Part shown: piece by piece, positions 1 through 64,000 of the stretch
Layout: every line of letters begins with the position of its first letter
Position numbering within the stretch: position 1 is the first letter of the stretch
Assembly (NCBI RefSeq): GCF_001648555.1
Contig: NZ_LQXM01000027.1
Location: 1-64,000, forward strand
Source: Rossellomorea aquimaris TF-12
GTDB lineage: Bacteria > Bacillota > Bacilli > Bacillales > Bacillaceae_B
Reading direction: 5' to 3'
DNA: 64,000 nt
The notes under the pieces: model-generated
Databases searched by the model: none
Told to the model about the DNA's origin: nothing
Seen by the model: the letters and a program-made list of their open reading frames with translations, nothing else
Made by a program: the position numbers and the translations under genes

Positions 1-184
1 GCTTCTCACAAAGATATAAAGCATCCGCTGCACTAAACACCGTATCGTCATTCTCTAACATAATCATTCGTTGAAGTGAACAGGGGTCAAGCCCAATTAT
101 GTATAATTGCTCCAATGCCTTCTCCTTGTCATCATAAGCTCCTCCAACATGAAGCACACACCGGTGAGTGGGATCAATGCCCAT
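1..184 (-). pseudogene. uvsE: UvsE-like UV damage endonuclease fragment, N-terminus missing, runs off the left edge
   Basis: Reading leftwards from 184 gives about 61 codons containing VLHVGGAYDDKEKALEQ and RMIMLENDDTVFSAADALYL. These match the metal-binding core of UV damage endonuclease (UvsE/UVDE), a TIM-barrel enzyme that nicks DNA 5' of UV photoproducts. The family normally has about 120-140 residues before this HxGG motif. Here the frame meets the end of yqeY instead: the only candidate start is ATG at 184, 13 bases after the yqeY stop, with no ribosome binding site. The rest of the gene lies outside the window. I infer an N-terminally truncated remnant; a chimeric assembly join is the alternative. 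The family call is good, its functional state unknown. Confidence 0.72.
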
Positions 185-197
185 CGGGTTTTTTATC

Positions 198-644
198 TTA
201 TGATAGATGTTGAAGAACAAGTTTGTTGACGAGAGCTCCATCGGCTTTCCCTTTTAATTTAGGCATGATTGCTCCCATCACTTTACCCATATCAGCTTTA
301 GTAGTAGCACCTACCTCAACCATTGTTTCTTGAACAATGGCTGAGACCTCTTCTTCTGAAAGCTGTTTAGGCATATATATTTCGACGTAAGTCAGTTCTG
401 TTTGAATTTTCTCAACGAGATCTTCACGACCTGCGTTTCTAAATTCTTGGAGGGAGTCTTTCCTTTGCTTCACTTCACGAGAAAGGACAGTCAACTCTTC
501 GTCTTCAGAGAGTTCCTGTTTTCCATGTTTAATCGCTTCATTTTGAAGTGAAGCCTTAAGCATACGGATAACAGAAAGTTTCTCTTTTTCTTTATTTTTC
601 ATCGCTTGTTTCATATCATCATTTAAACGAGTGAGAAGACTCAT
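198..644 (-). CDS. yqeY: GatB/YqeY domain protein YqeY
   Basis: 148-residue protein starting [20 protein letters not shown] and ending in a helical bundle with [21 protein letters not shown]. It is the stand-alone form of the domain that forms the C-terminal tail of GatB and contacts tRNA in the amidotransferase. The free protein is widespread in Firmicutes; its molecular job is not settled and a tRNA-related role is inferred. It lies 14 bases downstream of rpsU on the same strand, the normal Bacillus arrangement, so it is probably co-transcribed from the rpsU promoter. Full length for the family. The downstream neighbour is abnormal: instead of yqeZ/yqfA a broken uvsE fragment follows directly. 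Confidence 0.93.
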
Positions 645-658
645 GCTTACACCCTCTC

Positions 659-832
659 TTAGAACTTACGTTTTCTTGCTGCTTCTGATTTCTTTTTGCG
701 TTTTACGCTTGGCTTTTCATAAAATTCGCGCTTTCTAAACTCTTGTAAAGTTCCTGTTTTAGAAACTGAGCGTTTGAAGCGACGAAGAGCATCTTCAAGC
801 GATTCGTTTTTACGAACAACTGTTTTTGACAT
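659..832 (-). CDS. rpsU: 30S ribosomal protein S21
   Basis: 57-residue basic protein [20 protein letters not shown]... ending [12 protein letters not shown], the expected length and sequence for bS21, a late-assembling small-subunit protein near the 16S 3' end. A longer open frame exists to 856, but the start at 832 is preceded by GGAGGGAGGGAAAGAG, a near-ideal ribosome binding site, and matches family N-termini. It is first in an rpsU-yqeY unit with a consensus sigma-A promoter about 220 bases upstream, so the mRNA has an unusually long leader. Confidence 0.97.
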
Positions 833-1048
833 CTCTCTTTCCCTCCCTCCGAACACACTACACTTACATGTTCAAGTCAAGAAAATGGATAGGTCCATTT
901 TTCCTAGACGTAAGATCATTTAAGCTCTAACGTCCTTTACTTCACCAATAGGTATGGCTTCGCCCTTGTTGTATTTGTCACAAGGGGACAGAAAGTGTAT
1001 GTCTTTCTTGGATGAAATTCTTTATTTACATAAAGAAATCCATGTACT
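833..1048 (-). promoter_or_regulatory. Long structured 5' leader of rpsU
   Basis: About 215 bases lie between the predicted transcription start and the rpsU start codon, with no ORF. On the minus strand two short hairpins are visible: CCTTGT...ACAAGG around 975-995 and AAAATGGA-CCTA-TCCATTTT at about 893-912, the latter without a U-tract. A leader of this size ahead of a 57-codon gene suggests regulation, for example ribosomal-protein autocontrol, but I recognise no known riboswitch class. Confidence 0.4.
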
Positions 1049-1053
1049 TTGCC

Positions 1054-1082
1054 ATTATAATATATGTCTTGAGATAGGTCAA
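1054..1082 (-). promoter_or_regulatory. Sigma-A promoter for rpsU-yqeY
   Basis: On the minus strand TTGACC (1077-1082), a 17-base spacer and TATAAT (1054-1059). Eleven of twelve consensus positions match, with ideal spacing. Confidence 0.85.
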
Positions 1083-1183
1083 CAATTTCTATATAATTGC
1101 TTGTTTAAATAGGCATGTCTCTTATCTTTTCCCATACATTATATAAATGAAAGTAGAATTCTCGTCTAAAAGGGAGGAGGAAC

Positions 1184-2119
1184 ATGCTATTACATATACT
1201 TGCCTTTATATTTTTTATATTATGTTTTTTAACCGGTATGACCTGGTTAAGAACTGGCCTCTTTAATATTGCAAACACGAAAATTAAATCCGTGCTCCAC
1301 TACTTAACAAACACAGCTACTAAAGGGGTTTTCACTGGTACCATTGTCACTGCTCTTATTCACAGTAGTTCAGCAGTAATGGTGTTAACTGTTGGACTTG
1401 CCTCTTCTGGACTTATTCCTTTTAGGCAAACAATTGGCATAATGCTTGGTACTAACATTGGTACTACCTTTACCCTTGAAATGTTCACTTTAAATATGAA
1501 TTATCTTATTATCCCTTCTATGGTTTTGGGAGTTATTATGTATGCTCTTCCTTCTCCAACATTGAAAAGTACTGCTTTTATATGTATCGGCTTTGGACTG
1601 ATTTTCACTTCTATACAGGCTATTCAATGGTTAGCAACACCATTAACAAAACATGAGTCATTACGATCCTATATTCTTGAAGTAAATGAACACCTGTTTC
1701 TTGCTTTATTCATTGGATGTATCTTAACTGCCACTATTCAATCAAGCACGGTAGTGACAGGCGTAACGATGGGATTTCTTGCTGCTAACTCCATTGATTT
1801 GGATGCAGGAATTGCTATTATGCTTGGAGCGAATATCGGAACTTGTATTACTGCATTTATAGCCAGCATCGGCGGCGGGAACGAGGCCAAATTGACAGCC
1901 TATGCACATATTTGGCTAAATGTATTAGGAGTTTTATTCTTTCTCCCTCTCATTCCCATTTTAAGATCCGTTGTTCAATCTTTAGCCCATTCTCCAGATT
2001 TACAGCTCGCTCATGCCAGTGTAATTTTTAATATCCTATGCTCCCTTCTAGTTCTGCCATTTGCTCATTCATTCGCCCGTTTCATTGAAAATCTTCACCT
2101 ACCAAAAAAAGCTGAATGA
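1184..2119 (+). CDS. yqeW: Na/Pi cotransporter family protein YqeW
   Basis: 311-residue, very hydrophobic protein with the two-fold repeated Na/Pi cotransporter (NptA/PNaS) domain. Inverted signature repeats are visible: HSSSAVMVLTVGLASSGL with GIMLGTNIGTTFT in the first half, and QSSTVVTGVTMGFLA with AIMLGANIGTCITA in the second. The QSSS/QSST and GxNIGT motifs form the ion/phosphate path. It lacks the C-terminal PhoU-like domain of longer homologues, as B. subtilis YqeW does. Start supported by GGGAGGAGG seven bases upstream. Transcribed opposite to its neighbours; its stop lies inside a bidirectional terminator. Phosphate uptake is the family function; the substrate here is inferred. Confidence 0.88.
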   Translation: MLLHILAFIFFILCFLTGMTWLRTGLFNIANTKIKSVLHYLTNTATKGVFTGTIVTALIHSSSAVMVLTVGLASSGLIPFRQTIGIMLGTNIGTTFTLEMFTLNMNYLIIPSMVLGVIMYALPSPTLKSTAFICIGFGLIFTSIQAIQWLATPLTKHESLRSYILEVNEHLFLALFIGCILTATIQSSTVVTGVTMGFLAANSIDLDAGIAIMLGANIGTCITAFIASIGGGNEAKLTAYAHIWLNVLGVLFFLPLIPILRSVVQSLAHSPDLQLAHASVIFNILCSLLVLPFAHSFARFIENLHLPKKAE

Positions 2120-2143
2120 GGCATAGCCTCATTCAGCTTTTCT
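2104..2143. terminator. Bidirectional terminator between yqeW and deoC
   Basis: Perfect 12-bp stem GCTGAATGAGGC / GCCTCATTCAGC with ATA loop (2111-2137), flanked by A-run and T-run, so it can end both converging genes. The yqeW stop codon is inside the left arm. Confidence 0.92.
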
Positions 2144-2150
2144 ATAGTTA

Positions 2151-2822
2151 TTAATAATCAGAATCACTTGTTAAACCTTGTACAATTTTCACTCCAGAGC
2201 TCGCTCCAAGACGAGTAGCTCCTGCATCGATCATTGCTTTAGCATCTTCAGCAGAACGGACTCCACCAGAAGCTTTCACACCTAGATCTGGTCCTACAGT
2301 TTTTCTCATAAGAGCGATATCTTCAACAGTCGCTCCTCCAGTAGAGAATCCTGTTGATGTTTTTACATAATCAGCTCCAGCTTCTACAGCTAATTTGCAT
2401 GCTTTCACTTTCTCTTCGTCTGATAATAGACAAGTTTCAATGATTACTTTTGAAAGTGCCTTACCTTTTGAAGCAGCAACTACAGCTTCGATATCACGTT
2501 TCACAAGTTCATCATCACCGCTTTTTAATGCGCCGATATTAATAACCATATCAACTTCCGTTGCACCCTTTTCAATAGCATCCTTTGTTTCAAATGCTTT
2601 CGTTTCAGGAGTAGAAGCTCCTAATGGGAAACCAATTACTGTACAAACTTTTACTTCTGTACCTTTTAATAATTCACTTGAATATTGAACCCACGTTGGA
2701 TTTACACACACAGAAGCGAATTTAAATTCTTTTGCTTCCTGACAAAGTACTTCTACTTGGTCCTTCGTTGATTCAGGTTTAAGTAAAGTATGATCAATCA
2801 TACTTGCAATATTTTTTAACAT
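2151..2822 (-). CDS. deoC: Deoxyribose-phosphate aldolase
   Basis: 223-residue class I aldolase splitting 2-deoxyribose-5-phosphate into glyceraldehyde-3-phosphate and acetaldehyde, the last step of deoxynucleoside catabolism. Seen: [11 protein letters not shown] near the N-terminus, [17 protein letters not shown], the Schiff-base lysine in DYVKTSTGF, and [10 protein letters not shown] plus RLGASSG, which bind the phosphate. The open frame continues upstream, but the start at 2822 follows AAAGGAGAG at good spacing and fits family N-termini. It stands alone here, without pdp or nupC. Regulation is not obvious; no DeoR gene is nearby. Confidence 0.95.
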
Positions 2823-2965
2823 AATCGTTATCTCTCCTTTAACAGATGTACGTACCTCTCTTATCATATCAAAAAGGGACAAGAAATACGAGTATTTATT
2901 ATAGTATCTCCTAAAGATTCCATAAATAAAGTAAACCCTTTCAATATAATTTTCATGTTTTTCCA

Positions 2966-3006
2966 AAAAAACACAAAACAACCCAGAAAAGAATTCCAGG
3001 TTGTTT
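2966..3006 (-). terminator. Probable terminator of the alpha-glucosidase gene
   Basis: Just after the malL stop, AACAACCTGG pairs imperfectly with CTGGGTTGTT, followed on the minus strand by a T-rich run (TTTTGTGTTTTTTT). Stem quality is moderate. Confidence 0.6.
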
Positions 3007-3014
3007 ATTTTTTG

Positions 3015-4679
3015 TTATTTTAATCGATATACTCTCGCTTCGTAAGGTAGAAGAGACACCTTACTCATTTTTTGATGATCTTGAACATTATAGTTATTTA
3101 GGAGAAGATTGGAAAAATAAACCTCTATATTCCCTAAGTCACAAACTGCTGCTTTGGTGGATAGGTTGGTGATGACAACCATGGCCTCATTCTCCGTTGT
3201 TCGTGTATAAGCATAAATTTGTGGATCTTTCTCAAGAAGAAGATCATAGGTTCCATAAGTGAAAATATCTTCCGTTTTCTTTAATGATATCATTTTTTTG
3301 TAGAAAGCAAGGATTGAAGTATCATCCTTTTCTTGAGCTCTTACATTAATGGTTTTATAGTTTGGATTCACTTTCATCCATGGTATTCCAGTTGTAAATC
3401 CACTGTTTTCTTCATCTGACCACTGCATTGGTGTCCGGCTGTTATCCCGGGAAGAAGCCCAAATAATTTCCATGATTTCCTGATGCTCTACACCTTCTTC
3501 GCGCTTTAGACGATATAAATTTTTCACAGCTACATCATCATAGTCTGTGATAGAAGGGAATTGAACATTTGTCATACCAATTTCTTGTCCTTGGTAAATA
3601 AACGGTGTTCCTTGCATTAAGAAATACATCGTTGCCATAGCGGTGGCACTTTCTCTCCATAATTCTTTATCATTCCCCCATGTAGATACAACTCTTGGTT
3701 TATCATGGTTCTCGATAAATAGAGCATTCCAACCATTGCCTTCAAGTCCTTTTTGCCAACGAGTCAATACTTTCTTTAACTCAACGATATCTAGTTCTGG
3801 ATTCGTTTCAGCATCCCATAACCCTAAATGCTCAAATTGAAAAATCATATCCATTTTCCCATTTTCTTTTCCAACCCATAGCTCAGCTTCATCAGCTTTC
3901 ACACCGTTTGCTTCCCCGACTGTCATCACATCATAGTTTGAATACGTACGGTCTTTGAACTCTTGTAAGAATGTATGGATTCCTTTTTGATTCATGTGCA
4001 TGTCAAAAGAAGACACATATTTCTTCTTCTTAGGATTTGGCATGTCAGGTAGACCTGGTCGTTTTTTAATATGGCTAATAGCATCAATTCTGAAACCGTC
4101 AATTCCTTTATCTAGCCACCAATTTACAGTATCATACAGGGCATCTCGTACCTCTTCATTTTCCCAATTCAAATCCGGTTGTTTGGTTGAAAATACGTGA
4201 AGAAAATATTGATCCGTTTCCTCGTCATATTGCCAAGCAGACCCACCGAAGATACTTTCCCAATTATTAGGTTCTTTCCCTTTAATACCATCTCTCCAAA
4301 TGTACCAGTCACGTTTAGGATTTCTCTTAGAACTGCTTGATTCAATAAACCAAGGGTGTTCGTCACTAGTGTGATTTAGAACAAGATCAATGATCAGCTT
4401 CATGTCTCTATTATGAACTTCTTGAAGCAATTGATCGAAATCTTCCATTGTACCGAAATCTTCCATGATATCTTGATAATCCGAAATATCATATCCATTA
4501 TCATCATTAGGTGACTTATACATTGGACAAATCCAAATGACATCTATTCCTAGTTCTTTAATATAATCTAATCGTTGAATAACCCCTTGTAAATCTCCAA
4601 TTCCATCTCCATTTGAATCCTGAAAACTTCTCGGATAAATTTGATAGCCTACTGCTTCTTTACGCCACGCCTTCTTCAT
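3015..4679 (-). CDS. malL: GH13 alpha-glucosidase (oligo-1,6-glucosidase/MalL type)
   Basis: 554-residue cytoplasmic glycoside hydrolase, family length. Seen: SNGDGIGDLQGV, conserved region I DLVLNH, region II GFRIDAI with the nucleophile near D199, the acid/base in GEANG near E256, and ENHDKPR with the third carboxylate near D326. This layout fits enzymes that release glucose from the non-reducing ends of isomaltose- or maltose-type oligosaccharides. 1,6 versus 1,4 specificity cannot be decided here; trehalose-6-phosphate hydrolase is a less likely alternative. It is monocistronic, with two LacI-type operators upstream and a terminator downstream. No transporter or regulator gene is adjacent, so it is probably controlled from elsewhere (MalR- or CcpA-like). 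Confidence 0.88.
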   Translation of the reverse strand: MKKAWRKEAVGYQIYPRSFQDSNGDGIGDLQGVIQRLDYIKELGIDVIWICPMYKSPNDDNGYDISDYQDIMEDFGTMEDFDQLLQEVHNRDMKLIIDLVLNHTSDEHPWFIESSSSKRNPKRDWYIWRDGIKGKEPNNWESIFGGSAWQYDEETDQYFLHVFSTKQPDLNWENEEVRDALYDTVNWWLDKGIDGFRIDAISHIKKRPGLPDMPNPKKKKYVSSFDMHMNQKGIHTFLQEFKDRTYSNYDVMTVGEANGVKADEAELWVGKENGKMDMIFQFEHLGLWDAETNPELDIVELKKVLTRWQKGLEGNGWNALFIENHDKPRVVSTWGNDKELWRESATAMATMYFLMQGTPFIYQGQEIGMTNVQFPSITDYDDVAVKNLYRLKREEGVEHQEIMEIIWASSRDNSRTPMQWSDEENSGFTTGIPWMKVNPNYKTINVRAQEKDDTSILAFYKKMISLKKTEDIFTYGTYDLLLEKDPQIYAYTRTTENEAMVVITNLSTKAAVCDLGNIEVYFSNLLLNNYNVQDHQKMSKVSLLPYEARVYRLK

Positions 4680-4695
4680 CGTAACACCTCATCAA

Positions 4696-4701
4696 AGTAT
4701 A
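4696..4701 (-). promoter_or_regulatory. Probable -10 element for malL
   Basis: TATACT on the minus strand, 17-22 bases upstream of the malL start codon and just downstream of the two operators. No convincing -35 hexamer is seen at 17 bp. Confidence 0.45.
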
Positions 4702-4707
4702 GTAAGA

Positions 4708-4721
4708 TACAAACGCTTACA
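4708..4721 (-). promoter_or_regulatory. cre/LacI-type operator 1 upstream of malL
   Basis: TGTAAGCGTTTGTA on the minus strand, close to the catabolite-responsive element consensus with two mismatches. Candidate site for CcpA or a sugar-specific LacI/GalR repressor. Confidence 0.6.
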
Positions 4722-4727
4722 TTTCAA

Positions 4728-4741
4728 TGCAATCGTTTGCA
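4728..4741 (-). promoter_or_regulatory. LacI-type operator 2 upstream of malL
   Basis: TGCAAACGATTGCA on the minus strand, near-perfect dyad with the TGCAAACG half-site typical of maltose-type LacI regulators. It starts exactly 20 bp from operator 1, two helical turns, so both lie on one face of the DNA. Confidence 0.7.
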
Positions 4742-4867
4742 TTAATTAGATAAAAAAAGAGCATAATTCAAATACGTTAACAATAATAGTTTACAACCTT
4801 CTTGTGTACATATCAATAGATAATTTGGAAGAAAGCAGAAAAAGAAATCGATTACAAATAGTATACT

Positions 4868-4912
4868 AGTAAAATAAAATGAGTCACCTCTTTGTATAAA
4901 GAGGTGACTCAC
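4868..4912 (-). terminator. Terminator of the dnaJ-mtaB operon
   Basis: Ten-bp stem GAGTCACCTC / GAGGTGACTC (4881-4910) immediately after mtaB, followed on the minus strand by TTTTATTTTA. Confidence 0.9.
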
Positions 4913-4918
4913 TATGAG

Positions 4919-6262
4919 TTAGATAGCGGCTTTTTCTTCTGATTCTAAATCATCTTCAAGGACACGAACAAATTGTCCTTCATTTATTGGATAACCGGCT
5001 TTAGTAATTTTCACTCTAACTAATTGACCGACCATTTCTTCCGTTGCAGGAAACACTACTTTTAAATAGTTGTCAGTATACCCGACATAAAGATCATCTC
5101 CGTAAGGTTCTTCTGGAATAACCTCTAATACTTCATTTTCAAAATGAGAAGCATATTCTTTTGCCAGTTGATTTGAAAGTCCAATTAAACGATGCACTCG
5201 TTCATTCTTAACCTCTTCATCAACCTGGTCATCCATACGCGCTGCCGGAGTACCGGTGCGCTTTGAGTATGGGAATACGTGAAGCTCAGAAAATTTGTGC
5301 TCGTTTATGAAGTTATAGGTTTCCATAAACTCTTCTTCTGTTTCACCTGGAAAACCAACGATAACATCAGAAGTAACAGCAAGACCGGGTAAAGCCTTCT
5401 TGAGCTTGTCTAGTCGTTCAGCAAAGAACTCCATCGTGTATTTTCTACGCATTCTTTTAAGAACCGTATTAGATCCTGATTGCAAAGGTACATGAAGATG
5501 TCTAACAACAATGTTCGATTGGTCTATTACTTCAATGACTTCATCTGTTAATTGACTGGCTTCAATGGATGATATTCGAATTCGCTTAAGACCCTTCACC
5601 TTCTGTTCAAGATCTTTAAGAAGCATGGCAAGGTTATAATCCTTCATGTCTTCTCCGTATCCACCTGTATGGATACCCGTAAGGACAATTTCTTTATATC
5701 CAGCATCAACAAGCTGTTGGGCCTGGTGAATGACTTCTTCAGGATCACGAGATCTCATCAGACCACGCGCCCAAGGGATGATACAAAATGTACAGAAATT
5801 ATTACACCCTTCTTGAATCTTTAAAGATGCACGTGTTCGATCCGTAAAGGCCGGAACATCTAATTCTTCGTATACACGATTTTTCATAATATTTGTTACG
5901 CCATTAATAGGCTGTCGTTCTTTTTTATATTCTTCTATATAGGTAAGCATTTTTCTTCGGTCTTGTGTACCAACTACTACGTCTACTCCAGGAATCGCCA
6001 TGATTTCAGCAGGAGATGTTTGAGCATAACAACCTGTAACACAAATGACTCCGTCCGGATTCTTTCTAATTGCCCGACGGATTACTTGTCTACTTTTTTT
6101 ATCTCCAGTATTAGTTACTGTACAAGTATTGATGACATAAACATCTGCAATCGAATCGTATTCAACACGTTCATATCCTTCTTCTTTAAACAATTGCCAA
6201 ATGGCTTCGGTTTCGTAGTGGTTCACTTTACACCCTAAAGTGTGAAACGCTACTGATGGCAT
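4919..6262 (-). CDS. mtaB: tRNA t6A37 methylthiotransferase MtaB
   Basis: 447-residue radical-SAM methylthiotransferase converting t6A to ms2t6A at tRNA position 37. Domains in order: N-terminal UPF0004 domain with three cluster cysteines (GCKVNHYETE, INTCTVTN, VTGCYAQ), radical-SAM core with CNNFCTFCIIPWARG, and a C-terminal TRAM RNA-binding domain. An upstream GTG exists at 6271, but ATG at 6262 is better because GAGGTG lies six bases before it. That Shine-Dalgarno overlaps the rsmE stop codon, implying translational coupling. Last gene of the heat-shock operon, B. subtilis yqeV. Confidence 0.93.
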   Translation of the reverse strand: MPSVAFHTLGCKVNHYETEAIWQLFKEEGYERVEYDSIADVYVINTCTVTNTGDKKSRQVIRRAIRKNPDGVICVTGCYAQTSPAEIMAIPGVDVVVGTQDRRKMLTYIEEYKKERQPINGVTNIMKNRVYEELDVPAFTDRTRASLKIQEGCNNFCTFCIIPWARGLMRSRDPEEVIHQAQQLVDAGYKEIVLTGIHTGGYGEDMKDYNLAMLLKDLEQKVKGLKRIRISSIEASQLTDEVIEVIDQSNIVVRHLHVPLQSGSNTVLKRMRRKYTMEFFAERLDKLKKALPGLAVTSDVIVGFPGETEEEFMETYNFINEHKFSELHVFPYSKRTGTPAARMDDQVDEEVKNERVHRLIGLSNQLAKEYASHFENEVLEVIPEEPYGDDLYVGYTDNYLKVVFPATEEMVGQLVRVKITKAGYPINEGQFVRVLEDDLESEEKAAI

Positions 6263-6267
6263 TACAA

Positions 6268-7020
6268 TCACCTCATTAATTCTAATTGATAGCTAATGGC
6301 AGAAAGGACGTACAAAGGAGCCGTCTCTGTACGCAGTATTCTAGGGCCTAATCCACATGTCAAAAAGCCTTCTTCCTTACAAAGCTGTATTTCCTTATCA
6401 GATAATCCACCTTCTGGTCCAAACACAACAAGAACACTTTGTCCTTCTTTAATGCTCGTTAGTGTTGTAGAAAGATTGCCTTTTTCTCCTGCTCTAGCTT
6501 CTTCTTCATATGCAACGAGTTTATAATCAAACTCTTGACCTAGCTTTAGTAATTCTTTCAGAGAAACAGGTGAAAGCACTTGGGGAATCAAAAGTCTATG
6601 AGACTGTTCAGCAGCCTCTTTCACAATCTTTTCCCAACGTTCAACCTTTTTTTTAGCTTTTTTCGCATCCCATTTTACAATTGAGCGATCCGCATTAAAA
6701 GGGATAAATTGAGCTGCCCCGAGCTCCGTTCCCTTTTGAAAAATCAACTCTAATTTATCCCCTTTCGGCAGGCCGCTCGCAATGGTTACTTTAATTGGTA
6801 ATTCTACTGTTGTTGTTTCCCATTGTACTATTGATACTTCAACGGAGTCACTGGAAATCGTTTCAATACGTGAAATGGCTGATGCTTGATCATTAAATAC
6901 GACGAAAATGTGATCATCTTCCTTCATTCTCATTACACGAACAATGTGATGATAGTCTTCACCAGTAAGATAGATAGGAAGTTCCTCATTGTAAGCTTCA
7001 TCTATAAAATATCTTTGCAT
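6268..7020 (-). CDS. rsmE: 16S rRNA m3U1498 methyltransferase RsmE
   Basis: 250-residue SPOUT-class methyltransferase acting on U1498 of 16S rRNA. N-terminal PUA-like part (MQRYFIDEAYNEELPIYL...HHIVRVMRM), then the trefoil-knot domain with SGLPKGDKLELIFQKGTELG, the SAM-binding loop VVFGPEGGLSDKEI and the C-terminal knot LGPRILRTETAPLYVLSAI. Length typical. Located between prmA and mtaB as in B. subtilis (yqeU); stop overlaps the mtaB ribosome binding site. Confidence 0.95.
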   Translation of the reverse strand: MQRYFIDEAYNEELPIYLTGEDYHHIVRVMRMKEDDHIFVVFNDQASAISRIETISSDSVEVSIVQWETTTVELPIKVTIASGLPKGDKLELIFQKGTELGAAQFIPFNADRSIVKWDAKKAKKKVERWEKIVKEAAEQSHRLLIPQVLSPVSLKELLKLGQEFDYKLVAYEEEARAGEKGNLSTTLTSIKEGQSVLVVFGPEGGLSDKEIQLCKEEGFLTCGLGPRILRTETAPLYVLSAISYQLELMR

Positions 7021-7051
7021 TCAGTCTCACTCCACGTCTTCTATTAGGGTC

Positions 7052-7993
7052 CTATAAAGGTTTTTTAGCGATAATGGCAACCCAGTCTTCCATTACCATA
7101 ACCTCTTCAATGATAAAGCCAGCATTCTCCAGGGAATCTCGTACCTCTTGTTTTTTAGGCTGAATGATTCCAGATGTAATAAAATAGCCCCCTGGTTTCA
7201 CAAGGTTATAGGCATCTTCAGTAAAACGTAAAATAATTTCAGCTAAAATATTTGCCACAATAACATCTGCCGGTTCACTAATGCCATTAAGCAGATTATT
7301 TTCTTCAACAGTTACTACTTGCTGCACTTTATTCAGCTTTACATTTAACCTAGCTGATCGGACGGCAACTTCATCCAAATCATATGCATCCACTTTACTC
7401 GCCTTTAACAAAGCAGAGGCAATCGAGAGAACCCCTGAACCCGTTCCTACATCAATTACCGTGTTCTGCTCCCGTACGATACGCTCTAAGGCCTGGATAC
7501 ACATAACCGTTGTAGGATGAGTACCTGTACCAAACGCCATACCAGGATCAAGCTCAATGATCAATTCATCACTATGAACCGGGGTATAGTCTTCCCAAGT
7601 AGGAACAATGGTGAATTTATCAGAAATTTTTACAGGATGGTAGTATTTCTTCCAAGCTGTTGCCCATTCCTCTTCATTCACTTCTGAGATCTCTACTTTA
7701 TTTTCTCCTATATCAATATCATAGGTAACAAGGTTTGTTATTCCTTGCTTGATCTCTTCCACTGTTTCACCTAAAAAACTATTAACAGGTAAGTAAGCTT
7801 TTACTAATACACCTTCAATTGGATAATCATCAGGATTGAGTTGGTAGATTTCTCCAAACATATCTTCTCTTTCTTTAATTAAATCAAAAGGGTCTTCAAT
7901 AACCACTCCGCTAGCTCCTGATTCATGAAGAATGTTTGAAATCGGTTCAATCGCTTCATTCGTAGTTAGAATACTGATTTCTGACCATTTCAT
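7052..7993 (-). CDS. prmA: Ribosomal protein L11 methyltransferase
   Basis: 313-residue class I SAM methyltransferase. N-terminal substrate-recognition domain with [14 protein letters not shown], then [15 protein letters not shown], the SAM motif [15 protein letters not shown], and [12 protein letters not shown], the PrmA catalytic-loop signature. It trimethylates lysines and the N-terminus of ribosomal protein L11 in the cytoplasm. Follows dnaJ by 24 bases and precedes rsmE, as in the Bacillus dnaK operon (yqeT). Confidence 0.95.
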
Positions 7994-8017
7994 TTATCCT
8001 ACCAACTCCATTCTGAG

Positions 8018-9142
8018 TTATTCGCCTTTAAAGGCTTTTTTTACTTTATCAAAAAAGCTTTCATGTTGTTCATCTGGAATTTGCCCACTAATATCAGCAA
8101 ATTCTCGTAGTAGCTGCTTTTGCTTTTCAGTTAGTTTTGAAGGAGTTACTACCTTCATTTGTACATGCTGATCTCCTGTACCATATCCACGTACATTTGG
8201 AACACCTTTACCTTTAAGTCTAAATTTCGTACCTGTTTGTGTGCCAGCTGGAACTTTCAGCTTGACTTTACCATGTAGAGTAGGTACTTCGATTTCATCA
8301 CCTAAAGCAGCTTGTGCAAATGTAACTGGCATTTCACAGTAAATATCATCCCCATTACGCTCGAAAAACTCATGAGAGCGAACATGGAACACAACATACA
8401 AGTCACCTGAAGGACCACCATTAATACCCGGTTCTCCTTGACCTGTCACACGAAGTTGCTGACCATCATCAATTCCAGCTGGAATCTTTATATTAATTTT
8501 GCGGCGTTTTTGCACTTTACCTGCTCCACCACATGTCGTACATTTCTCTTTAATCTGTTTTCCTGTACCATTACAATAATGACACACTCGTCTGTTTACA
8601 ATGCGTCCAAAAGGAGTGTTTTGCTCAACGTTTAATTGACCTGCTCCTTTACAATGTGAACATGTATCAACCTTTGTTCCTGGTTTTGCTCCAGATCCAT
8701 GACATGTATCACATTCTTCTTCTTTAGGAATTTCGATTTCTGTATCTTTACCAAAAACCGCTTCCTCAAAAGTCAAGGACATTGTGTACTGGAGGTCCGC
8801 TCCTTGTCTAGGTGCGTTAGGGTCTCTTCTTCGACCGCCTCCGCCACCAAAGAACGTATTAAAGATATCTTCGAAGCCACCGAAACCGCCGCCGAAGTCT
8901 CCTCCGCCACCAAATCCCTGGTTAGGATCTGTATGTCCAAAGCGATCATATTGAGCGCGTTTCTGATCATCACTTAACACTTCATACGCTTCTGATATTT
9001 CTTTGAATTTTTCATTAGCATCCGCTTCTTTATTAATATCCGGATGATATTTTTTAGAGAGCTTGCGGTATGCTTTTTTCATTTCGTCTTTTGAGGCGTC
9101 TTTCCCGACACCAAGAACCTCATAATAGTCCCGTTTACTCAT
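8018..9142 (-). CDS. dnaJ: Chaperone DnaJ (Hsp40)
   Basis: 374-residue type I Hsp40. J domain with the HPD tripeptide (KYHPDIN), Gly/Phe-rich region about residues 75-110 ([17 protein letters not shown]), zinc domain with four CxxCxGxG repeats ([32 protein letters not shown]), and a C-terminal substrate-binding and dimerisation region. It delivers unfolded proteins to DnaK and stimulates its ATPase. The Shine-Dalgarno is GGGAG. It is separated from dnaK by about 270 bases holding a terminator and a promoter, so it can be expressed independently. Confidence 0.98.
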
Positions 9143-9177
9143 TAAAACACCACTCCCGAATCCTTTGCATAAAGGTT

Positions 9178-9207
9178 ATTTTAACATTGTATATGATGGA
9201 ATATCAA
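9178..9207 (-). promoter_or_regulatory. Probable sigma-A promoter for dnaJ-prmA-rsmE-mtaB
   Basis: Minus strand TTGATA (9202-9207), 18-base spacer, TAAAAT (9178-9183), about 36 bases upstream of the dnaJ start. No CIRCE accompanies it. Confidence 0.6.
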
Positions 9208-9268
9208 TAAAAACCGAGATTTGGATTTTCCCTCTGATATTCCTATCCATTTCAATAGGTCCATTCAT

Positions 9269-9312
9269 AGAAAAAGTCAAAGCCAAGAACCGCCCTGACT
9301 TTGACTTTTTAC
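9269..9312. terminator. Intrinsic terminator between dnaK and dnaJ
   Basis: Perfect 12-bp stem AAAAAGTCAAAG / CTTTGACTTTTT with a 16-base loop (9271-9310). In the operon direction it ends in TTTTTCTA, so it should reduce read-through from dnaK into dnaJ. Confidence 0.8.
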
Positions 9313-9340
9313 TTTGCTCTGTAACGTGAAGTATAAATCA

Positions 9341-9369
9341 GTGAGGAGAATCTTTATAGATTCCCTCAC
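9341..9369. repeat. Inverted repeat just downstream of dnaK
   Basis: GTGAGGaGAATCT / AGATTCcCTCAC, 12 paired positions with one opposed mismatch and a 4-base loop, no U-tract. Possible mRNA-stabilising hairpin at the dnaK 3' end. Confidence 0.6.
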
Positions 9370-9412
9370 ACTAAAATCAATTGCAACATTATCAGAGCCT
9401 GTTCCTTACCTA

Positions 9413-11275
<1,863 letters not shown>

Positions 11276-11279
11276 TTAT

Positions 11280-11858
11280 TTATTGATTTACCTTTACCAT
11301 TGATGGACGAATAACTCTGTCCTTGAGTTTGAATCCTTTTTGAAATTCTTCAACTACGACGTTGCTTTCAAAATTTTCATCTTCCGTTTGCATCACTGCC
11401 TGATGCAAATGAGGGTCAAATTGTTGACCTACGGCTTCAATTGCTTCGACGCCCTCTTTTTTTAGGGCTTCAGTGATACTGCGGTGAACCATTTCCATTC
11501 CTTGAAGCAACGTTTTCGTTTGATCGTTCTCAGCTTCTATATTTAAAGCACGCTCGAAATTATCAAGTGCTGGCAAAAGTTCAGTAATAAGACCTTGAGC
11601 ACGATATTTTTCCTTCGCTTCGTTCTCAACATTCACACGACGGCGATAGTTATCGAAATCGGCTCTTAATCGAAGATAACGATTTTCAGATTCATTCAGC
11701 TTTTCTTGAAGTTGTGAAAGCTCATCTGATTCATGTTCTTCTGTCGCTTCCTCTACTTGAGGTTCTTCAGCAAATACTTCTTCAACAACCTCTTGCTCGT
11801 TGTTATCTTTCTTTGCTTCTTCTGTCTCTTGTTGTGCTTGCTTTGTTTCTTCAGACAT
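11280..11858 (-). CDS. grpE: Nucleotide exchange factor GrpE
   Basis: 192 residues. Acidic, glutamate-rich N-terminus, long coiled coil (about residues 50-95: [20 protein letters not shown]), then the GrpE head with [14 protein letters not shown] and a C-terminal beta wing ending [17 protein letters not shown]. It releases ADP from DnaK. The frame is open up to 11921, but the start at 11858 has AAGGAGGTGAA upstream and fits the family. Between hrcA and dnaK. Confidence 0.96.
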
Positions 11859-11980
11859 AACATTCACCTCCTTATAAAAATCATCCATACTAAACATTAC
11901 ATGACAGTCGAACTCTGACACCAGAAATCAGCTCATAGATGAGATTTCCAGGTCTATTTTACCTTTATACAATATGTCCA

Positions 11981-13018
11981 CTAATCTTCACTTTGATACA
12001 GTTTCGTAAGAACCTTCGACATATCGTTTGAGAAGAAATTAAGTAAGCTTACGACACGGGAATACTCCATCCGAGTAGGTCCGATAATCGCAATAGAACC
12101 TAATTGCTCTTTACCAATAGAATAAGTAGCGGTTATGAGACTGCAATTCTCCATTGCAAGATGATTATTTTCTTTCCCAATTTTAATATTCACTCCTGAT
12201 GAGGATGGACGAATCAAATGATAAAGACTCTCTTCTTGATCAATCATTTCCAGTAACATGCGTACTTTATGAACATCATGAAACTCAGGCTGATTCAGCA
12301 TATTAGTCTTGCCCCCAAAGAACAGCTTATCTGTACCCGATGGATTAAGAGAATCTGTGATCGAGTGTAGGATAAAATCATAATTCTGGATGTGCTCTTT
12401 AAGTACCAGAGCGACTTCCTTGAAGATCTTATCATTTAGTTCACTAATTGGAACTCCTGACAAACGATCGTTTAAAATATGCACTAATTTCTCAAGCTCA
12501 AGAGCATCCATCGTCGGAGGAATTTGAAATAATTTATTCTCAACATGTCCGTTATCCGTAACGATAATGGCAATGGCTGTGTCTTTATTTAGAGGAATGA
12601 GTTGAATCTTCTTCAATCTATTTTCCTTCAAATCAGGCCCTAATAGAATTGTTGTGTAATTTGTCAATTCAGAAAGAATTTTCGCTGATTTTTGAACCAC
12701 TTTCTCTAATTCGTAAATCCTGTCATTAAAAATAGAACGTAATGCATGAACCTCGTTCTTGTTTAATTGTTGAGGAGAAAGTAAGTGATCCACATAATAA
12801 CGATAACCTTTTTCAGAAGGAACACGTCCTGAAGATGTATGTGTTTTTTCGATAAAACCTAAATCCTCTAAATCCGCCATTTCATTACGAATGGTAGCTG
12901 AACTGAAAGAAATCTCGTCCTTTTTAGACAAGCTCCTGGATCCAACTGGTTGAGCGGAAAGAATAAAATCATCAATAATCACTTGAAGAATTAGAAGTTG
13001 TCGATCTGTTAACAACAT
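11981..13018 (-). CDS. hrcA: Heat-inducible transcription repressor HrcA
   Basis: 345-residue repressor. Winged-helix DNA-binding N-terminus ([17 protein letters not shown]...[11 protein letters not shown]...[27 protein letters not shown]), then a GAF-like domain with a dimerisation insert. It binds CIRCE and needs GroE for activity. The perfect CIRCE 13 bases upstream of its start shows autoregulation of the whole operon. Standard length and gene order. Confidence 0.97.
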
Positions 13019-13030
13019 TCATCACCCCTG

Positions 13031-13057
13031 TTAGCACTCTCTCAAGATGAGTGCTAA
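13031..13057. promoter_or_regulatory. CIRCE operator
   Basis: TTAGCACTC, nine-base spacer, GAGTGCTAA: an exact match to the HrcA operator, downstream of the -10 box and in the 5' untranslated region of hrcA. Confidence 0.98.
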
Positions 13058-13068
13058 ATCTAATTAAT

Positions 13069-13097
13069 AAATTATCAAATCAGAAAAGGGATGTCAA
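13069..13097 (-). promoter_or_regulatory. Sigma-A promoter of the hrcA-grpE-dnaK operon
   Basis: Minus strand TTGACA (13092-13097), 17-base spacer, TAATTT (13069-13074), with CIRCE directly downstream. It lies just before the hemW stop at 13102. Confidence 0.9.
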
Positions 13098-13101
13098 TAT
13101 A

Positions 13102-14238
13102 TTAGATTACACCCAAAAAAGATTGAAATACTTCATTACCTAAAAAGCGACCTTGTTTGGTTAAGCAAATGCTATTTTCCGATACAGTGATTAAGTTTCT
13201 ATCCTTCATTTTTTCTATAGACGATTGGAATACAGATTCAATTGAGCATCCAAATTTTCTTTCAAACACAGCTTTATTAACTCCATCTACCTTTCGCAAA
13301 CCTAAGAACATTTCCTCTTCCATCATTTCCCCTTTGGTCACATGATGTTCCTGAATCGTAGGTGCCTTTCCCTGTTGAATAGGTTCCATATATTTTTTCA
13401 AGGGTCCATAGTTTGAATAGCGTACTCCGTTTATATATCCGTGAGCCCCTGCTCCTAAACCATAATATTCATCATTATCCCAATAAACGAGGTTATGCTT
13501 ACTTTCATATCCTTTTTTGGCAAAATTACTAATTTCATATTGATTCAGCCCATACTCCTCCATTGTATCAATCAAGATTTCATACATGTTTGCTTCTTGC
13601 TCCTGAGAAGGAAGTGGAAGATTCCCTTTTCTCATCAAGTTATAGAAGACCGTTTTAGGTTCTACAATAAGAGAATAAGCTGAATAATGGGGAAGATTAA
13701 GGTCAAGGGCTTTTCTTAAGGTATCTTGAAAATCTTCCTCTGTTTGTTTCGGTAAGCTATATATTAAATCGATACTAATGTTTGTGAATCCTACCTTTTG
13801 AGCCGCTTCTATTGATGAATAAACATCTTCACTTTTATGAGTTCTTCCAATTCCCTTAAGAAGGTCATTATTGAAAGACTGTACCCCAAAACTTAATCGA
13901 TTCACCCCGTGATCTTTCAATACACGAAGCTTGTCTTCAGAAAGGTCTCCTGGGTTAGCTTCAAATGTAAACTCTCCCGTTTCAAAAGGAAGGTGAGTGT
14001 TGATTTCCGTACAGAGTTTATCAAGCTGATTAGCGTTTAAAGCAGTAGGTGTTCCTCCTCCAACAAAAATAGTTTCTAATTGTTCAGAGGCTTGATTTCT
14101 TACTCTCATTTTCATTTCTTCACCCAGGCGAGTTATATACTCATCAACTGGCTGACCTTCTAAAAAGAACTTATTGAAATCACAATAGTGACAGATATGT
14201 TCACAGAATGGTATATGAATATACGCTGATTTTACCAA
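13102..14238 (-). CDS. hemW: Heme chaperone HemW (radical SAM, formerly HemN-like)
   Basis: 378-residue radical-SAM protein. The motif CEHICHYCDFN near the N-terminus holds the CxxxCxxC cluster ligands; VGGGTPTALN, EANPGDLSEDKL and RLSFGVQSFN follow, with a C-terminal HemN-like domain. HemW proteins bind heme and insert it into target proteins; true coproporphyrinogen oxidase activity is unlikely. The frame opens at 14301, but homologues begin at about KSAYIHIPFC, so I choose TTG at 14238, preceded by AAAGGA. Downstream of lepA as in B. subtilis. Confidence 0.9.
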   Translation of the reverse strand: MVKSAYIHIPFCEHICHYCDFNKFFLEGQPVDEYITRLGEEMKMRVRNQASEQLETIFVGGGTPTALNANQLDKLCTEINTHLPFETGEFTFEANPGDLSEDKLRVLKDHGVNRLSFGVQSFNNDLLKGIGRTHKSEDVYSSIEAAQKVGFTNISIDLIYSLPKQTEEDFQDTLRKALDLNLPHYSAYSLIVEPKTVFYNLMRKGNLPLPSQEQEANMYEILIDTMEEYGLNQYEISNFAKKGYESKHNLVYWDNDEYYGLGAGAHGYINGVRYSNYGPLKKYMEPIQQGKAPTIQEHHVTKGEMMEEEMFLGLRKVDGVNKAVFERKFGCSIESVFQSSIEKMKDRNLITVSENSICLTKQGRFLGNEVFQSFLGVI

Positions 14239-14331
14239 TTGTATCCATCCTTTAGTGTCAATCATAGAGAAAAGGGGGTAAAGTAGCGCTTGTTGATACA
14301 AGCCTCTTCCCCCCCTTTATCCAGATCAAAA

Positions 14332-16167
14332 TTATTTTTTTGAATCAGTGTCGTCCATTTTTAAAACAGCCATGAACGCTTCTTGTGGAACCTCTACGGA
14401 ACCAACAGATTTCATACGCTTTTTACCTTCTTTTTGTTTTTCAAGAAGTTTACGCTTACGGGAAATGTCTCCACCATAACACTTTGCAAGTACATTTTTA
14501 CGCATCGCTTTAATTGTTGAACGGGCAACAATTTTTTGGCCAATAGCCGCTTGAATAGGCACTTCAAAATGTTGTCTTGGAATCAGATCCTTTAACTTCT
14601 CAACAATAATCTTCCCGCGTTCGTAGGCAAAATCACGGTGAACGATGAAACTTAATGCATCTACATTTTCTGCATTTAACAAGATATCCATCTTCACAAG
14701 TTTAGATTCCTTGTATCCAATCAGTTCATAATCAAAGGATGCATATCCTTTTGTTCCCGACTTTAACTGATCAAAGAAATCATACACAATTTCTGCTAAA
14801 GGAAGTTCATATACAATATTCACTCGAGTGTCGTCCATATATTGCATATCGATGAAATTACCACGTTTCCCTTGGCAAAGCTCCATAACAGCTCCTACAT
14901 AATCGTTCGGAACCATTATTGTTGCTTTAACGTAAGGCTCTTCTACATAATCAACTTTTTGAGGATCAGGCATCATTGACGGGTTGTCAACCTTCACTTC
15001 TTCTCCATCTGTAAGTTGAACATGATAGATAACACTTGGAGCCGTCGTAATAAGATCAATCTTAAATTCACGTTCAATACGCTCCTGGATAATTTCCATG
15101 TGAAGAAGTCCTAAGAAACCACAACGGAAACCAAATCCTAAAGCTTGAGATGTCTCTGGCTCATATTGTAAGGCAGAATCATTTAACTCTAATTTTTCTA
15201 ACGCTTCTCGTAAATCGTTATAGCGATTAGAATCAATTGGGTAAAGACCACAATACACCATCGGATTTAATCGACGATAACCAGGCAGTGCTTTTTCAGC
15301 TGGATTTTTCGCTAGGGTGATGGTATCACCAACACGAGTGTCTCCTACATTTTTGATAGCTGCTGTTAAATAGCCTACATCTCCTACTGTCAGTTCTTTC
15401 ATTCCAGTAGGTTTTGGGGTAAAGACACCAATTTCGGTTACTTCAAATTCTTTGCCGGTTGCCATCATTCGGACCTTATCTCCGACTTTCACAGAACCTT
15501 CCATCACGCGAATATAAGCTACTACACCTCTATATGCATCATATAATGAGTCAAAGATTAGAGCTTTTAATGGAGCATCAGGGTCTCCAACAGGTGCTGG
15601 AACCTTTTCAACAATCTGTTCTAAAATGTCTTCAATTCCAATTCCTGCTTTAGCAGAAGCTAATACTGCATCTGATGCATCAAGACCAATAACATCCTCT
15701 ACTTCCTGACGAACTCGTTCTGGGTCAGCGGCTGGAAGGTCAATTTTGTTAATGACAGGAAGGATTTCCAAATCATTATCAAGTGCTAAGTAAACATTCG
15801 CCAATGTTTGAGCTTCAATACCTTGAGCAGCATCTACTACAAGCACTGCACCTTCACATGCAGCCAAACTACGAGATACTTCGTATGTAAAATCGACGTG
15901 TCCCGGTGTATCAATTAAATGAAAAATATACTCTTCTCCATCTTTCGCTTGATACTTTAATTGCACTGAATTCAGTTTAATTGTAATTCCACGTTCTCTT
16001 TCTAAATCCATAGAATCTAGCAATTGCTCTTTCATTTCTCGTGCCGTAAGTGCTTTTGTCTTTTCTAAGATACGGTCAGCTAGGGTTGATTTCCCATGAT
16101 CTATATGAGCAATAATAGAAAAATTTCTAATTTTCTGTTGTCTTTTTAATTTGTCTTCACGATTCAT
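14332..16167 (-). CDS. lepA: Elongation factor 4 (LepA)
   Basis: 611-residue translational GTPase. G motifs: [28 protein letters not shown] and NKIDLP; then domain II, EF-G-like domains III and V, and the LepA-specific C-terminal domain ([23 protein letters not shown]). It acts on the ribosome in back-translocation or initiation quality control; the exact physiological role is debated. Start at 16167 has AGGAG upstream at slightly long spacing. Between yqxA and hemW as in B. subtilis. Confidence 0.97.
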
Positions 16168-16285
16168 TCAATGTTCAACTCCTGTTATTTCCACACATGT
16201 ACACTATTTTGAATTATAGCAGTAGACAATATAATATTCAATGTAAACTAGAAAAGGGCAGCTTTGTAAGCAAAACAGCTGGAAA

Positions 16286-16307
16286 TAAAACAGGCATCCG
16301 CCTGTTG
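16286..16307 (-). terminator. Small terminator-like hairpin upstream of lepA
   Basis: AACAGGC-GGAT-GCCTGTT on the minus strand, followed by TTATTT. Could act as an attenuator or a leftover terminator. Confidence 0.5.
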
Positions 16308-16310
16308 TCG

Positions 16311-16424
16311 ATTTGCGTCGAGAAATCGGTAGCTCGTAAATAAAATGAATATTTCGCTAGATAAAGTGTATTTTTCGCAAATATATTTGAAATTTCACTC
16401 GATATATTGTGGATTTCGCAAATA
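16311..16424. repeat. Three imperfect 32-33 bp tandem repeats, period about 41 bp
   Basis: Units at 16311-16342, 16351-16383 and 16392-16424. Units 2 and 3 agree at 26 of 33 positions; unit 1 is more diverged. TTTCGC-like hexamers begin at 16352, 16373, 16393 and 16414, 20-21 bp apart, two helical turns each. Confidence 0.75.
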
Positions 16425-16447
16425 CCCTATAGAATTTGCCTGTCAAA

Positions 16448-16492
16448 AAAAGAAAAGACATAAAAACATATGTTTTTATGTCTTTTCTTCTA
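16448..16492. terminator. Terminator downstream of yqxA
   Basis: Long perfect stem AAGAAAAGACATAAAAACAT / ATGTTTTTATGTCTTTTCTT, ending six bases from the yqxA stop and followed on the minus strand by TTTTTTTGACA. Confidence 0.88.
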
Positions 16493-16497
16493 AATGA

Positions 16498-16833
16498 TTA
16501 GATTAATGATGCAATAAAATCCACAAACACATTCGTAATATTCACGATCATATCTGCCAGGGCTTTCCCTATAGATGAAAATGCATTAAATGCCTTCATT
16601 TCTTCCAGTTTTTCTTTCTTCTCCTTGAGTGTCTCTGACTCTATATCATTTCCAAGAAAGGATGCCTCAACATTTCCTTGTTGATTTTGAGAGATTCCAA
16701 CTGGAGATGTGAAAACTTCTCCTTCATATCCTTTCATTTCAACGATTCCATTATTCGCCTGTTCCATGCCTAAGAGAACTCCAATAAACAAAGCAGATAC
16801 AAGTAGTATGCATTTAAACATAAATTTTTTCAT
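16498..16833 (-). CDS. yqxA: DUF3679 family protein YqxA
   Basis: 111 residues with an N-terminal signal or anchor segment (MKKFMFKCILLVSALFIGVLLGMEQANNG) and a C-terminal hydrophobic helix (ALADMIVNITNVFVDFIASLI); the charged middle contains ESETLKEKKEKLEEMK. It follows spoIIP by 17 bases, as yqxA does in B. subtilis, so a sporulation context at the engulfing membrane is inferred. Function unknown. Identified by position and architecture rather than by a catalytic motif. Confidence 0.8.
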   Translation of the reverse strand: MKKFMFKCILLVSALFIGVLLGMEQANNGIVEMKGYEGEVFTSPVGISQNQQGNVEASFLGNDIESETLKEKKEKLEEMKAFNAFSSIGKALADMIVNITNVFVDFIASLI

Positions 16834-16850
16834 ATACTTCCACCTCTTTT

Positions 16851-18056
16851 TTACTGACTTACTGGTGGTGCTGAAAGATTATGATTCACCTTTTCTGCTT
16901 GCCAGTAATATTCTGCGAATACATCTGCAAACGCTTGAGCTGATCTTTCCAGTTCAGCAAACGTATTATCTACCCCACCAAATTCAAGCAGTAATGCATT
17001 GCTTGATAGATCTTGATTAAATTTCCCATTAGTTCCGCTCCCTTTTTTTGCAATAACCCCACGAGAAATACCTTTATATTTTGATTCAAGAAGTTTGTGA
17101 AGCTCCGTGGCAACTTTTAGATTTTTTTCGAAATTCGGATGCTCCTCCCCTACAACGAATGCAAGCTTGGCATACGATTGCCCATTTATTATGCCAGTCG
17201 TGACATCCCTTCTCTGGGAATCACGGTGAATATCAATCAAATATAAGAGGTCTTTGTTACTTGCCATCGCTGCCTTCACTAGAGGACGGGATTCCTGATA
17301 AGCAGAATAATAGTTTAGGCCTTTATTATTCAAGTTTTGAATGACATCGGTTTTATCTATACTTGTCCCAATGCCTTGTTGCTCCAATTGATTCTCCACC
17401 ATCTCCCCTACTTTCGTGACATTGATTTGAGAATGCATGGCTGAATCAGGATTGGTCACTCCTTCTAGATAAGGTAGATAAGATTCACGGGTATGAGTGA
17501 AATAGAGATGCACCGTATCCTTGTCACCTGTCGATATAGGTGGTTTAGCATTTTTATTTGAATCAGGTTGATTTATGCTGTCTACATTCTTTAGAGAAGC
17601 TTCATTTTCTGCATTTAAGGCTTCCATTGGGGGAACAGACTCTATAGGCATATTGGTGAAATCAGTTCCCTCTCCAGCCACTAGGATATCTCCATCAAAA
17701 ATAGAAAACCCCGGTAGCTCACGGCCAAGAAAACTTCTTGGATCCTCAAAACGAACATTGGTTGCTACCTGAAACATAAGAGCGGATAAACTAGGCAAAT
17801 TCTTTTCTTCCTCAGTCAAAACACTACTAAATGAATGATTTTCAAAGGTTAGAATTTTATATAAAACATCTCCTTTTGCTCTCGATGCTGCTTGATTCAA
17901 TGAGTTCGAGGTGATTCTGTATTCAGGATTTAACGAAGTCAGAATGCCCGTAATAGAAAAGATGGAAAGCAATCCCACTACGAAGATTAATACCGCTTTT
18001 AAAATCGTGGACATATTAATAGCTACAACATAATTGGTTGATTTATAGGATCCCAT
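16851..18056 (-). CDS. spoIIP: Stage II sporulation protein P (SpoIIP)
   Basis: 401-residue peptidoglycan amidase/endopeptidase of the engulfment complex with SpoIID and SpoIIM. One N-terminal membrane anchor (VLIFVVGLLSIFSITGILTSL), a linker, then the SpoIIP domain with VHLYFTHTRESYLPY, LIDIHRDSQ and LLLEFGG, which carry the likely zinc ligands and catalytic glutamate. The frame opens at 18134; I choose the start at 18056, preceded by AAAGGGTG and giving MGSYKSTNYVVAI. Downstream of gpr, upstream of yqxA, as in B. subtilis. Mother-cell expression is inferred. Confidence 0.95.
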   Translation of the reverse strand: MGSYKSTNYVVAINMSTILKAVLIFVVGLLSIFSITGILTSLNPEYRITSNSLNQAASRAKGDVLYKILTFENHSFSSVLTEEEKNLPSLSALMFQVATNVRFEDPRSFLGRELPGFSIFDGDILVAGEGTDFTNMPIESVPPMEALNAENEASLKNVDSINQPDSNKNAKPPISTGDKDTVHLYFTHTRESYLPYLEGVTNPDSAMHSQINVTKVGEMVENQLEQQGIGTSIDKTDVIQNLNNKGLNYYSAYQESRPLVKAAMASNKDLLYLIDIHRDSQRRDVTTGIINGQSYAKLAFVVGEEHPNFEKNLKVATELHKLLESKYKGISRGVIAKKGSGTNGKFNQDLSSNALLLEFGGVDNTFAELERSAQAFADVFAEYYWQAEKVNHNLSAPPVSQ

Positions 18057-18444
18057 TCTTTCACCCTTTCTCATCATCACTTTAGTACAAGTTATGACTT
18101 TAATAGAAAAAGTAGAACCATAATTAGTAGTCATTATGAGGTTAAATGCGAAAGAATAAACAGAAAAAGAAGAACTTCTCTATTAATTTTTTATCTTTTT
18201 AGAAAGGCTCTATTAGAAAGCTTTAGCCTATTCATAAAAAGGAATAATACCTAATATGTTTGTTTATAAGGGAGGTTATTGAAATACATTTAGATAGGGT
18301 TAGTAGAGGAAGAATTGACCGATGGACATTTTGTCTTATTTTGAAGAATGGCATCTAAAATATTTTCTGGGGACGATAAACTGAAATTTGAGATATAAAA
18401 AGGAGCTGCCATTATTTAAAAAGAGGCAGCTCTTTTTCAAGAAA
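18057..18444. other. Intergenic region between gpr and spoIIP
   Basis: 388 bases with no supported gene. It holds the gpr terminator and presumably the spoIIP promoter. A weak sigma-E-like CATAATGA with upstream TTTATTC occurs around 18131-18160 on the minus strand, not strong enough to call. Confidence 0.5.
18399..18438 (-). terminator. Terminator of gpr
   Basis: GAGCTGCC / GGCAGCTC stem (18403-18432) followed on the minus strand by CTTTTTATAT, just after the gpr stop. Confidence 0.85.
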
Positions 18445-19581
18445 TTATCTAGTATGAAAACCTGTGTTTTCTTGACTAATGGATTCATGGAGGGCAGCAT
18501 TAAGACCACTGGCGATTATATTTCCCATATCCTCCATAAACACATCCACTTCTTTTGGAGTAACCATTAAATTATGGCCAATCGGAGCCAACACTTCGTG
18601 AATCAGCCTTCTTTTTTCTTGATCCTCGAGTGTCCCAACAATCCCCAGATACGTTTGGCGATGCTGTTCTTCAGGTAGGTCTTCTTCAGTAAGTTTTCTT
18701 CTTTCTCCAAAGCTCATTCCAGCAGGGGCGAGAGATCTTGAAGGGCGTCCGCCTTCTCTCATTTCCTTTCCAAAATGCTTTAAAAGAAAATCCACCGTAT
18801 CACTAACAATGGTGACAGCGTCTAAAACCGTCGGGACTCCTATCGCAATAACAGGTACCCCTAATGTCTCTTGATCCAGTCCCTTACGTTTGTTTCCAAC
18901 CCCTGATCCTGGATGAATACCAGTGTCAGATATTTGAATGGTTGAATTCACTCTCTCAATGGAACGAGAAGCTAATGCATCAATGGCAATAATGAAATCA
19001 GGTTTTGACTTTTCAACAACCCCGAAAATAATATCACTTGTTTCTATTCCCGTTAACCCCATTACGCCAGGTACGAGAGCACTTACAGGGCGATAGCCTT
19101 CCTGAACAGATTCAGGTTGGAGTTCAAAAAGGTGTCTCGTTACAATAATATTTTCACAAACAAGTGGTCCTAATGAATCGGGTGTAACATGCCAGTTCCC
19201 AAGTCCAACAATAAGACAGCTTGCATTTTTATCGATCCCACTATTTATAAGGAACTGATTAAATTCTTTTGCAAAAACCACTTCAACCTTTTCTTGTAAT
19301 TGAGTATTTTGCTCTCGAATCCCATGTGCTTCAATGGTTAAATAATTACCAGGTTTCTTCCCGATACTTTCTTCTCCTTCAGGTGTGACGGTCACCAATG
19401 ATACCTTAATACCTTCCTCTTCCCTTTCTTTTACGATTACTCCTTTAATTTCCGTTGATACATTTTTATCGTCTTCTTGATTATCATTGTTCTTATCAGC
19501 TACCACCATTTCATGGGCTTCCACTGCCAAATCCGTACGAACAGAATAAACACTTAAATCAATGTTTTCATTTTTCATCAT
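18445..19581 (-). CDS. gpr: Germination protease GPR
   Basis: 378-residue aspartic-like protease that degrades small acid-soluble proteins at spore outgrowth. N-terminal propeptide [24 protein letters not shown], whose TDLAVE resembles the SASP cleavage site and supports autoprocessing. Core motifs: [53 protein letters not shown]. The frame opens at 19650; the chosen ATG has GGAGG eight bases upstream. Forespore (sigma-G) expression is expected from the family; I could not fix the promoter by eye. Divergent from rpsT. Confidence 0.95.
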
Positions 19582-19736
19582 CCACATTACCTCCAACCAT
19601 AAGATCTTTTCTATTATTTTTTTAGGTTTACCTTTTTGATAGAGCTTCATTCACTTGTTTATTTTCACTCCTTAGTATTGCAATATCACCATTCGTTTGA
19701 TAAAATATCATTTGTTCTTATTGTTTAGGAATTTAA

Positions 19737-19759
19737 ATCGAGTCACATAGAATCTCGAT
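19737..19759 (+). promoter_or_regulatory. Short hairpin in the rpsT leader
   Basis: ATCGAG, 11 bases, CTCGAT, ending nine bases before AGGAGGTG of rpsT. Possible translational control element; significance uncertain. Confidence 0.35.
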
Positions 19760-19782
19760 CCTTTTATAGGAGGTGACAGGAA

Positions 19783-20034
19783 ATGCCAAATATCAAATCT
19801 GCTATTAAACGTGTTAAAACTAGCAACGAGCGTAACGCTCAAAACGCTGCTGTAAAATCTTCTATGCGTACTGCTGTGAAGAAAGCAGAAGCTGCAGCTG
19901 CAAACAGCGAAGACAACGTTAAAGAATTAGTGAACGAAGCCGTTCGCCAATTAGACAAAGCAGCACAAAAAGGATTAATCCACAAAAATGTTGCTGATCG
20001 TCAAAAGTCTCGCCTAATGAAAAAAGCGAACTAA
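19783..20034 (+). CDS. rpsT: 30S ribosomal protein S20
   Basis: 83-residue basic three-helix protein starting [20 protein letters not shown] and ending [20 protein letters not shown], the bS20 pattern. It is a primary 16S-binding protein of the body of the small subunit. Strong AGGAGGTGA site nine bases upstream and a strong terminator right after. Divergent from gpr, the normal Bacillus arrangement. Confidence 0.98.
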
Positions 20035-20038
20035 TTCA

Positions 20039-20078
20039 TAAAAAACCACCTGGCTTTCTGCTAGGTGGTTTTTTTATT
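20039..20078 (+). terminator. Terminator of rpsT
   Basis: AACCACCT / AGGTGGTT stem with an 11-base loop and TTTTTTTATTT tail. Confidence 0.93.
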
Positions 20079-20440
20079 TAGCTCTCTTTTCATAAGGGTG
20101 CCTTCGTAAACTTTGTTGCTATTTAAGATAGCAGGAGGTGCTGGCTTTATGCGGGACGTGAGCTTCTGACTATAGTCTGTTCTAATTCCTCACAGGTTAA
20201 GTAAACAGCATTTTTTAAAGAGTCAGTTGTAGATTTCAGCTTATAAAAATACTATTACACTGGTTTTTTGTCATTATTAATCTCTGTCAAGAATCTCTTT
20301 TAGGTGAGGGCAACGACGTATACTTCAACGGAAAAATTGGCCAGCAGATACCAAAAAGCGAAGCATATGAGGCATGGCCGTATTTCCCCTCACCATCCAG
20401 GACAGACTGATAGACAGAGCCCCTCGAAACCCCGTGATAG
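20079..20440. other. Gene-free region between rpsT and the VOC gene
   Basis: About 360 bases without a supported ORF. The first part (20090-20170) reads like a dispersed intergenic remnant; 20303-20394 is flanked by GGTGAGGG...CCCCTCACC. No RNA gene recognised. Confidence 0.5.
20303..20394. repeat. Inverted-repeat-flanked intergenic segment A
   Basis: GGTGAGGG at 20303-20310 and CCCCTCACC at 20386-20394 bound a 92-bp segment. Segment B at 38759-38837 has the same terminal sequence. Confidence 0.45.
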
Positions 20441-20478
20441 AAAAAAAAAGACACATTCATCATTGAACATGTCTTTCT
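20441..20478 (-). terminator. Terminator of the VOC-family gene
   Basis: On the minus strand AAAGACATGTTCA...TGAATGTGTCTTT with an extended T-run (at least eight T). Confidence 0.85.
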
Positions 20479-20487
20479 TCCATATGG

Positions 20488-20982
20488 TTAGTACGCTCCA
20501 TCTGAATAAGTTAATTCATAGCTATGTGAGTAAATCTCAAAAATATTTCCGAATGGATCTTCCACATAGACCATGCGATACGGTTTTTCTCCAGGATAAT
20601 ACTCACGTATCGGCATGCGCTGCTTCCCACCATGCTGTTTGATTTTTTCAACCATGCCTTCTACATCAGGATCCTGGATGCAGAAATGGAATAAGCCTGT
20701 TTTCCAGTACTCAAAATTATTGTCAGGCTTTTCATTGTGAGGGAACTCAAAGAGCTCCACCCCGATTTTATCACCTGTTGCAAGGTGGGCGATTCTGAAT
20801 TTTTCCCAATTATTCCCGAATACATCTCGGCACATCTGCCCGATTGCCGTGTCATCATTTTCAACATCGGAAGGTTCCATGATGACATACCAACCAAACA
20901 CCTCTCTGTAAAATGTAACTGCCTCTTCCAGGTTTGGGACGGATAGTCCAATATGAGAAAAAGATCTTGGGTATGGTAACAT
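20488..20982 (-). CDS. VOC (glyoxalase/bleomycin resistance) family protein
   Basis: 164-residue protein with one vicinal-oxygen-chelate fold. SHIGLSVPNLEEAVTFYREVFGWYV is the classic first beta-alpha-beta unit, and YRMVYVEDPFGNIFEIYSHSYE the second, with metal-ligand candidates H (in SHIGLSV) and E (in FEIY). It lacks the residues needed to assign glyoxalase I, a dioxygenase or a resistance protein. The frame opens at 21018; the start at 20982 has GGAGG upstream. Divergent from an HxlR-type regulator that may control it, perhaps in response to a reactive electrophile. Confidence 0.8.
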   Translation of the reverse strand: MLPYPRSFSHIGLSVPNLEEAVTFYREVFGWYVIMEPSDVENDDTAIGQMCRDVFGNNWEKFRIAHLATGDKIGVELFEFPHNEKPDNNFEYWKTGLFHFCIQDPDVEGMVEKIKQHGGKQRMPIREYYPGEKPYRMVYVEDPFGNIFEIYSHSYELTYSDGAY

Positions 20983-21031
20983 CTTACTGATTCCTCCTTT
21001 ATTTTTAATAAGTTTCATCTAACACGTCCTG

Positions 21032-21060
21032 ATTATACGTGACAGGACTTCTCGATGTAA
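21032..21060 (-). promoter_or_regulatory. Promoter of the VOC gene
   Basis: Minus strand TTACAT (21055-21060), 17-base spacer, TATAAT (21032-21037). Confidence 0.65.
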
Positions 21061-21082
21061 GAATGCACTTTTTTGTGAGAAA

Positions 21083-21098
21083 CTAACCTAAAGGTAAG
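21083..21098. promoter_or_regulatory. Dyad in the VOC/HxlR divergent promoter region
   Basis: CTAACCTA / AAGGTAAG, six of eight paired positions, centred on ACCTAAAGGT. Candidate HxlR-type operator placed between the two divergent start sites. Inference only. Confidence 0.4.
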
Positions 21099-21115
21099 AA
21101 AGGAGTGAACAGGAC

Positions 21116-21448
21116 ATGGATACACCAATTGATCAGCATGGAAGACTAAAGTGTTCTATTGAATACACATTGAAGAAAATAGGCGGGAAATGGAAGACCG
21201 TCATTCTTTGGCATTTAGGAACGGATGGCACTCTCCGATACAATGAATTGCGCAGGTTATTACCGGGAGTTGCCCATAAAGTACTGAGTCAGCAACTAAA
21301 AGAACTGGAAGAAGACCGGTTCATCAACCGAACCCAATACGACACCATCCCCCCTAAAGTAGAATACTCCATGACCGAACTCGGCATGACACTCATGCCA
21401 ATCCTTAAACAAATGCACGTTTGGGGAAACGAGCATGGAGATTTTTAG
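21116..21448 (+). CDS. HxlR-family winged-helix transcriptional regulator
   Basis: 110 residues. CSIEYTLKKIGGKWKTVILWHL, then RYNELRRLLPGVAHKVLSQQLKELEEDRFINR is the characteristic HxlR helix-turn-helix and wing, with the conserved N-terminal cysteine (C13) that senses electrophiles or redox in several members. Start follows AGGAGTGAACAGGAC. Divergently transcribed from the VOC gene 134 bases away, a common regulator/target pair. Effector unknown. Confidence 0.9.
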   Translation: MDTPIDQHGRLKCSIEYTLKKIGGKWKTVILWHLGTDGTLRYNELRRLLPGVAHKVLSQQLKELEEDRFINRTQYDTIPPKVEYSMTELGMTLMPILKQMHVWGNEHGDF

Positions 21449-21575
21449 AAGAGGGACGGACCTCCGATTGGTACAATAAACGGACATATTCAAAAGCAAT
21501 AATCTTTACTAAAAGGGCCTTTCATAAACATTGCCGGGCTCCGGAAAGTATTCTGGACAATCTTATAAAGTTTAG

Positions 21576-22607
21576 CTATTGGATAAAGCTTTGATCATGA
21601 AGTTTAAAGAGGAACATCTCGATCATAAGTTCTTTTTTGAGTTTTCCTGTTTTTATTTCATAATCTCCCTGTGAGAGCATTTCCATAATGTCTGCTAGTT
21701 GGCTGTCATTAAAATGTTTTGCCTGTCCTGCAGCTAGCTTCACCCTAAAGGGATGAACTTTTAAAGAGGTGGCAATTTTTTGTTGACCATATCCTCTTCT
21801 TGAAAGCTCTTTAACTCCATAGATTAAACGAAATTGTCCTGCCAGAATAGACAATATTTTTAATGGTTCCTCATTTTGTTTCAGTAAGTCGTAATAAATT
21901 CTTAAGGCTTCGTCTATTCTTCGGTGTACGACCTTATCTACTAATGAAAAGATATTTTGTTCTAGAGAACGTGCTGTTAATTTTTCTACGACGTCTACAT
22001 CGATTCTATTTGTGTCACTTGCATATAGTGAAAGCTTGTCTAATTCTTGAGTAAGCATCATGAGATTCGTCCCTGCTAATGTAAGAAGTAAATCAACTGC
22101 ATCTTCGTCAATTTGAACGGCATGTGAGGCTGCTCTCTCCCTCACCCATGATTTTAACTCATACTCATTTAGCTTTTTTGCTTCAACCACTTCAGATTGT
22201 TTTTTTAAAGCCTTTGTCATTTTCTTTCTCTCGTCTAATTTTTCGTAATGAGCTGTAATGATAAGAATTGTGTATGGTGCAGGTGATTGTATGTATTGTT
22301 CAAACCGTTTTACATTGTGCTCAACCTTCTCTTTTGTTTTTTCCGCGGTTAAAAACACAGGGTTTTGAAGAACTACCACTCTTCTTTCTCCCATAAACGG
22401 GAAGGTTTCAGCATCTTCAATTGCTACTTCAATTGGCGTTTCTTCTAAGTCATAGCTAGAAAAATTAAAATCCATCTCTTCCTCAGAAATCGCAGCTGAT
22501 ACAATTCTTTGTTTTGTTTCATTAATTAAAAATGATTCATTTCCGTACACTAAGTATATGGGGGCAAATTGAGATTTTTCAATGTTTTTCCAAGTATCAA
22601 TAACCAA
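21576..22607 (-). CDS. holA: DNA polymerase III delta subunit
   Basis: 343-residue clamp-loader subunit (B. subtilis yqeN). Seen: APIYLVYGNESFLINETKQRI, the first AAA-like strand and loop, TFPFMGERRVVVLQNP, YTILIITAHYEKLDERKK, ARSLEQNIFSLVDKV, and the C-terminal collar helices (MLSQGDYEIKTGKLKKELMIEMFLF). It opens the sliding clamp during loading. It begins with TTG at 22607 preceded by GGAGAG. Monocistronic, between the VOC/HxlR pair and yqzM. Confidence 0.94.
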   Translation of the reverse strand: MVIDTWKNIEKSQFAPIYLVYGNESFLINETKQRIVSAAISEEEMDFNFSSYDLEETPIEVAIEDAETFPFMGERRVVVLQNPVFLTAEKTKEKVEHNVKRFEQYIQSPAPYTILIITAHYEKLDERKKMTKALKKQSEVVEAKKLNEYELKSWVRERAASHAVQIDEDAVDLLLTLAGTNLMMLTQELDKLSLYASDTNRIDVDVVEKLTARSLEQNIFSLVDKVVHRRIDEALRIYYDLLKQNEEPLKILSILAGQFRLIYGVKELSRRGYGQQKIATSLKVHPFRVKLAAGQAKHFNDSQLADIMEMLSQGDYEIKTGKLKKELMIEMFLFKLHDQSFIQ

Positions 22608-22720
22608 GTCAGCACTCTCCAGTTTTTTCTTTTATCTACTCTATGGTAAAAAAGCTTTTTGGTTTTGACAAGGGGGAAAGGGGACGCCCGTCAAATGGAC
22701 ACCCCCTATATCTATATTAA

Positions 22721-22758
22721 CGTTATCGAGAAAGACCTAGGACCCTTTAACGATAACG
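22721..22758. repeat. Inverted repeat in the holA-yqzM intergenic region
   Basis: CGTTATCG (22721-22728) and CGATAACG (22751-22758) around a 22-base loop centred on CCTAGG. Too little U-run for a normal terminator; could be an operator pair. Confidence 0.4.
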
Positions 22759-22901
22759 GTATTTCCTTTGTTGTGATTAGTGTCACCTTTGCATGGGTAA
22801 CTTATATGTGACAACTCTTGTCAGTAAAGGAAAATGTACAGTGAAGTATAGATTTTTTTCAAGCGATGTTCTATACTAGAATAGAAATAGGAGGGGTAGT
22901 T

Positions 22902-23036
22902 GTGAACCAATTTGAAAAAAGCGTACAATCAAAGAGAAACGATGCAGTAGATTCAGGTGTTGGCTTTATTGTATCTTTTGGATTCTTTGCTATAATGTTC
23001 GTCATTGCAACTGTCATTAAGCTTATTGGATCTTAA
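22902..23036 (+). CDS. yqzM: YqzM family small membrane protein
   Basis: Translation from GTG at 22902 gives 44 residues: NQFEKSVQSKRNDAVDSGVG then FIVSFGFFAIMFVIATVIKL and GS. This is close to B. subtilis YqzM, a one-helix protein between comEC and holA. GGAGGGGTAGTT precedes the start. Function unknown. Too short for ordinary gene callers, but start, length and position all fit. Confidence 0.92.
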   Translation: MNQFEKSVQSKRNDAVDSGVGFIVSFGFFAIMFVIATVIKLIGS

Positions 23037-23044
23037 TGAAAGAT

Positions 23045-23157
23045 AAGGAGCGGACCTTTTAGTTGCTGGTTTCTTCAAATTCCATACTTGGTACTGTTTT
23101 ACTACATAAGTATCAAATGGGTTGAAGATGCCTGACATTTAAATGGGTCTGCTCCTT
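23045..23157. repeat. 113-bp imperfect palindrome between yqzM and comEC
   Basis: Outer arms AAGGAGCGGACC and GGTCTGCTCCTT differ by one G-U position. Inner arms (CTTCAA...ATACTT and AAGTAT...TTGAAG) continue the pairing with small bulges. It ends CTCCTTTTTCTTT on the plus strand. It could be a bidirectional terminator for convergent genes or a small palindromic mobile element. Confidence 0.75.
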
Positions 23158-23192
23158 TTTCTTTAGCGCTTAATTTGTTTTAGTAATACATC

Positions 23193-25481
23193 TTATGGGA
23201 ACTGGGCCGAAAACGTTCCTTCTTTATACCAAAAACGATAGGTTACTGCTCCATTTTCCCCTGTATTTAACACCTTGATTCCATGCCGCTTCAATCTGTC
23301 TATAACTTCAGGATGAGGATGATTAAATCGATTATTTTCACCAGCTGAAATAATGGCAACTGACGGATTTAATTCCGAGAGGAACTCTTCTGTTGTACTC
23401 GTTTTACTTCCATGGTGACCTACTTTTAACACATCCACTTCAAAATCAAAGAATTCCCTGATTATTTCTTCACCTTTTGCTTCCAAATCTCCTGTAAACA
23501 TCCATTTCAGCTGCCCAATTTCAGCATATAATACAATTGAATCGTTATTCCCTTCATACTTATCATCATGAGGTGATATAATATAAAATTGATTGTTTTG
23601 CTCATGCCAGACATGAGGATATTTCACTTCTTTAACAGGAAGATTTTTTTCATAAGCTGCTTTCACAACTTGGTTCATGCCTTCTTTCTGCCAGGAGTTT
23701 GGACTAATGTACACTTCTTTTATGTTCAGTTGGTTTAGTAAATCTTGAGCACCACCAATATGATCTAAGTCACTATGGGTCAAAATCAATTTGTCTAAAG
23801 TGGTTACTCCTTTACTTTTTAAAAAGGGGACGAGGATATCCTCACCAACGGAAAAAGAATGCTGCTTTATCTCCCACTCCTCCTTCGGAAAGCTCATTTC
23901 CCCACCTGTATCAATGAGATACGTTCCTCGATTAAAAGGCTGTTTTATTAGAATTGAATCTCCTTGTCCTACATCAATAAAAATGATTTCCCCAAATGGT
24001 TGATAATTGTTCCAAAGAATATTTCCTGTAAGTACAGTGAAATAAAGAATGAAAGCATATTTACCTTTCCTCCTTTCTATTCCTATAAAAAAAACGATCA
24101 TCACTGCTGCATAAAAAATCGCTATAACAATTGAAGGCTTTCCTATTACGACTGTATTCATCGGTAGATCGCTAAGTAATGAAGACCACCATCCGACGCC
24201 TTTTACCAAATATTCATATAAAATCATTCCCCACTCAGTCACTTTACTGGAAAGAAAACTCATGAAAAATAGAAATAATGTAATTGGAAGTATCACAATT
24301 GAAAAAAGTGGGACATATATGAGATTCGTAAAAAAACCAATGATTGAGAATTCATAAAAGTGATACATCATGATGGGTAAGGATGAAGCTTGAGCAACTG
24401 CTGTCACTTTGAACAGTTGAATAACATAAGAAGAGGAAATGATGTTTTCAGAAGACAAAATGATGGATAAACTTACTACAAATGAAAGCTGAAAGCCTAC
24501 ATTGAACACTGAAAAAGGATTATAAAAAAGATATAAACTAAATATGATGGACAAGCTATCAAGTGTTGTTAAGCTCTTCGACCATCTCCTACTAACAATA
24601 ATAATCATACACATAGAAGAAGCTCTGATTACAGGAGGTGCACCCCCTGTGATCATCGTATAAATGAACAGGAATAGAAGTAATACGTTGTTTACATTCT
24701 CTCTTATCATTCCTATCCTAAGTAATACAAAATAGAGCATGAAGAATACTAAACCGACATGCAATCCTGATATGGCCAATAAATGCACAACACCTAATTC
24801 CCGAAAGGTATTCATAACCTCTTCAGGAATACGCTCTGATTCACCAAAAATCAACGCCTGTGTAACTCCTATTGTTGACAAGGGGAATGTATTTTCAATA
24901 TGTCTTAAACCATCAAATCTCCATTGCATTAGAGAATACTTCAACGAATGATGTATAGTGCATTCTTCAATTGTTTTAATGGATAGGATGAAAAATATCT
25001 GCTGTTGGTAAAGGTATTGTTTGTAGTTAAACATATTAGGGTTTCTATTTTCATTCGGCTGTGAAAATTCCCCCTTCACCCTACACGTAGCACCTGGCTT
25101 TAAACCTTTAAGAAGCTTTTTATCTTCCTTTGTGGGTATGAGATAGCGTAACATAATATCTTCTTTTTTTATCTTTCCTCTACTTACAAATGTATTTCCA
25201 TCTATTGAAGGGATATCGTTTATTGTGATAGTGAATTTTTCAGAAGAGATGTCGTTGTAACTAAGGGAGGTTTGATGATTTTTTTCCTGGATTATTGCAT
25301 TCAAAAAGGATAGAAGGATGAATAGAAGAGATAAAAAAAGAACCGTTGTTTTTTCTTTTCTAAGAAAGAGGGAGAGCAGAAGAACTCCAAAGAAGAAAGC
25401 ACCCCAATACCATTGAAGTGCCATGAGTGTTCCTGACAGTGTGGATAATGCCAGATAAAGGGCAAGACCTTTATTCATCAT
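23193..25481 (-). CDS. comEC: DNA uptake channel protein ComEC/Rec2
   Basis: 762-residue membrane protein forming the transformation pore. N-terminal helices and DUF4131 domain, then the Competence domain (ALIFGESERIPEEVMNTFRELGVVHLLAISGLHVGLV), several transmembrane segments to about residue 480, and a C-terminal metallo-beta-lactamase-like domain with IIFIDVGQGDSILIKQ and THSDLDHIGG, likely the nuclease that degrades the non-transported strand. Start overlaps the end of comEB by 11 bases with no strong ribosome binding site, so translational coupling is likely. Complete for the family. Confidence 0.95.
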   Translation of the reverse strand: MMNKGLALYLALSTLSGTLMALQWYWGAFFFGVLLLSLFLRKEKTTVLFLSLLFILLSFLNAIIQEKNHQTSLSYNDISSEKFTITINDIPSIDGNTFVSRGKIKKEDIMLRYLIPTKEDKKLLKGLKPGATCRVKGEFSQPNENRNPNMFNYKQYLYQQQIFFILSIKTIEECTIHHSLKYSLMQWRFDGLRHIENTFPLSTIGVTQALIFGESERIPEEVMNTFRELGVVHLLAISGLHVGLVFFMLYFVLLRIGMIRENVNNVLLLFLFIYTMITGGAPPVIRASSMCMIIIVSRRWSKSLTTLDSLSIIFSLYLFYNPFSVFNVGFQLSFVVSLSIILSSENIISSSYVIQLFKVTAVAQASSLPIMMYHFYEFSIIGFFTNLIYVPLFSIVILPITLFLFFMSFLSSKVTEWGMILYEYLVKGVGWWSSLLSDLPMNTVVIGKPSIVIAIFYAAVMIVFFIGIERRKGKYAFILYFTVLTGNILWNNYQPFGEIIFIDVGQGDSILIKQPFNRGTYLIDTGGEMSFPKEEWEIKQHSFSVGEDILVPFLKSKGVTTLDKLILTHSDLDHIGGAQDLLNQLNIKEVYISPNSWQKEGMNQVVKAAYEKNLPVKEVKYPHVWHEQNNQFYIISPHDDKYEGNNDSIVLYAEIGQLKWMFTGDLEAKGEEIIREFFDFEVDVLKVGHHGSKTSTTEEFLSELNPSVAIISAGENNRFNHPHPEVIDRLKRHGIKVLNTGENGAVTYRFWYKEGTFSAQFP

Positions 25482-26043
25482 TAAAAAGTCTTATGTATTC
25501 ATTTTCAAAATGAGCGATTTTTTCTTCGTTCTCTCCTTGATTTCTCAACTCTTGAATTAATTCCAAAATCAAATGAGATTTTTCTTTAAAATTTGAATCT
25601 AAACTATTTTCATGGAATGGTACTTTTTCCACCTGGACTTCTGCTTGTTTAAAGAGTTCCAGCGCATAGGGATGATTCTTGTAATCCTTAGCATAATACA
25701 CAGTTTTAATTCCGGCCTGAATTAATGCCTTACAGCATTGCAGGCATGGAAAATGAGTCACGTAAACGTCTGAATTTTTTGTAGGAACTCCAAATTTTGA
25801 ACATTGCAACACAGCATTCATTTCGGCATGAATGGTTCTAACGCAATGATTATCTATTACATAACAGCCTTCATCAATACAGTGGTCTCCCCCTGCTATT
25901 GACCCGTTATAGCCACCTGCAATAATACGTTTTTCTCGAACAATTGTGGCTCCAACTGCAAGTCTCGTGCAAGTGCTTCGTAATGCAAGTAGATGACTTT
26001 GTGCCATAAAATATTGATGCCAAGCTATTCTTTCCATTCCCAT
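25471..26043 (-). CDS. comEB: ComEB, dCMP deaminase family
   Basis: 190 residues. Zinc deaminase motifs IHAEMNAVLQCSKFG (H/E) and FPCLQCCKALIQAGI (PCxxC), plus AVGATIVREKRIIAGGYNGS. Sits between comEA and comEC as in B. subtilis; deamination of dCMP is the family reaction, and the protein is not required for DNA uptake there. Slightly longer than usual. Start at 26043 gives MGMERIAWHQYFMAQSH; the second methionine (MERIAW) is an alternative. Confidence 0.93.
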   Translation of the reverse strand: MGMERIAWHQYFMAQSHLLALRSTCTRLAVGATIVREKRIIAGGYNGSIAGGDHCIDEGCYVIDNHCVRTIHAEMNAVLQCSKFGVPTKNSDVYVTHFPCLQCCKALIQAGIKTVYYAKDYKNHPYALELFKQAEVQVEKVPFHENSLDSNFKEKSHLILELIQELRNQGENEEKIAHFENEYIRLFNDE

Positions 26044-26096
26044 ACTCCTTTCCCTTTTCTGTATAAGTGTATAAATAGTTGAAGCATTTCGTCAAT

Positions 26097-26720
26097 TCAT
26101 TGGACAAAAATATATTCTTTTAATTTTTCAAATGTTTTCTCCCCCACCCCAGAAATCTCTTTAATATCTTCTATTTTTTGATAAGGACCGTTTTCCTCCC
26201 TATACTTTACAAACGCTGTCGCCTTGGATGGACCTATTCCTGGTAACGTTTCAAAATCTTCTTTAGAAGCTGTATTCAGGTCAACCCTTTGTATAGATGA
26301 GCTTGTTCCCTTTTGTGTAATGAGTTGTGCATCTGCCTCCATTTCTCCTATTTTCGGAACGTATATTAACATTTCATCTGTTACCTTGACTGCCAAGTTA
26401 ATCAGTTTTTTGTCTGCTTCTTCAGTAAATCCCCCTGCCTGATCAATAACAAATTTCAAGCGTTCTCCCTGTTCTACTTCATATAAGCCAGGAAATGCTA
26501 CCTCTCCTTTTACATCTACAAACACATTATTTTTTTCATTTATTTTCGTCTCATCCCTTTTAGCAGTAGTTTCTTCCATTTTTTCACGGAAAGGAAGTTC
26601 CAAATTTTTTTCTTCAACGGGATCGTTTGAAGTGGTATTAACGAAGAAAACTACCATACAAACCACCCCAATACCAATTACAACCAGAATCGTATTGTAC
26701 TTTTCAATTAAGGGCTGCAC
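26097..26720 (-). CDS. comEA: Competence DNA receptor ComEA
   Basis: 207 residues. One N-terminal membrane anchor (TILVVIGIGVVCMVVFFV), an SLBB-type domain (VFVDVKGEVAFPGLYEV), a linker, and two C-terminal helix-hairpin-helix motifs (DLNTASKEDFETLPGIGPSK, IKEISGVGEKTFEKLKEY) that bind double-stranded DNA outside the membrane. The start is GTG at 26720, seven bases after GAGGTG; the overlapping ATG is out of frame and stops at once. First gene of comEA-comEB-comEC; no clear ComK box seen by eye. Confidence 0.95.
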   Translation of the reverse strand: MQPLIEKYNTILVVIGIGVVCMVVFFVNTTSNDPVEEKNLELPFREKMEETTAKRDETKINEKNNVFVDVKGEVAFPGLYEVEQGERLKFVIDQAGGFTEEADKKLINLAVKVTDEMLIYVPKIGEMEADAQLITQKGTSSSIQRVDLNTASKEDFETLPGIGPSKATAFVKYREENGPYQKIEDIKEISGVGEKTFEKLKEYIFVQ

Positions 26721-26802
26721 ATGAAATCACCTCTAATGGAATATTCGTTATGTGGAATTCATAAGTTTTAGGAGAGAGCGTATGAAAGAAGGAGGGCTGT
26801 AC

Positions 26803-27624
26803 ATGAAGATAGGTATTATCGGAACTGGGAATATGGGGAAAATCATCATCGAAGCTCTCATAGAATCAAGAGCGATTTCTCCTTCAAATCTCATGATTAC
26901 AAATCGAACGGTCAAAAAAGCAGAAGAGATAAAAGAAAGATTCCAAACAGTAAATGTTTTTCATTCAAACGAAGAGGTTATTCACTCATCAGATTTACTT
27001 TTTATTTGTGTTAAACCTCATGATGTATTTAAAATCATTCAAGAAAATAAAAACAGTTTCTCAATAGAGAAATGCGTCGTTTCCATAACAAGCCCTGTGA
27101 GTGTACACCAATTACAATCTGTATTATCCTGTTCGTGTGCAAGATTCATACCTAGCATCACCAATCGTGCTCTTAGTGGAGTATCTCTATTAACATACGG
27201 TAGTCAATGTAGTGATCAATGGAAAAATGTGTTGTCAGAGCTGGCAGGAAAGATTTCAACACCCGTTCTCATTGATGAAAACGTAACAAGAGTGGCCTCA
27301 GATATCGTCAGCTGTGGACCAGCATTTTTCAGTTATCTTACTCAACGTTTTATAGATGCGGCAGTGGAAGTAACGGAGATCGATAAAGAAACAGCGACTA
27401 TCTTAGCTTCAGAAATGCTTGTAGGACTTGGAGATTTACTTAAGAAAGATATATATACTCTTCCTACTTTACAGGAAAAAGTATGTGTAAAAGGTGGGGT
27501 GACAGGGATTGGCATAGGCGTCATGGAGAAAGAATTAGGAGATGTATTTCAGCAGTTGTTTAAAGGTACTCAAGAGAAATTTGAGGATGACATCGCTAAA
27601 ACAACATCACAGTTTGGGGTCTAA
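26803..27624 (+). CDS. comER: Late competence protein ComER (pyrroline-5-carboxylate reductase-like)
   Basis: 273-residue Rossmann-fold protein of the ProC family: MKIGIIGTGNMGKIIIEALI at the N-terminus and SCGPAFFSYLTQRFIDAA...EKVCVKGGVTGIGIGVME near the C-terminus. The upstream frame is open from 26752, but the methionine at 26803 has AGGAGGG just upstream. Divergent from comEA by 82 bases as in B. subtilis. Despite ProC similarity, a proline-synthesis role is unproven for ComER. Confidence 0.9.
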   Translation: MKIGIIGTGNMGKIIIEALIESRAISPSNLMITNRTVKKAEEIKERFQTVNVFHSNEEVIHSSDLLFICVKPHDVFKIIQENKNSFSIEKCVVSITSPVSVHQLQSVLSCSCARFIPSITNRALSGVSLLTYGSQCSDQWKNVLSELAGKISTPVLIDENVTRVASDIVSCGPAFFSYLTQRFIDAAVEVTEIDKETATILASEMLVGLGDLLKKDIYTLPTLQEKVCVKGGVTGIGIGVMEKELGDVFQQLFKGTQEKFEDDIAKTTSQFGV

Positions 27625-27684
27625 TCTAGACTCCTTTTTTAATTCGACAAAAAAAGTAAAATTCCTTCAATAAATTACAAAAAC

Positions 27685-27722
27685 AGAAAGAACCTTTCTA
27701 AAAAAGAAGGGTTCTTTTATTA
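27685..27722 (+). terminator. Terminator of comER
   Basis: AAAGAACC / GGTTCTTT outer stem with an inner TTTCT/AGAAG extension and TTTTATTAT tail. Confidence 0.8.
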
Positions 27723-27754
27723 TCGTACAACTACACACCCTATAATTTAATTTG

Positions 27755-27763
27755 TGGTATAAT
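27755..27763 (+). promoter_or_regulatory. Extended -10 promoter for the DUF4083 gene
   Basis: TGGTATAAT: TGn directly before a consensus TATAAT, 27 bases upstream of the start. No good -35. Confidence 0.55.
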
Positions 27764-27789
27764 TATCCAAAAAGATAGGGGGGGGAATT

Positions 27790-27972
27790 ATGTACATTAA
27801 TGATTTTTTTTATTCAACTGTCATAATTTCATTACTACTTTTAGGAGCTCTTTCCTTTACCCTTTTCATCCGGAGATTGCTTATTAATACAAAGTTCAAA
27901 TCCAATACTTCTAATGATATCAACAAGAAATTAGATAGAATTATTGAATTGCTTGAAAAGGAATCTAAATAA
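27790..27972 (+). CDS. DUF4083-like small membrane protein
   Basis: 60 residues: one N-terminal transmembrane helix (FFYSTVIISLLLLGALSFTLFI), a basic segment, and a short coiled-coil tail KKLDRIIELLEKESK that matches the C-terminal signature I associate with DUF4083 proteins of Bacillaceae. Preceded by an unusually G-rich site (GATAGGGGGGGGAATT). Own promoter. Function unknown. Alone between comER and the yqeM gene. Confidence 0.72.
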   Translation: MYINDFFYSTVIISLLLLGALSFTLFIRRLLINTKFKSNTSNDINKKLDRIIELLEKESK

Positions 27973-28117
27973 TCCCAGGTGAAAATGTAGGTTTTTATTT
28001 GTGTAAAGGATTATTAATGAACCCCTTACCCCACCCACATATCAGGGTAAACCTGATAAATAGCAGTAAAACTAATTTCAGCTTAAAATATAATGAAACA
28101 TTGAGGTGTAATTAAAA

Positions 28118-28156
28118 AATTAGCAACCAAATCATTATATGATATGGTTGCTAAAA
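28118..28156 (-). terminator. Terminator of the yqeG-yqeM operon
   Basis: TTAGCAACCA / TGGTTGCTAA perfect outer stem with a further ATCA/TGAT pairing inside, followed on the minus strand by TTTTTTAATT. Confidence 0.88.
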
Positions 28157-28165
28157 TGGTTTATA

Positions 28166-28192
28166 ATTCGGTTCCCTGTTTTCAAAACCGAA
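28166..28192. terminator. Second hairpin after yqeM
   Basis: TTCGGTT, ten-base loop, AACCGAA, about 15 bases after the yqeM stop. It lacks a good T-run; probably an auxiliary hairpin. Confidence 0.45.
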
Positions 28193-28204
28193 CCCGCTGT
28201 TCTT

Positions 28205-28957
28205 TTATATTTTCTTTTTTCTACATGCAAAAAAGATTCTTTCACTTTGATCTGTAGGTTCATCCTCTGAAAAATCAGCAGATACACTCAACACCTCAAA
28301 ACCAGCATTAGATAGCATATTCTTCATCATTAGAATTGGATATGTTCTTTGCCTGTGCAACTCTTCTACACGTTCATACAGATTTGTTTCTTCATCTAAA
28401 ACAAAAAAAGTTAACTCATGTTCAACGCTATTTGGTGATTCCCCAGGAAAACAATCCCAAATATAAGATACACTTTCATCAGTATGGGTAAAGGTTTGGT
28501 TTATAAAAATTTGCGTCATCTTGAAAATGGAATGAACGTCGAACAAAAACAAACCATCCCATTTCAAATGATGATAAACCCCTTTAAATGTATTCTCAAC
28601 ATCCTGTTCATCTTTCAAGTAATTGAGAGAATCACAAAATATGGTGATTAAATCATATTCACCTAAAGAATCAAGTTTACACATGTCTTGTTGAAATAGT
28701 GAAAGCTTTACATTTTCCTCTAAGGATTTTTCTTGGGCGATCATGAGCATGTCTTCAGAAAGATCAACACCAGTAACAGTGTATCCATTTTTAGCTAGAC
28801 GAATAGATAATTCCCCTGTTCCACAGGCAATGTCTAGCACGTCACGTACCGGGATGGAGCACGCCTGTACTTGTTTGTTCACATAGTCTAACCAGCGTTC
28901 ATAAGGGACGTCCTGCATTAAATAATCATATATATAAGCAAAACGCTCATAACTCAT
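28205..28957 (-). CDS. yqeM: Class I SAM-dependent methyltransferase YqeM
   Basis: 250 residues. SAM-binding motif I VLDIACGTGELSIRLA, acidic motif TGVDLSEDMLMIAQE, and LITIFCDSLNYLK in motif III. N-terminus MSYERFAYIYDYLMQDVPYERW is typical of YqeM. Substrate unknown. Start follows the rsfS stop without a gap, so the two are coupled; last gene of the operon. Confidence 0.92.
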   Translation of the reverse strand: MSYERFAYIYDYLMQDVPYERWLDYVNKQVQACSIPVRDVLDIACGTGELSIRLAKNGYTVTGVDLSEDMLMIAQEKSLEENVKLSLFQQDMCKLDSLGEYDLITIFCDSLNYLKDEQDVENTFKGVYHHLKWDGLFLFDVHSIFKMTQIFINQTFTHTDESVSYIWDCFPGESPNSVEHELTFFVLDEETNLYERVEELHRQRTYPILMMKNMLSNAGFEVLSVSADFSEDEPTDQSERIFFACRKKKI

Positions 28958-29311
28958 TTAGCTGTTCTCACTTTGTCCAACCTCTACATAAGAAGCGTCT
29001 CCCCATAATCGCTCAAGATTATAATAGCCTCTTTCCTCTTTATGAAAAACGTGGGCAACCACATCTCCTAAGTCAACAAGTACCCAACGTGCCTGATCAA
29101 ATCCTTCTAACCGTTTTACACTATACCCGTTTTCCTCTGCTCTATCTTTTAACTCTCTTGCAATGGCTTGTACCTGTTTATCGGAATTTCCGTGACAGAT
29201 AAGAAAATAATCTGAAATTAAAGAAACGCCTTTCATGTCTAAAACAACGATATCCTCTGCTCGTTTATCATCTGCTGCATTATATGCTAATTCTACTAAA
29301 CTTTGTTCCAT
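28958..29311 (-). CDS. rsfS: Ribosomal silencing factor RsfS
   Basis: 117-residue Iojap family protein. Motifs: AEDIVVLDMKGVSLISDYFLICHGNSDKQVQAIARE and WVLVDLGDVVAHVFHKEERGYYNLERLWGDA. It binds L14 on the 50S subunit and blocks 30S joining under nutrient stress. Typical length; between yqeK and yqeM, as in B. subtilis (yqeL). Confidence 0.96.
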   Translation of the reverse strand: MEQSLVELAYNAADDKRAEDIVVLDMKGVSLISDYFLICHGNSDKQVQAIARELKDRAEENGYSVKRLEGFDQARWVLVDLGDVVAHVFHKEERGYYNLERLWGDASYVEVGQSENS

Positions 29312-29315
29312 TCCT

Positions 29316-29882
29316 TCATCTCCTAGAATCTAATATTAACTCATTATAAAAACGAAATGTATCTGGATATATCCCTTGATTTTTTTTCATAAGAAACGTC
29401 ATTGTATTTTGAAGGGCTTTAATAATCCCTTTATCTAATGAAGTATTGGATAACTCTCTTACTTCTTCTACACCGGGAAATTGACGATTTGGTTCTATAT
29501 AGTCTGCTAAATATATCACCTTTTCAAGGGTCGTCATCTGTTCTCTGCCGGATGTATGGTATCGAATCGCGTCTAATACTTCTTGGTCCTCTATGCCTAC
29601 TTCACGCTGAACCAAAATGGCTCCCACAGGGGCGTGCCAAAGTTCACTGTTAAACTTCAATAAATCTGAAGATAATTTCTCTTCAATAATGATGGTTTTC
29701 ATCTCATCTTTATTTCGAAACTTAGCATAATCATGAAAAATAGCAGCCAATTCTGCCTTTTTTTCATCTGCCCCGAATTTTTTTGCGAGCTGTATCGCTG
29801 TTTCCATTACACCACAGGTATGAACATAACGATGTTCTGTTAAATGGCTCTTTACTTTTTGTAAAGCCTCTTCCCTATTCAT
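29316..29882 (-). CDS. yqeK: HD-domain phosphohydrolase YqeK
   Basis: 188 residues. HD metal residues in RYVHTCGVMETA, IFHDYAKF, WHAPVGAILVQ and YLADYIEP. YqeK proteins are symmetrical Ap4A hydrolases acting on alarmone dinucleotides; the reaction is known for the family and inferred here. Start overlaps the nadD stop by eight bases, so translational coupling with NAD synthesis is likely. Confidence 0.94.
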   Translation of the reverse strand: MNREEALQKVKSHLTEHRYVHTCGVMETAIQLAKKFGADEKKAELAAIFHDYAKFRNKDEMKTIIIEEKLSSDLLKFNSELWHAPVGAILVQREVGIEDQEVLDAIRYHTSGREQMTTLEKVIYLADYIEPNRQFPGVEEVRELSNTSLDKGIIKALQNTMTFLMKKNQGIYPDTFRFYNELILDSRR

Positions 29883-30444
29883 ATAACTTCTCCTCCTTTA
29901 TGAAACGATACACATTATCTGGAACCAAATAGCGAATGGATTGTCCCTTTTGGATGCTTTCCCGTATGAAAGAAGAAGAAATTTCTATGGTAGGAATTTT
30001 AATCATTTTAACGTCATATGGTGACACCTGGGAATAAGAAGGTCGATTAACACCAATGAACCTGACCATTGTTTGAAGCTCGTCAATTCGAAACCATTTA
30101 GGGAGATACTCAATCATATCTCCCCCTATGATAAACGAAAAATCTATATTTTTTTCCTTTTGAGTCAAACATTTTATTGTTTCATACGTGTATGAGGGAC
30201 CTTCCCTCTCTAATTCAATCATTTCAATAGAAAATTTAGGATTGTCCTTAATCGCTTCTTTAAGCATAAATAAGCGTTGTTCCACCGATACACGTTCATC
30301 TACCTGCTTATGAGGTGGCACGCGATTTGGAAGAAAGCGAATCTCATCCAATTGTGCTCTTTCTAATACTTGTTCAGCGAGTAATAAATGACCCAGGTGA
30401 GGAGGATTAAACGTGCCTCCTAGTAGTCCAACTTTCTTTTTCAT
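29875..30444 (-). CDS. nadD: Nicotinate-nucleotide adenylyltransferase
   Basis: 189 residues, the nucleotidyltransferase fold. GLLGGTFNPPHLGHLLLAEQ is the GxFxPxHxGH motif; FIIGGDMIEYLPKW and IEISSSFIRESIQKG (ISSxxxR) complete the active site. It makes deamido-NAD from NaMN and ATP. Standard gene position between yhbY and yqeK. Confidence 0.97.
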   Translation of the reverse strand: MKKKVGLLGGTFNPPHLGHLLLAEQVLERAQLDEIRFLPNRVPPHKQVDERVSVEQRLFMLKEAIKDNPKFSIEMIELEREGPSYTYETIKCLTQKEKNIDFSFIIGGDMIEYLPKWFRIDELQTMVRFIGVNRPSYSQVSPYDVKMIKIPTIEISSSFIRESIQKGQSIRYLVPDNVYRFIKEEKLYE

Positions 30445-30455
30445 AGAATCGATCC

Positions 30456-30749
30456 TTATCTAGGCAAAGTTAGTTGCTTATTTTCTTTTGACTCTTTATA
30501 TAATACAATCGTACTGCCTATAACTTGAACGATTTCTGCTTTCGCACCTTGTGCTATTTGCTCTGCTACTTCTGATTTATCAAATTCACAGTTTTGAAGA
30601 ACGCTGATCTTCATTAATTCTCTTTTTTCTAAAGCTTCTTCTATTTGGACGATCATATTTTCATTTACTCCGCCTTTCCCTACTTGGAATATTGGATTTA
30701 AATGATGGGCTTCTGAACGTAAAAATCTTTTTTGTTTACCTGTTAACAT
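30456..30749 (-). CDS. yhbY: CRM-domain RNA-binding protein YhbY (YqeI)
   Basis: 97 residues. N-terminal LTGKQKRFLRSEAHHLNPIFQVGKGGVNENM contains the GxxG-type loop of the CRM fold; CEFDKSEVAEQIAQGAKAEIVQVIGSTIVLYK completes it. Associates with pre-50S particles. Overlaps the aroE stop region by 14 bases, showing tight coupling. Confidence 0.95.
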   Translation of the reverse strand: MLTGKQKRFLRSEAHHLNPIFQVGKGGVNENMIVQIEEALEKRELMKISVLQNCEFDKSEVAEQIAQGAKAEIVQVIGSTIVLYKESKENKQLTLPR

Positions 30750-31584
30750 GTGAACCTCCTAGTTGTTTTAAAACGGCTTTTTTCATCATTATCGTGTTTG
30801 GAAAAATCCCCGTCCATTTTTCAAAAGCTAATGCTCCTTGGAAAACGAACATATCCAGTCCATTTTGTGTACGGGCACCAAGTTGTTTTGCTTGTTTTAA
30901 AAATGTTGTTTGAAGAGGGTTATAAATTATATCGCTCACGACGGTACCATTCTTCAATTGCCTGAGAGCCAACGGGTATTGTTCTACACTGGGTGACATC
31001 CCTATAGAAGTTGTTTGAATAATAACATCGTAGTCACTCAAGATTGTTTCAGCCTCTGAAAGATGCAGGTATCGAGACTCTAATGCAAAGGGACAAGAGT
31101 TTATTAGTGCCACTCCATTCTCTTTCGTTCGATTCGTCAAATCAATCTTCTTTACTCCGAGAGATGCAAGAGTATAATAAATAGCTTTTGCTGCTCCACC
31201 TGCACCAATAATAAGGACTGACTTCGTTTCCAGCTCTCCATCTATATGTGGCTTTAAGCCTTCCACAAAACCAAGACCATCTGTATTGTAGCCTATCAAT
31301 GTCCCATTTTGGTTAACAACTGTATTTACTGCCCCAATCGCATTTGCTAATGGGTCAATTTCATCTAATAAAGGCATTACACTCGATTTATGTGGAACCG
31401 TTATATTCACACCTTTAATATCTAGTGCACGTAACCCACTGATGGCTTGGGGTAATTGTTCTTTACTTACATGGAATTTAACGTAAGTAGCCTCTATTTG
31501 ATTATCGTTAAATGCAACGTTATGCATGATAGGAGACTTCGAGTGAGCGATTGGATCACCTATAACTCCATAAACGTCATTCAC
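30736..31584 (-). CDS. aroE: Shikimate dehydrogenase
   Basis: 282 residues. Substrate domain VIGDPIAHSKSPIMHNVAF with the conserved SKS, catalytic K in NITVPHKSSV and D in GYNTDGLGF, NADP-binding VLIIGAGGAAKAIYYTLA followed by NRTKEN, and C-terminal NGLDMFVFQGALAFEKWTG. It reduces 3-dehydroshikimate with NADPH. Between yqeH and yhbY as in B. subtilis. Confidence 0.97.
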   Translation of the reverse strand: MNDVYGVIGDPIAHSKSPIMHNVAFNDNQIEATYVKFHVSKEQLPQAISGLRALDIKGVNITVPHKSSVMPLLDEIDPLANAIGAVNTVVNQNGTLIGYNTDGLGFVEGLKPHIDGELETKSVLIIGAGGAAKAIYYTLASLGVKKIDLTNRTKENGVALINSCPFALESRYLHLSEAETILSDYDVIIQTTSIGMSPSVEQYPLALRQLKNGTVVSDIIYNPLQTTFLKQAKQLGARTQNGLDMFVFQGALAFEKWTGIFPNTIMMKKAVLKQLGGSHVNR

Positions 31585-31594
31585 CCAATCCCTC

Positions 31595-32710
31595 CTAGAT
31601 TAATGATTTTCTTAAAAATACACTAACTCCTTTAGGAACATATGCAGCAATAGTTGCTCCAGCATCATTTACTGTAATCCAGCCAAGTCCAGAGAAAACG
31701 ATATCTGTTTTTGCTTCTTTTATTCTAAACTCATGCCTCACCAGTGGAGGGAACGTGTCCATATCGTCCTTTCTTGGTGGTTGCAAAAGTTCACCTGCAT
31801 GGTTCTTATATAACTCATCGGCTTTTTCTATCTTAGTCCGATGAATAGAAAGTTCATTTGAGAAATAGCAAGTAAAAGGTTGACGTACTCCATTTGTAAA
31901 ATCAAAACGTGCCAAGCCCCCGAAAAACAAAGTTTGTTCAGGGTTTAATTGAAATGTTCTAGGCTTTATTTCTTTTTTAGGAGTAATAATTTTCAAATCC
32001 TGCTTGTCTACAAAATGAGCCATTTGGTGATGATTGATAATTCCTGGTGTGTCAATTAATGACTCTTCATCATCTAAAGGAATCTGAATCATATCAAGGG
32101 TCGTTCCTGGAAAATGGGAAGTCGTTATGACCTCCTGTTCACCTGATACATGCTTGATGATTTGATTGATGAAAGTGGATTTACCTACGTTGGTACAACC
32201 TACAACGTAAACATCTTTCCCATTACGATATTCTTCAATTGCCTCAATTGCTTCTGCAATACCCTGTCCCCTAGCGGCACTGACTAATTGAACATCGATG
32301 GGCTTTAACCCTAACTGGCTAGCTTCATGTTTCATCCAATGAATAAGCTTTGAATTTTTCACGGATTTTGGAAGTAAATCTACTTTATTCCCTATTAACA
32401 AAATTGGATTGGACCCAACAAAACGGTGGAGACCAGGTAACCAGCTTCCATTGAAATCAAAAATATCAACGATCTTTACAATCAATCCTTCAGAGCTTCC
32501 AATCTCATTTAAGATTTTTAAGAAATCATCATCCGTTAAAGGGACATCCTGCACTTCATTATAATGCTTTAATCGGAAACAACGCTGACAAATGATTTCT
32601 TCTTTTTGAAGAGCTGATGGTGGAGCATAGCCTAAACCAGCTTTATCCTCTGTCTGAATCGCTACACCACAACCTATACATACTACTTGACTCACTTTTT
32701 GTCCTCCCAC
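31595..32710 (-). CDS. yqeH: Ribosome assembly GTPase YqeH
   Basis: 371 residues. N-terminal treble-clef zinc finger (CIGCGVAIQ...CQRCFRLKHY), then a circularly permuted GTPase with the order G4 NKVDLL, G5 SAARGQG, G1 GCTNVGKSTF, G3 DTPG, and a C-terminal RNA-binding domain. Needed for 30S maturation (16S processing) in B. subtilis. Overlaps yqeG by 19 bases. Confidence 0.96.
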   Translation of the reverse strand: MGGQKVSQVVCIGCGVAIQTEDKAGLGYAPPSALQKEEIICQRCFRLKHYNEVQDVPLTDDDFLKILNEIGSSEGLIVKIVDIFDFNGSWLPGLHRFVGSNPILLIGNKVDLLPKSVKNSKLIHWMKHEASQLGLKPIDVQLVSAARGQGIAEAIEAIEEYRNGKDVYVVGCTNVGKSTFINQIIKHVSGEQEVITTSHFPGTTLDMIQIPLDDEESLIDTPGIINHHQMAHFVDKQDLKIITPKKEIKPRTFQLNPEQTLFFGGLARFDFTNGVRQPFTCYFSNELSIHRTKIEKADELYKNHAGELLQPPRKDDMDTFPPLVRHEFRIKEAKTDIVFSGLGWITVNDAGATIAAYVPKGVSVFLRKSLI

Positions 32711-33213
32711 TCAAGCATGCCTTTTCGCTTGAAAAACTTCATTATTCTTCTCTCCACTTTACGATTAAACTTCGTAATAAACCCGTCTGATTGGGCAACA
32801 GGTACTACAAGAATAGTATGAAACCCGCTTCGATTCCCACCTAATACATCCGTTAAAAGCTGGTCACCAATCACGACTGCTTCCTCTTTCTTAACTCCCA
32901 TTTCCTTAACGGCTTTCTTAAAAGCACGTCCCATTGGTTTTTTTGCCTGATAAATAAATGGAACTCCTAAAGGCTCAGCAAAAGCGCCTACTCTGTTTTC
33001 ATTATTATTGGATACAATCGTAACAAGAATTCCTTGTTCCTGCATTTCTTTAAACCATTGAATTAATTTAGGAGTGGCATTTGGCCTATCCCATTCTACC
33101 AACGTATTATCTAAATCCGTTATAATTGCTTTTATCCCTTTTTCCTTTAAATACTCAGGACGAATACTAAAAATATCTTGAACCTGCTCATCGGGTAAAA
33201 ATTGCTTTATCAC
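32692..33213 (-). CDS. yqeG: HAD-superfamily phosphatase YqeG (IIIA type)
   Basis: 173 residues. HAD motif I DLDNTLVEWD, motif II TIVSNN, motif III K in KKPMGRAFKKAV and motif IV VIGDQLLTDVLGGNRSG. Start is GTG at 33213, six bases after GAGGTG. Related to phosphatidylglycerophosphatase-like enzymes, but the substrate in Bacillus is not certain. First gene of the eight-gene operon. Confidence 0.93.
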   Translation of the reverse strand: MIKQFLPDEQVQDIFSIRPEYLKEKGIKAIITDLDNTLVEWDRPNATPKLIQWFKEMQEQGILVTIVSNNNENRVGAFAEPLGVPFIYQAKKPMGRAFKKAVKEMGVKKEEAVVIGDQLLTDVLGGNRSGFHTILVVPVAQSDGFITKFNRKVERRIMKFFKRKGMLEWEDKK

Positions 33214-33450
33214 TTGCTACACCTCAAATTCGTTTGTCATTAATGGTTTATTTAAATGAATGCCACTATTATTTTTTCTGATGATAACGAAAAATCTTAA
33301 AAGCACACATTTACTTTTTATCCTATATCAGATTAATGATACCCAATTTTAGCCTTAGATTCAAAATAAATCACATCTATGCGAGATGGTCAATGAATAT
33401 TCCAGTGCACAATAAATATTTTTCGACAAAATTCATAAGTTCTCGGCCTC

Positions 33451-33550
33451 TGTGGATAACCTTATACACATTATTCATATTACAAACATGGGTCTTTTTA
33501 CCAGTTATATACAGGTTAACCACAACTTATCCACTACAAACTGTGGATAA
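33451..33550. promoter_or_regulatory. DnaA-box cluster upstream of sda
   Basis: Two exact DnaA boxes in reverse orientation, TGTGGATAA at 33451-33459 and 33542-33550. Near matches: TTATACACA at 33462-33470, TTAACCACA at 33516-33524, TTATCCACT at 33527-33535, and weaker TTATATACA at 33505-33513. In B. subtilis DnaA activates sda to couple replication to sporulation; the box nine bases upstream of the -35 fits this. Confidence 0.88.
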
Positions 33551-33558
33551 AGGAACGC

Positions 33559-33587
33559 TTGTTCTAAAAAAATAAATTTGGTAAAGT
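33559..33587 (+). promoter_or_regulatory. Sigma-A promoter of sda
   Basis: TTGTTC (33559-33564), 17-base spacer, TAAAGT (33582-33587), directly downstream of the last DnaA box. Confidence 0.65.
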
Positions 33588-33663
33588 TTAATTACTAGAT
33601 TATTACTTACTAACGTTATGGTTCATCATAAAAAATATTTTTTAAACTTTGGAGGTGGCATTA

Positions 33664-33804
33664 ATGAGGAAATTATCGGACGAATTGTTAATTGATTCTT
33701 ATTTTAAAGCGTGCGAGCTAAAACTCAATACAGAATTCATTCGCCTCATCGAATTGGAAATTCACCGTCGATCTCTTACAAATAGAATAAAAGCCACATC
33801 ATAG
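33664..33804 (+). CDS. sda: Sporulation checkpoint protein Sda
   Basis: 46 residues starting [20 protein letters not shown] and continuing with [15 protein letters not shown], the helical hairpin that binds histidine kinase KinA and blocks Spo0A phosphorylation when replication is active or DNA is damaged. GGAGGTGG precedes the start; a perfect terminator follows. Upstream of divergent yqeG, as in B. subtilis. Missed by length-filtered gene finding but clear. Confidence 0.96.
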
Positions 33805-33815
33805 AATAGTACCAT

Positions 33816-33853
33816 TAAAATGGACGGATTCATATAGAATCCGTCCATTTTTA
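33816..33853 (+). terminator. Terminator of sda
   Basis: Perfect 14-bp stem AAAATGGACGGATT / AATCCGTCCATTTT with seven-base loop and T-rich tail. Confidence 0.93.
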
Positions 33854-33919
33854 CACACTTACTTCCTTAGTTTTAAAAAACTACAAATTTCCCCTTTGGT
33901 TTAGCCGATTATTTTCAAT

Positions 33920-34699
33920 TTAAGTAAGCTTCCCGAGTATTTCACCGACTTTCACTTCCCTAGGAATCTGTTTTGCTGTTGAAAATTCAAACGTATTCTT
34001 CTCGAATAGTAAAATTACCGTAGAGCCAAAACTAAAATAAGCTACCTCTTCCCCTTGTTTCCAATCTGTTCTGTCGTGAACATAATCAACACTGTTCACA
34101 AACATTGCCCCAACATTGACTACGGCTATTTTCCCCGTTGAGTGAAGAAGTTCAGTTATGGAACGGAAATTTTTTGAGAGAGCTTCTTTTCCATAGGTTA
34201 GTCCTAAATGATTTACTGGATAAGAATGTTTTCCAAGAGACCATCTCTCGAGAATCTTCCCATTTATGGGGCTGTGAATCCTGTGATAATTTGCAGGGCT
34301 TAAATATAATACGGCAAATTGCCCTCCATTATAATTAGATGCTTTCTCCTTGCTTCCTAGCATTTCAAGTACAGAATACTTTTTTCCTTTTACTTCTATT
34401 TCCAGTTTATCTGTAATCATTCCAGTACTGGCCAATAAACCATCCACAGGGCTTACAGCTAGTGAGTCTCCATATTGAATATTTCTTGCTTCATCTTTCA
34501 GCTTTCTAATAAAGAATTCATGTAGAGTTTTATAGTCCGTTACACTTCCTTCTATCTCATCTACATTAATATTAAATGTTTTAATAAAGGATGGAATAAA
34601 TGGAGCGCTCATAGGTGACTGGACGAATTTTCTCAGAATAAATGATGACCATTTCTTATTGGTTAACTCTATAAAAGACCGGTAAATTGTTTGTTTCAT
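33920..34699 (-). CDS. psd: Phosphatidylserine decarboxylase
   Basis: 259-residue proenzyme converting phosphatidylserine to phosphatidylethanolamine at the membrane. Motifs: LHEFFIRKL, SPVDG, LSPANYHRIHSP and the autocleavage site in SFGSTVILLFE (FGST instead of the more common LGST), where serine becomes the pyruvoyl group. Length suits the short Bacillus type. Divergent from pssA rather than in a pssA-ybfM-psd operon. Confidence 0.94.
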   Translation of the reverse strand: MKQTIYRSFIELTNKKWSSFILRKFVQSPMSAPFIPSFIKTFNINVDEIEGSVTDYKTLHEFFIRKLKDEARNIQYGDSLAVSPVDGLLASTGMITDKLEIEVKGKKYSVLEMLGSKEKASNYNGGQFAVLYLSPANYHRIHSPINGKILERWSLGKHSYPVNHLGLTYGKEALSKNFRSITELLHSTGKIAVVNVGAMFVNSVDYVHDRTDWKQGEEVAYFSFGSTVILLFEKNTFEFSTAKQIPREVKVGEILGKLT

Positions 34700-34816
34700 G
34701 CCGACACCTCACAAATTTCTATACTCAACTTACTTTAGCAGTTTAATAAGTATATAATAAATCATTCTCATATACTATAATTGTAGGAACTTTTTATGTA
34801 TAGGGAGTGAGTAGAA
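34700..34816. promoter_or_regulatory. Divergent psd/pssA promoter region
   Basis: 117 AT-rich bases with several -10-like hexamers on both strands, including TATAAT near 34778. I could not fix -35 boxes with confidence. Confidence 0.4.
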
Positions 34817-35356
34817 TTGATTCTCTCTGAAATTGTAGATCAGACGGCTAAGAAATTGAAGTCACAATCAGCCAATTTAGTCACTCTGTCTAATTTATTT
34901 CTTGGTGGGTTTGCCATTATTTCTACCTTTCATAATCAACTGAATTTAAGCTTATTGTTAATTTTTATCGCTGCCTTGGCCGACCGTTTTGACGGCATAA
35001 TCGCGAGAAAATTCCAATGCGAATCCGATTTTGGAAAGCAATTAGATTCAATGAGTGATATTATTTCCTTCGGAGTAGCACCAGCTTTATTACTCTACCA
35101 AGCCGCCTTAGTTCACTTCGATGTTCCAGGAATACTTATTACTCTATTTTATATTGCCTGTGGAGCGTACCGTTTAGCACGATTTAACATAACTGAGACC
35201 TCTCATTATTTCATCGGCTTACCGATTACAGTAGCAGGATGTTTTTTAACACTTAGTTATTTAGCTTTACCTTATATCCCCGGTGTATCGTTTTTAATTT
35301 TGACAATGCTATTCTCCTTTCTAATGATCAGCCCATTTCAAATTAAAAAAATGTAA
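34817..35356 (+). CDS. pssA: CDP-diacylglycerol-serine O-phosphatidyltransferase
   Basis: 179-residue membrane enzyme making phosphatidylserine from CDP-diacylglycerol and serine. The CDP-alcohol phosphotransferase signature DGIIARKFQCESDFGKQLDSMSD follows the DGx2ARx8Gx3Dx3D pattern; five or six hydrophobic helices surround it. Starts with TTG at 34817 after GGGAGTGAG. Paired with divergent psd, so the two-step route to phosphatidylethanolamine is encoded together. Confidence 0.93.
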   Translation: MILSEIVDQTAKKLKSQSANLVTLSNLFLGGFAIISTFHNQLNLSLLLIFIAALADRFDGIIARKFQCESDFGKQLDSMSDIISFGVAPALLLYQAALVHFDVPGILITLFYIACGAYRLARFNITETSHYFIGLPITVAGCFLTLSYLALPYIPGVSFLILTMLFSFLMISPFQIKKM

Positions 35357-35358
35357 AC

Positions 35359-35397
35359 TAAAAATGCCCCAAAACGTCAATCAGGGCATTTTTTTGT
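35359..35397 (+). terminator. Terminator of pssA
   Basis: AAAATGCCC / GGGCATTTT stem, 13-base loop, T-rich tail. Confidence 0.88.
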
Positions 35398-35483
35398 TTC
35401 GGTTTTTTTCACAGTCATTGCTATTATTTAACCCAAGAACCTTTTAATTGTCGGCGCTAAGCAAGTCTACTCCACTTTTCTTA

Positions 35484-35615
35484 CTAACAATTATTGTAAT
35501 ACCACCATCCACCAAATAAAAAAAGTAAGATTAGTAGTACAACGGCTAACGCGAAATAGAACCCACCATAGTATCCAGGATAAACAGGTCCATAATATGG
35601 ATATCCATATGGCAT
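35484..35615 (-). CDS. YjcZ-like small Gly/Tyr-rich membrane protein, probably sporulation-related
   Basis: Minus-strand ORF of 43 residues (44 from the ATG at 35618): MPYGYPYYGPVYPGYYGGFY, then a hydrophobic helix ALAVVLLILLFLFGGWWY and YNNC. GGAGG sits seven bases before the ATG at 35615. Tyr/Gly/Pro-rich head plus one C-terminal helix resembles YjcZ/YczN-type sporulation proteins. A sigma-K-like promoter lies 28 bases upstream. Not homologous to anything I can name precisely. Confidence 0.72.
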   Translation of the reverse strand: MPYGYPYYGPVYPGYYGGFYFALAVVLLILLFLFGGWWYYNNC

Positions 35616-35645
35616 CATAATACCTCCTCACTTACTTATTACCAT

Positions 35646-35673
35646 TAGTATATGAGGAACAAGATTTTCAGGT
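35646..35673 (-). promoter_or_regulatory. Sigma-K-type promoter of the YjcZ-like gene
   Basis: Minus strand ACC (35671-35673), 16-base spacer, CATATACTA (35646-35654), an exact fit to AC-N16/17-CATAnnnTA. Transcription would start about 20 bases before the start codon. Confidence 0.65.
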
Positions 35674-35812
35674 ATAGGCGTTTGACTACAAATCACATGG
35701 CAGATTACAAGAAATCTCACGTAATTGTTGTTTACTTTTCCAGGACATGCAAGGACACGCTTTCATCTTCATATGAATGAATATAGACATAAGTCCTTAT
35801 GGAGGTGAAAAC

Positions 35813-36526
35813 ATGTCTGGAGTTCTGACAGCACTAGGCTATTTTTTAAAAGAATTAATTTTTCTCGTATCTTACGTTAAGAATAATGCATTTCCCCAAC
35901 CGTTATCTGCCGCTGATGAAAAAAAGTATTTAAAACGGATGGCTGCTGGTGATGATCATGCTCGTAACATGCTGATTGAGCACAATTTAAGATTAGTTGC
36001 TCATATTGTGAAAAAATTTGAAAATACTGGCGAAGATCCAGAAGACTTAATTTCCATTGGGACGATCGGGTTAATAAAGGCCATTGAAAGTTATTCCGAA
36101 GGGAAAGGAACAAAGCTGGCTACTTATGCAGCAAGATGTATTGAAAATGAAATCCTCATGCATCTTCGAGCGCTTAAGAAAACAAAAAAGGACGTCTCTC
36201 TTCATGACCCCATTGGTCAAGATAAAGAAGGCAATGAAATTAGCTTAATTGATATACTGAAATCTGAAACAGATGATGTCATTGAAACGATTCAATTAAG
36301 TATGGAGCTTGAAAAAGTAAGGAAATATATTTGTGTCCTAGACGAACGAGAAAAAGAGGTCATCGTAGGTCGTTTTGGATTAGAACTGAAAGAGGAAAAA
36401 ACACAACGAGAAATTGCAAAGGAATTAGGAATTTCACGGAGCTATGTTTCAAGAATTGAGAAGAGAGCTTTGATGAAGATGTTCCATGAATTTTATCGTG
36501 AAGAAAAAGAAAAACGAAATAAATAG
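35813..36526 (+). CDS. sigK: Sporulation sigma factor SigK (pro-sigma-K), uninterrupted
   Basis: 237 residues, the full pro-sigma-K. [20 protein letters not shown] is the hydrophobic propeptide removed by SpoIVFB, leaving [12 protein letters not shown]. Region 2: [38 protein letters not shown] and [16 protein letters not shown]; region 4: [32 protein letters not shown]. In B. subtilis the gene is split by the skin element; here both halves are one frame. Start has GGAGGTGA upstream. It drives late mother-cell genes such as coat proteins. Confidence 0.97.
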
Positions 36527-36546
36527 TATGGAAAGATATGTAGAGA

Positions 36547-36588
36547 ACAAGAAAAAAACCAAGAGAAAATCTCTTGGTTTTCTTGTTT
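36547..36588. terminator. Bidirectional terminator between sigK and arsC
   Basis: AACCAAGAGA / TCTCTTGGTT stem with AAA loop (36557-36579), A-rich and T-rich flanks on both sides, between converging genes. Confidence 0.92.
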
Positions 36589-37006
36589 ATTCACCTGTTT
36601 GGGCAAAGCGTAGAATTCTTTCTCCCACTTCATCGCGCACACGCTGGAAGAAAGCCCACTTTTCTTCGTCTGTCCCTTGAGCTTTAGCCGGATCATCAAA
36701 GCCCCAGTGTACACGCTTTACATGTGGTGGAGTCACTGGACACTTATCAGCTGCGTCTCCACAAAGGGTTACGACTAAATCAGCATTATTTAGAATATCT
36801 GTATCAATGATATCAGATGTCTGGTTTGTAATATCAATGTCTACTTCATTCATGGCTTTTACGGCGTTAGGATTTAATCCATGTGCTTCAATTCCGGCAC
36901 TGTAAACCTTCCAATCATCACCTAGATGTTTTTTTGCCCAGCCTTCTGCCATCTGGCTTCTACAAGAATTACCTGTACATAGGAAGTAAATTGTTTTTTT
37001 TGACAT
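36587..37006 (-). CDS. arsC: Thioredoxin-coupled arsenate reductase
   Basis: 139-residue low-molecular-weight phosphatase-fold reductase. The P-loop [13 protein letters not shown] holds nucleophile C10; C82 and C89 in [10 protein letters not shown] form the relay disulfide with thioredoxin. It reduces arsenate to arsenite, exported by ArsB. Third gene of arsR-arsB-arsC. Start has AAAGGAGA upstream. Confidence 0.97.
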
Positions 37007-37030
37007 GATGAACGTCTCCTTTTGTGTGAA

Positions 37031-38320
37031 TTAGATAATTAATAACCATATATAAAGCCCAACTAATGTAATGAATAATGTTGGGATGGTCAGTATGATG
37101 CCCGTCTTAAAATATGTTCCCCAAGAAATTTTTACTCCTTTTAGAGAAAGTACGTGTAGCCAAAGTAAGGTAGCAAGGGAACCAATAGGTGTGATCTTTG
37201 GACCTAAATCAGAACCAATAACATTCGCATATATTAGAGCTTCTCGGGTTACCCCGGTCGTACTTGTATCTGCGATAGCTAGGGCATCGATCATGACTGT
37301 CGGCATATTATTCATAATTGACGAAAGAATGGCTGCAATAAAACCCATTCCCACTGTCGCGGTAAATAATCCATGATCAGCTGTCACTTGAATGACATCA
37401 GCCAGGACATTTGTTAATCCTACATTACGCAATCCATAAACAACAACGTACATTCCAATGGAGAAAAAGACGATGGCCCAGGGAGCACCTTTGATAACTG
37501 TTTTTGTATTTACAGCTGCACTTCTTCTTGCCATAAACAAGAAGAAAATGGAGACAATGCCTGCAATAATGGAAACAGGCAAGCCGATAAACTCACTTGC
37601 AAAATAACCTACTAGCAGAACCGCCAGGACAACCCATGATAGTCGAAACATTTTTTGATCTTGGATAGCATCAACAGGTCTTTTTAATTGTGATACGTCA
37701 TAATTCTTCGGAATACTTTTTCGGAAGAATAGATACAGAACCAATATACTTGCACCTAGTGAGAAGAGGTTTGGAACGATCATTCTTGAAGCAAATTCAA
37801 CAAAGCCGATTCCGAAAAAATCTGCTGAAACGATATTCACAAGATTACTTACAACTAAAGGGAGTGACGTAGTATCAGCTATAAACCCACTAGCAATAAT
37901 AAATGGAAAGATAAGTTTCTCACTAAAGTTAAGGTTTCGAACCATCGCTAAGACAATCGGGGTTAAAATAAGGGCCGCTCCATCGTTTGCAAATAAAGCA
38001 GCAACGATGGCACCGAGAATGGATACGTAGATAAACATTCGTACCCCACTTCCTTTTGCAGCCTTCGCCATATGTAGCGCTGCCCACTCGAAAAAACCAA
38101 TTTCATCTAAAATAAGAGAAATAATGATGATTGCAATAAATGCCAGGGTGGCGTTCCAAACGATGGATGTCACGTCAATGACATCGTTAAAATCAACAAC
38201 TCCAGCGAGGAGTGCTAAAGCCGCTCCTCCACATGCTGACCAGCCAATTGAAAGGCCCTTTGGTTGCCAAATTACTAAAATAAGAGTGATAAGAAAAATC
38301 ACGGATGCTAAAATCGTCAT
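37031..38320 (-). CDS. arsB: Arsenite efflux pump ArsB
   Basis: 429-residue, about 12-helix antiporter of the ArsB/NhaD superfamily, not the Acr3 type. Seen: [45 protein letters not shown] and [31 protein letters not shown]. It exports arsenite or antimonite driven by the proton gradient. Located between arsR and arsC; GGAGG precedes the start. No ArsA, so it works without an ATPase. Confidence 0.95.
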
Positions 38321-38340
38321 CTTTACACTTAAACCTCCAA

Positions 38341-38685
38341 TTAATCACATGAGATGCGTAATCCTTTTTCTTTTAATTCTTCTAATTTAAAATCTTGGTT
38401 GGGAAGATGATGTAGAAGACTTTGAACCATTGGAAAATAATCACTTTCTCGATTAAGGGAATAGATAATCCACTGTCCTCTTCGTTTTTCCCGAATAACT
38501 CCAGCATCTTTCAATTTACGAACGTGTTGACTAATAGCTGGCTGGCTAGCTTTAAAAATCTCAACAAACTCACAGACACAACAATCATTCGTGTCTAATA
38601 TTTTCATCATAGTTAAACGAGTTTTATCTCCTAATAGCTTTAAAATTATTGCACATTTATCTATTTCCAGGGTAGTTCCTTCCAT
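38341..38685 (-). CDS. arsR: Arsenic-responsive repressor ArsR
   Basis: 114-residue winged-helix regulator of the SmtB/ArsR family. [14 protein letters not shown], then [14 protein letters not shown] with C35, C36 and C38 at the arsenite-sensing helix, and [34 protein letters not shown] as helix-turn-helix and wing. A longer frame opens at 38706; the start at 38685 follows AGGAGGTG. First gene of the operon; an AT-rich promoter with likely operator is directly upstream. Confidence 0.95.
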
Positions 38686-38715
38686 AAATGCACCTCCTAA
38701 ACTCATCCGGATATT

Positions 38716-38744
38716 AATATATAATAATTCACTTATATATTCAA
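38716..38744 (-). promoter_or_regulatory. ars operon promoter and putative ArsR site
   Basis: Minus strand TTGAAT (38739-38744), 17-base spacer, TATATT (38716-38721). The spacer holds ATATAAGTGAATTATTA, rich in ATTCA/TGAAT repeats that resemble ArsR sites of Firmicutes. Confidence 0.6.
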
Positions 38745-38758
38745 TGGTAATTTACAAG

Positions 38759-38837
38759 ATGGTGAAGGGACATCCTTCGCTTCAGGGTCTGAGCACGAAT
38801 GTATTTGGGAAGTAGTCAACGCGCTTCCCCTCACCAT
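38759..38837. repeat. Inverted-repeat-flanked intergenic segment B
   Basis: ATGGTGAAGGGA at 38759-38770 and TCCCCTCACCAT at 38826-38837 are inverted with one mismatch. The TCCCCTCACCAT end is shared with segment A at 20303-20394. Confidence 0.5.
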
Positions 38838-38856
38838 TTAGACTATACATAATCCA

Positions 38857-38888
38857 ATAAAAAAACGACCTGATCAGGTCGTTTTTAA
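38857..38888. terminator. Terminator after the 25-residue micro-ORF
   Basis: Perfect palindrome AAAAACGACCT-GATC-AGGTCGTTTTT with A/T-rich flanks; functional in both directions. Confidence 0.88.
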
Positions 38889-38895
38889 AAATTCA

Positions 38896-38973
38896 CTATT
38901 CTACACTGACTTCCGCTGAAATAATTAAACCAATAACAGATGTTATGATTACTCCCATTACCATTGAAAACAT
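38896..38973 (-). CDS. Micro-ORF 1, 25-residue hydrophobic peptide
   Basis: MFSMVMGVIITSVIGLIISA and EVSVE: one transmembrane helix with an acidic tail. Preceded by GGGAGAGTGATTAGG and ended by a terminator eight bases after its stop. I recognise no family; small size, single helix and tight terminator recall membrane micropeptides or type I toxins, but there is no antisense RNA or homologue to support that. A palindrome AATAAGT-GAACA-ACTTATT lies at 39058-39076 upstream. Confidence 0.45.
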   Translation of the reverse strand: MFSMVMGVIITSVIGLIISAEVSVE

Positions 38974-39057
38974 CCTAATCACTCTCCCTTATTAGTAGCA
39001 ATTTAATTCGCTCTTCTTACTATTAATGTATCATGATTAAGGTGAAATTCCCGGGCA

Positions 39058-39076
39058 ATAAGTGAACAACTTATTA
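39058..39076. promoter_or_regulatory. Palindrome upstream of micro-ORF 1
   Basis: AATAAGT-GAACA-ACTTATT, perfect seven-bp arms, 85 bases upstream of the ORF start. Possible operator; no regulator assigned. Confidence 0.4.
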
Positions 39077-39181
39077 CTAAAGATTGACAGAAATGTGAAT
39101 GAAGCTTTCTTTATTAAATAAAGTTAATTTACAAAAAGGATCAATACCTCGATGTCTGGTACATCTTAAAATGAATAACAA

Positions 39182-39207
39182 AAAGATGCCAACGAATTGG
39201 CATCTCC
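39182..39207 (-). terminator. Terminator of the yrzI micro-operon
   Basis: AGATGCCAA-CGAA-TTGGCATCT (39184-39205), with TTTTTG following on the minus strand. Confidence 0.85.
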
Positions 39208-39216
39208 TTGTACTTA

Positions 39217-39279
39217 CTATTCTTTTACACTTCTTCGTTTTCGAAAGAATGCAGTCCAAATAACAATATTTAAAAACAT
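39217..39279 (-). CDS. Micro-ORF 2, 20-residue basic peptide, YrzI-like start
   Basis: MFLNIVIWTAFFRKRRSVKE. The MxLNI...F(R/K)K(R/K) pattern resembles the first part of the YrzI-family protein just upstream, so it may be a shortened paralogue. AGGTGA lies about five bases before the ATG and a terminator starts 10 bases after the stop. Expression is not proven. Confidence 0.45.
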   Translation of the reverse strand: MFLNIVIWTAFFRKRRSVKE

Positions 39280-39303
39280 ACTTTCACCTACTTTTTCGAT
39301 TCG

Positions 39304-39363
39304 TTAGGCTGTGTCCTTCTCAATCCATAGCGCATTCAGTCTCTTCTCTTGTAAATAAATCAT
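39304..39363 (-). CDS. Micro-ORF 3, 19-residue peptide
   Basis: MIYLQEKRLNALWIEKDTA, charged, no membrane helix. GGAGAGGAGA is nine bases before its ATG; a second overlapping ATG at 39370 in another frame gives a 16-residue product. It lies between the YrzI gene and micro-ORF 2. No family recognised; the weakest of the cluster. Confidence 0.3.
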   Translation of the reverse strand: MIYLQEKRLNALWIEKDTA

Positions 39364-39394
39364 TTTTCATTCTCCTCTCCATAAATTATTAGAA

Positions 39395-39538
39395 TTAAAA
39401 AATTTGAGACATTTTCGTATATTGCTTGGATTTTGTTTCTTCAAATCGCTGTGAAACATTTTCAAAATGTGTAGCTTCATCAAATGTTTCTTGTTTCTTT
39501 TTAAATGTAACGGTTATAAACAATAGATTTAGTGTCAT
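39395..39538 (-). CDS. yrzI: YrzI family small protein
   Basis: 47 residues: MTLNLLFITVTFKKKQETFD, then EATHFENVSQRFEETKSKQY and TKMSQIF. The MTLN(I/L)FF(L)T(I/V)T start and short amphipathic tail match YrzI (probable Bacillus sporulation protein family). GGGGTGAT precedes the start. Own promoter, downstream of two terminators. Role unknown. Confidence 0.85.
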   Translation of the reverse strand: MTLNLLFITVTFKKKQETFDEATHFENVSQRFEETKSKQYTKMSQIF

Positions 39539-39565
39539 ACATATCACCCCTTTCAAAGCTTACTA

Positions 39566-39594
39566 ATCATAAAACGATATAGAAGCTAAAACAA
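39566..39594 (-). promoter_or_regulatory. Sigma-A-like promoter for the yrzI micro-operon
   Basis: Minus strand TTGTTT (39589-39594), 17-base spacer, TATGAT (39566-39571), placed right after the preceding terminator. Confidence 0.65.
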
Positions 39595-39601
39595 AATAAA
39601 A

Positions 39602-39628
39602 AGCCACAAAGAAAGGCTCCTTGTGGCA
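39602..39628 (-). terminator. Second of two tandem terminators after micro-ORF 4
   Basis: GCCACAAAG / CTTTGTGGC-type stem (39603-39627, small internal mismatch) followed on the minus strand by TTTTTATTTTG. Confidence 0.8.
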
Positions 39629-39666
39629 CAAAAAAGCCACAGGAAAGTCATCCTCCCTGTGGCTAT
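39629..39666 (-). terminator. First of two tandem terminators after micro-ORF 4
   Basis: AGCCACAGG / CCTGTGGCT stem with TTTTTTG tail on the minus strand. It shares the GCCACA arm with the next terminator, suggesting duplication. Confidence 0.88.
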
Positions 39667-39684
39667 CATTTAAATAAAATTAAA

Positions 39685-39765
39685 TTAAGCGAAAAACATC
39701 CCACAAGTGGTCGAATGAATCGTACTATATAAAATTGTTTTCTTTTTATCAATTAAAATAAACAT
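39685..39765 (-). CDS. Micro-ORF 4, 26-residue peptide
   Basis: MFILIDKKKTILYSTIHSTT and CGMFFA. Strong AAGGAGGTCG site nine bases upstream, a near-consensus promoter 44 bases further up and two terminators after it: a complete single-gene transcription unit. Sequence unlike known families I can name; a short coding RNA or small regulatory RNA are alternatives. Confidence 0.55.
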   Translation of the reverse strand: MFILIDKKKTILYSTIHSTTCGMFFA

Positions 39766-39808
39766 GTTATTCGACCTCCTTTAATGTGAATTTTTTCTTA
39801 CATTGGTT

Positions 39809-39837
39809 AGTATATCCAATTATAGATTAGAAGTAAA
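39809..39837 (-). promoter_or_regulatory. Sigma-A promoter of micro-ORF 4
   Basis: Minus strand TTTACT (39832-39837), 17-base spacer, TATACT (39809-39814). Confidence 0.75.
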
Positions 39838-39873
39838 CCTATTTCGTGATATTTTTTTCTACAATTTCCCACA

Positions 39874-39919
39874 AAACAAAAAAGTCAGAATCTCAATGAG
39901 ATCCTGACTTTTTTGTTTC
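39874..39919 (-). terminator. Terminator of the yrrT-mtnN-mccAB-yrhC operon
   Basis: AAAAAAGTCAGAATCTCA / TGAGATCCTGACTTTTTT, one mismatch, directly after the yrhC stop. Confidence 0.93.
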
Positions 39920-40162
39920 TTATTCGTCTGCTGAATGAAGCTCTTTTTTATATTTTATTGCTTTCGTGAAAAATACAAGTGAGAAACCCAGTAAGACGAC
40001 GGTACCTGTCATGAGTGTAACCGTTTTGCTAGAAGTAACAGTTTCAGACGGGATGATGACACCAAGGTACATAAATACACTAAGTGCCAGTAGCGTAAAG
40101 CCAAATCGTTTAAAATCATTTATTTTTTGTTGAATTGTTTTTTTATTTGTAATGTTCCCCAA
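39920..40162 (-). CDS. yrhC: YrhC family membrane protein
   Basis: 80 residues with two transmembrane helices (FTLLALSVFMYLGVIIP and TLMTGTVVLLGFSLVFFTKAI) and basic/acidic tails. Matches YrhC by size, the DFKRFGFTLLALSVFMYLG region and position after mccB in B. subtilis. Function unknown; its operon suggests a link to cysteine/homocysteine metabolism. Confidence 0.88.
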   Translation of the reverse strand: MGNITNKKTIQQKINDFKRFGFTLLALSVFMYLGVIIPSETVTSSKTVTLMTGTVVLLGFSLVFFTKAIKYKKELHSADE

Positions 40163-40274
40163 ACTTCATCACCTACTTTAGAACTAGTAAACTCTCATTC
40201 TATGGTAACATATTCAGATCATCATCCTACCATGTAATTGATGCCAGTTCTTCCAGTAGCTAATTGATTATTTA

Positions 40275-42337
<2,063 letters not shown>

Positions 42338-42474
42338 CTATTTATTCCCCTTTAAAAAAGACTAACCTACACATCTTCTCTTTCTTCTACAGGATTTATT
42401 GAGGTGGTTCACCGCAGTAAGTGTAGAAAGTAATAGGAAAATGCTTGGGTCAGCCTCTCTATTTTACAATTCTG

Positions 42475-43167
42475 TTAAACAGACTCAACAATGCTCATAA
42501 CCATTTTGGCTGAATGGAGCGCTGCTTTTTCTAAATATTGTTCAAAGGAAACATCTGATTCCTTCCCGGCAATATCAGAAAGAGAACGAATAACAACAAA
42601 TGGAACTCCAAATTGATGAGCAACTTGGGCAATAGCCGCTGCTTCCATTTCAACAGCTTGTAAGTCAACGAATTTATCTCGAATAGCTTCTACACGAAGT
42701 GGGTCATTCATAAAGGAATCGCCTGTTGCAATTAAGCCAGACACCACCTGTACGTCTCCTAATTCCTTCACACTGTCAATAGCTACCTGCTTCAGCTTTT
42801 CATCTGCTACAAATGCTGCAGGAAGTTGAGGGACTTGACCGTATTCGTATCCAAAAGCTGTTACATCCACATCATGGTGCCTTACCTCTGTAGAAATGAC
42901 CACATCCCCTACATTTAATGAAGGATCGAAACCTCCAGCTGACCCAGTGTTGATGATATGATCAGGTTTAAAATGCTGTAACAATACAGCTGTAGACATT
43001 GCTGCATTAACCTTACCAATTCCTGAACGGAGTAAGACGACTTCTTTTTCTTTTAGTATTCCAGTTGTATATTCACAGCCTGCGATTGTTTCTACTGTTG
43101 GGTTAGAAATATTTTCTCTTAATAGGGCTACTTCTTCTTCCATTGCTCCAATGATGGCGATTTTCAT
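42475..43167 (-). CDS. mtnN: 5'-methylthioadenosine/S-adenosylhomocysteine nucleosidase
   Basis: 230 residues. [20 protein letters not shown], the catalytic region [40 protein letters not shown] (substrate glutamates) and [15 protein letters not shown] with the aspartate acid. It removes adenine from MTA and SAH, giving S-ribosylhomocysteine for LuxS and then homocysteine. Between yrrT and mccA. Confidence 0.97.
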
Positions 43168-43182
43168 TACTAAAACCTCTTT

Positions 43183-43821
43183 CTACTGTTTAGTCGCCTC
43201 CATGATCCAAACAAAGCTATTTACTTGCTGAAACTCAACGGTAAAACCATGAGAAGTTAATAAGTCTCTCAATACATCTAACGTAGTATAATATTCTCGT
43301 TTTAAGTCTTCCGCTAAATTTTGAAATCCTTGTTTATTGGCTTGGGATATGGCGGCTTGATAATGCTGATTTGATTCAAACATCGTGTCAGCAAATACTA
43401 TTTTACCACCTTGTGATAGTAGCTTTCCATATATGCTAAAAGCTTTTCCTTTTTCTTCATCAGTTAAGTGATGGAAAGCATAAGAGCTTACAATCGAATC
43501 CACACTGCCCTCTAGATTAAAATCTAAAAAATCTCCATCAAAAAACGTCACTTGTTTCCCAAGCTTCTGCATTCCAATTGCTCTCATTTCCGGTGAAGGT
43601 TCATATGGAAGGACTTCTAATTGGGCTTCTACTAATTTTTGTGTAAGATTCCCAGTACCCGGTCCAAATTCAACCACTCGACCACTCGATCTTTTTACCA
43701 CCTCATCAAGAATGTTGTCATAATGTTGAAATACTGCTTTATATTCAATATCTTTCCCTGTCACTGTATCATCGTAAGAATCTGCCCAATCCTGAAACAA
43801 ATCCAAAAACTCTCGACCCAT
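43183..43821 (-). CDS. yrrT: SAM-dependent methyltransferase YrrT
   Basis: 212 residues. MGREFLDLFQDWADSYDDTV, SAM motif I VVEFGPGTGNLTQKLVE and SIVSSYAFHHLTDEEKGKAFS. Length and operon position match B. subtilis YrrT; substrate unknown. First gene of the sulfur-salvage operon; TGAGGTG precedes the start and a dyad sits in the promoter region. Confidence 0.94.
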   Translation of the reverse strand: MGREFLDLFQDWADSYDDTVTGKDIEYKAVFQHYDNILDEVVKRSSGRVVEFGPGTGNLTQKLVEAQLEVLPYEPSPEMRAIGMQKLGKQVTFFDGDFLDFNLEGSVDSIVSSYAFHHLTDEEKGKAFSIYGKLLSQGGKIVFADTMFESNQHYQAAISQANKQGFQNLAEDLKREYYTTLDVLRDLLTSHGFTVEFQQVNSFVWIMEATKQ

Positions 43822-43846
43822 TGATAAGCACCTCAGTATATTTTAA

Positions 43847-43865
43847 GTTTATAATTCCTATAAAC
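43847..43865. promoter_or_regulatory. Dyad upstream of yrrT, candidate CymR site
   Basis: GTTTATA-GGAAT-TATAAAC on the minus strand, perfect seven-bp arms, containing the ATAGGAATT core reported for the cysteine repressor CymR. In B. subtilis CymR controls this operon. The assignment is from memory of the consensus. Confidence 0.55.
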
Positions 43866-43996
43866 ATACTATGAATTAAAAATTAAACTGTTATTAAATT
43901 ATCACACTCTTTCTTTTTATTCAACAAATAATATTTGTAAAATGTGATTTTTGACCTTAAAATATTAGCTATCAAGCATTTCTCAGGAGGATTACA

Positions 43997-44203
43997 TTGA
44001 ATATTTCATTTGATTTAATTGAAGATAAAGTAGAATTTTTTGAAGCTGAAAGTTTAAAAACACTTGAAAAAAAAGTAGATGAACAAATACAACACAATAA
44101 AGCGATTATGTTAAGCGTTCACAGCGTGAATCACGGAGTAGCCATCGATGAAAATGGGCGGAGACTGTACAGTGCAGTCGTTCATTTTAAGGTGAAGAAA
44201 TAA
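43997..44203 (+). CDS. yrzA: DUF2536 family protein YrzA
   Basis: 68 residues: MNISFDLIEDKVEFFEAESL then LEKKVDEQIQHNKAIMLSVH and a short beta-rich end RRLYSAVVHFKVKK, close to B. subtilis YrzA. Starts at TTG (43997) with AGGAGG six bases upstream. Cytoplasmic, function unknown. Between yrrT and yrrS as expected. Confidence 0.9.
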   Translation: MNISFDLIEDKVEFFEAESLKTLEKKVDEQIQHNKAIMLSVHSVNHGVAIDENGRRLYSAVVHFKVKK

Positions 44204-44248
44204 TTCTTTATACATTGTTGAGAAAAGAGCTTTACGAAAACAAAATTA

Positions 44249-44291
44249 AAAAGCTCCCTTAAGGCGTGAATTCAACGCTTTAAGGGAGCCA
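44249..44291. terminator. Bidirectional terminator between yrzA and yrrS
   Basis: AGCTCCCTTAAGGCG / CGCTTTAAGGGAGC with TGAATTCAA loop, between converging genes. One bulged mismatch in the stem. Confidence 0.88.
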
Positions 44292-44298
44292 ACTTATA

Positions 44299-45012
44299 TT
44301 AATCTTTATCATTTTCAACTAGTTCTTGAACTTTTGTCGGTTTCCAGCCTTCGCCATCAACCCATTGTAAATGAACTCTGTATACCTGTGATTGATCCTT
44401 GGAAGTAATCGTTCCCAGGGATTTTTGAGGTCCACCATTCCCTTCGATATACCAGACAGTCATATTATCCTCTGAAATCCCTGTAGCATAGGACATAGCT
44501 TTGATTTTTTCTTGCCAGTCAACAGATCCTGTATCATACGAGGAAACGTGTTCTCCTGTTTGATCTGTTCCTACTGGTTTCCAATCAGGATGGACAATGT
44601 TTTTCTTAACATTCGGTTCATCACTTTCTTCAACCTGAACTTTATTTTCATCTTCTGATTCTAAAGCAACTGTTTCTTTTTTCTCTTCTGACGTTTCATC
44701 CTCTTTCTTTGTATCTTCCGTTGATGATTCATCAGTGGATTCAGACTCTGAATCTTCTTCCTTCATATCAACAGACTTTTCTTCTTTCTTTTCATTATCT
44801 TCTTTTTTGGCAGATTCGCTATTTTCTTCTGCATTTTTTGTATCTTTATCAGGACTCACAGAAGTTGCTTTCTCATCTCCTGAAGTATTCCCCATAATAA
44901 TTGAACCACCCACTACCACAATGAGTAACACTACCACTGCAATCAGGATGTTTAAAATTTTATTTGTATTTTTCTTTGATCGCTTATCTAATCGAGACTT
45001 ATATTTCGCCAT
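44299..45012 (-). CDS. yrrS: YrrS, DUF1510 membrane-anchored protein
   Basis: 237 residues. Basic N-terminus, one membrane helix (ILNILIAVVVLLIVVVGGSIIM), then an acidic low-complexity linker (repeated E/K/S/D, residues about 45-130), and a C-terminal domain HPDWKPVGTDQTGEHVSSYD...TVWYIEGNGGPQKSLGTITS with extracellular topology. Follows pbpI as in B. subtilis, where both are expressed in the forespore. Function unknown; a cell-wall role is inferred. Confidence 0.9.
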   Translation of the reverse strand: MAKYKSRLDKRSKKNTNKILNILIAVVVLLIVVVGGSIIMGNTSGDEKATSVSPDKDTKNAEENSESAKKEDNEKKEEKSVDMKEEDSESESTDESSTEDTKKEDETSEEKKETVALESEDENKVQVEESDEPNVKKNIVHPDWKPVGTDQTGEHVSSYDTGSVDWQEKIKAMSYATGISEDNMTVWYIEGNGGPQKSLGTITSKDQSQVYRVHLQWVDGEGWKPTKVQELVENDKD

Positions 45013-45126
45013 TCGTTTCCCTCCCTATTATCCTAAACATTTTAACATGACAGAGGGAAAAGAATAAAGGAAAACATCATATAGGCTAAGTTGGTATACG
45101 CCATTATTAGAAGTAAGAGTATGGAA

Positions 45127-46887
45127 CTATTCGTTCTCAATATTGTATATGGCATCCACACTATCTTGATAAATTGGATAAATACCACCTTCATACTCCA
45201 AAACATCCATATTCACAGCAACAAGGGCATATTTGGGATTATCAAACGGAAAATAGCCAGCAAACCATTTATTGTATAATTTATATTTATCTTCTTTTAT
45301 TTGATACTTGTGCTTGCCTGTCTCAGCCGTACCGGTTTTCCCTGCAATTGGGTAAGCCGCAGTTTGCAAATATTGAGCTGTCCCTTCAGGTGAATTTACA
45401 ACCCCTCTTAAATATTGTTGTAGTTTCATTGCTGTATATGGAGTAATGGTTTCCCCACCTATATTCTTCTGAGGAAATGAAAACATCTCCGTTCCATTTT
45501 GATACTCAACAGCTGATACCGCACTCACTTGATACTTATCTCCTCCTCTTGCAATGGTTGCCATCATATTGGCAACTCCTAAAGGGGTTACTCTTACTTC
45601 ATATTGCCCTATACCCGTTTGGGAGATGTAGTTAGGGTCACTCCTTCCTACTTCAGAAGAAAATATTCTTCCCTCACTCACTTGTAATTGCGGGAAATTT
45701 TCATAATGGAAAACATCTCCGTTCCATGATATATCTCCTAATAAGCCAAGCTTTTTTGCGTAGTTTTCTAGGGCATGGCTATCTTTTTCCACCAGCTCAT
45801 TTGCCAAATCTGCAAAGGTTCGATTGCAGCTCACTGCAAGGCTTGTCTTAATATTTATATTTCCATGTGGTTTTTCAGCCATGCTTCCATAGATATCCTC
45901 ATCACAAGGAAACAAGCGACTTTCGTCAACAATCCCTTCATCCATAGCTGCCGCTGCTACAACGGTTTTAAAGACAGAACCGGGAATTAGGGCTTTGAGC
46001 ATAAAGTTAGTTGCTCCTGCATTGAAAGGGTCACTACTGCTCATTTTAGGTCTTGATACGCTGGCTACTATTTCATTTTTTTCAATGTCCAGTAGTAATA
46101 ATCCACCCTTATTTATATCGTAGGTGTCAGCAACCGATTCTAAAGCTAATTGAATTTCTCCATCAATGGTGGTCTTTACATTAAGTGGGTAAAAAGGATT
46201 TGCTTGTGCTAAATATTTAACATCCACTCCAAACAAGGGTCCCCCCATATTATCTACATGATAAATGAGCTTGGCCTGTTCTTCTGCTACTAACCATTCA
46301 TCAAAGCTTTCTTGTAGACCTGAAACACCAATTTTCTGATTGTACCCCTTTACTTTATCAGGGTATCGTTTATGAAATACTTCAGCATTTTCACCCGTAA
46401 TACCAATTAACTGTGAAGCTATTACTTGTTCATTCTTAAATTTCTTTGATAGAGCGAATACCCCCTGAATTTCAAGTCCGTTAATCGCCTCCATTTGATT
46501 CTCAGACAGCTCAACGGCTGACTTGCCTCCCAAAACAATAGGTCCTTTTGACTCCTCTACGCTCGTTCGGATAAATTCAGGACTGATATTCAGGACGCTT
46601 GCCACTTTCTCCACTGGCCAATTCATTTTTTTGAGAAAAGGAAATAGTACTAAAACATTTTTTTCAGTATACGTAAGGGGTACACCATTTCGATCTAAAA
46701 ATTCGCCTCTTCCTTCATCAATGATTAACTGTTGAGTTCGTTGAATGACACTTTCTTCAAGAAGATTTATTTTATGCTTTGAAAAGGATTCGGTTTGAAA
46801 CAATTGCAGCTGCATTAATCTAGCACAATAGAGTGAAAAGCACAGGAGTAAAACAAGGCTGAGGGTATAGACCCTTTTTCGCTTCAT
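45127..46887 (-). CDS. pbpI: Class B penicillin-binding protein PbpI (YrrR)
   Basis: 586 residues. N-terminal membrane anchor, PBP dimerisation domain (IDEGRGEFLDRNGVPL), and transpeptidase with SVFK (S304, K307), SCN in LAVSCNRTFADL and KTG in AGKTGTAETG. Cross-links peptidoglycan, likely in spores. The longer frame begins with GTG at 46896; ATG at 46887 is preferred because GAGGTG lies seven bases upstream. A perfect hairpin overlaps that ribosome binding site. Confidence 0.94.
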   Translation of the reverse strand: MKRKRVYTLSLVLLLCFSLYCARLMQLQLFQTESFSKHKINLLEESVIQRTQQLIIDEGRGEFLDRNGVPLTYTEKNVLVLFPFLKKMNWPVEKVASVLNISPEFIRTSVEESKGPIVLGGKSAVELSENQMEAINGLEIQGVFALSKKFKNEQVIASQLIGITGENAEVFHKRYPDKVKGYNQKIGVSGLQESFDEWLVAEEQAKLIYHVDNMGGPLFGVDVKYLAQANPFYPLNVKTTIDGEIQLALESVADTYDINKGGLLLLDIEKNEIVASVSRPKMSSSDPFNAGATNFMLKALIPGSVFKTVVAAAAMDEGIVDESRLFPCDEDIYGSMAEKPHGNINIKTSLAVSCNRTFADLANELVEKDSHALENYAKKLGLLGDISWNGDVFHYENFPQLQVSEGRIFSSEVGRSDPNYISQTGIGQYEVRVTPLGVANMMATIARGGDKYQVSAVSAVEYQNGTEMFSFPQKNIGGETITPYTAMKLQQYLRGVVNSPEGTAQYLQTAAYPIAGKTGTAETGKHKYQIKEDKYKLYNKWFAGYFPFDNPKYALVAVNMDVLEYEGGIYPIYQDSVDAIYNIENE

Positions 46888-46896
46888 AATTGTCAC

Positions 46897-46917
46897 CTCG
46901 TCAACATTGTTGACGAG
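46897..46917 (-). promoter_or_regulatory. Hairpin covering the pbpI ribosome binding site
   Basis: CTCGTCAAC-AAT-GTTGACGAG on the minus strand, perfect nine-bp stem. The 3' arm ends in GAG of GAGGTG, so the Shine-Dalgarno would be partly paired. Confidence 0.7.
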
Positions 46918-47230
46918 TTTTACTCAGCTTAGACTCTCAATTCGTGTAAGTATTTGTTAATTGTTATTAAGTAAGAATCTTTCTTCAATCTTTCTTGATG
47001 CTTTGTACAAAGACATGTGAAGTAAATTTCAGAGAAAAGAGGCTAGTAAAAAGTTTGTTGGAATTTAAGCATTTCCCCTCAACTATCAAAAGAGATTTAT
47101 GTGACAGAGCCTAGTTGTGAAAATATACAATCGAAAAAAGCAGTCTTTCTAAAATACAATTTATATTCACCACTAAATTCTTTATAAGATATTTATATAA
47201 GTCTTTAGCAAGAAACACATACTTATAAAG

Positions 47231-47354
47231 TTGATTGGAGCGGAAGGTGCTCGACTACTGCGGGAATAGCGGGAACGTTGAGACCCCACAGGGCAAAGCC
47301 CGAGGAGGCTCAACTCACGCCCCGCGGAAAGCGAGCACCTGGAGCGGAAATCAA
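47231..47354. repeat. 124-bp REP-like palindromic element
   Basis: Ends TTGATTGGAGCGGAAGGTGC and GCACCTGGAGCGGAAATCAA: outer TTGATT/AATCAA and GGTGCTCG/CGAGCACC inverted, while GGAGCGGAA is directly repeated at both ends. Inside, GTTGAG...CTCAAC encloses GGGCAAAGCCC. Much more GC-rich than its surroundings. I recall closely similar elements scattered in Bacillus genomes, probably non-autonomous. Confidence 0.85.
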
Positions 47355-47420
47355 CCACTACTCTCTATTTCAATAGTAACAAAATTAACGAAAACAACTT
47401 TGTATAAAGAACCATTAAGT

Positions 47421-47456
47421 CATAAAAAAAGAGACCCCGTTTAAGAGTCTCTTCTT
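47421..47456 (-). terminator. Terminator of greA
   Basis: AAAGAGAC / GTCTCTT stem, minus strand ending in TTTTTTTATG, just after the greA stop. Confidence 0.88.
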
Positions 47457-47468
47457 TAAAAAGCTATA

Positions 47469-47945
47469 TTAGCTTACTTCAATAATTTTCACATTCATTT
47501 CTCCACCTGGAGTATGGACTGTGACTTCTGCTCCAATTTTATGGCCTAACAGGCTTTTAGCTATTGGAGAGTCATTTGAAATCTTTCCTTCAAATGGGTC
47601 TGCTTCTGCACTACCAACAATTGTATACGTTTCTTTATCACCATCAGGCAGTTCAACAAATGTTACTTTTTTACCTAATTGTACTGTATCTGTATTGTTA
47701 TCAGTTTCTTGAATGATTTTCGCATTGCGAATCATATTTTCCAATGTTGAGATACGACCTTCAACAAACGCTTGCTCATCCTTTGCTGCGTCATACTCAG
47801 AGTTCTCAGATAAATCACCGAAGCTTCGAGCAATTTTAATACGCTCAACTACTTCTTTACGTTTAACCGTTTTCAAGTTTTCTAATTCTTTTTCTAACTT
47901 TTCTTTTCCTTCTAATGTCATTGGAAATACTTTGTCTGTACTCAT
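47469..47945 (-). CDS. greA: Transcription elongation factor GreA
   Basis: 158 residues. N-terminal coiled coil ([20 protein letters not shown]...[19 protein letters not shown]) with the acidic loop that reaches into the RNA polymerase channel to stimulate transcript cleavage, and a C-terminal FKBP-like domain. A GTG at 47957 opens the frame, but homologues begin at about [10 protein letters not shown] (47945). Upstream is udk; a terminator follows. Confidence 0.96.
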
Positions 47946-48024
47946 GACCCTCTTCACTCCTTCTACTCTCTAAGAGCTTCCCCTTGCTCTTTTATGTAAA
48001 TAATACTTTGTAATAATGTAAAGG

Positions 48025-48060
48025 TAGGGAATGGAGATGAGTTAGCCTCTCTCCATTCCC
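48025..48060. terminator. Hairpin between udk and greA
   Basis: AGGGAATGGAGA / TCTCCATTCCCT, perfect 12-bp stem, 12-base loop, weak U-tract (ACCTTTACATT). Confidence 0.6.
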
Positions 48061-48121
48061 TGTTACCTAACAATGTGGGAAATGTAAATTTTAGTTATAT
48101 CTCTTTATCTATGCTATCGTA

Positions 48122-48757
48122 TTACAAAAATGACTTTTGTTCAAGAATTGTTTGAATTTTTGTTACCATTAAATCAATCGCTACGTGATTATGTCCACCT
48201 TCTGGAATGATGACATCTGCATATCTCTTGGTCGGCTCAATGAATTGATTATGCATTGGACGGACAACTGTAATGTACTGATCAATCACAGAATCAATGG
48301 AACGCCCTCGCTCTTTTATATCACGCAACATTCTTCTAATGATACGAAGATCCGCATCGGTATCTACATAAAGCTTAATATCCATTAAGTTACGCAATCT
48401 TTCATCTTCTAATACTAAAATTCCTTCTAAAATGATAACATCTTTCGACTCAACATGAATCGTTTCATCTGAACGTGTATGCATTTTATAATCATACACA
48501 GGTTTCTCAACAGAATTATGACTTAGAAGACCATGTAAATGCTTGATTAACAAATCATTGTCAAAGGCTAAAGGATGATCATAATTCGTTTTGAGTCTTT
48601 CCTCAAAAGGAAGGTGAGACTGATCTTTATAGTAATAATCTTGCTGTAGCATTAAAATGGAGTGTCCTTGGAATTGTTCGTAAATCGCTTTAGTAACACT
48701 TGTCTTACCTGAGCCGGAACCTCCTGCTACACCAATCACAACGGGTTTATGTTTCAT
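48122..48757 (-). CDS. udk: Uridine/cytidine kinase
   Basis: 211 residues. P-loop [13 protein letters not shown], then [21 protein letters not shown] and VILEGILVL. It phosphorylates uridine and cytidine in pyrimidine salvage. Between yrrO and greA as in B. subtilis. Confidence 0.96.
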
Positions 48758-48762
48758 AATTT

Positions 48763-50040
48763 TCAGGTGTTCTCCTTTCGCATCATGTTGTCAGGGTATA
48801 CTTTCTGATCAACTTTGAATCTCACGATTTGTAATGGGTGTCTTGCCACATCAAGTTCATTTCCTTTTTCGTCCCACATTTTTTCAACTATTTGAGTGAA
48901 ATTTGATATTTCCGGACCGAAAAATTCTACTTCTTGACCTGTTTTAAAATAGTTTCGTTGTTGAAGTGTGACCATTTGGGTTTCTTCGTTGTAATCTAAA
49001 ACCAGTCCTACAAAATCAAAATTGGTATTTTTCTTGTTATGAACACCAAACATTTGCTCATTAAAGCCAGGTACACCTTCAAAGAAAGCAGGAGCAGCGT
49101 CTCGGTTTGCACATTTTTCTAATTCCTCCAGCCACTCTTTCTTTATTTTAAAGTTGTCTGGATCTTTACAGTACTCATCGATTACTTTTCGGTAAACACT
49201 TACCACTGTGGCAACATAATGAATGGATTTCATTCGCCCTTCAATCTTTAAGCTATCAATACCCAATTCAATCATACGTGGAATAGATTCCACAAGTTTT
49301 AAGTCTTTTGGGCTCATCGCAAATGGGGCATCGTTTTCAGTATAAAGGGGCATCTCTGTATCTTTATCAAGCTCATACAGGTCATAATCCCAACGGCAGG
49401 ATTGGCAACAACCTCCACGATTGGAATCACGGGCTGTCATGTGGTTACTCAATGTACAACGTCCTGAATAAGCAATACACATAGCCCCATGAATAAAGGT
49501 TTCTATTTCAATATCTACCTTTTCCTTCATTTCACGAATTTCATCTCCGCTTGTTTCACGGGCTAAAACCACTCGATCCAAGCCTTCCTCTTTCCAAAAT
49601 TGAACTGCTTTCCAGTTAGAAAGAGATTGTTGTGTACTTAAATGGACTTCAACGTTGGGAGCAACTTTTCTACAGGTTTCTATAATGAGTGGATCTGCAA
49701 CAATAATTCCAGCTATTCCAGCCTCTTCTAAACCACGTAAATAGTCGTCTAACCCTTCCATATTCTCGTTATGTGCATAAATATTAGTTGTGACATAAAT
49801 TTTCGCGCCATATCCCTTTGCAAATTCCACGCCTTCTTTCATTTCTTTTAACGTGAAATTCCCTGCATTAGAACGCAAACCATATTCTTGTCCACCAATA
49901 TATACTGCATCTGCACCATAGTGTACAGCGATTTTTAGTTTTTCAAGATTACCAGCAGGAGCTAGTAATTCAGGTTTTTTGTCAATGACACGCTTCCCGT
50001 CAACAACCTTAGAGATAGGCTTTTTAACTACCGTTGTCAT
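48763..50040 (-). CDS. yrrO: tRNA hydroxylation protein TrhP2 (U32 family, YrrO)
   Basis: 425-residue U32-family protein. TIM barrel starting at [29 protein letters not shown]; the U32 signature is [20 protein letters not shown] followed by [11 protein letters not shown], whose cysteines bind an Fe-S cluster. With YrrN it forms 5-hydroxyuridine at tRNA U34 from prephenate. Start at 50040 is preceded by CGGAGGAG. Between yrrN and udk. Confidence 0.92.
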
Positions 50041-50082
50041 CGTAACTCCTCCGTTCTTATCCAACTTGTTCACAACCGTTCA

Positions 50083-51018
50083 TTAATAAACGGTTTCCTT
50101 AAAAAAGAACCCTGTATCTAATGGGCGATTTTCTGGTTGAAGTTCTTTTGCTTCTTCCAACAAATCATCTTTGGCCTCTTCATATTCTTCTTGATTTTGG
50201 AAATATAGATCGATGGCTTTACGATAAAGTTTGGTCACATTGAGAAGATACTCTGAGTCTTTAAGAACTCCTTCAATTTTAAAAGAGTCTACACCCGCCT
50301 CAATCATTTCTTCAAGCTCATCTACTATGCACATATCATTTGGACTCATAATATGTGTTCCATTCTCATCTTCATAGATGGGATATTTGTTATGTCTTTC
50401 TTTATCGTGAAGGAACATATTCTTTTGTTCCTTACGGTTTTCTATCTCTAAAGCTTTTCCTTGATACTCAAAATAATTACCTAATAAGGAACGCTTTGAT
50501 TGAAACATACATGTCATCCCATGAACCTGCACCTCAATCTCAACCTCAGCATTTTCCTTTATCTCCACAATGGTGTCCATGCTTAATTCTCGAGCTAGAA
50601 CAGCACGCTTCGCTCCTTTTCTCCCCCAATAATTACATGTGTACCAATTCGTAGCTGTCGTTTCAGTATTCCAATGGAGCTTCATTTGAGGAGCTACTTC
50701 TCTGGCAGCCATTAATACAGCAGGATCTCCAAACACAATAGCATCTGCTCCTGCTTTATTTAAAAATGAAATATATTCTTCAATTTCAGCTACTTTATCA
50801 TTATGAAATAGTGCATTCATGGCAATATATACTTTTTTATCGTATTGATGAGCAATTCTTATTGCCTTTTTCACATCTTCTTTAGAAAATTCTCCAGCAA
50901 GCCTTAGACCGTACCTTTGTTCACCAATAAAAAAAGCATCTGCTCCAGCTAGTGCCAGTGCTTCAATAGTTGAAACAGATGTTGGAGTAACTAATAATTC
51001 TGGCTTTTTCAAATTCAT
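50083..51018 (-). CDS. yrrN: tRNA hydroxylation protein TrhP1 (U32 family, YrrN)
   Basis: 311 residues, U32 family, shorter partner of YrrO. KPELLVTPTSVSTIEALALAGADAFFIGEQRYGLR, then IEVQVHGMTCMFQSKRSLLGNYF, a degenerate version of the signature without the trailing cysteine cluster. Start overlaps the yrrM stop by four bases, so the methyltransferase and hydroxylation genes are coupled. Joint action with YrrO is known for B. subtilis. Confidence 0.92.
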   Translation of the reverse strand: MNLKKPELLVTPTSVSTIEALALAGADAFFIGEQRYGLRLAGEFSKEDVKKAIRIAHQYDKKVYIAMNALFHNDKVAEIEEYISFLNKAGADAIVFGDPAVLMAAREVAPQMKLHWNTETTATNWYTCNYWGRKGAKRAVLARELSMDTIVEIKENAEVEIEVQVHGMTCMFQSKRSLLGNYFEYQGKALEIENRKEQKNMFLHDKERHNKYPIYEDENGTHIMSPNDMCIVDELEEMIEAGVDSFKIEGVLKDSEYLLNVTKLYRKAIDLYFQNQEEYEEAKDDLLEEAKELQPENRPLDTGFFFKETVY

Positions 51019-51656
51019 TCACCTCTTCTCTTACTAATGGCAATACCATCACCTACAGGTAAAATGCTTGTTACGAACTGATCATGATTCATAAGCCACA
51101 TATTATATTTTTGGAGCTTTTTGACCATATTTCGAATTCTTTTCTGCTCAACCTCTTCTTGTGCAACGAGTCCTTTGAATAGCACATTATCAGAATACAC
51201 AACTCCATTATTTGTGAGCATTGTAGAGTATATATCAAAAAACTTTTGATATTGTCCCTTTGCTGCATCAATAAAAATCGCATCAAATGGGCCATGCTTC
51301 TCTGCTTCTTCTACTACATCCAATGCATCTCCAAATAATGAAATCACTTGGTTTCCATGAATGGAGCGGGATAAGAAGCTCTGTGCAACCTCATAACGCT
51401 CTTCATCCCTTTCAAGGGTAACGACAGTAGAGTGTGGGACAGCTTCAACCATTCTTAATGCAGAATAACCGATTGCTGTTCCTATCTCTAATATGCGCTT
51501 GGGTTGTTGGATCCTTAACATCCCTAGTAATGCTTCAATTCCTACCAGCTCCATTATAGGCACATCATGATTGTCAGCGTATTGTTCCATCTCTGTTAAT
51601 AAATCAGAACGCGATGGTGTGATTGATTCTATATATTGAACTACTTGTTCGTTCAT
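51015..51656 (-). CDS. trmR: tRNA 5-hydroxyuridine methyltransferase TrmR (YrrM)
   Basis: 213-residue class I O-methyltransferase: RILEIGTAIGYSALRMVEAVP (SAM motif), DAIFIDAAKGQYQKFFDIY with the metal-binding DAAKG, and VYSDNVLFKGLV. It methylates 5-hydroxyuridine in tRNA to 5-methoxyuridine, following YrrN/YrrO, which lie directly downstream. Caffeoyl-CoA-type O-methyltransferase is the generic alternative. Confidence 0.92.
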   Translation of the reverse strand: MNEQVVQYIESITPSRSDLLTEMEQYADNHDVPIMELVGIEALLGMLRIQQPKRILEIGTAIGYSALRMVEAVPHSTVVTLERDEERYEVAQSFLSRSIHGNQVISLFGDALDVVEEAEKHGPFDAIFIDAAKGQYQKFFDIYSTMLTNNGVVYSDNVLFKGLVAQEEVEQKRIRNMVKKLQKYNMWLMNHDQFVTSILPVGDGIAISKRRGE

Positions 51657-51732
51657 AATAAATCCTCTCGATTCGCAAAAAAGGAACTTTCCTTTTCATA
51701 ATATTGATTCTTTTGCAGACAACATGAAAAGA

Positions 51733-51754
51733 AGAAAGCTACCAAGAGCTTTCT
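51733..51754 (-). terminator. Terminator-like hairpin between mltG and trmR
   Basis: AGAAAGCT, six bases, AGCTTTCT, minus strand followed by TCTTTTCATG. Confidence 0.65.
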
Positions 51755-51874
51755 ACTGTCTGCATAAATATCCGTAGGATTACGCAAAAATATAAAATTA
51801 ACTTGTACTATTTTAACATATAAGAAACTTGAAAGCGAATGTTTCTTTGAATATTAAATAAAGGTTCTCACAAG

Positions 51875-51904
51875 TAGAAGAGGACTATTCCCAGTCCTCT
51901 TCTA
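51875..51904. terminator. Hairpin after mltG
   Basis: Perfect 12-bp stem TAGAAGAGGACT / AGTCCTCTTCTA with six-base loop; weak T-run, so a less certain terminator. Confidence 0.55.
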
Positions 51905-51944
51905 CCAATATCACATAATATTGAAAAATCCCTGTGGAAATTCT

Positions 51945-53075
51945 TTATTCTTGATTGGTAATGTACTTCGCTTTTTTCTCATTATGTTCTTCTAACGTTT
52001 CAGAATAATAAACTGATCCATTAGCTGAAGCCAGGAAGTAGTAATAGTTGGTTTCATCTGGTACGAGTGCTGCCTCAATGGAAGATAGACCAGCATTTGC
52101 AATTGGTCCTGGAGGAAGTCCCTTCACTTTATACGTATTATACGGAGAATCTATTTCTAAGTCCTTGTATACAGTACGGTCTTTATGTTCACCTAGTGCA
52201 TACAATATTGTTGGATCCGTTTGAAGAGGCATGCCTTCTTCTAACCGATTGTAAAAGACGCTTGAAATTTTTCCTCTATCCGCTTTCTCCGTTGCCTCTT
52301 CTTCAATAAGAGATGCTAATGTTAAAAGACTATGAGGGGAATACTTCAGTTCATCCATTGAGCCTTCATATTGGGCGAGTACCTCATCAGTTTGAGAGAT
52401 CATTTTTGTTAGAATAGCCTCTAATGAAGGTTCTTTTTCATAATATGAATACGTAGCTGGATACAGATATCCTTCTAGTGGTCTTATAATTCCTTCTTTT
52501 AATATTTCGTCGGTAATCAAACTTGGATATGCCTTCTTTAATTGCTCGATCCATTTCTTATCGCTTAATTTTGTCAGGATTTCATCTTTACTATATGGAG
52601 ACTTCTTCGCAATGATATCTGCTATCTGATCTAATTGAAGTCCCTCAGGAATGGTAATTTTAAACTCCGCTTTTCTCATTACTTTTCCTGTTTTTAAACT
52701 ATTAACAATTTCGTTTAAGGTCATAGCAGGTGTTAAGTCATAAGAACCTGCTTGGAAACCGGATTCATTGTTAAATTTAACATAATATTTAAAGATGGTT
52801 GAATTTTTGACAATTCCATTTTCTTCTAAAATATTTCCAATAGAAGTTACTCCAGAACCTATTGGTATTTCGACTTTTACTGGTTTACTATTTTCTGGAT
52901 CAACGGGTTTAAGCGCTGAACTAACATATAAATACCCACCAATAGCAGTTCCACCAATAACAATGACTAAGCATAAAATAACCAGTCCAACAATTTTCCT
53001 AATCACTTTAGCTTCTTCTTGTCGTTCTAAAAGCTTATTCATCAATGTTTCTTTAAAATTCTTTTTTTCTACCAT
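51945..53075 (-). CDS. mltG: Endolytic murein transglycosylase MltG (YrrL)
   Basis: 376 residues. Cytoplasmic head, one transmembrane helix (VGLVILCLVIVIGGTAIGGYLYV), LysM-like region and YceG catalytic domain with SLLTLASLIEEEA (catalytic glutamate) and VFYNRLEEGMPLQTDPTILYAL. Cleaves nascent glycan strands. The frame opens at 53165; the start at 53075 has GGGGGAAGTGA upstream and fits the family. Confidence 0.94.
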   Translation of the reverse strand: MVEKKNFKETLMNKLLERQEEAKVIRKIVGLVILCLVIVIGGTAIGGYLYVSSALKPVDPENSKPVKVEIPIGSGVTSIGNILEENGIVKNSTIFKYYVKFNNESGFQAGSYDLTPAMTLNEIVNSLKTGKVMRKAEFKITIPEGLQLDQIADIIAKKSPYSKDEILTKLSDKKWIEQLKKAYPSLITDEILKEGIIRPLEGYLYPATYSYYEKEPSLEAILTKMISQTDEVLAQYEGSMDELKYSPHSLLTLASLIEEEATEKADRGKISSVFYNRLEEGMPLQTDPTILYALGEHKDRTVYKDLEIDSPYNTYKVKGLPPGPIANAGLSSIEAALVPDETNYYYFLASANGSVYYSETLEEHNEKKAKYITNQE

Positions 53076-53168
53076 GACTTCACTTCCCCCTTTCGAGCAA
53101 AAAAGTGGGATATCCTTTGTGCACATTTCGACATCATCTTCACTATTATACAATATTTTGCACAAAGT

Positions 53169-53224
53169 AAAACAGGGACCAGCAAAAAGGATAAATTTTT
53201 TATCCTTTCTGCCGATCCCTGTTA
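53169..53224 (-). terminator. Terminator of the yrzL-ruvX-yrzB operon
   Basis: Long imperfect stem AACAGGGATCGGCAGAAAGG / CCTTTTTGCTGGTCCCTGTT (53170-53224), minus strand ending TTTTACTTTG. Confidence 0.8.
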
Positions 53225-53248
53225 TTTTTAAGAAACGAAGAACCCTGT

Positions 53249-53536
53249 TTATTCAGCTTCTTCCTCATCTAAGAAAGTGTTTAACATTTCTTCGATCATT
53301 TCCCATTCTTCTTCTGTTTCGATTGGCTTTAATTCGCCTTCTTCACCTTGATCACCAGCAACGAATGCAGATGCATGAATTTCAATTTCTTCTTCGTCGT
53401 TTTCATCTGCTCCTAATGGATAGTAAAGAACATACGATTTGTTAAATTTATCTGATTCAAATGTGAAAAGTACTTCGCATAATTGCTCATTTCCTTGTTC
53501 GTCAACTACTGTAATTTGTTTTTCTCCGTGTTCCAT
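53249..53536 (-). CDS. yrzB: DUF1292 family protein YrzB
   Basis: 95 residues, very acidic: [40 protein letters not shown], and an E-rich tail. Start at 53536 follows GAGGTG at seven bases. Conserved in Firmicutes, function unknown; last of yrzL-ruvX-yrzB. Confidence 0.93.
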
Positions 53537-53550
53537 GAACATTCACCTCA

Positions 53551-53967
53551 TTATTTTTGACTGTCAAGATATCCTTGCAGAATCATCATTGCAGCCATTT
53601 TATCGATTACTTTTTTACGTTTCTTTCTACTTACGTCGGCTTCTAACAGGACTCTTTCAGCTGCCATTGTACTAAGTCGTTCATCCCAATACTTCACAGG
53701 AATAGATAACTCTTTCTGAGCTAATTCACCATAAGCTTTTGAAGCCTCTCCACGTGGACCAATTGTATTGTTCATATTTTTAGGTAATCCAACAATAATC
53801 GTATCCACTTCATATTCATCGGCAAGTTCCTTTAAGCGATCGATTCGAAACTCTCCTTGCTCTTCATCAATCTTAATGGTTTCAATACCCTGAGCTGTCC
53901 AGCCAAGTGCATCACTAATTGCGACTCCTACTGTTTTAGAGCCAACGTCTAAACCCATTACCCGCAT
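53551..53967 (-). CDS. ruvX: RuvX/YqgF family nuclease (YrrK)
   Basis: 138 residues, RNase H-like fold. [40 protein letters not shown] and [13 protein letters not shown] carry the acidic triad. Homologues process the 5' end of pre-16S rRNA; Holliday-junction cleavage is the older annotation. Between yrzL and yrzB. Confidence 0.95.
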
Positions 53968-53970
53968 GTA

Positions 53971-54237
53971 TTATCCCTCTTTATGCTGTTTCAAATACGA
54001 TTTGACTAATTCTTCGATGATTTCATCACGCTCTAAACGACGAATGATATTTCTGGCATCTTGATGTCTTGGAATGTAAGCAGGATCTCCAGATAATAAA
54101 TACCCAACGATTTGATTAATAGGATTATATCCTTTTTCTTGAAGAGCATCATGAACTTGAAGGAGAACTTCCCTCACATCATGTTCAAACGGCTCCTCTG
54201 AAAAATCAAACCGCATCGTTTTGTCAAAAGAACTCAT
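53971..54237 (-). CDS. yrzL: DUF965 family protein YrzL (IreB-like)
   Basis: 88 residues: [64 protein letters not shown]. The IreB family includes a substrate of the PASTA kinase IreK in enterococci. Start at 54237, six bases after GAGGTG; the GTG at 54246 is rejected. First of three coupled genes after alaS. Confidence 0.95.
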
Positions 54238-54320
54238 TATTAGCACCTCTCTTTAGGCTTGTCTCTTTGACAACCGAATTGTTAATCGTTACCTACATTG
54301 TACACCACTTTGACATGGAG

Positions 54321-56954
54321 TTAAACGGATTTGATCCATTCTTCTACAAATTGAAGAGCTTCTTCTAATTTTTCAGGGTCTTTCCCACCTGCTTGAGCCA
54401 TATCTGGACGGCCACCACCGCCTCCTCCACAGCGTGAAGCAACTTCCTTCACAAGTTTTCCGGCATGATAACCTTTTTCGACTAAATCCTTCGTAACTCC
54501 TGCAATGATACTAACTTTACCATCTTCAGCAGTTCCAAGAACAATGACTCCAGAACCTAATTTTTGTTTTAAATCATCCATCATCGTCCGCAACCCATTA
54601 CTGTCTCCTGCTCCAACTTTGGCAGATAATACATTTACTCCGTCAATGACCTTCACTTGATCTGTTAGACTTCCTGCTTCTATGTTAGACAATTTTGCTG
54701 CTAATGATTCATTTTCTCGCTGAAGCTCTTTCATCTCTGTCAATAAAGTATCCACTTTATTAACAACTTCTTTAGGATTTGTTTTTAATTTTAAGGCAAT
54801 TTCTTTTAATTGCGTGACCTGATCGTTTAATCGTTCATAAGCATTTTCTCCAGAAACTGCTTCGATTCTTCTTGTTCCTGCACCTATTCCACTTTCAGAA
54901 ATGATCTTAAATAAACCAATTTCTGATGTATTTGATACATGGCAACCTCCACAAAGCTCCAGGCTATAGTCGCCAATTGAAACAACACGAACCTCATCCC
55001 CATATTTTTCACCAAATAGAGCCATCGCTCCCATTTCTTTTGCTTCTGTTAAAGATTTCAGTGAAGTATTTACTGAAATAGCTTTCCATACTTTATCATT
55101 TACAATACTCTCAATCTTATCAAGCTCGTCTTGAGAAACTGAACCGAAGTGGGAAAAATCAAATCGTAGACGGTCAGGCTCTACTAAGGATCCTGCTTGA
55201 TTGACATGATCTCCAAGTACATCCTTCAAGGCTTGATGCAGTAAATGTGTTGAAGTATGGTTTTTCTCCACTTTCTTTCTTGATTCCCTGGAAACGTTCG
55301 CTACAACTTTTTGTTCGGTTTCCAGTACACCTTCTTCCACTATACCTGAGTGAAGATTTTGTCCATTAGGTGCTTTCTTTACCGATGTGACAAAAACCTT
55401 TACCCCGTTTGATTCTACATACCCTTTATCTCCGATTTGTCCGCCACTTTCCGCATAAAAAGGTGTCTGATCTAATATAAATTGACATTCCTGTCCCTTT
55501 TCCGCTTTTGGTTGACGTTCGTTATTCACCAGTAATTCTAGCACCGTAGCTTCGGTCTCTAATAAATCATACCCCACAAACGTACTTTCCACTACGATAT
55601 CACTTAGAACTCCACCTTGAACCTGCATACTTCCTACATCTTGACGAGCTGAACGTGCTCGATTACGTTGAGCTTCCATTTCTTTTTCAAAACCATCATG
55701 GTCAACGGTTAAACCTTCTTCTTCAGCATATTCTTCTGTTAACTCAACAGGGAACCCGTATGTATCATACAAACGGAATACATCTTCCCCCGGAATCGTT
55801 TGATTTCCAGCAGATTTCTGTTTTTTTATAATGGACGAAAGAATGGCTAACCCTTCATTTAAGGTTTCGTGGAAACGATCTTCCTCATTTTTTACAACCT
55901 TTTGAATGAAGTCTATTTTCTCCTTTACTTCAGGGTAGAAGTCGACCATAACATCTGCTACCACTGGAACAAGTTCGTACATAAACGGACGGTTAATTTC
56001 AATTTGCTTTGCGAACCTTACTGCTCTACGTAATAAACGTCTTAAAACATATCCTCTTCCTTCATTCGAAGGAAGTGCCCCATCTCCAATTGCAAAAGAG
56101 ACGGTACGAATATGATCTGCAATCACCTTAAAAGCAACGTTGTCTTCATCATTTTCACCGTATTTTTTTTCGGATAATTTTTCTGTAGCAGAGATGATTG
56201 GCATAAATAAATCTGTATCAAAATTCGTAGGGACTCCTTGTACAACACATGCCATTCTTTCAAGGCCCATACCTGTGTCTATGTTTTTCTTTGGAAGTGG
56301 AGTATACGTATGATCAGGATTATGGTTAAATTGGGAGAACACAAGGTTCCAAACCTCTAGATAACGATCATTTTCACCGCCTGGGTATAATTCAGGATCT
56401 TCTTGGTTTTCCCCGTATTCTGGACCACGATCATAGAAAATCTCTGTATTTGGACCACTTGGACCTTCTCCTATATCCCAAAAATTACCTTCAATACGGA
56501 TGATTCTTTCAGCAGGTACTCCAACCTTTTTGTTCCAAATGTCAAAGGCTTCATGGTCCTCTGGATGAATCGTCACAGAAAGCTTTTCTGGATCAAATCC
56601 TATCCAATTTTTATCGGTTAAGAACTCCCATGCCCACTCAATTGCTTCCACCTTAAAATATTCTCCGATAGAGAAATTTCCCAACATTTCAAAGAAAGTG
56701 TGGTGTCGAGCTGTGATTCCTACATTTTCAATATCATTTGTACGAATTGATTTTTGAGCGTTCACAATTCTTGGATTTTGAGGAATGACTCGTCCATCAA
56801 AATATTTTTTTAATGTAGCTACTCCACTATTGATCCACAGTAAAGAAGGATCTTCGTGGGGAACTAAGGATGCACTTGGTTCAACACTATGACCTTTTTC
56901 CTGAAAAAAATCTAAAAACTTCTGACGAATTTCTGCACCTGTTAATGTTTTCAT
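54321..56954 (-). CDS. alaS: Alanyl-tRNA synthetase
   Basis: 877-residue class II synthetase. Catalytic core with [31 protein letters not shown], tRNA-binding helical domain, editing domain with [16 protein letters not shown] and [13 protein letters not shown] (zinc-binding HxxxH and CxxxH), and C-terminal DHHA1 domain ending [17 protein letters not shown]. The longer frame at 56984 is rejected because GGAGG precedes the methionine at 56954. Controlled by a T-box leader upstream. Confidence 0.97.
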
Positions 56955-56995
56955 GTGAAACTTCCTCCTTGTATTTATGTACATGTTAAAAAAGA

Positions 56996-57292
56996 ATAGA
57001 AAAAAGCCCTCATCCCTAAAAACAGGGACGAGAGCTAGCTCGCGGTACCACCCTGGTTATGAACAATTAGTAGAATCGTTTACGATTCTCTAAACTATAG
57101 TGTACTACTATAATTGTCCATCCCTCAAAACACCTTAACGCGGTTATACGGCAGGCTTTACCTGCACTCTGGATTAGCTTTCTGTTATCCTTCACCTAGA
57201 ATTTCTCTCAGCCTAAGGAAATTCTTCTCTTAAAGATGGACTATAACGTACTGGTTCCGTCATTGCATTTAACTATTTAAGTTTACTTGTAT
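56996..57292 (-). promoter_or_regulatory. Alanine T-box riboswitch
   Basis: Leader of about 300 bases. T-box AGGGTGGTACCGCG at 57041-57054 (minus strand), antiterminator partner, and terminator CTCGTCCCTG...AGGGATGAG with TTTTTT at 56998-57032. Stem I contains GGTGAAGGA and, on its 3' side, a candidate GCU specifier at 57176-57178 followed by A. Uncharged tRNA-Ala would prevent termination. Confidence 0.93.
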
Positions 57293-57299
57293 ATGTTGG

Positions 57300-57328
57300 A
57301 TTATAGAAATTTTCATTCTATTTGTCAA
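57300..57328 (-). promoter_or_regulatory. Consensus sigma-A promoter of alaS
   Basis: Minus strand TTGACA (57323-57328), 17-base spacer, TATAAT (57300-57305): perfect consensus. The -35 overlaps the stop codon region of yrrI. Confidence 0.97.
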
Positions 57329-58431
57329 TGCTCATGGCTCTTTTCTGAAAGATTCTCTTCACTTACTGTATTTATAAAATGAGTTTTACCATGAAGTATA
57401 CCTACCTTTACAATGGCCAGGACCGGAACGGCTAAAATAAGACCCATAACTCCTCCAACCTCTCCACCAATAATTAAGGCAGCCATAATAAAGAGAGGAT
57501 GCATATGCAGGCTTTTCCCAACAATTAAAGGCGATAGGATATTTCCTTCAAGGAATTGTAATATAATAACTAAAACCACAACATATATCACCATATTCAA
57601 AGACATTGTACTTGCCACAATGGCAGTGGGGATTGCACCAATTATGGGACCGAAATAAGGAATCACATTTGTCACTCCAATGATAAGACCCAAAATTAGT
57701 GGATATTTCATATCTAAAAACCATAATGTTATTGCTGAAACGCTACCAATAATAATACAAACCAGAAGCTGTCCCCTAATATATCCTCCTAATGATTCAT
57801 CGACGTCTCTTGAAAAGAGAAGAGCACTTTTCCTCCATTTTGATGGAGTTACTCCCCAAAAGAATTTTTTCACCTTTTGAATATCTTTTAACAAATAAAA
57901 GGATACAAAGGGTACAATGGCAACGATTAGAAGACTATTCATAAATTTCATCACAGCTGCAAGTACCAGGGCTACTAAACCAGTTAACCATGCCTCCATA
58001 CCATCTATTCTCTCCTCTAATTGGGATTGAATACCATCTGGCCAGGTGGAGGTTTGACTTTGGACATATTGGAGCCACCTTTGATATTGAGAGGTAAACT
58101 GAGGAGCATTTTCAGATAGATCCTTTAGTTGATGAAGGATAATAGGTGTTCCTTTATAAACAGCGTACCCTAAGCCTCCAAAGAAAAGAATATATATTAG
58201 GAGGATGGCTACTGCCCTATGAATCCCTGCCTCATGAAGCTTCTCGACTAATGGATGCAATAAGTACGCGATAAATCCCCCAATTAGAAAAGGCACTAAT
58301 GAGAGAAACATTACTTCTAAGACGGGATGCCACACAGGTTTCAATAAAAAAAGTAAATAAATAAAAATGGCGATTACCAGTGCAATTGAAAGTCTGTATA
58401 GCCATTTTGCATACTGTCGAGTTTCCACCAT
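57325..58431 (-). CDS. yrrI: AI-2E family transporter YrrI
   Basis: 368 residues with eight or so transmembrane helices and the family motif LGLIIGVTNVIPYFGPIIGAIPTAIVA. Other members export autoinducer-2 or act as Na+/H+ antiporters; the substrate here is unknown. Its stop overlaps the alaS promoter, so any read-through would add to alaS transcription. Upstream is yrzQ across a terminator. Confidence 0.9.
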   Translation of the reverse strand: MVETRQYAKWLYRLSIALVIAIFIYLLFLLKPVWHPVLEVMFLSLVPFLIGGFIAYLLHPLVEKLHEAGIHRAVAILLIYILFFGGLGYAVYKGTPIILHQLKDLSENAPQFTSQYQRWLQYVQSQTSTWPDGIQSQLEERIDGMEAWLTGLVALVLAAVMKFMNSLLIVAIVPFVSFYLLKDIQKVKKFFWGVTPSKWRKSALLFSRDVDESLGGYIRGQLLVCIIIGSVSAITLWFLDMKYPLILGLIIGVTNVIPYFGPIIGAIPTAIVASTMSLNMVIYVVVLVIILQFLEGNILSPLIVGKSLHMHPLFIMAALIIGGEVGGVMGLILAVPVLAIVKVGILHGKTHFINTVSEENLSEKSHEH

Positions 58432-58497
58432 GTCATCCTCCTCTCTTTTATATTGTTTGATGAGAGGGGATATTATTATTCATCTTGATAATGAATA

Positions 58498-58538
58498 AAA
58501 GAAAGGCTGACTCGAAATTCGAGTCAGCCTTTCTTTTT
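58498..58538 (-). terminator. Terminator between yrzQ and yrrI
   Basis: GAAAGGCTGACTCGAA / TTCGAGTCAGCCTTTC, perfect 16-bp stem with no extra loop, T-rich on both strands. Confidence 0.93.
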
Positions 58539-58540
58539 CG

Positions 58541-58672
58541 TTAAAAAAGTTTCTTCATTTGCTTTCGTATTCTTTTCATCTGTCTTTGATTCATCATATT
58601 CGATCTTTGAGAATAGATAGATGCTGCAATTCCCGCTCCAAAACCAACTATCGATGCAAATGTTCTGTTCAA
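58541..58672 (-). CDS. yrzQ: YrzQ family small protein (DUF3918)
   Basis: 43 residues from TTG at 58672: MNRTFASIVGFGAGIAASIY, SQRSNMMNQRQMKRIRKQMK, KLF. A Gly-rich helix followed by a basic tail matches YrzQ; AGAGGTG lies seven bases upstream of the TTG. A terminator follows its stop at once. Too short for usual gene finders; identity supported by order yrzR-yrzQ-yrrI. Function unknown. Confidence 0.85.
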   Translation of the reverse strand: MNRTFASIVGFGAGIAASIYSQRSNMMNQRQMKRIRKQMKKLF

Positions 58673-58687
58673 GAAAGACACCTCTTT

Positions 58688-58873
58688 CTAGCTTAATCGG
58701 CGCTCTTCCTCATCAAACAAGTCATCTAAAGAACTTAACGATCCATCCTCTTCTACCTGATGAGTATGAATGACTCCTTTAGTAAGAGAAAGTTCAATAA
58801 AGCAACCCCAACAATAATATTGGTTGATGCCTATTTTCCCTATATCTTTACTCTGGCAATTTGGGCATTTCAT
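58688..58873 (-). CDS. yrzR: YrzR, small zinc-ribbon protein
   Basis: 61 residues with two Cys pairs, MKCPNCQSKDIGKIG and YYCWGCFIEL, forming a zinc ribbon, and an acidic C-terminus LDDLFDEEERRLS. Located upstream of yrzQ and yrrI as in B. subtilis. Function unknown; nucleic-acid or protein binding is plausible. Confidence 0.88.
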   Translation of the reverse strand: MKCPNCQSKDIGKIGINQYYCWGCFIELSLTKGVIHTHQVEEDGSLSSLDDLFDEEERRLS

Positions 58874-58978
58874 CAGTAAGGATCACCTCAATTACACCAT
58901 TAACAATTGGTGATTATTCCTTACCATCCTGTCCAAACAGAGTAAATATTATACTTGTCTTAAGAGAAAAGAAGCACC

Positions 58979-59012
58979 GAACAATGAAATGATTATTTGA
59001 ATTTCATCGTTC
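58979..59012. terminator. Hairpin between recD2 and yrzR
   Basis: GAACAATGAAAT / ATTTCATCGTTC with ten-base loop, one mismatch, no U-run. Confidence 0.45.
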
Positions 59013-59103
59013 TTATATAGTGTGGGTTATTTTCTTGATTTCATAAGGAGTAACCTTTTCCAAAGAATCCATTGATCTTTAGGATAGAACGTACTATGCA
59101 TTG

Positions 59104-61494
59104 TTATTTCATGAATTCATAAGGAGTTATACCTTCCATTCCAATCATTGGGTCTTCATTCATGAGGATTTCCTCAATGGGAAGGTTTGTTTCATGAGTT
59201 TCCACTCTCTCCATTTCCGAATCAATGACATTTCCCAATTTTTCACTTAGAGTTGTCTTTCTGAGAAAATCTTCCTCTCTCTCAACACCTAATTTAAAGG
59301 CATCCAGCTCTCCACAGAGAATGAGAAATTGTTTACTTCTCGTAATTGCTGTGTAGAGAAGATTTCGTCTCAACATTCGATAATAACTTTTTACAACAGG
59401 TAATATTACAATCGGGAATTCACTGCCTTGTGATTTATGAATAGAGCAGCAATAGGCATGGGTGATTTGATTAAGATCTTGACGTGTATACGTCACCTCA
59501 GTCCCCTCATAGGACACAATGACCATATCTTGTTTCTCTGTATTTTCTTTCGCATAAAAAATTGAAACGACTTCACCAATATCACCGTTAAAGACATTGT
59601 TTTCAGGTTGATTTACAAGTTGAAGAACCTTGTCACCAATTCGATATTTTATGTCTCCAAACCCAATTTCTTTACGTGTACCATCATTCCTATTAAAGAT
59701 TTCTTGAAGCAATTCATTTAGCTTATCAATACCAGCCGGACCACGATACATAGGGGCTAGAACTTGAATATCTTTAGGTGTATACCCCTTTTTCTTTGCA
59801 TTTACTACGATCTTCTCTACAACTTCAGATATTTGATTCGTTCGACAAGGAAAAAAAGATCGATCCTTTTGCTGCTTCGTTAAGTCCGCTGGAACCAGAC
59901 CCTTTTTCATGCTATGGGCTAATTCAATAATGGAGGAGCCTTCCTCCTGCCTATATATATCCGTCAGTCTGACTGTAGGTACAACCTCAGACCTTAATAA
60001 GTCTTTCAATACCTGCCCTGGTCCCACTGAAGGTAACTGATCTTCATCCCCAACAAAGATGACTTGGATATGTTCAGGCAAAGCTTTTAATAATTGATGA
60101 GCCAGCCACGTATCAACCATGGAAACTTCATCCACGATTAATAATTTTCCTTCAATGGACCTTTCTTCGTCACTTTGAAAGCCTTCCTGGCCATTCCAGC
60201 CCAAGAGACGGTGAATGGTCATAGCAGGTAGTCCTGTTGATTCAGTCATTCGTTTTGCTGCTCTTCCTGTGGGAGCTGTTAGTAACACAGGAAATGGTTC
60301 ATCTTTATACTCCTTTGGGTCGAGAGAGCAACCATGTAAATCTGCAAAAAGTTCAACAATTCCTTTGATAACCGTGGTTTTCCCAGTACCAGGACCCCCA
60401 GTCAATAAGAGCATCGGGGACATTAAGGCCGTTTCAATGGCTTCTTTCTGTGAAGGTGCATAATGCACTCCTAACCTTTCTTCTAATGCTCCCAGTGAAA
60501 GGAGAAACTCTGATTGAGGAAACTGATCTTTATATTCGGTTTGAGATAAAATCCTCTCAATGTTCGTCACAATTCCTTTTTCTGAGAAGTAAAGTGAAGG
60601 AACATACACTTTACTTCCCTCTCCAATAACCTTACTTTCTTCCTCCAGAGTTACTAACTGACTGGAAATTTCCGTGAAATCAATCTGAGTGGGCTGACTT
60701 TTCTCTAATAATTCTTTTACTGAAACAATTAAATCTTCTGCCTCCAGATATACATGCCCTTGTTTTACACAGGTTTGCTCTAATATATACAAACAGCCTG
60801 CCTTAATTCTATCTGGATGGCTACCGGTAATCCCAATTTTAGATCCCAATTCATCAGCTCGAGTAAACCCTATTCCATCAATATCTTCAACCAATTTATA
60901 TGGATTGTTTTGAATAATTTCGAGGGTTTGTTCTTTATAAGCTTGGTAAACTTTCATAGAAATTTGCGGTCCAAACCCTAAATCATTTAAGACAATCATG
61001 ACTCGTTCTAAGCCTTGATGTTCCGTCAGTGTATCATATATATTTTTAGCCTTATCCCCAGGAAGCTTAGGTATTTCGTCTAAAAGATTTGGATTTTCTA
61101 GTATTTTGGTGATGGCATTTTCACCAATATGCTCAACAATTTTCTCAGCGGTTTTTCTTCCAATCCCTTTAAATAAGTCGCTTGATAAGTAATGAACGAC
61201 TCCTTGAGTTGTTTGTGGGATTTCCTTTTTAAAATGCTTAGCATGAAACTGCATGCCAAATTTAGGGTGATCCTGAAATCGACCATAAAACACATACGAT
61301 TCTTCTTCATGAATCTTAGGAAAGTGCCCCGTCACAACTGCTTCTTTGTCTTCATACGAATCGTTTGTTTCGTCTACTCGAATTCGGACAACCGTATAAA
61401 GATTTTCTTCGTTATGAAAAATCGTCACTAGAAGTCTACCCTTAATATATATTTCTTCATCTCCAAATAGCTTTAAAGAGTCTTGCTGGCTCAA
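59104..61494 (-). CDS. recD2: ATP-dependent helicase RecD2 (YrrC)
   Basis: 796 residues. N-terminal RecD2-specific region with HhH-type repeats (GIGRKTAEKIVEHIG), then SF1B helicase motifs: LLTGGPGTGKTTVI (Walker A), LLIVDEVSMVD, GDEDQLPSVGPGQVL, and AYCCSIHKSQGSEFP with LLYTAITRSKQFLILCG. Unwinds 5' to 3' in repair and replication without RecBC. Follows yrrB by 17 bases. Confidence 0.96.
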   Translation of the reverse strand: MSQQDSLKLFGDEEIYIKGRLLVTIFHNEENLYTVVRIRVDETNDSYEDKEAVVTGHFPKIHEEESYVFYGRFQDHPKFGMQFHAKHFKKEIPQTTQGVVHYLSSDLFKGIGRKTAEKIVEHIGENAITKILENPNLLDEIPKLPGDKAKNIYDTLTEHQGLERVMIVLNDLGFGPQISMKVYQAYKEQTLEIIQNNPYKLVEDIDGIGFTRADELGSKIGITGSHPDRIKAGCLYILEQTCVKQGHVYLEAEDLIVSVKELLEKSQPTQIDFTEISSQLVTLEEESKVIGEGSKVYVPSLYFSEKGIVTNIERILSQTEYKDQFPQSEFLLSLGALEERLGVHYAPSQKEAIETALMSPMLLLTGGPGTGKTTVIKGIVELFADLHGCSLDPKEYKDEPFPVLLTAPTGRAAKRMTESTGLPAMTIHRLLGWNGQEGFQSDEERSIEGKLLIVDEVSMVDTWLAHQLLKALPEHIQVIFVGDEDQLPSVGPGQVLKDLLRSEVVPTVRLTDIYRQEEGSSIIELAHSMKKGLVPADLTKQQKDRSFFPCRTNQISEVVEKIVVNAKKKGYTPKDIQVLAPMYRGPAGIDKLNELLQEIFNRNDGTRKEIGFGDIKYRIGDKVLQLVNQPENNVFNGDIGEVVSIFYAKENTEKQDMVIVSYEGTEVTYTRQDLNQITHAYCCSIHKSQGSEFPIVILPVVKSYYRMLRRNLLYTAITRSKQFLILCGELDAFKLGVEREEDFLRKTTLSEKLGNVIDSEMERVETHETNLPIEEILMNEDPMIGMEGITPYEFMK

Positions 61495-61511
61495 ATCAGT
61501 GAACCCCCTAA

Positions 61512-62183
61512 CTATTCACTCTTTTCATTTTTAAGCTTTTCAATCATCTTAATCCCGTAACCGGCTAGCATGTGATCAGGCTGGACTTCCACAGCTTTAT
61601 TAAAATAAGCAAGAGCAGTATCTGCATCATCCTTATACCCTGCATAAGCAACTCCTAAGTTATAATATGCATCTGCATGGGCAGGATCTGCTTCCACTAC
61701 TTCTGACAAGTATTTGATGGCTTCTTCATACGCTTCTACCTTTGCTAAACAAAGACCTAATTGGAAACGAGCCTCAACATCTTCGGGATTTAATTCAACG
61801 CTTCTTTGAAGATAAGGGAGTGCAAGCTTTGGTTGCTCCAATTGAAAAAGACTTACTCCTAGCATGAAATAGACATCTGGATTTTCCATTCCTTTAGAAA
61901 CCGCTTTTTCAAATTGATTCTTTGCTTCATCAAAGTTGTTTTCATTAAAATAGACATTCCCTAACGAATAATAGGCTGCTGCGGCATTTTCATCCACCGT
62001 AATGGCACGATCAAAAAATTTCTTTGCCTTTTCATTGTCCCCAACGGACATCAGCACATTCCCGAAGTTAATATACCCTACCGGATCTTTCGGCTTTTCT
62101 TCAATAGCTTCAGTGAATAGCTTAACTGCTTCCTCCACTTTGCCTTCTTGTAATAACTCAATACCTTTTAAATTTTTATCCAT
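61512..62183 (-). CDS. yrrB: Tetratricopeptide repeat protein YrrB
   Basis: 223 residues made of about six TPR units, for example AAAYYSLGNVYFNENNFDEAKNQF, ARFQLGLCLAKVEAYEEAIKYLSEV and ADAYYNLGVAYAGYKDDADTALAYF. A protein-protein interaction scaffold; partner unknown. Frame opens at 62270, but ATG at 62183 has TAGAGGTG upstream. Between mnmA and recD2. Confidence 0.93.
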   Translation of the reverse strand: MDKNLKGIELLQEGKVEEAVKLFTEAIEEKPKDPVGYINFGNVLMSVGDNEKAKKFFDRAITVDENAAAAYYSLGNVYFNENNFDEAKNQFEKAVSKGMENPDVYFMLGVSLFQLEQPKLALPYLQRSVELNPEDVEARFQLGLCLAKVEAYEEAIKYLSEVVEADPAHADAYYNLGVAYAGYKDDADTALAYFNKAVEVQPDHMLAGYGIKMIEKLKNEKSE

Positions 62184-62297
62184 TTTAAACACCTCTATAA
62201 TGTTATATTTTTTATGTATATATTCAATATAATCTTTCAAACTTTTCGTACTTAGTATATCATAACGCATTCTAAAAATAAGAAGAGAGGATCATCA

Positions 62298-62344
62298 AAA
62301 AAGGACTGTGAGAAGGGAGGTTTTATGTCTCTTCTTCACAGCCC
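62298..62344 (-). terminator. Terminator of mnmA
   Basis: GGGCTGTGAAGAAG / CTTCTCACAGTCC, one bulge, followed on the minus strand by TTTTTTGATG. Confidence 0.82.
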
Positions 62345-62350
62345 GTTTCA

Positions 62351-63466
<1,116 letters not shown>

Positions 63467-63507
63467 TTACGCCACCTCCTTCTTCTTTCCTTTTACGTAC
63501 AACCGGC

Positions 63508-64000
63508 TTATGAAGTTAATCTTTTGACGATTTTCCCTACTTCTTCAGCAGTTTGTACAATTTGTTCTTTTGTATTCCCTTGACCAAAGCTAAAACGAAT
63601 GGAATTTCTGATTTTCACTGACTGTTTTCCATACATGGCAACTAACACATGTGATGGCTCTATTGATCCAGCTGTACAAGCAGAACCGCTTGAAACAGCA
63701 ATACCTGACATATCTAAATTCACTAGCAAGGACTCCACATCAGTGCCAGGAAAGCTTAAGTTTAGCACATGAGGTAAGCCGTACTCAAGAGAACCGTTCT
63801 CTTCAAAAAGAATACCAGAATCCCTTAAGTTTTCTCTTAGAATTTGTTTGAACTCATTGTAGGAAGAATTCTTCTCTTCCATAGATTCCTGAGCGAGTTC
63901 AACTGCTTTTCCCAATCCCGCAATGGCAGCTACATTTTCTGTTCCAGCACGCCTTTTTCTTTCTTGCTCTCCACCATAAATCCCCGGTTGAAGTTCAACG
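63508..64000 (-). CDS. yrvO: Cysteine desulfurase (YrvO/IscS type), 3' part
   Basis: The last 164 codons are inside the window; the gene continues beyond the right edge. Visible: IYGGEQERKRRAGTENVAAIAG (class II desulfurase region), SSGSACTAGSIEPSHVLVAM with the active-site cysteine, and SIRFSFGQGNTKEQI. Provides sulfur to MnmA. IscS/NifS-like rather than SufS, judged by the SSGSAC motif and its place beside mnmA. Confidence 0.94.
   Translation of the reverse strand, partial: VELQPGIYGGEQERKRRAGTENVAAIAGLGKAVELAQESMEEKNSSYNEFKQILRENLRDSGILFEENGSLEYGLPHVLNLSFPGTDVESLLVNLDMSGIAVSSGSACTAGSIEPSHVLVAMYGKQSVKIRNSIRFSFGQGNTKEQIVQTAEEVGKIVKRLTS

Follow-up and report, generated by a model that had tools for sequence, protein, structure and literature searches.

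A yrzI-type peptide operon in Rossellomorea aquimaris with a conserved leader that may act as a ribosome-dependent transcription attenuator

Which of the five very short ORFs lying together on the minus strand of this Rossellomorea aquimaris TF-12 contig are genes, and what might control them? The window, meaning the whole 64,000-nt stretch that was analysed, carries here ORFs of 26, 47, 19, 20 and 25 codons, whose coordinates we confirmed. The five are all real, though not of one kind. A sequence-only reading had held that they are not random open frames; counterparts of each are present in related genomes, and this conservation rules chance frames out. We read the region as the Rossellomorea version of the yrzI (spyTA-type) operon, preceded by its own 5' leader, which works as a ribosome-dependent transcription attenuator of six RNA segments; an unrelated hydrophobic-micropeptide gene follows. 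We give this joint reading a probability of roughly 0.6. The ORFs and the terminator of the yrzI unit are:

39685..39765, minus strand: ORF 4, the 26-codon leader ORF; frame kept, peptide not
39395..39538, minus strand: yrzI, 47 aa, PF09501; kept in 36/36 genomes
39304..39363, minus strand: ORF 3, 19 aa (MIYLQEKRLNALWIEKDTA), an S1025-type peptide; in 35/36 genomes
39217..39279, minus strand: ORF 2, 20 aa (MFLNIVIWTAFFRKRRSVKE), a short YrzI-like peptide; in 29/36 genomes
39178..39211, minus strand: terminator of the yrzI unit, 3' of ORF 2; found by terminator scan
38896..38973, minus strand: ORF 1, a 25-aa hydrophobic micropeptide in its own unit; in 27/36 genomes (strict regular expression)

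The earlier reading had proposed that relatives be compared for start codons and synonymous bias. That comparison shows coding constraint on YrzI, ORF 3, ORF 2 and ORF 1, while for ORF 4 the start is kept and the peptide is unconstrained. Values of pN/pS were 0.23 for yrzI (22 distinct sequences, 36 genomes), 0.24 for ORF 3 (27 distinct sequences), 0.34 for ORF 2 (14 distinct sequences) and 0.12 for ORF 1, against 1.19 for ORF 4; they were computed on sequences of the commonest length only, and the window's own YrzI and ORF 2, which differ in length, are thus outside the set. As had been supposed, only the 47-residue product has a family. It matches Pfam PF09501 at 31.4 bits (cut-off 23) and scores 22.8 bits against NCBIfam TIGR02413, under the cut-off of 47.05, so we class it as a YrzI relative by the Pfam cut-off and not as a TIGR02413 member. 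The genome contains one YrzI match.

The 19-aa ORF, previously left unassigned, matches Bacillus S1025. Residues E15, K16 and D17 are invariant among its distinct sequences, the Glu-Lys-Asp is retained in 35/36 genomes, and Glu-Lys is encoded GAG-AAG in 31 of those 35. The peptide ends ...WIEKDTA in the window; the Bacillus-type counterpart, of 17 aa, ends in MEKDQV at four of five loci and IEKDQV at the other. More broadly, a peptide ending D[STQ]x-stop follows yrzI in 99 of 141 distinct yrzI loci, with EKD in 82 of the 99. The 20-residue product had been taken for a shortened YrzI start, either a decaying paralogue or a deliberate micropeptide. It is YrzI-like, and we prefer the second option because the ORF is maintained in 29/36 genomes at a pN/pS of 0.34, which decay fits less well. 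Short peptides resembling it are present in other genera.

This gene order recalls the B. subtilis yrzI operon (S1026, yrzI, S1025, S1024), which Gilet et al. 2025 call spyTA in their title; the yrzI mRNA (S1025) was the first Rae1 substrate to be characterised. Both operons have a PF09501 YrzI followed by a peptide of 17-19 aa with Glu-Lys-Asp near its end, and both genomes have a Rae1 gene (here Rae1/YacP, PF05991, 207.9 bits, at G000:C17). The transcribed leader in Bacillus is about 230-300 nt: the interval separating yrhG from yrzI in B. subtilis contains an RNA of 234 nt, and a 301-nt 5' UTR is listed for B. licheniformis yrzI. The settings differ: in Bacillus-type loci L195 and L213 the operon is flanked by genes for a yrhG-type transporter and a methyltransferase, whereas that of the window is downstream of yrhC, and the third ORF of Bacillus-type loci looks unrelated to ORF 2. 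In Bacillus, YrzI is toxic and its partner peptide protective, as toxin and antidote, and Rae1 reportedly cleaves between Glu and Lys codons in a translation-dependent manner. By analogy, YrzI and ORF 3 may have toxin and antidote roles, and the Glu-Lys codons of ORF 3 would be the expected site of Rae1 cleavage.

What precedes yrzI is of another nature. Between 38600 and 40100 the terminator scan returned five sites against 0.7 expected (one on the plus strand, one overlapping the tandem pair behind ORF 4), while a promoter consensus scan gave 7 sites against 6.9 expected and is uninformative alone. Rfam, searched with the whole window, gave no family at gathering score, all matches at E<=1 being far below gathering. 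The proposed division into ORF 4, yrzI-ORF 3-ORF 2 and ORF 1 is real, but the tandem terminators behind ORF 4 look like an attenuator and not a unit boundary. The leader elements are:

39809..39837, minus strand: leader promoter TTTACT-17 nt-TATACT, within the block TTGGATATACT-N-ACC-NN-TGTAAG; conserved across genera
39769..39776, minus strand: segment A (GGTCGAAT), forming the 3' half of AGGAGGTCGAAT, which is the Shine-Dalgarno of ORF 4; pairing with B supported by comparison
39709..39716, minus strand: segment B (ATTCGACC), an 8-nt motif inside ORF 4; from its conservation and covariation with A
39635..39664, minus strand: terminator 1 (T1), in tandem with T2 after ORF 4; found by terminator scan, its 3' arm being segment 2
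39657-39649, minus strand: segment C (GGGAGGATG), in the T1 5' arm and loop; complementary to B
39603..39627, minus strand: terminator 2 (T2), with arms (segments 3 and 4) much like those of T1; found by terminator scan

Two promoters had been suggested. The first (39809-39837) shows strong conservation from genus to genus: its block is the same in Rossellomorea loci (GGGTATACT in L056) and in most other leaders among those listed, and the pattern of promoter plus Shine-Dalgarno occurs in at least 119 contig stretches in a scan of genome contigs. The second, at 39566-39594, was not borne out, being missing from the consensus-scan sites and having its -10 box TATRAT in 0/35 other Rossellomorea loci. 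Intrinsic terminators stand before yrzI without an internal promoter, as the attenuator class demands. In 45/88 leaders no more than 40 nt separate the end of the last hairpin from the yrzI ATG (three gaps of 7-8 nt possibly reflect false hairpins); in the window this gap is 64 nt, and a promoter would therefore fit there.

For comparison we used 136 leaders, 109 picked by the promoter/Shine-Dalgarno pattern and 27 by YrzI. Identical leaders were collapsed. L111 and L179 were excluded as having no start codon (L111, a Muribaculaceae contig, is probably a chance match); L097, L099 and L157 were also left out. Among pattern-chosen loci yrzI is present in 103/112 by an ATG rule, and a less strict rule adds three; L097, L099, L157 and L162 are truncated or doubtful for yrzI, its frame is broken in L103, and L098 has no yrzI within 274 nt. 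Of 394 genomes in the order, 98 carry the pattern A-ATG-B, each of them a single time; the reversed-pattern control gave 0 among the matches listed.

The start of ORF 4 lies 5 nt past GGAGGTCGA (an AGGAGG-type site) in 133/136 leaders, and the frame is open for 22-42 codons in 136/136, which suggests a leader ORF with a ribosome-binding site of the kind that the attenuator class demands. A strong Shine-Dalgarno, a start codon and a frame that remains open would also suit five independent micropeptide genes with ORF 4 making a functional 26-aa peptide, and the relevant part of a B. amyloliquefaciens paper lists the yrzI-yrhG transcript as small-protein-coding. We consider this highly unlikely, since beyond the pN/pS of 1.19 the variable sites by codon position number 18/19/18 and the conserved block is read in three frames across genera. 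The longest invariant block of ORF 4 is the nucleotide motif CATTCGACC, and the earlier suggestion of a micropeptide gene is disfavoured on these grounds. We also rejected the idea that ORF 4 encodes an arrest peptide: its seemingly conserved HST/IRP/FD motif proved to be a single RNA sequence that falls in all three frames. ORF 4 is probably the decoy reading frame of an RNA switch and not a protein gene. It is a trap for small-protein surveys: start, Shine-Dalgarno, length and, within the genus, apparent amino-acid conservation are all there, while the constraint is on RNA.

Segment B, as TTCG[AG]C, is found in 127/136 leaders, in frames 0, 1 and 2 of the leader ORF in 23, 17 and 87 cases, and the ORF is open beyond it in 127/127. 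A leader of this type would read ribosome progress and not peptide sequence, and B would therefore be bound to no frame. Comparative evidence supports pairing of B with A. Because a G-U-tolerant pairing test has little power for single loci, we employed slides and positions not used for motif finding. In register, 92.1% of cells were paired, and shifts of 1-3 nt left no more than 56.0% (81 distinct rows, 8 of them from loci whose selection pattern already prescribes most of A and B). The two core pairs unused for motif location, in the YrzI-chosen loci, were paired at 0.904 against 0.730 for dealt strands (0/5000). Leaders with a B score below 5/6 were excluded, leaving 94/98 for this core-pair test and 93 for the B:C, folding and flank tests described below. 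Compensatory changes are seen in Bacillus-type loci (GGCTGAAT:ATTCAGCC) and in L198 (GGTTGAAC:GTTCAACC); Pseudalkalibacillus-type loci have GGTCGAAC:GTTCGACC. There are counter-cases: A is altered and B uncompensated in L209 and L247, pairing is missing in L189 and L193 and poor in L262, and pair 8 is a G-A mismatch in 28/81 rows.

An inverted repeat immediately downstream of a promoter could also represent DNA, with A and B (GGTCGAA/TTCGACC) as the two halves of an operator whose dimeric repressor loops the promoter region, and joint change of both halves would suit a protein site too. That A is the Shine-Dalgarno, that B lies within the leader ORF in 127/127 leaders having it, that G-U pairs are tolerated at several positions, that A-B spacing is highly variable and that a third copy is located in T1 make such an operator extremely unlikely in our view.

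Under the attenuator reading, B would have a second partner in C. In 10/13 loci of one set the sequence GGTCGA, resembling A, recurs in the 5' arm and loop of T1, and GAAT is found in the first hairpin of 53/83 leaders and the second of 7/83 (the window has GGAT there). The B:C duplex averages -8.0 kcal/mol (93 leaders) against -4.5 for B:T2 (79 leaders), being stronger in 40 distinct cases and weaker in 5, and it beats shuffled C in 53/55; B and C are altered jointly in L198 and L253. The comparison shows B to be more complementary to T1 than to T2. In Bacillus-type loci the core B:C is weak (-2.4 to -5.7), and a flank of B pairs there instead. Pairing of the ORF 4 sequence just past B with the T1 arm looks strong both in Bacillus-type loci and in the window; we rejected it as a general feature (against shuffled sequence, stronger in 52 and weaker in 26 of 93). 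At least two hairpins lie between leader ORF and yrzI in 83/98 leaders, and T1 and T2 share arms: the 2:3 duplex has -14.18 kcal/mol with its own partner against -12.10 when permuted (0/5000 permutations, which ignore relatedness). Concerted evolution could account for this likeness. The alternative antiterminator pairings that the attenuator class demands, involving the leader ORF, would, judged by sequence and energy, be B:C and 2:3.

We propose that the six segments, namely A, B, C/1 (the T1 5' arm and loop), 2 (the T1 3' arm), and 3 and 4 (the T2 arms), work as follows. With no ribosome, A:B would form, C would be left untouched, and 1:2 and 3:4 would form and stop transcription. A ribosome moving normally along ORF 4 would cover B, and the terminators would form again. 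If instead a ribosome were held on the start codon or the first few codons, it would cover A and leave B free to pair with C while C is being transcribed; with B:C formed, arm 2 would be free to pair with arm 3, and polymerase would read into yrzI. Slow or stalled translation would thus be the signal.

Folding up to C is consistent with B turning to C once A is covered. In the window A:B has a probability of 0.98 and B:C of 0.0005 without a ribosome, and B:C reaches 0.65 with A covered; covering A raises B:C in 86/93 leaders. With B shuffled the value is 0.23 against 0.68 for the leaders' own B, which is higher in 75/78 (this control and the equilibrium folding used 78 leaders, a folded T1 also being required). 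At equilibrium without pseudoknots, T1 is dominant whether A is covered or not (means 0.89, 0.83 and 0.89; 78 leaders; 0.98 in all three ribosome states in the window), and antitermination would therefore need to be kinetic.

The persistence of T1 in each ribosome state also suits a leader that serves as a small RNA, acting in trans or with a dual function, and is ended by the tandem terminators, with yrzI expressed by constant leak-through, A:B protecting the RNA or hiding the Shine-Dalgarno, and no ribosome-controlled antitermination. The 234-nt yrzI/yrhG RNA is moreover among the Hfq-associated RNAs of B. subtilis (RPKM ratio 22.2). We hold this explanation to be doubtful, though a serious competitor; it leaves unexplained the B-complementary loop, present in T1 and rarely in T2, the shared T1/T2 arms and the openness of the ORF past B in 127/127 motif-bearing leaders. 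A role of the sRNA RoxS, an early literature lead, was without yield.

Attenuation by ribosome progress would supply the yrzI operon with a signal, translation stress; the literature passages on yrzI that we covered do not explain what switches the operon on. Depletion of tRNA maturation (RNase P/Z) raises yrzI and bmrCD mRNAs together, for which other explanations exist, the yrzI effect being discussed in that source as mRNA stability; both mRNAs also rise jointly in a whiA mutant. The bmrB leader of bmrCD in B. subtilis, as described in the pertinent passages of PMC4191407, is likewise a leader ORF, one that must be translated for antibiotics to induce readthrough, by ribosome-mediated attenuation with alternative stem-loops, where antitermination in the window's leader is our proposal. 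Its stem-loops are inside the bmrB ORF, whereas the tandem terminators of the window are behind ORF 4, and the window's leader differs further in its frame-independent B and in its own Shine-Dalgarno serving as a switch arm. Similarly, in the sections of PMC12121999 on E. coli topAI-yjhQ, the short upstream ORF toiL controls a toxin-antitoxin operon and senses ribosomes held by several antibiotics, tetracycline stalling them at the toiL start codon. Its targets, however, are the ribosome-binding site of topAI and Rho-dependent termination, in contrast to two intrinsic terminators before yrzI.

If the attenuator reading is true, the leader would be a direct gauge of how ribosomes initiate and begin to elongate, and it would couple translation distress to a toxin-antidote peptide operon whose own RNA is a target of a ribosome-dependent nuclease. 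We see the odds as evenly balanced that it represents a new attenuator type across Bacillaceae, dedicated to yrzI-type peptide operons and marked by a selected start and openness, a free peptide, its own Shine-Dalgarno as first arm, a six-segment domino and two tandem terminators.

ORF 1 lies beyond the yrzI terminator. Of the three terminator sites formerly assigned, the scan recovers those after ORF 4 (the tandem pair) and ORF 2; the hairpin and T-run 3' of ORF 1, at about 38886-38861, is legible in the sequence and absent from the scan list. The product of ORF 1 is probably a single membrane helix, and neither Pfam nor NCBIfam gives a match to it at E<=1. There is one ORF 1 match in the genome, and the family has at least 60 distinct members, many with a TGTTCAC-type block upstream.

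The sequence-only reading listed five minus-strand micro-ORFs, two promoters, and three terminators, and offered paralogue decay or a micropeptide as the origin of the 20-residue product. The five micro-ORFs are present in the window, as are the upstream promoter and the tandem terminators (T1, arms 1:2, and T2, arms 3:4) lying between ORF 4 and yrzI. The locus was compared across 36 genomes, comprising the window and 35 others of the same genus, with pN/pS ratios computed on sequences of the commonest length. YrzI is found in 36/36 of these same-genus genomes, with a pN/pS of 0.23 and in one to four tandem copies, the 19-aa ORF 3 in 35/36 (0.24), the 20-aa ORF 2 in 29/36 (0.34), and the 25-aa ORF 1, by a strict regular expression, in 27/36 (0.12). 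The proposal that the cluster encodes micropeptides is upheld for these four of the five ORFs (pN/pS 0.12-0.34), which on comparative grounds we regard as peptide-coding, and fails for ORF 4, with a pN/pS of 1.19 in the same comparison.

39685-39765, minus strand: ORF 4, leader ORF of 26 aa
39395-39538, minus strand: yrzI, 47 aa
38896-38973, minus strand: ORF 1, of a 25-27 aa family with one hydrophobic stretch and a conserved tail [AG]-x-E-[VI]-S-V

Residues 15-17 of the 19-aa ORF are Glu-Lys-Asp, invariant over 27 distinct sequences. Five loci from a single other genus have a 17-aa counterpart, which ends in MEKDQV in four and in IEKDQV in one. S1025 of Leroy et al. 2017 is reportedly 17 aa and cleaved between the Glu codon and the Lys codon. 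Gilet et al. 2025 use the name spyTA in their title. In Bacillus, YrzI is reported to be toxic and S1025 protective. In the two of those five loci whose neighbours were read (L195 and L213), yrzI is flanked by a yrhG-type transporter and a methyltransferase, which is the gene order of B. subtilis. A short peptide 3' of yrzI ending in D[STQ]x occurs in 99 of 141 distinct yrzI loci (EKD in 82 of the 99); the remaining 42 include misses of the search rule, and other tails are seen in L061 and L283-type variants. Rae1 is encoded in the Rossellomorea aquimaris TF-12 genome. Identification of the locus as the yrzI operon is near certain. In L012, L016, and L283-L295, a single leader precedes an array of repeated pairs, each a YrzI copy plus a short peptide with an EKD-type, VEKGLT, or KWVP ending.

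ORF 4 is open for 22-42 codons in 136/136 leaders, 109 of which were chosen by a promoter and Shine-Dalgarno DNA pattern, and its start codon lies 5 nt 3' of GGAGGTCGA in 133/136. Its variable sites are spread evenly over the codon positions (18/19/18), and its longest invariant stretch is CATTCGACC. The motif TTCG[AG]C falls in frame 2 in 87 of the 136, frame 0 in 23, and frame 1 in 17, and is absent in 9, such that the same nucleotides of this motif (B) translate across genera as H-S-T, I-R-P, or F-D; even within Rossellomorea, three genomes (L057, L058, L065) carry it in another frame. Three-frame reading and even codon-position variation together imply that what is kept is the start of ORF 4, its openness, and one RNA motif, and no peptide. 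In many of the listed matches to the pattern A-ATG-B, ORF 4 contains a second recurring block (39721-39740, minus strand), TTCATAT or a close variant, some 10-20 nt 5' of B. Just past the -10 box (39790-39815, minus strand), conservation extends beyond that of a normal promoter as T-N-ACC-NN-TGTAAG, partly dyadic (TTAC-N4-GTAA), possibly an operator.

Since the DNA pattern fixes the Shine-Dalgarno side of the pairing, covariation between B and A, the 3' half of the ORF 4 Shine-Dalgarno, was tested on loci chosen by YrzI protein. This set comprises 98 leaders from 97/153 loci, a total of 153 that counts certain places twice; the motif could be recognised in 94 leaders, giving 26 distinct strand pairs. 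A and B co-vary in this set, GGTCGAAT pairing with ATTCGACC, GGCTGAAT or GGTTGAAT with ATTCAGCC in Bacillus-type loci, and GGTTGAAC with GTTCAACC in L198. Two core positions unused in motif finding are paired in 0.904 of cells versus 0.730 for re-dealt strands (0/5000, a test that ignores relatedness). Over 81 rows, including 8 extra distinct rows from 13 pattern-chosen loci, 92.1% of cells are paired in register versus at most 56.0% when slid, with pair 8 a G-A mismatch in 28/81. Exceptions are L209 and L247, which retain ATTCGACC opposite GGATGAAC, and L262, where pairing is poor; within the protein-chosen set, A:B pairing is absent in L189 and L193. These two leaders (G180 and G154, respectively) have tandem hairpins before yrzI and possibly represent a diverged switch.

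At least two U-run hairpins lie between ORF 4 and yrzI in 83/98 leaders and one in 15/98. Their arms are mostly common to T1 and T2 (GCC[GA]CAGG / CCTG[CT]GGC), and T1 arm 2 pairs with T2 arm 3 at -14.18 within a locus versus -12.10 permuted (0/5000, ignoring relatedness). The first hairpin contains GAAT in 53/83 leaders and the second in 7/83; with GAAT, the T1 5' arm and loop (C) reads GG..GAAT, like A, and in the window GG..GGAT. Pairing of B with T1 averages -8.0 kcal/mol (93 leaders) versus -4.5 with the same place in T2 (79), is the stronger in 40 distinct cases and the weaker in 5, and beats shuffled sequence in 53/55. B and C change jointly in L253 (B ATCCGACC, C GGACGGAT) and in L198, where C is GGTTGAAC.

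Folded up to C, the window leader gives A:B 0.98 and B:C 0.0005 with no ribosome, and B:C 0.65 with A covered. Covering A raises mean B:C from 0.11 to 0.68, with an increase in 86/93 leaders, versus 0.23 in the B-shuffled control; a ribosome covering A would thus shift B from A to C. With arm 2 included, T1 dominates at equilibrium in every ribosome state, which counts against the model and means that any antitermination must act during transcription. The case for a conserved RNA leader is strong, and attenuation by ribosome position in ORF 4 appears the best explanation of its anatomy. No Rfam family matches the leader, and no account of it as a switch was found in the titles, abstract openings, and passages covered, although Leroy 2017, Deves 2023, Condon 2018, and Gilet 2025 may contain one.

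The exact pattern A-ATG-B occurs once each in 98/394 genomes of the order, and its reversed control in none of the matches listed; PF09501 was found in 193/397 genomes of the order. By hand comparison of lists, 13 of the 98 had no PF09501 match with an E value of 0.001 or less, and inspection by eye found YrzI-like ORFs and short peptides downstream of all 13 leaders; ten of these 13 have a T1 that reads GGTCGA, like A, and an eleventh has GGTCGT. Among pattern-chosen loci, yrzI is recognised in 103/112 under a strict rule, and relaxing the rule adds three. In L103, yrzI lies downstream of the leader at 286 but has a broken frame, from either sequencing error or decay; L098 has none within the 274 nt examined. 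The second promoter claimed before yrzI (39566-39594) was not borne out, its -10 box occurring in 0/35 other Rossellomorea. The distance from the end of the last hairpin to the yrzI ATG is 40 nt or less in 45/88 leaders (median 40) and 64 nt in the window, and a promoter would fit between them in the window alone.

From published work, yrzI has a 301-nt 5' UTR and a 541-nt 3' UTR in B. licheniformis RNA-seq (PMC3871023), the B. subtilis Hfq-associated RNA table lists a 234-nt RNA between yrzI and the adjoining yrhG (RPKM ratio 22.2; PMC3574147), and the B. amyloliquefaciens yrzI-yrhG transcript, formerly an sRNA, is termed small-protein-coding (PMC4634765). These transcripts are consistent with a leader that often terminates and is sometimes read through. 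The yrzI and bmrCD mRNAs rise together when RNase P or RNase Z is depleted, an effect discussed there with regard to mRNA stability (PMC10100781), and in a whiA mutant (PMC10714963); yrzI is 4.3-fold up in a yhfW mutant (PMC7317962), and a translated leader controls bmrCD (PMC4191407).

A regular expression for the ORF 1 family matches 115/274 loci, and the genome of the window has one match to ORF 1; ORF 1 has no match in Pfam or NCBIfam at E up to 1. About 60-100 nt 5' of it, many members carry a block ending TGTTCAC and a -10-like block. The TTCAC(A) half-site is reminiscent of Rex, ResD, or Fnr operators, a hint that the family may be tied to respiration.
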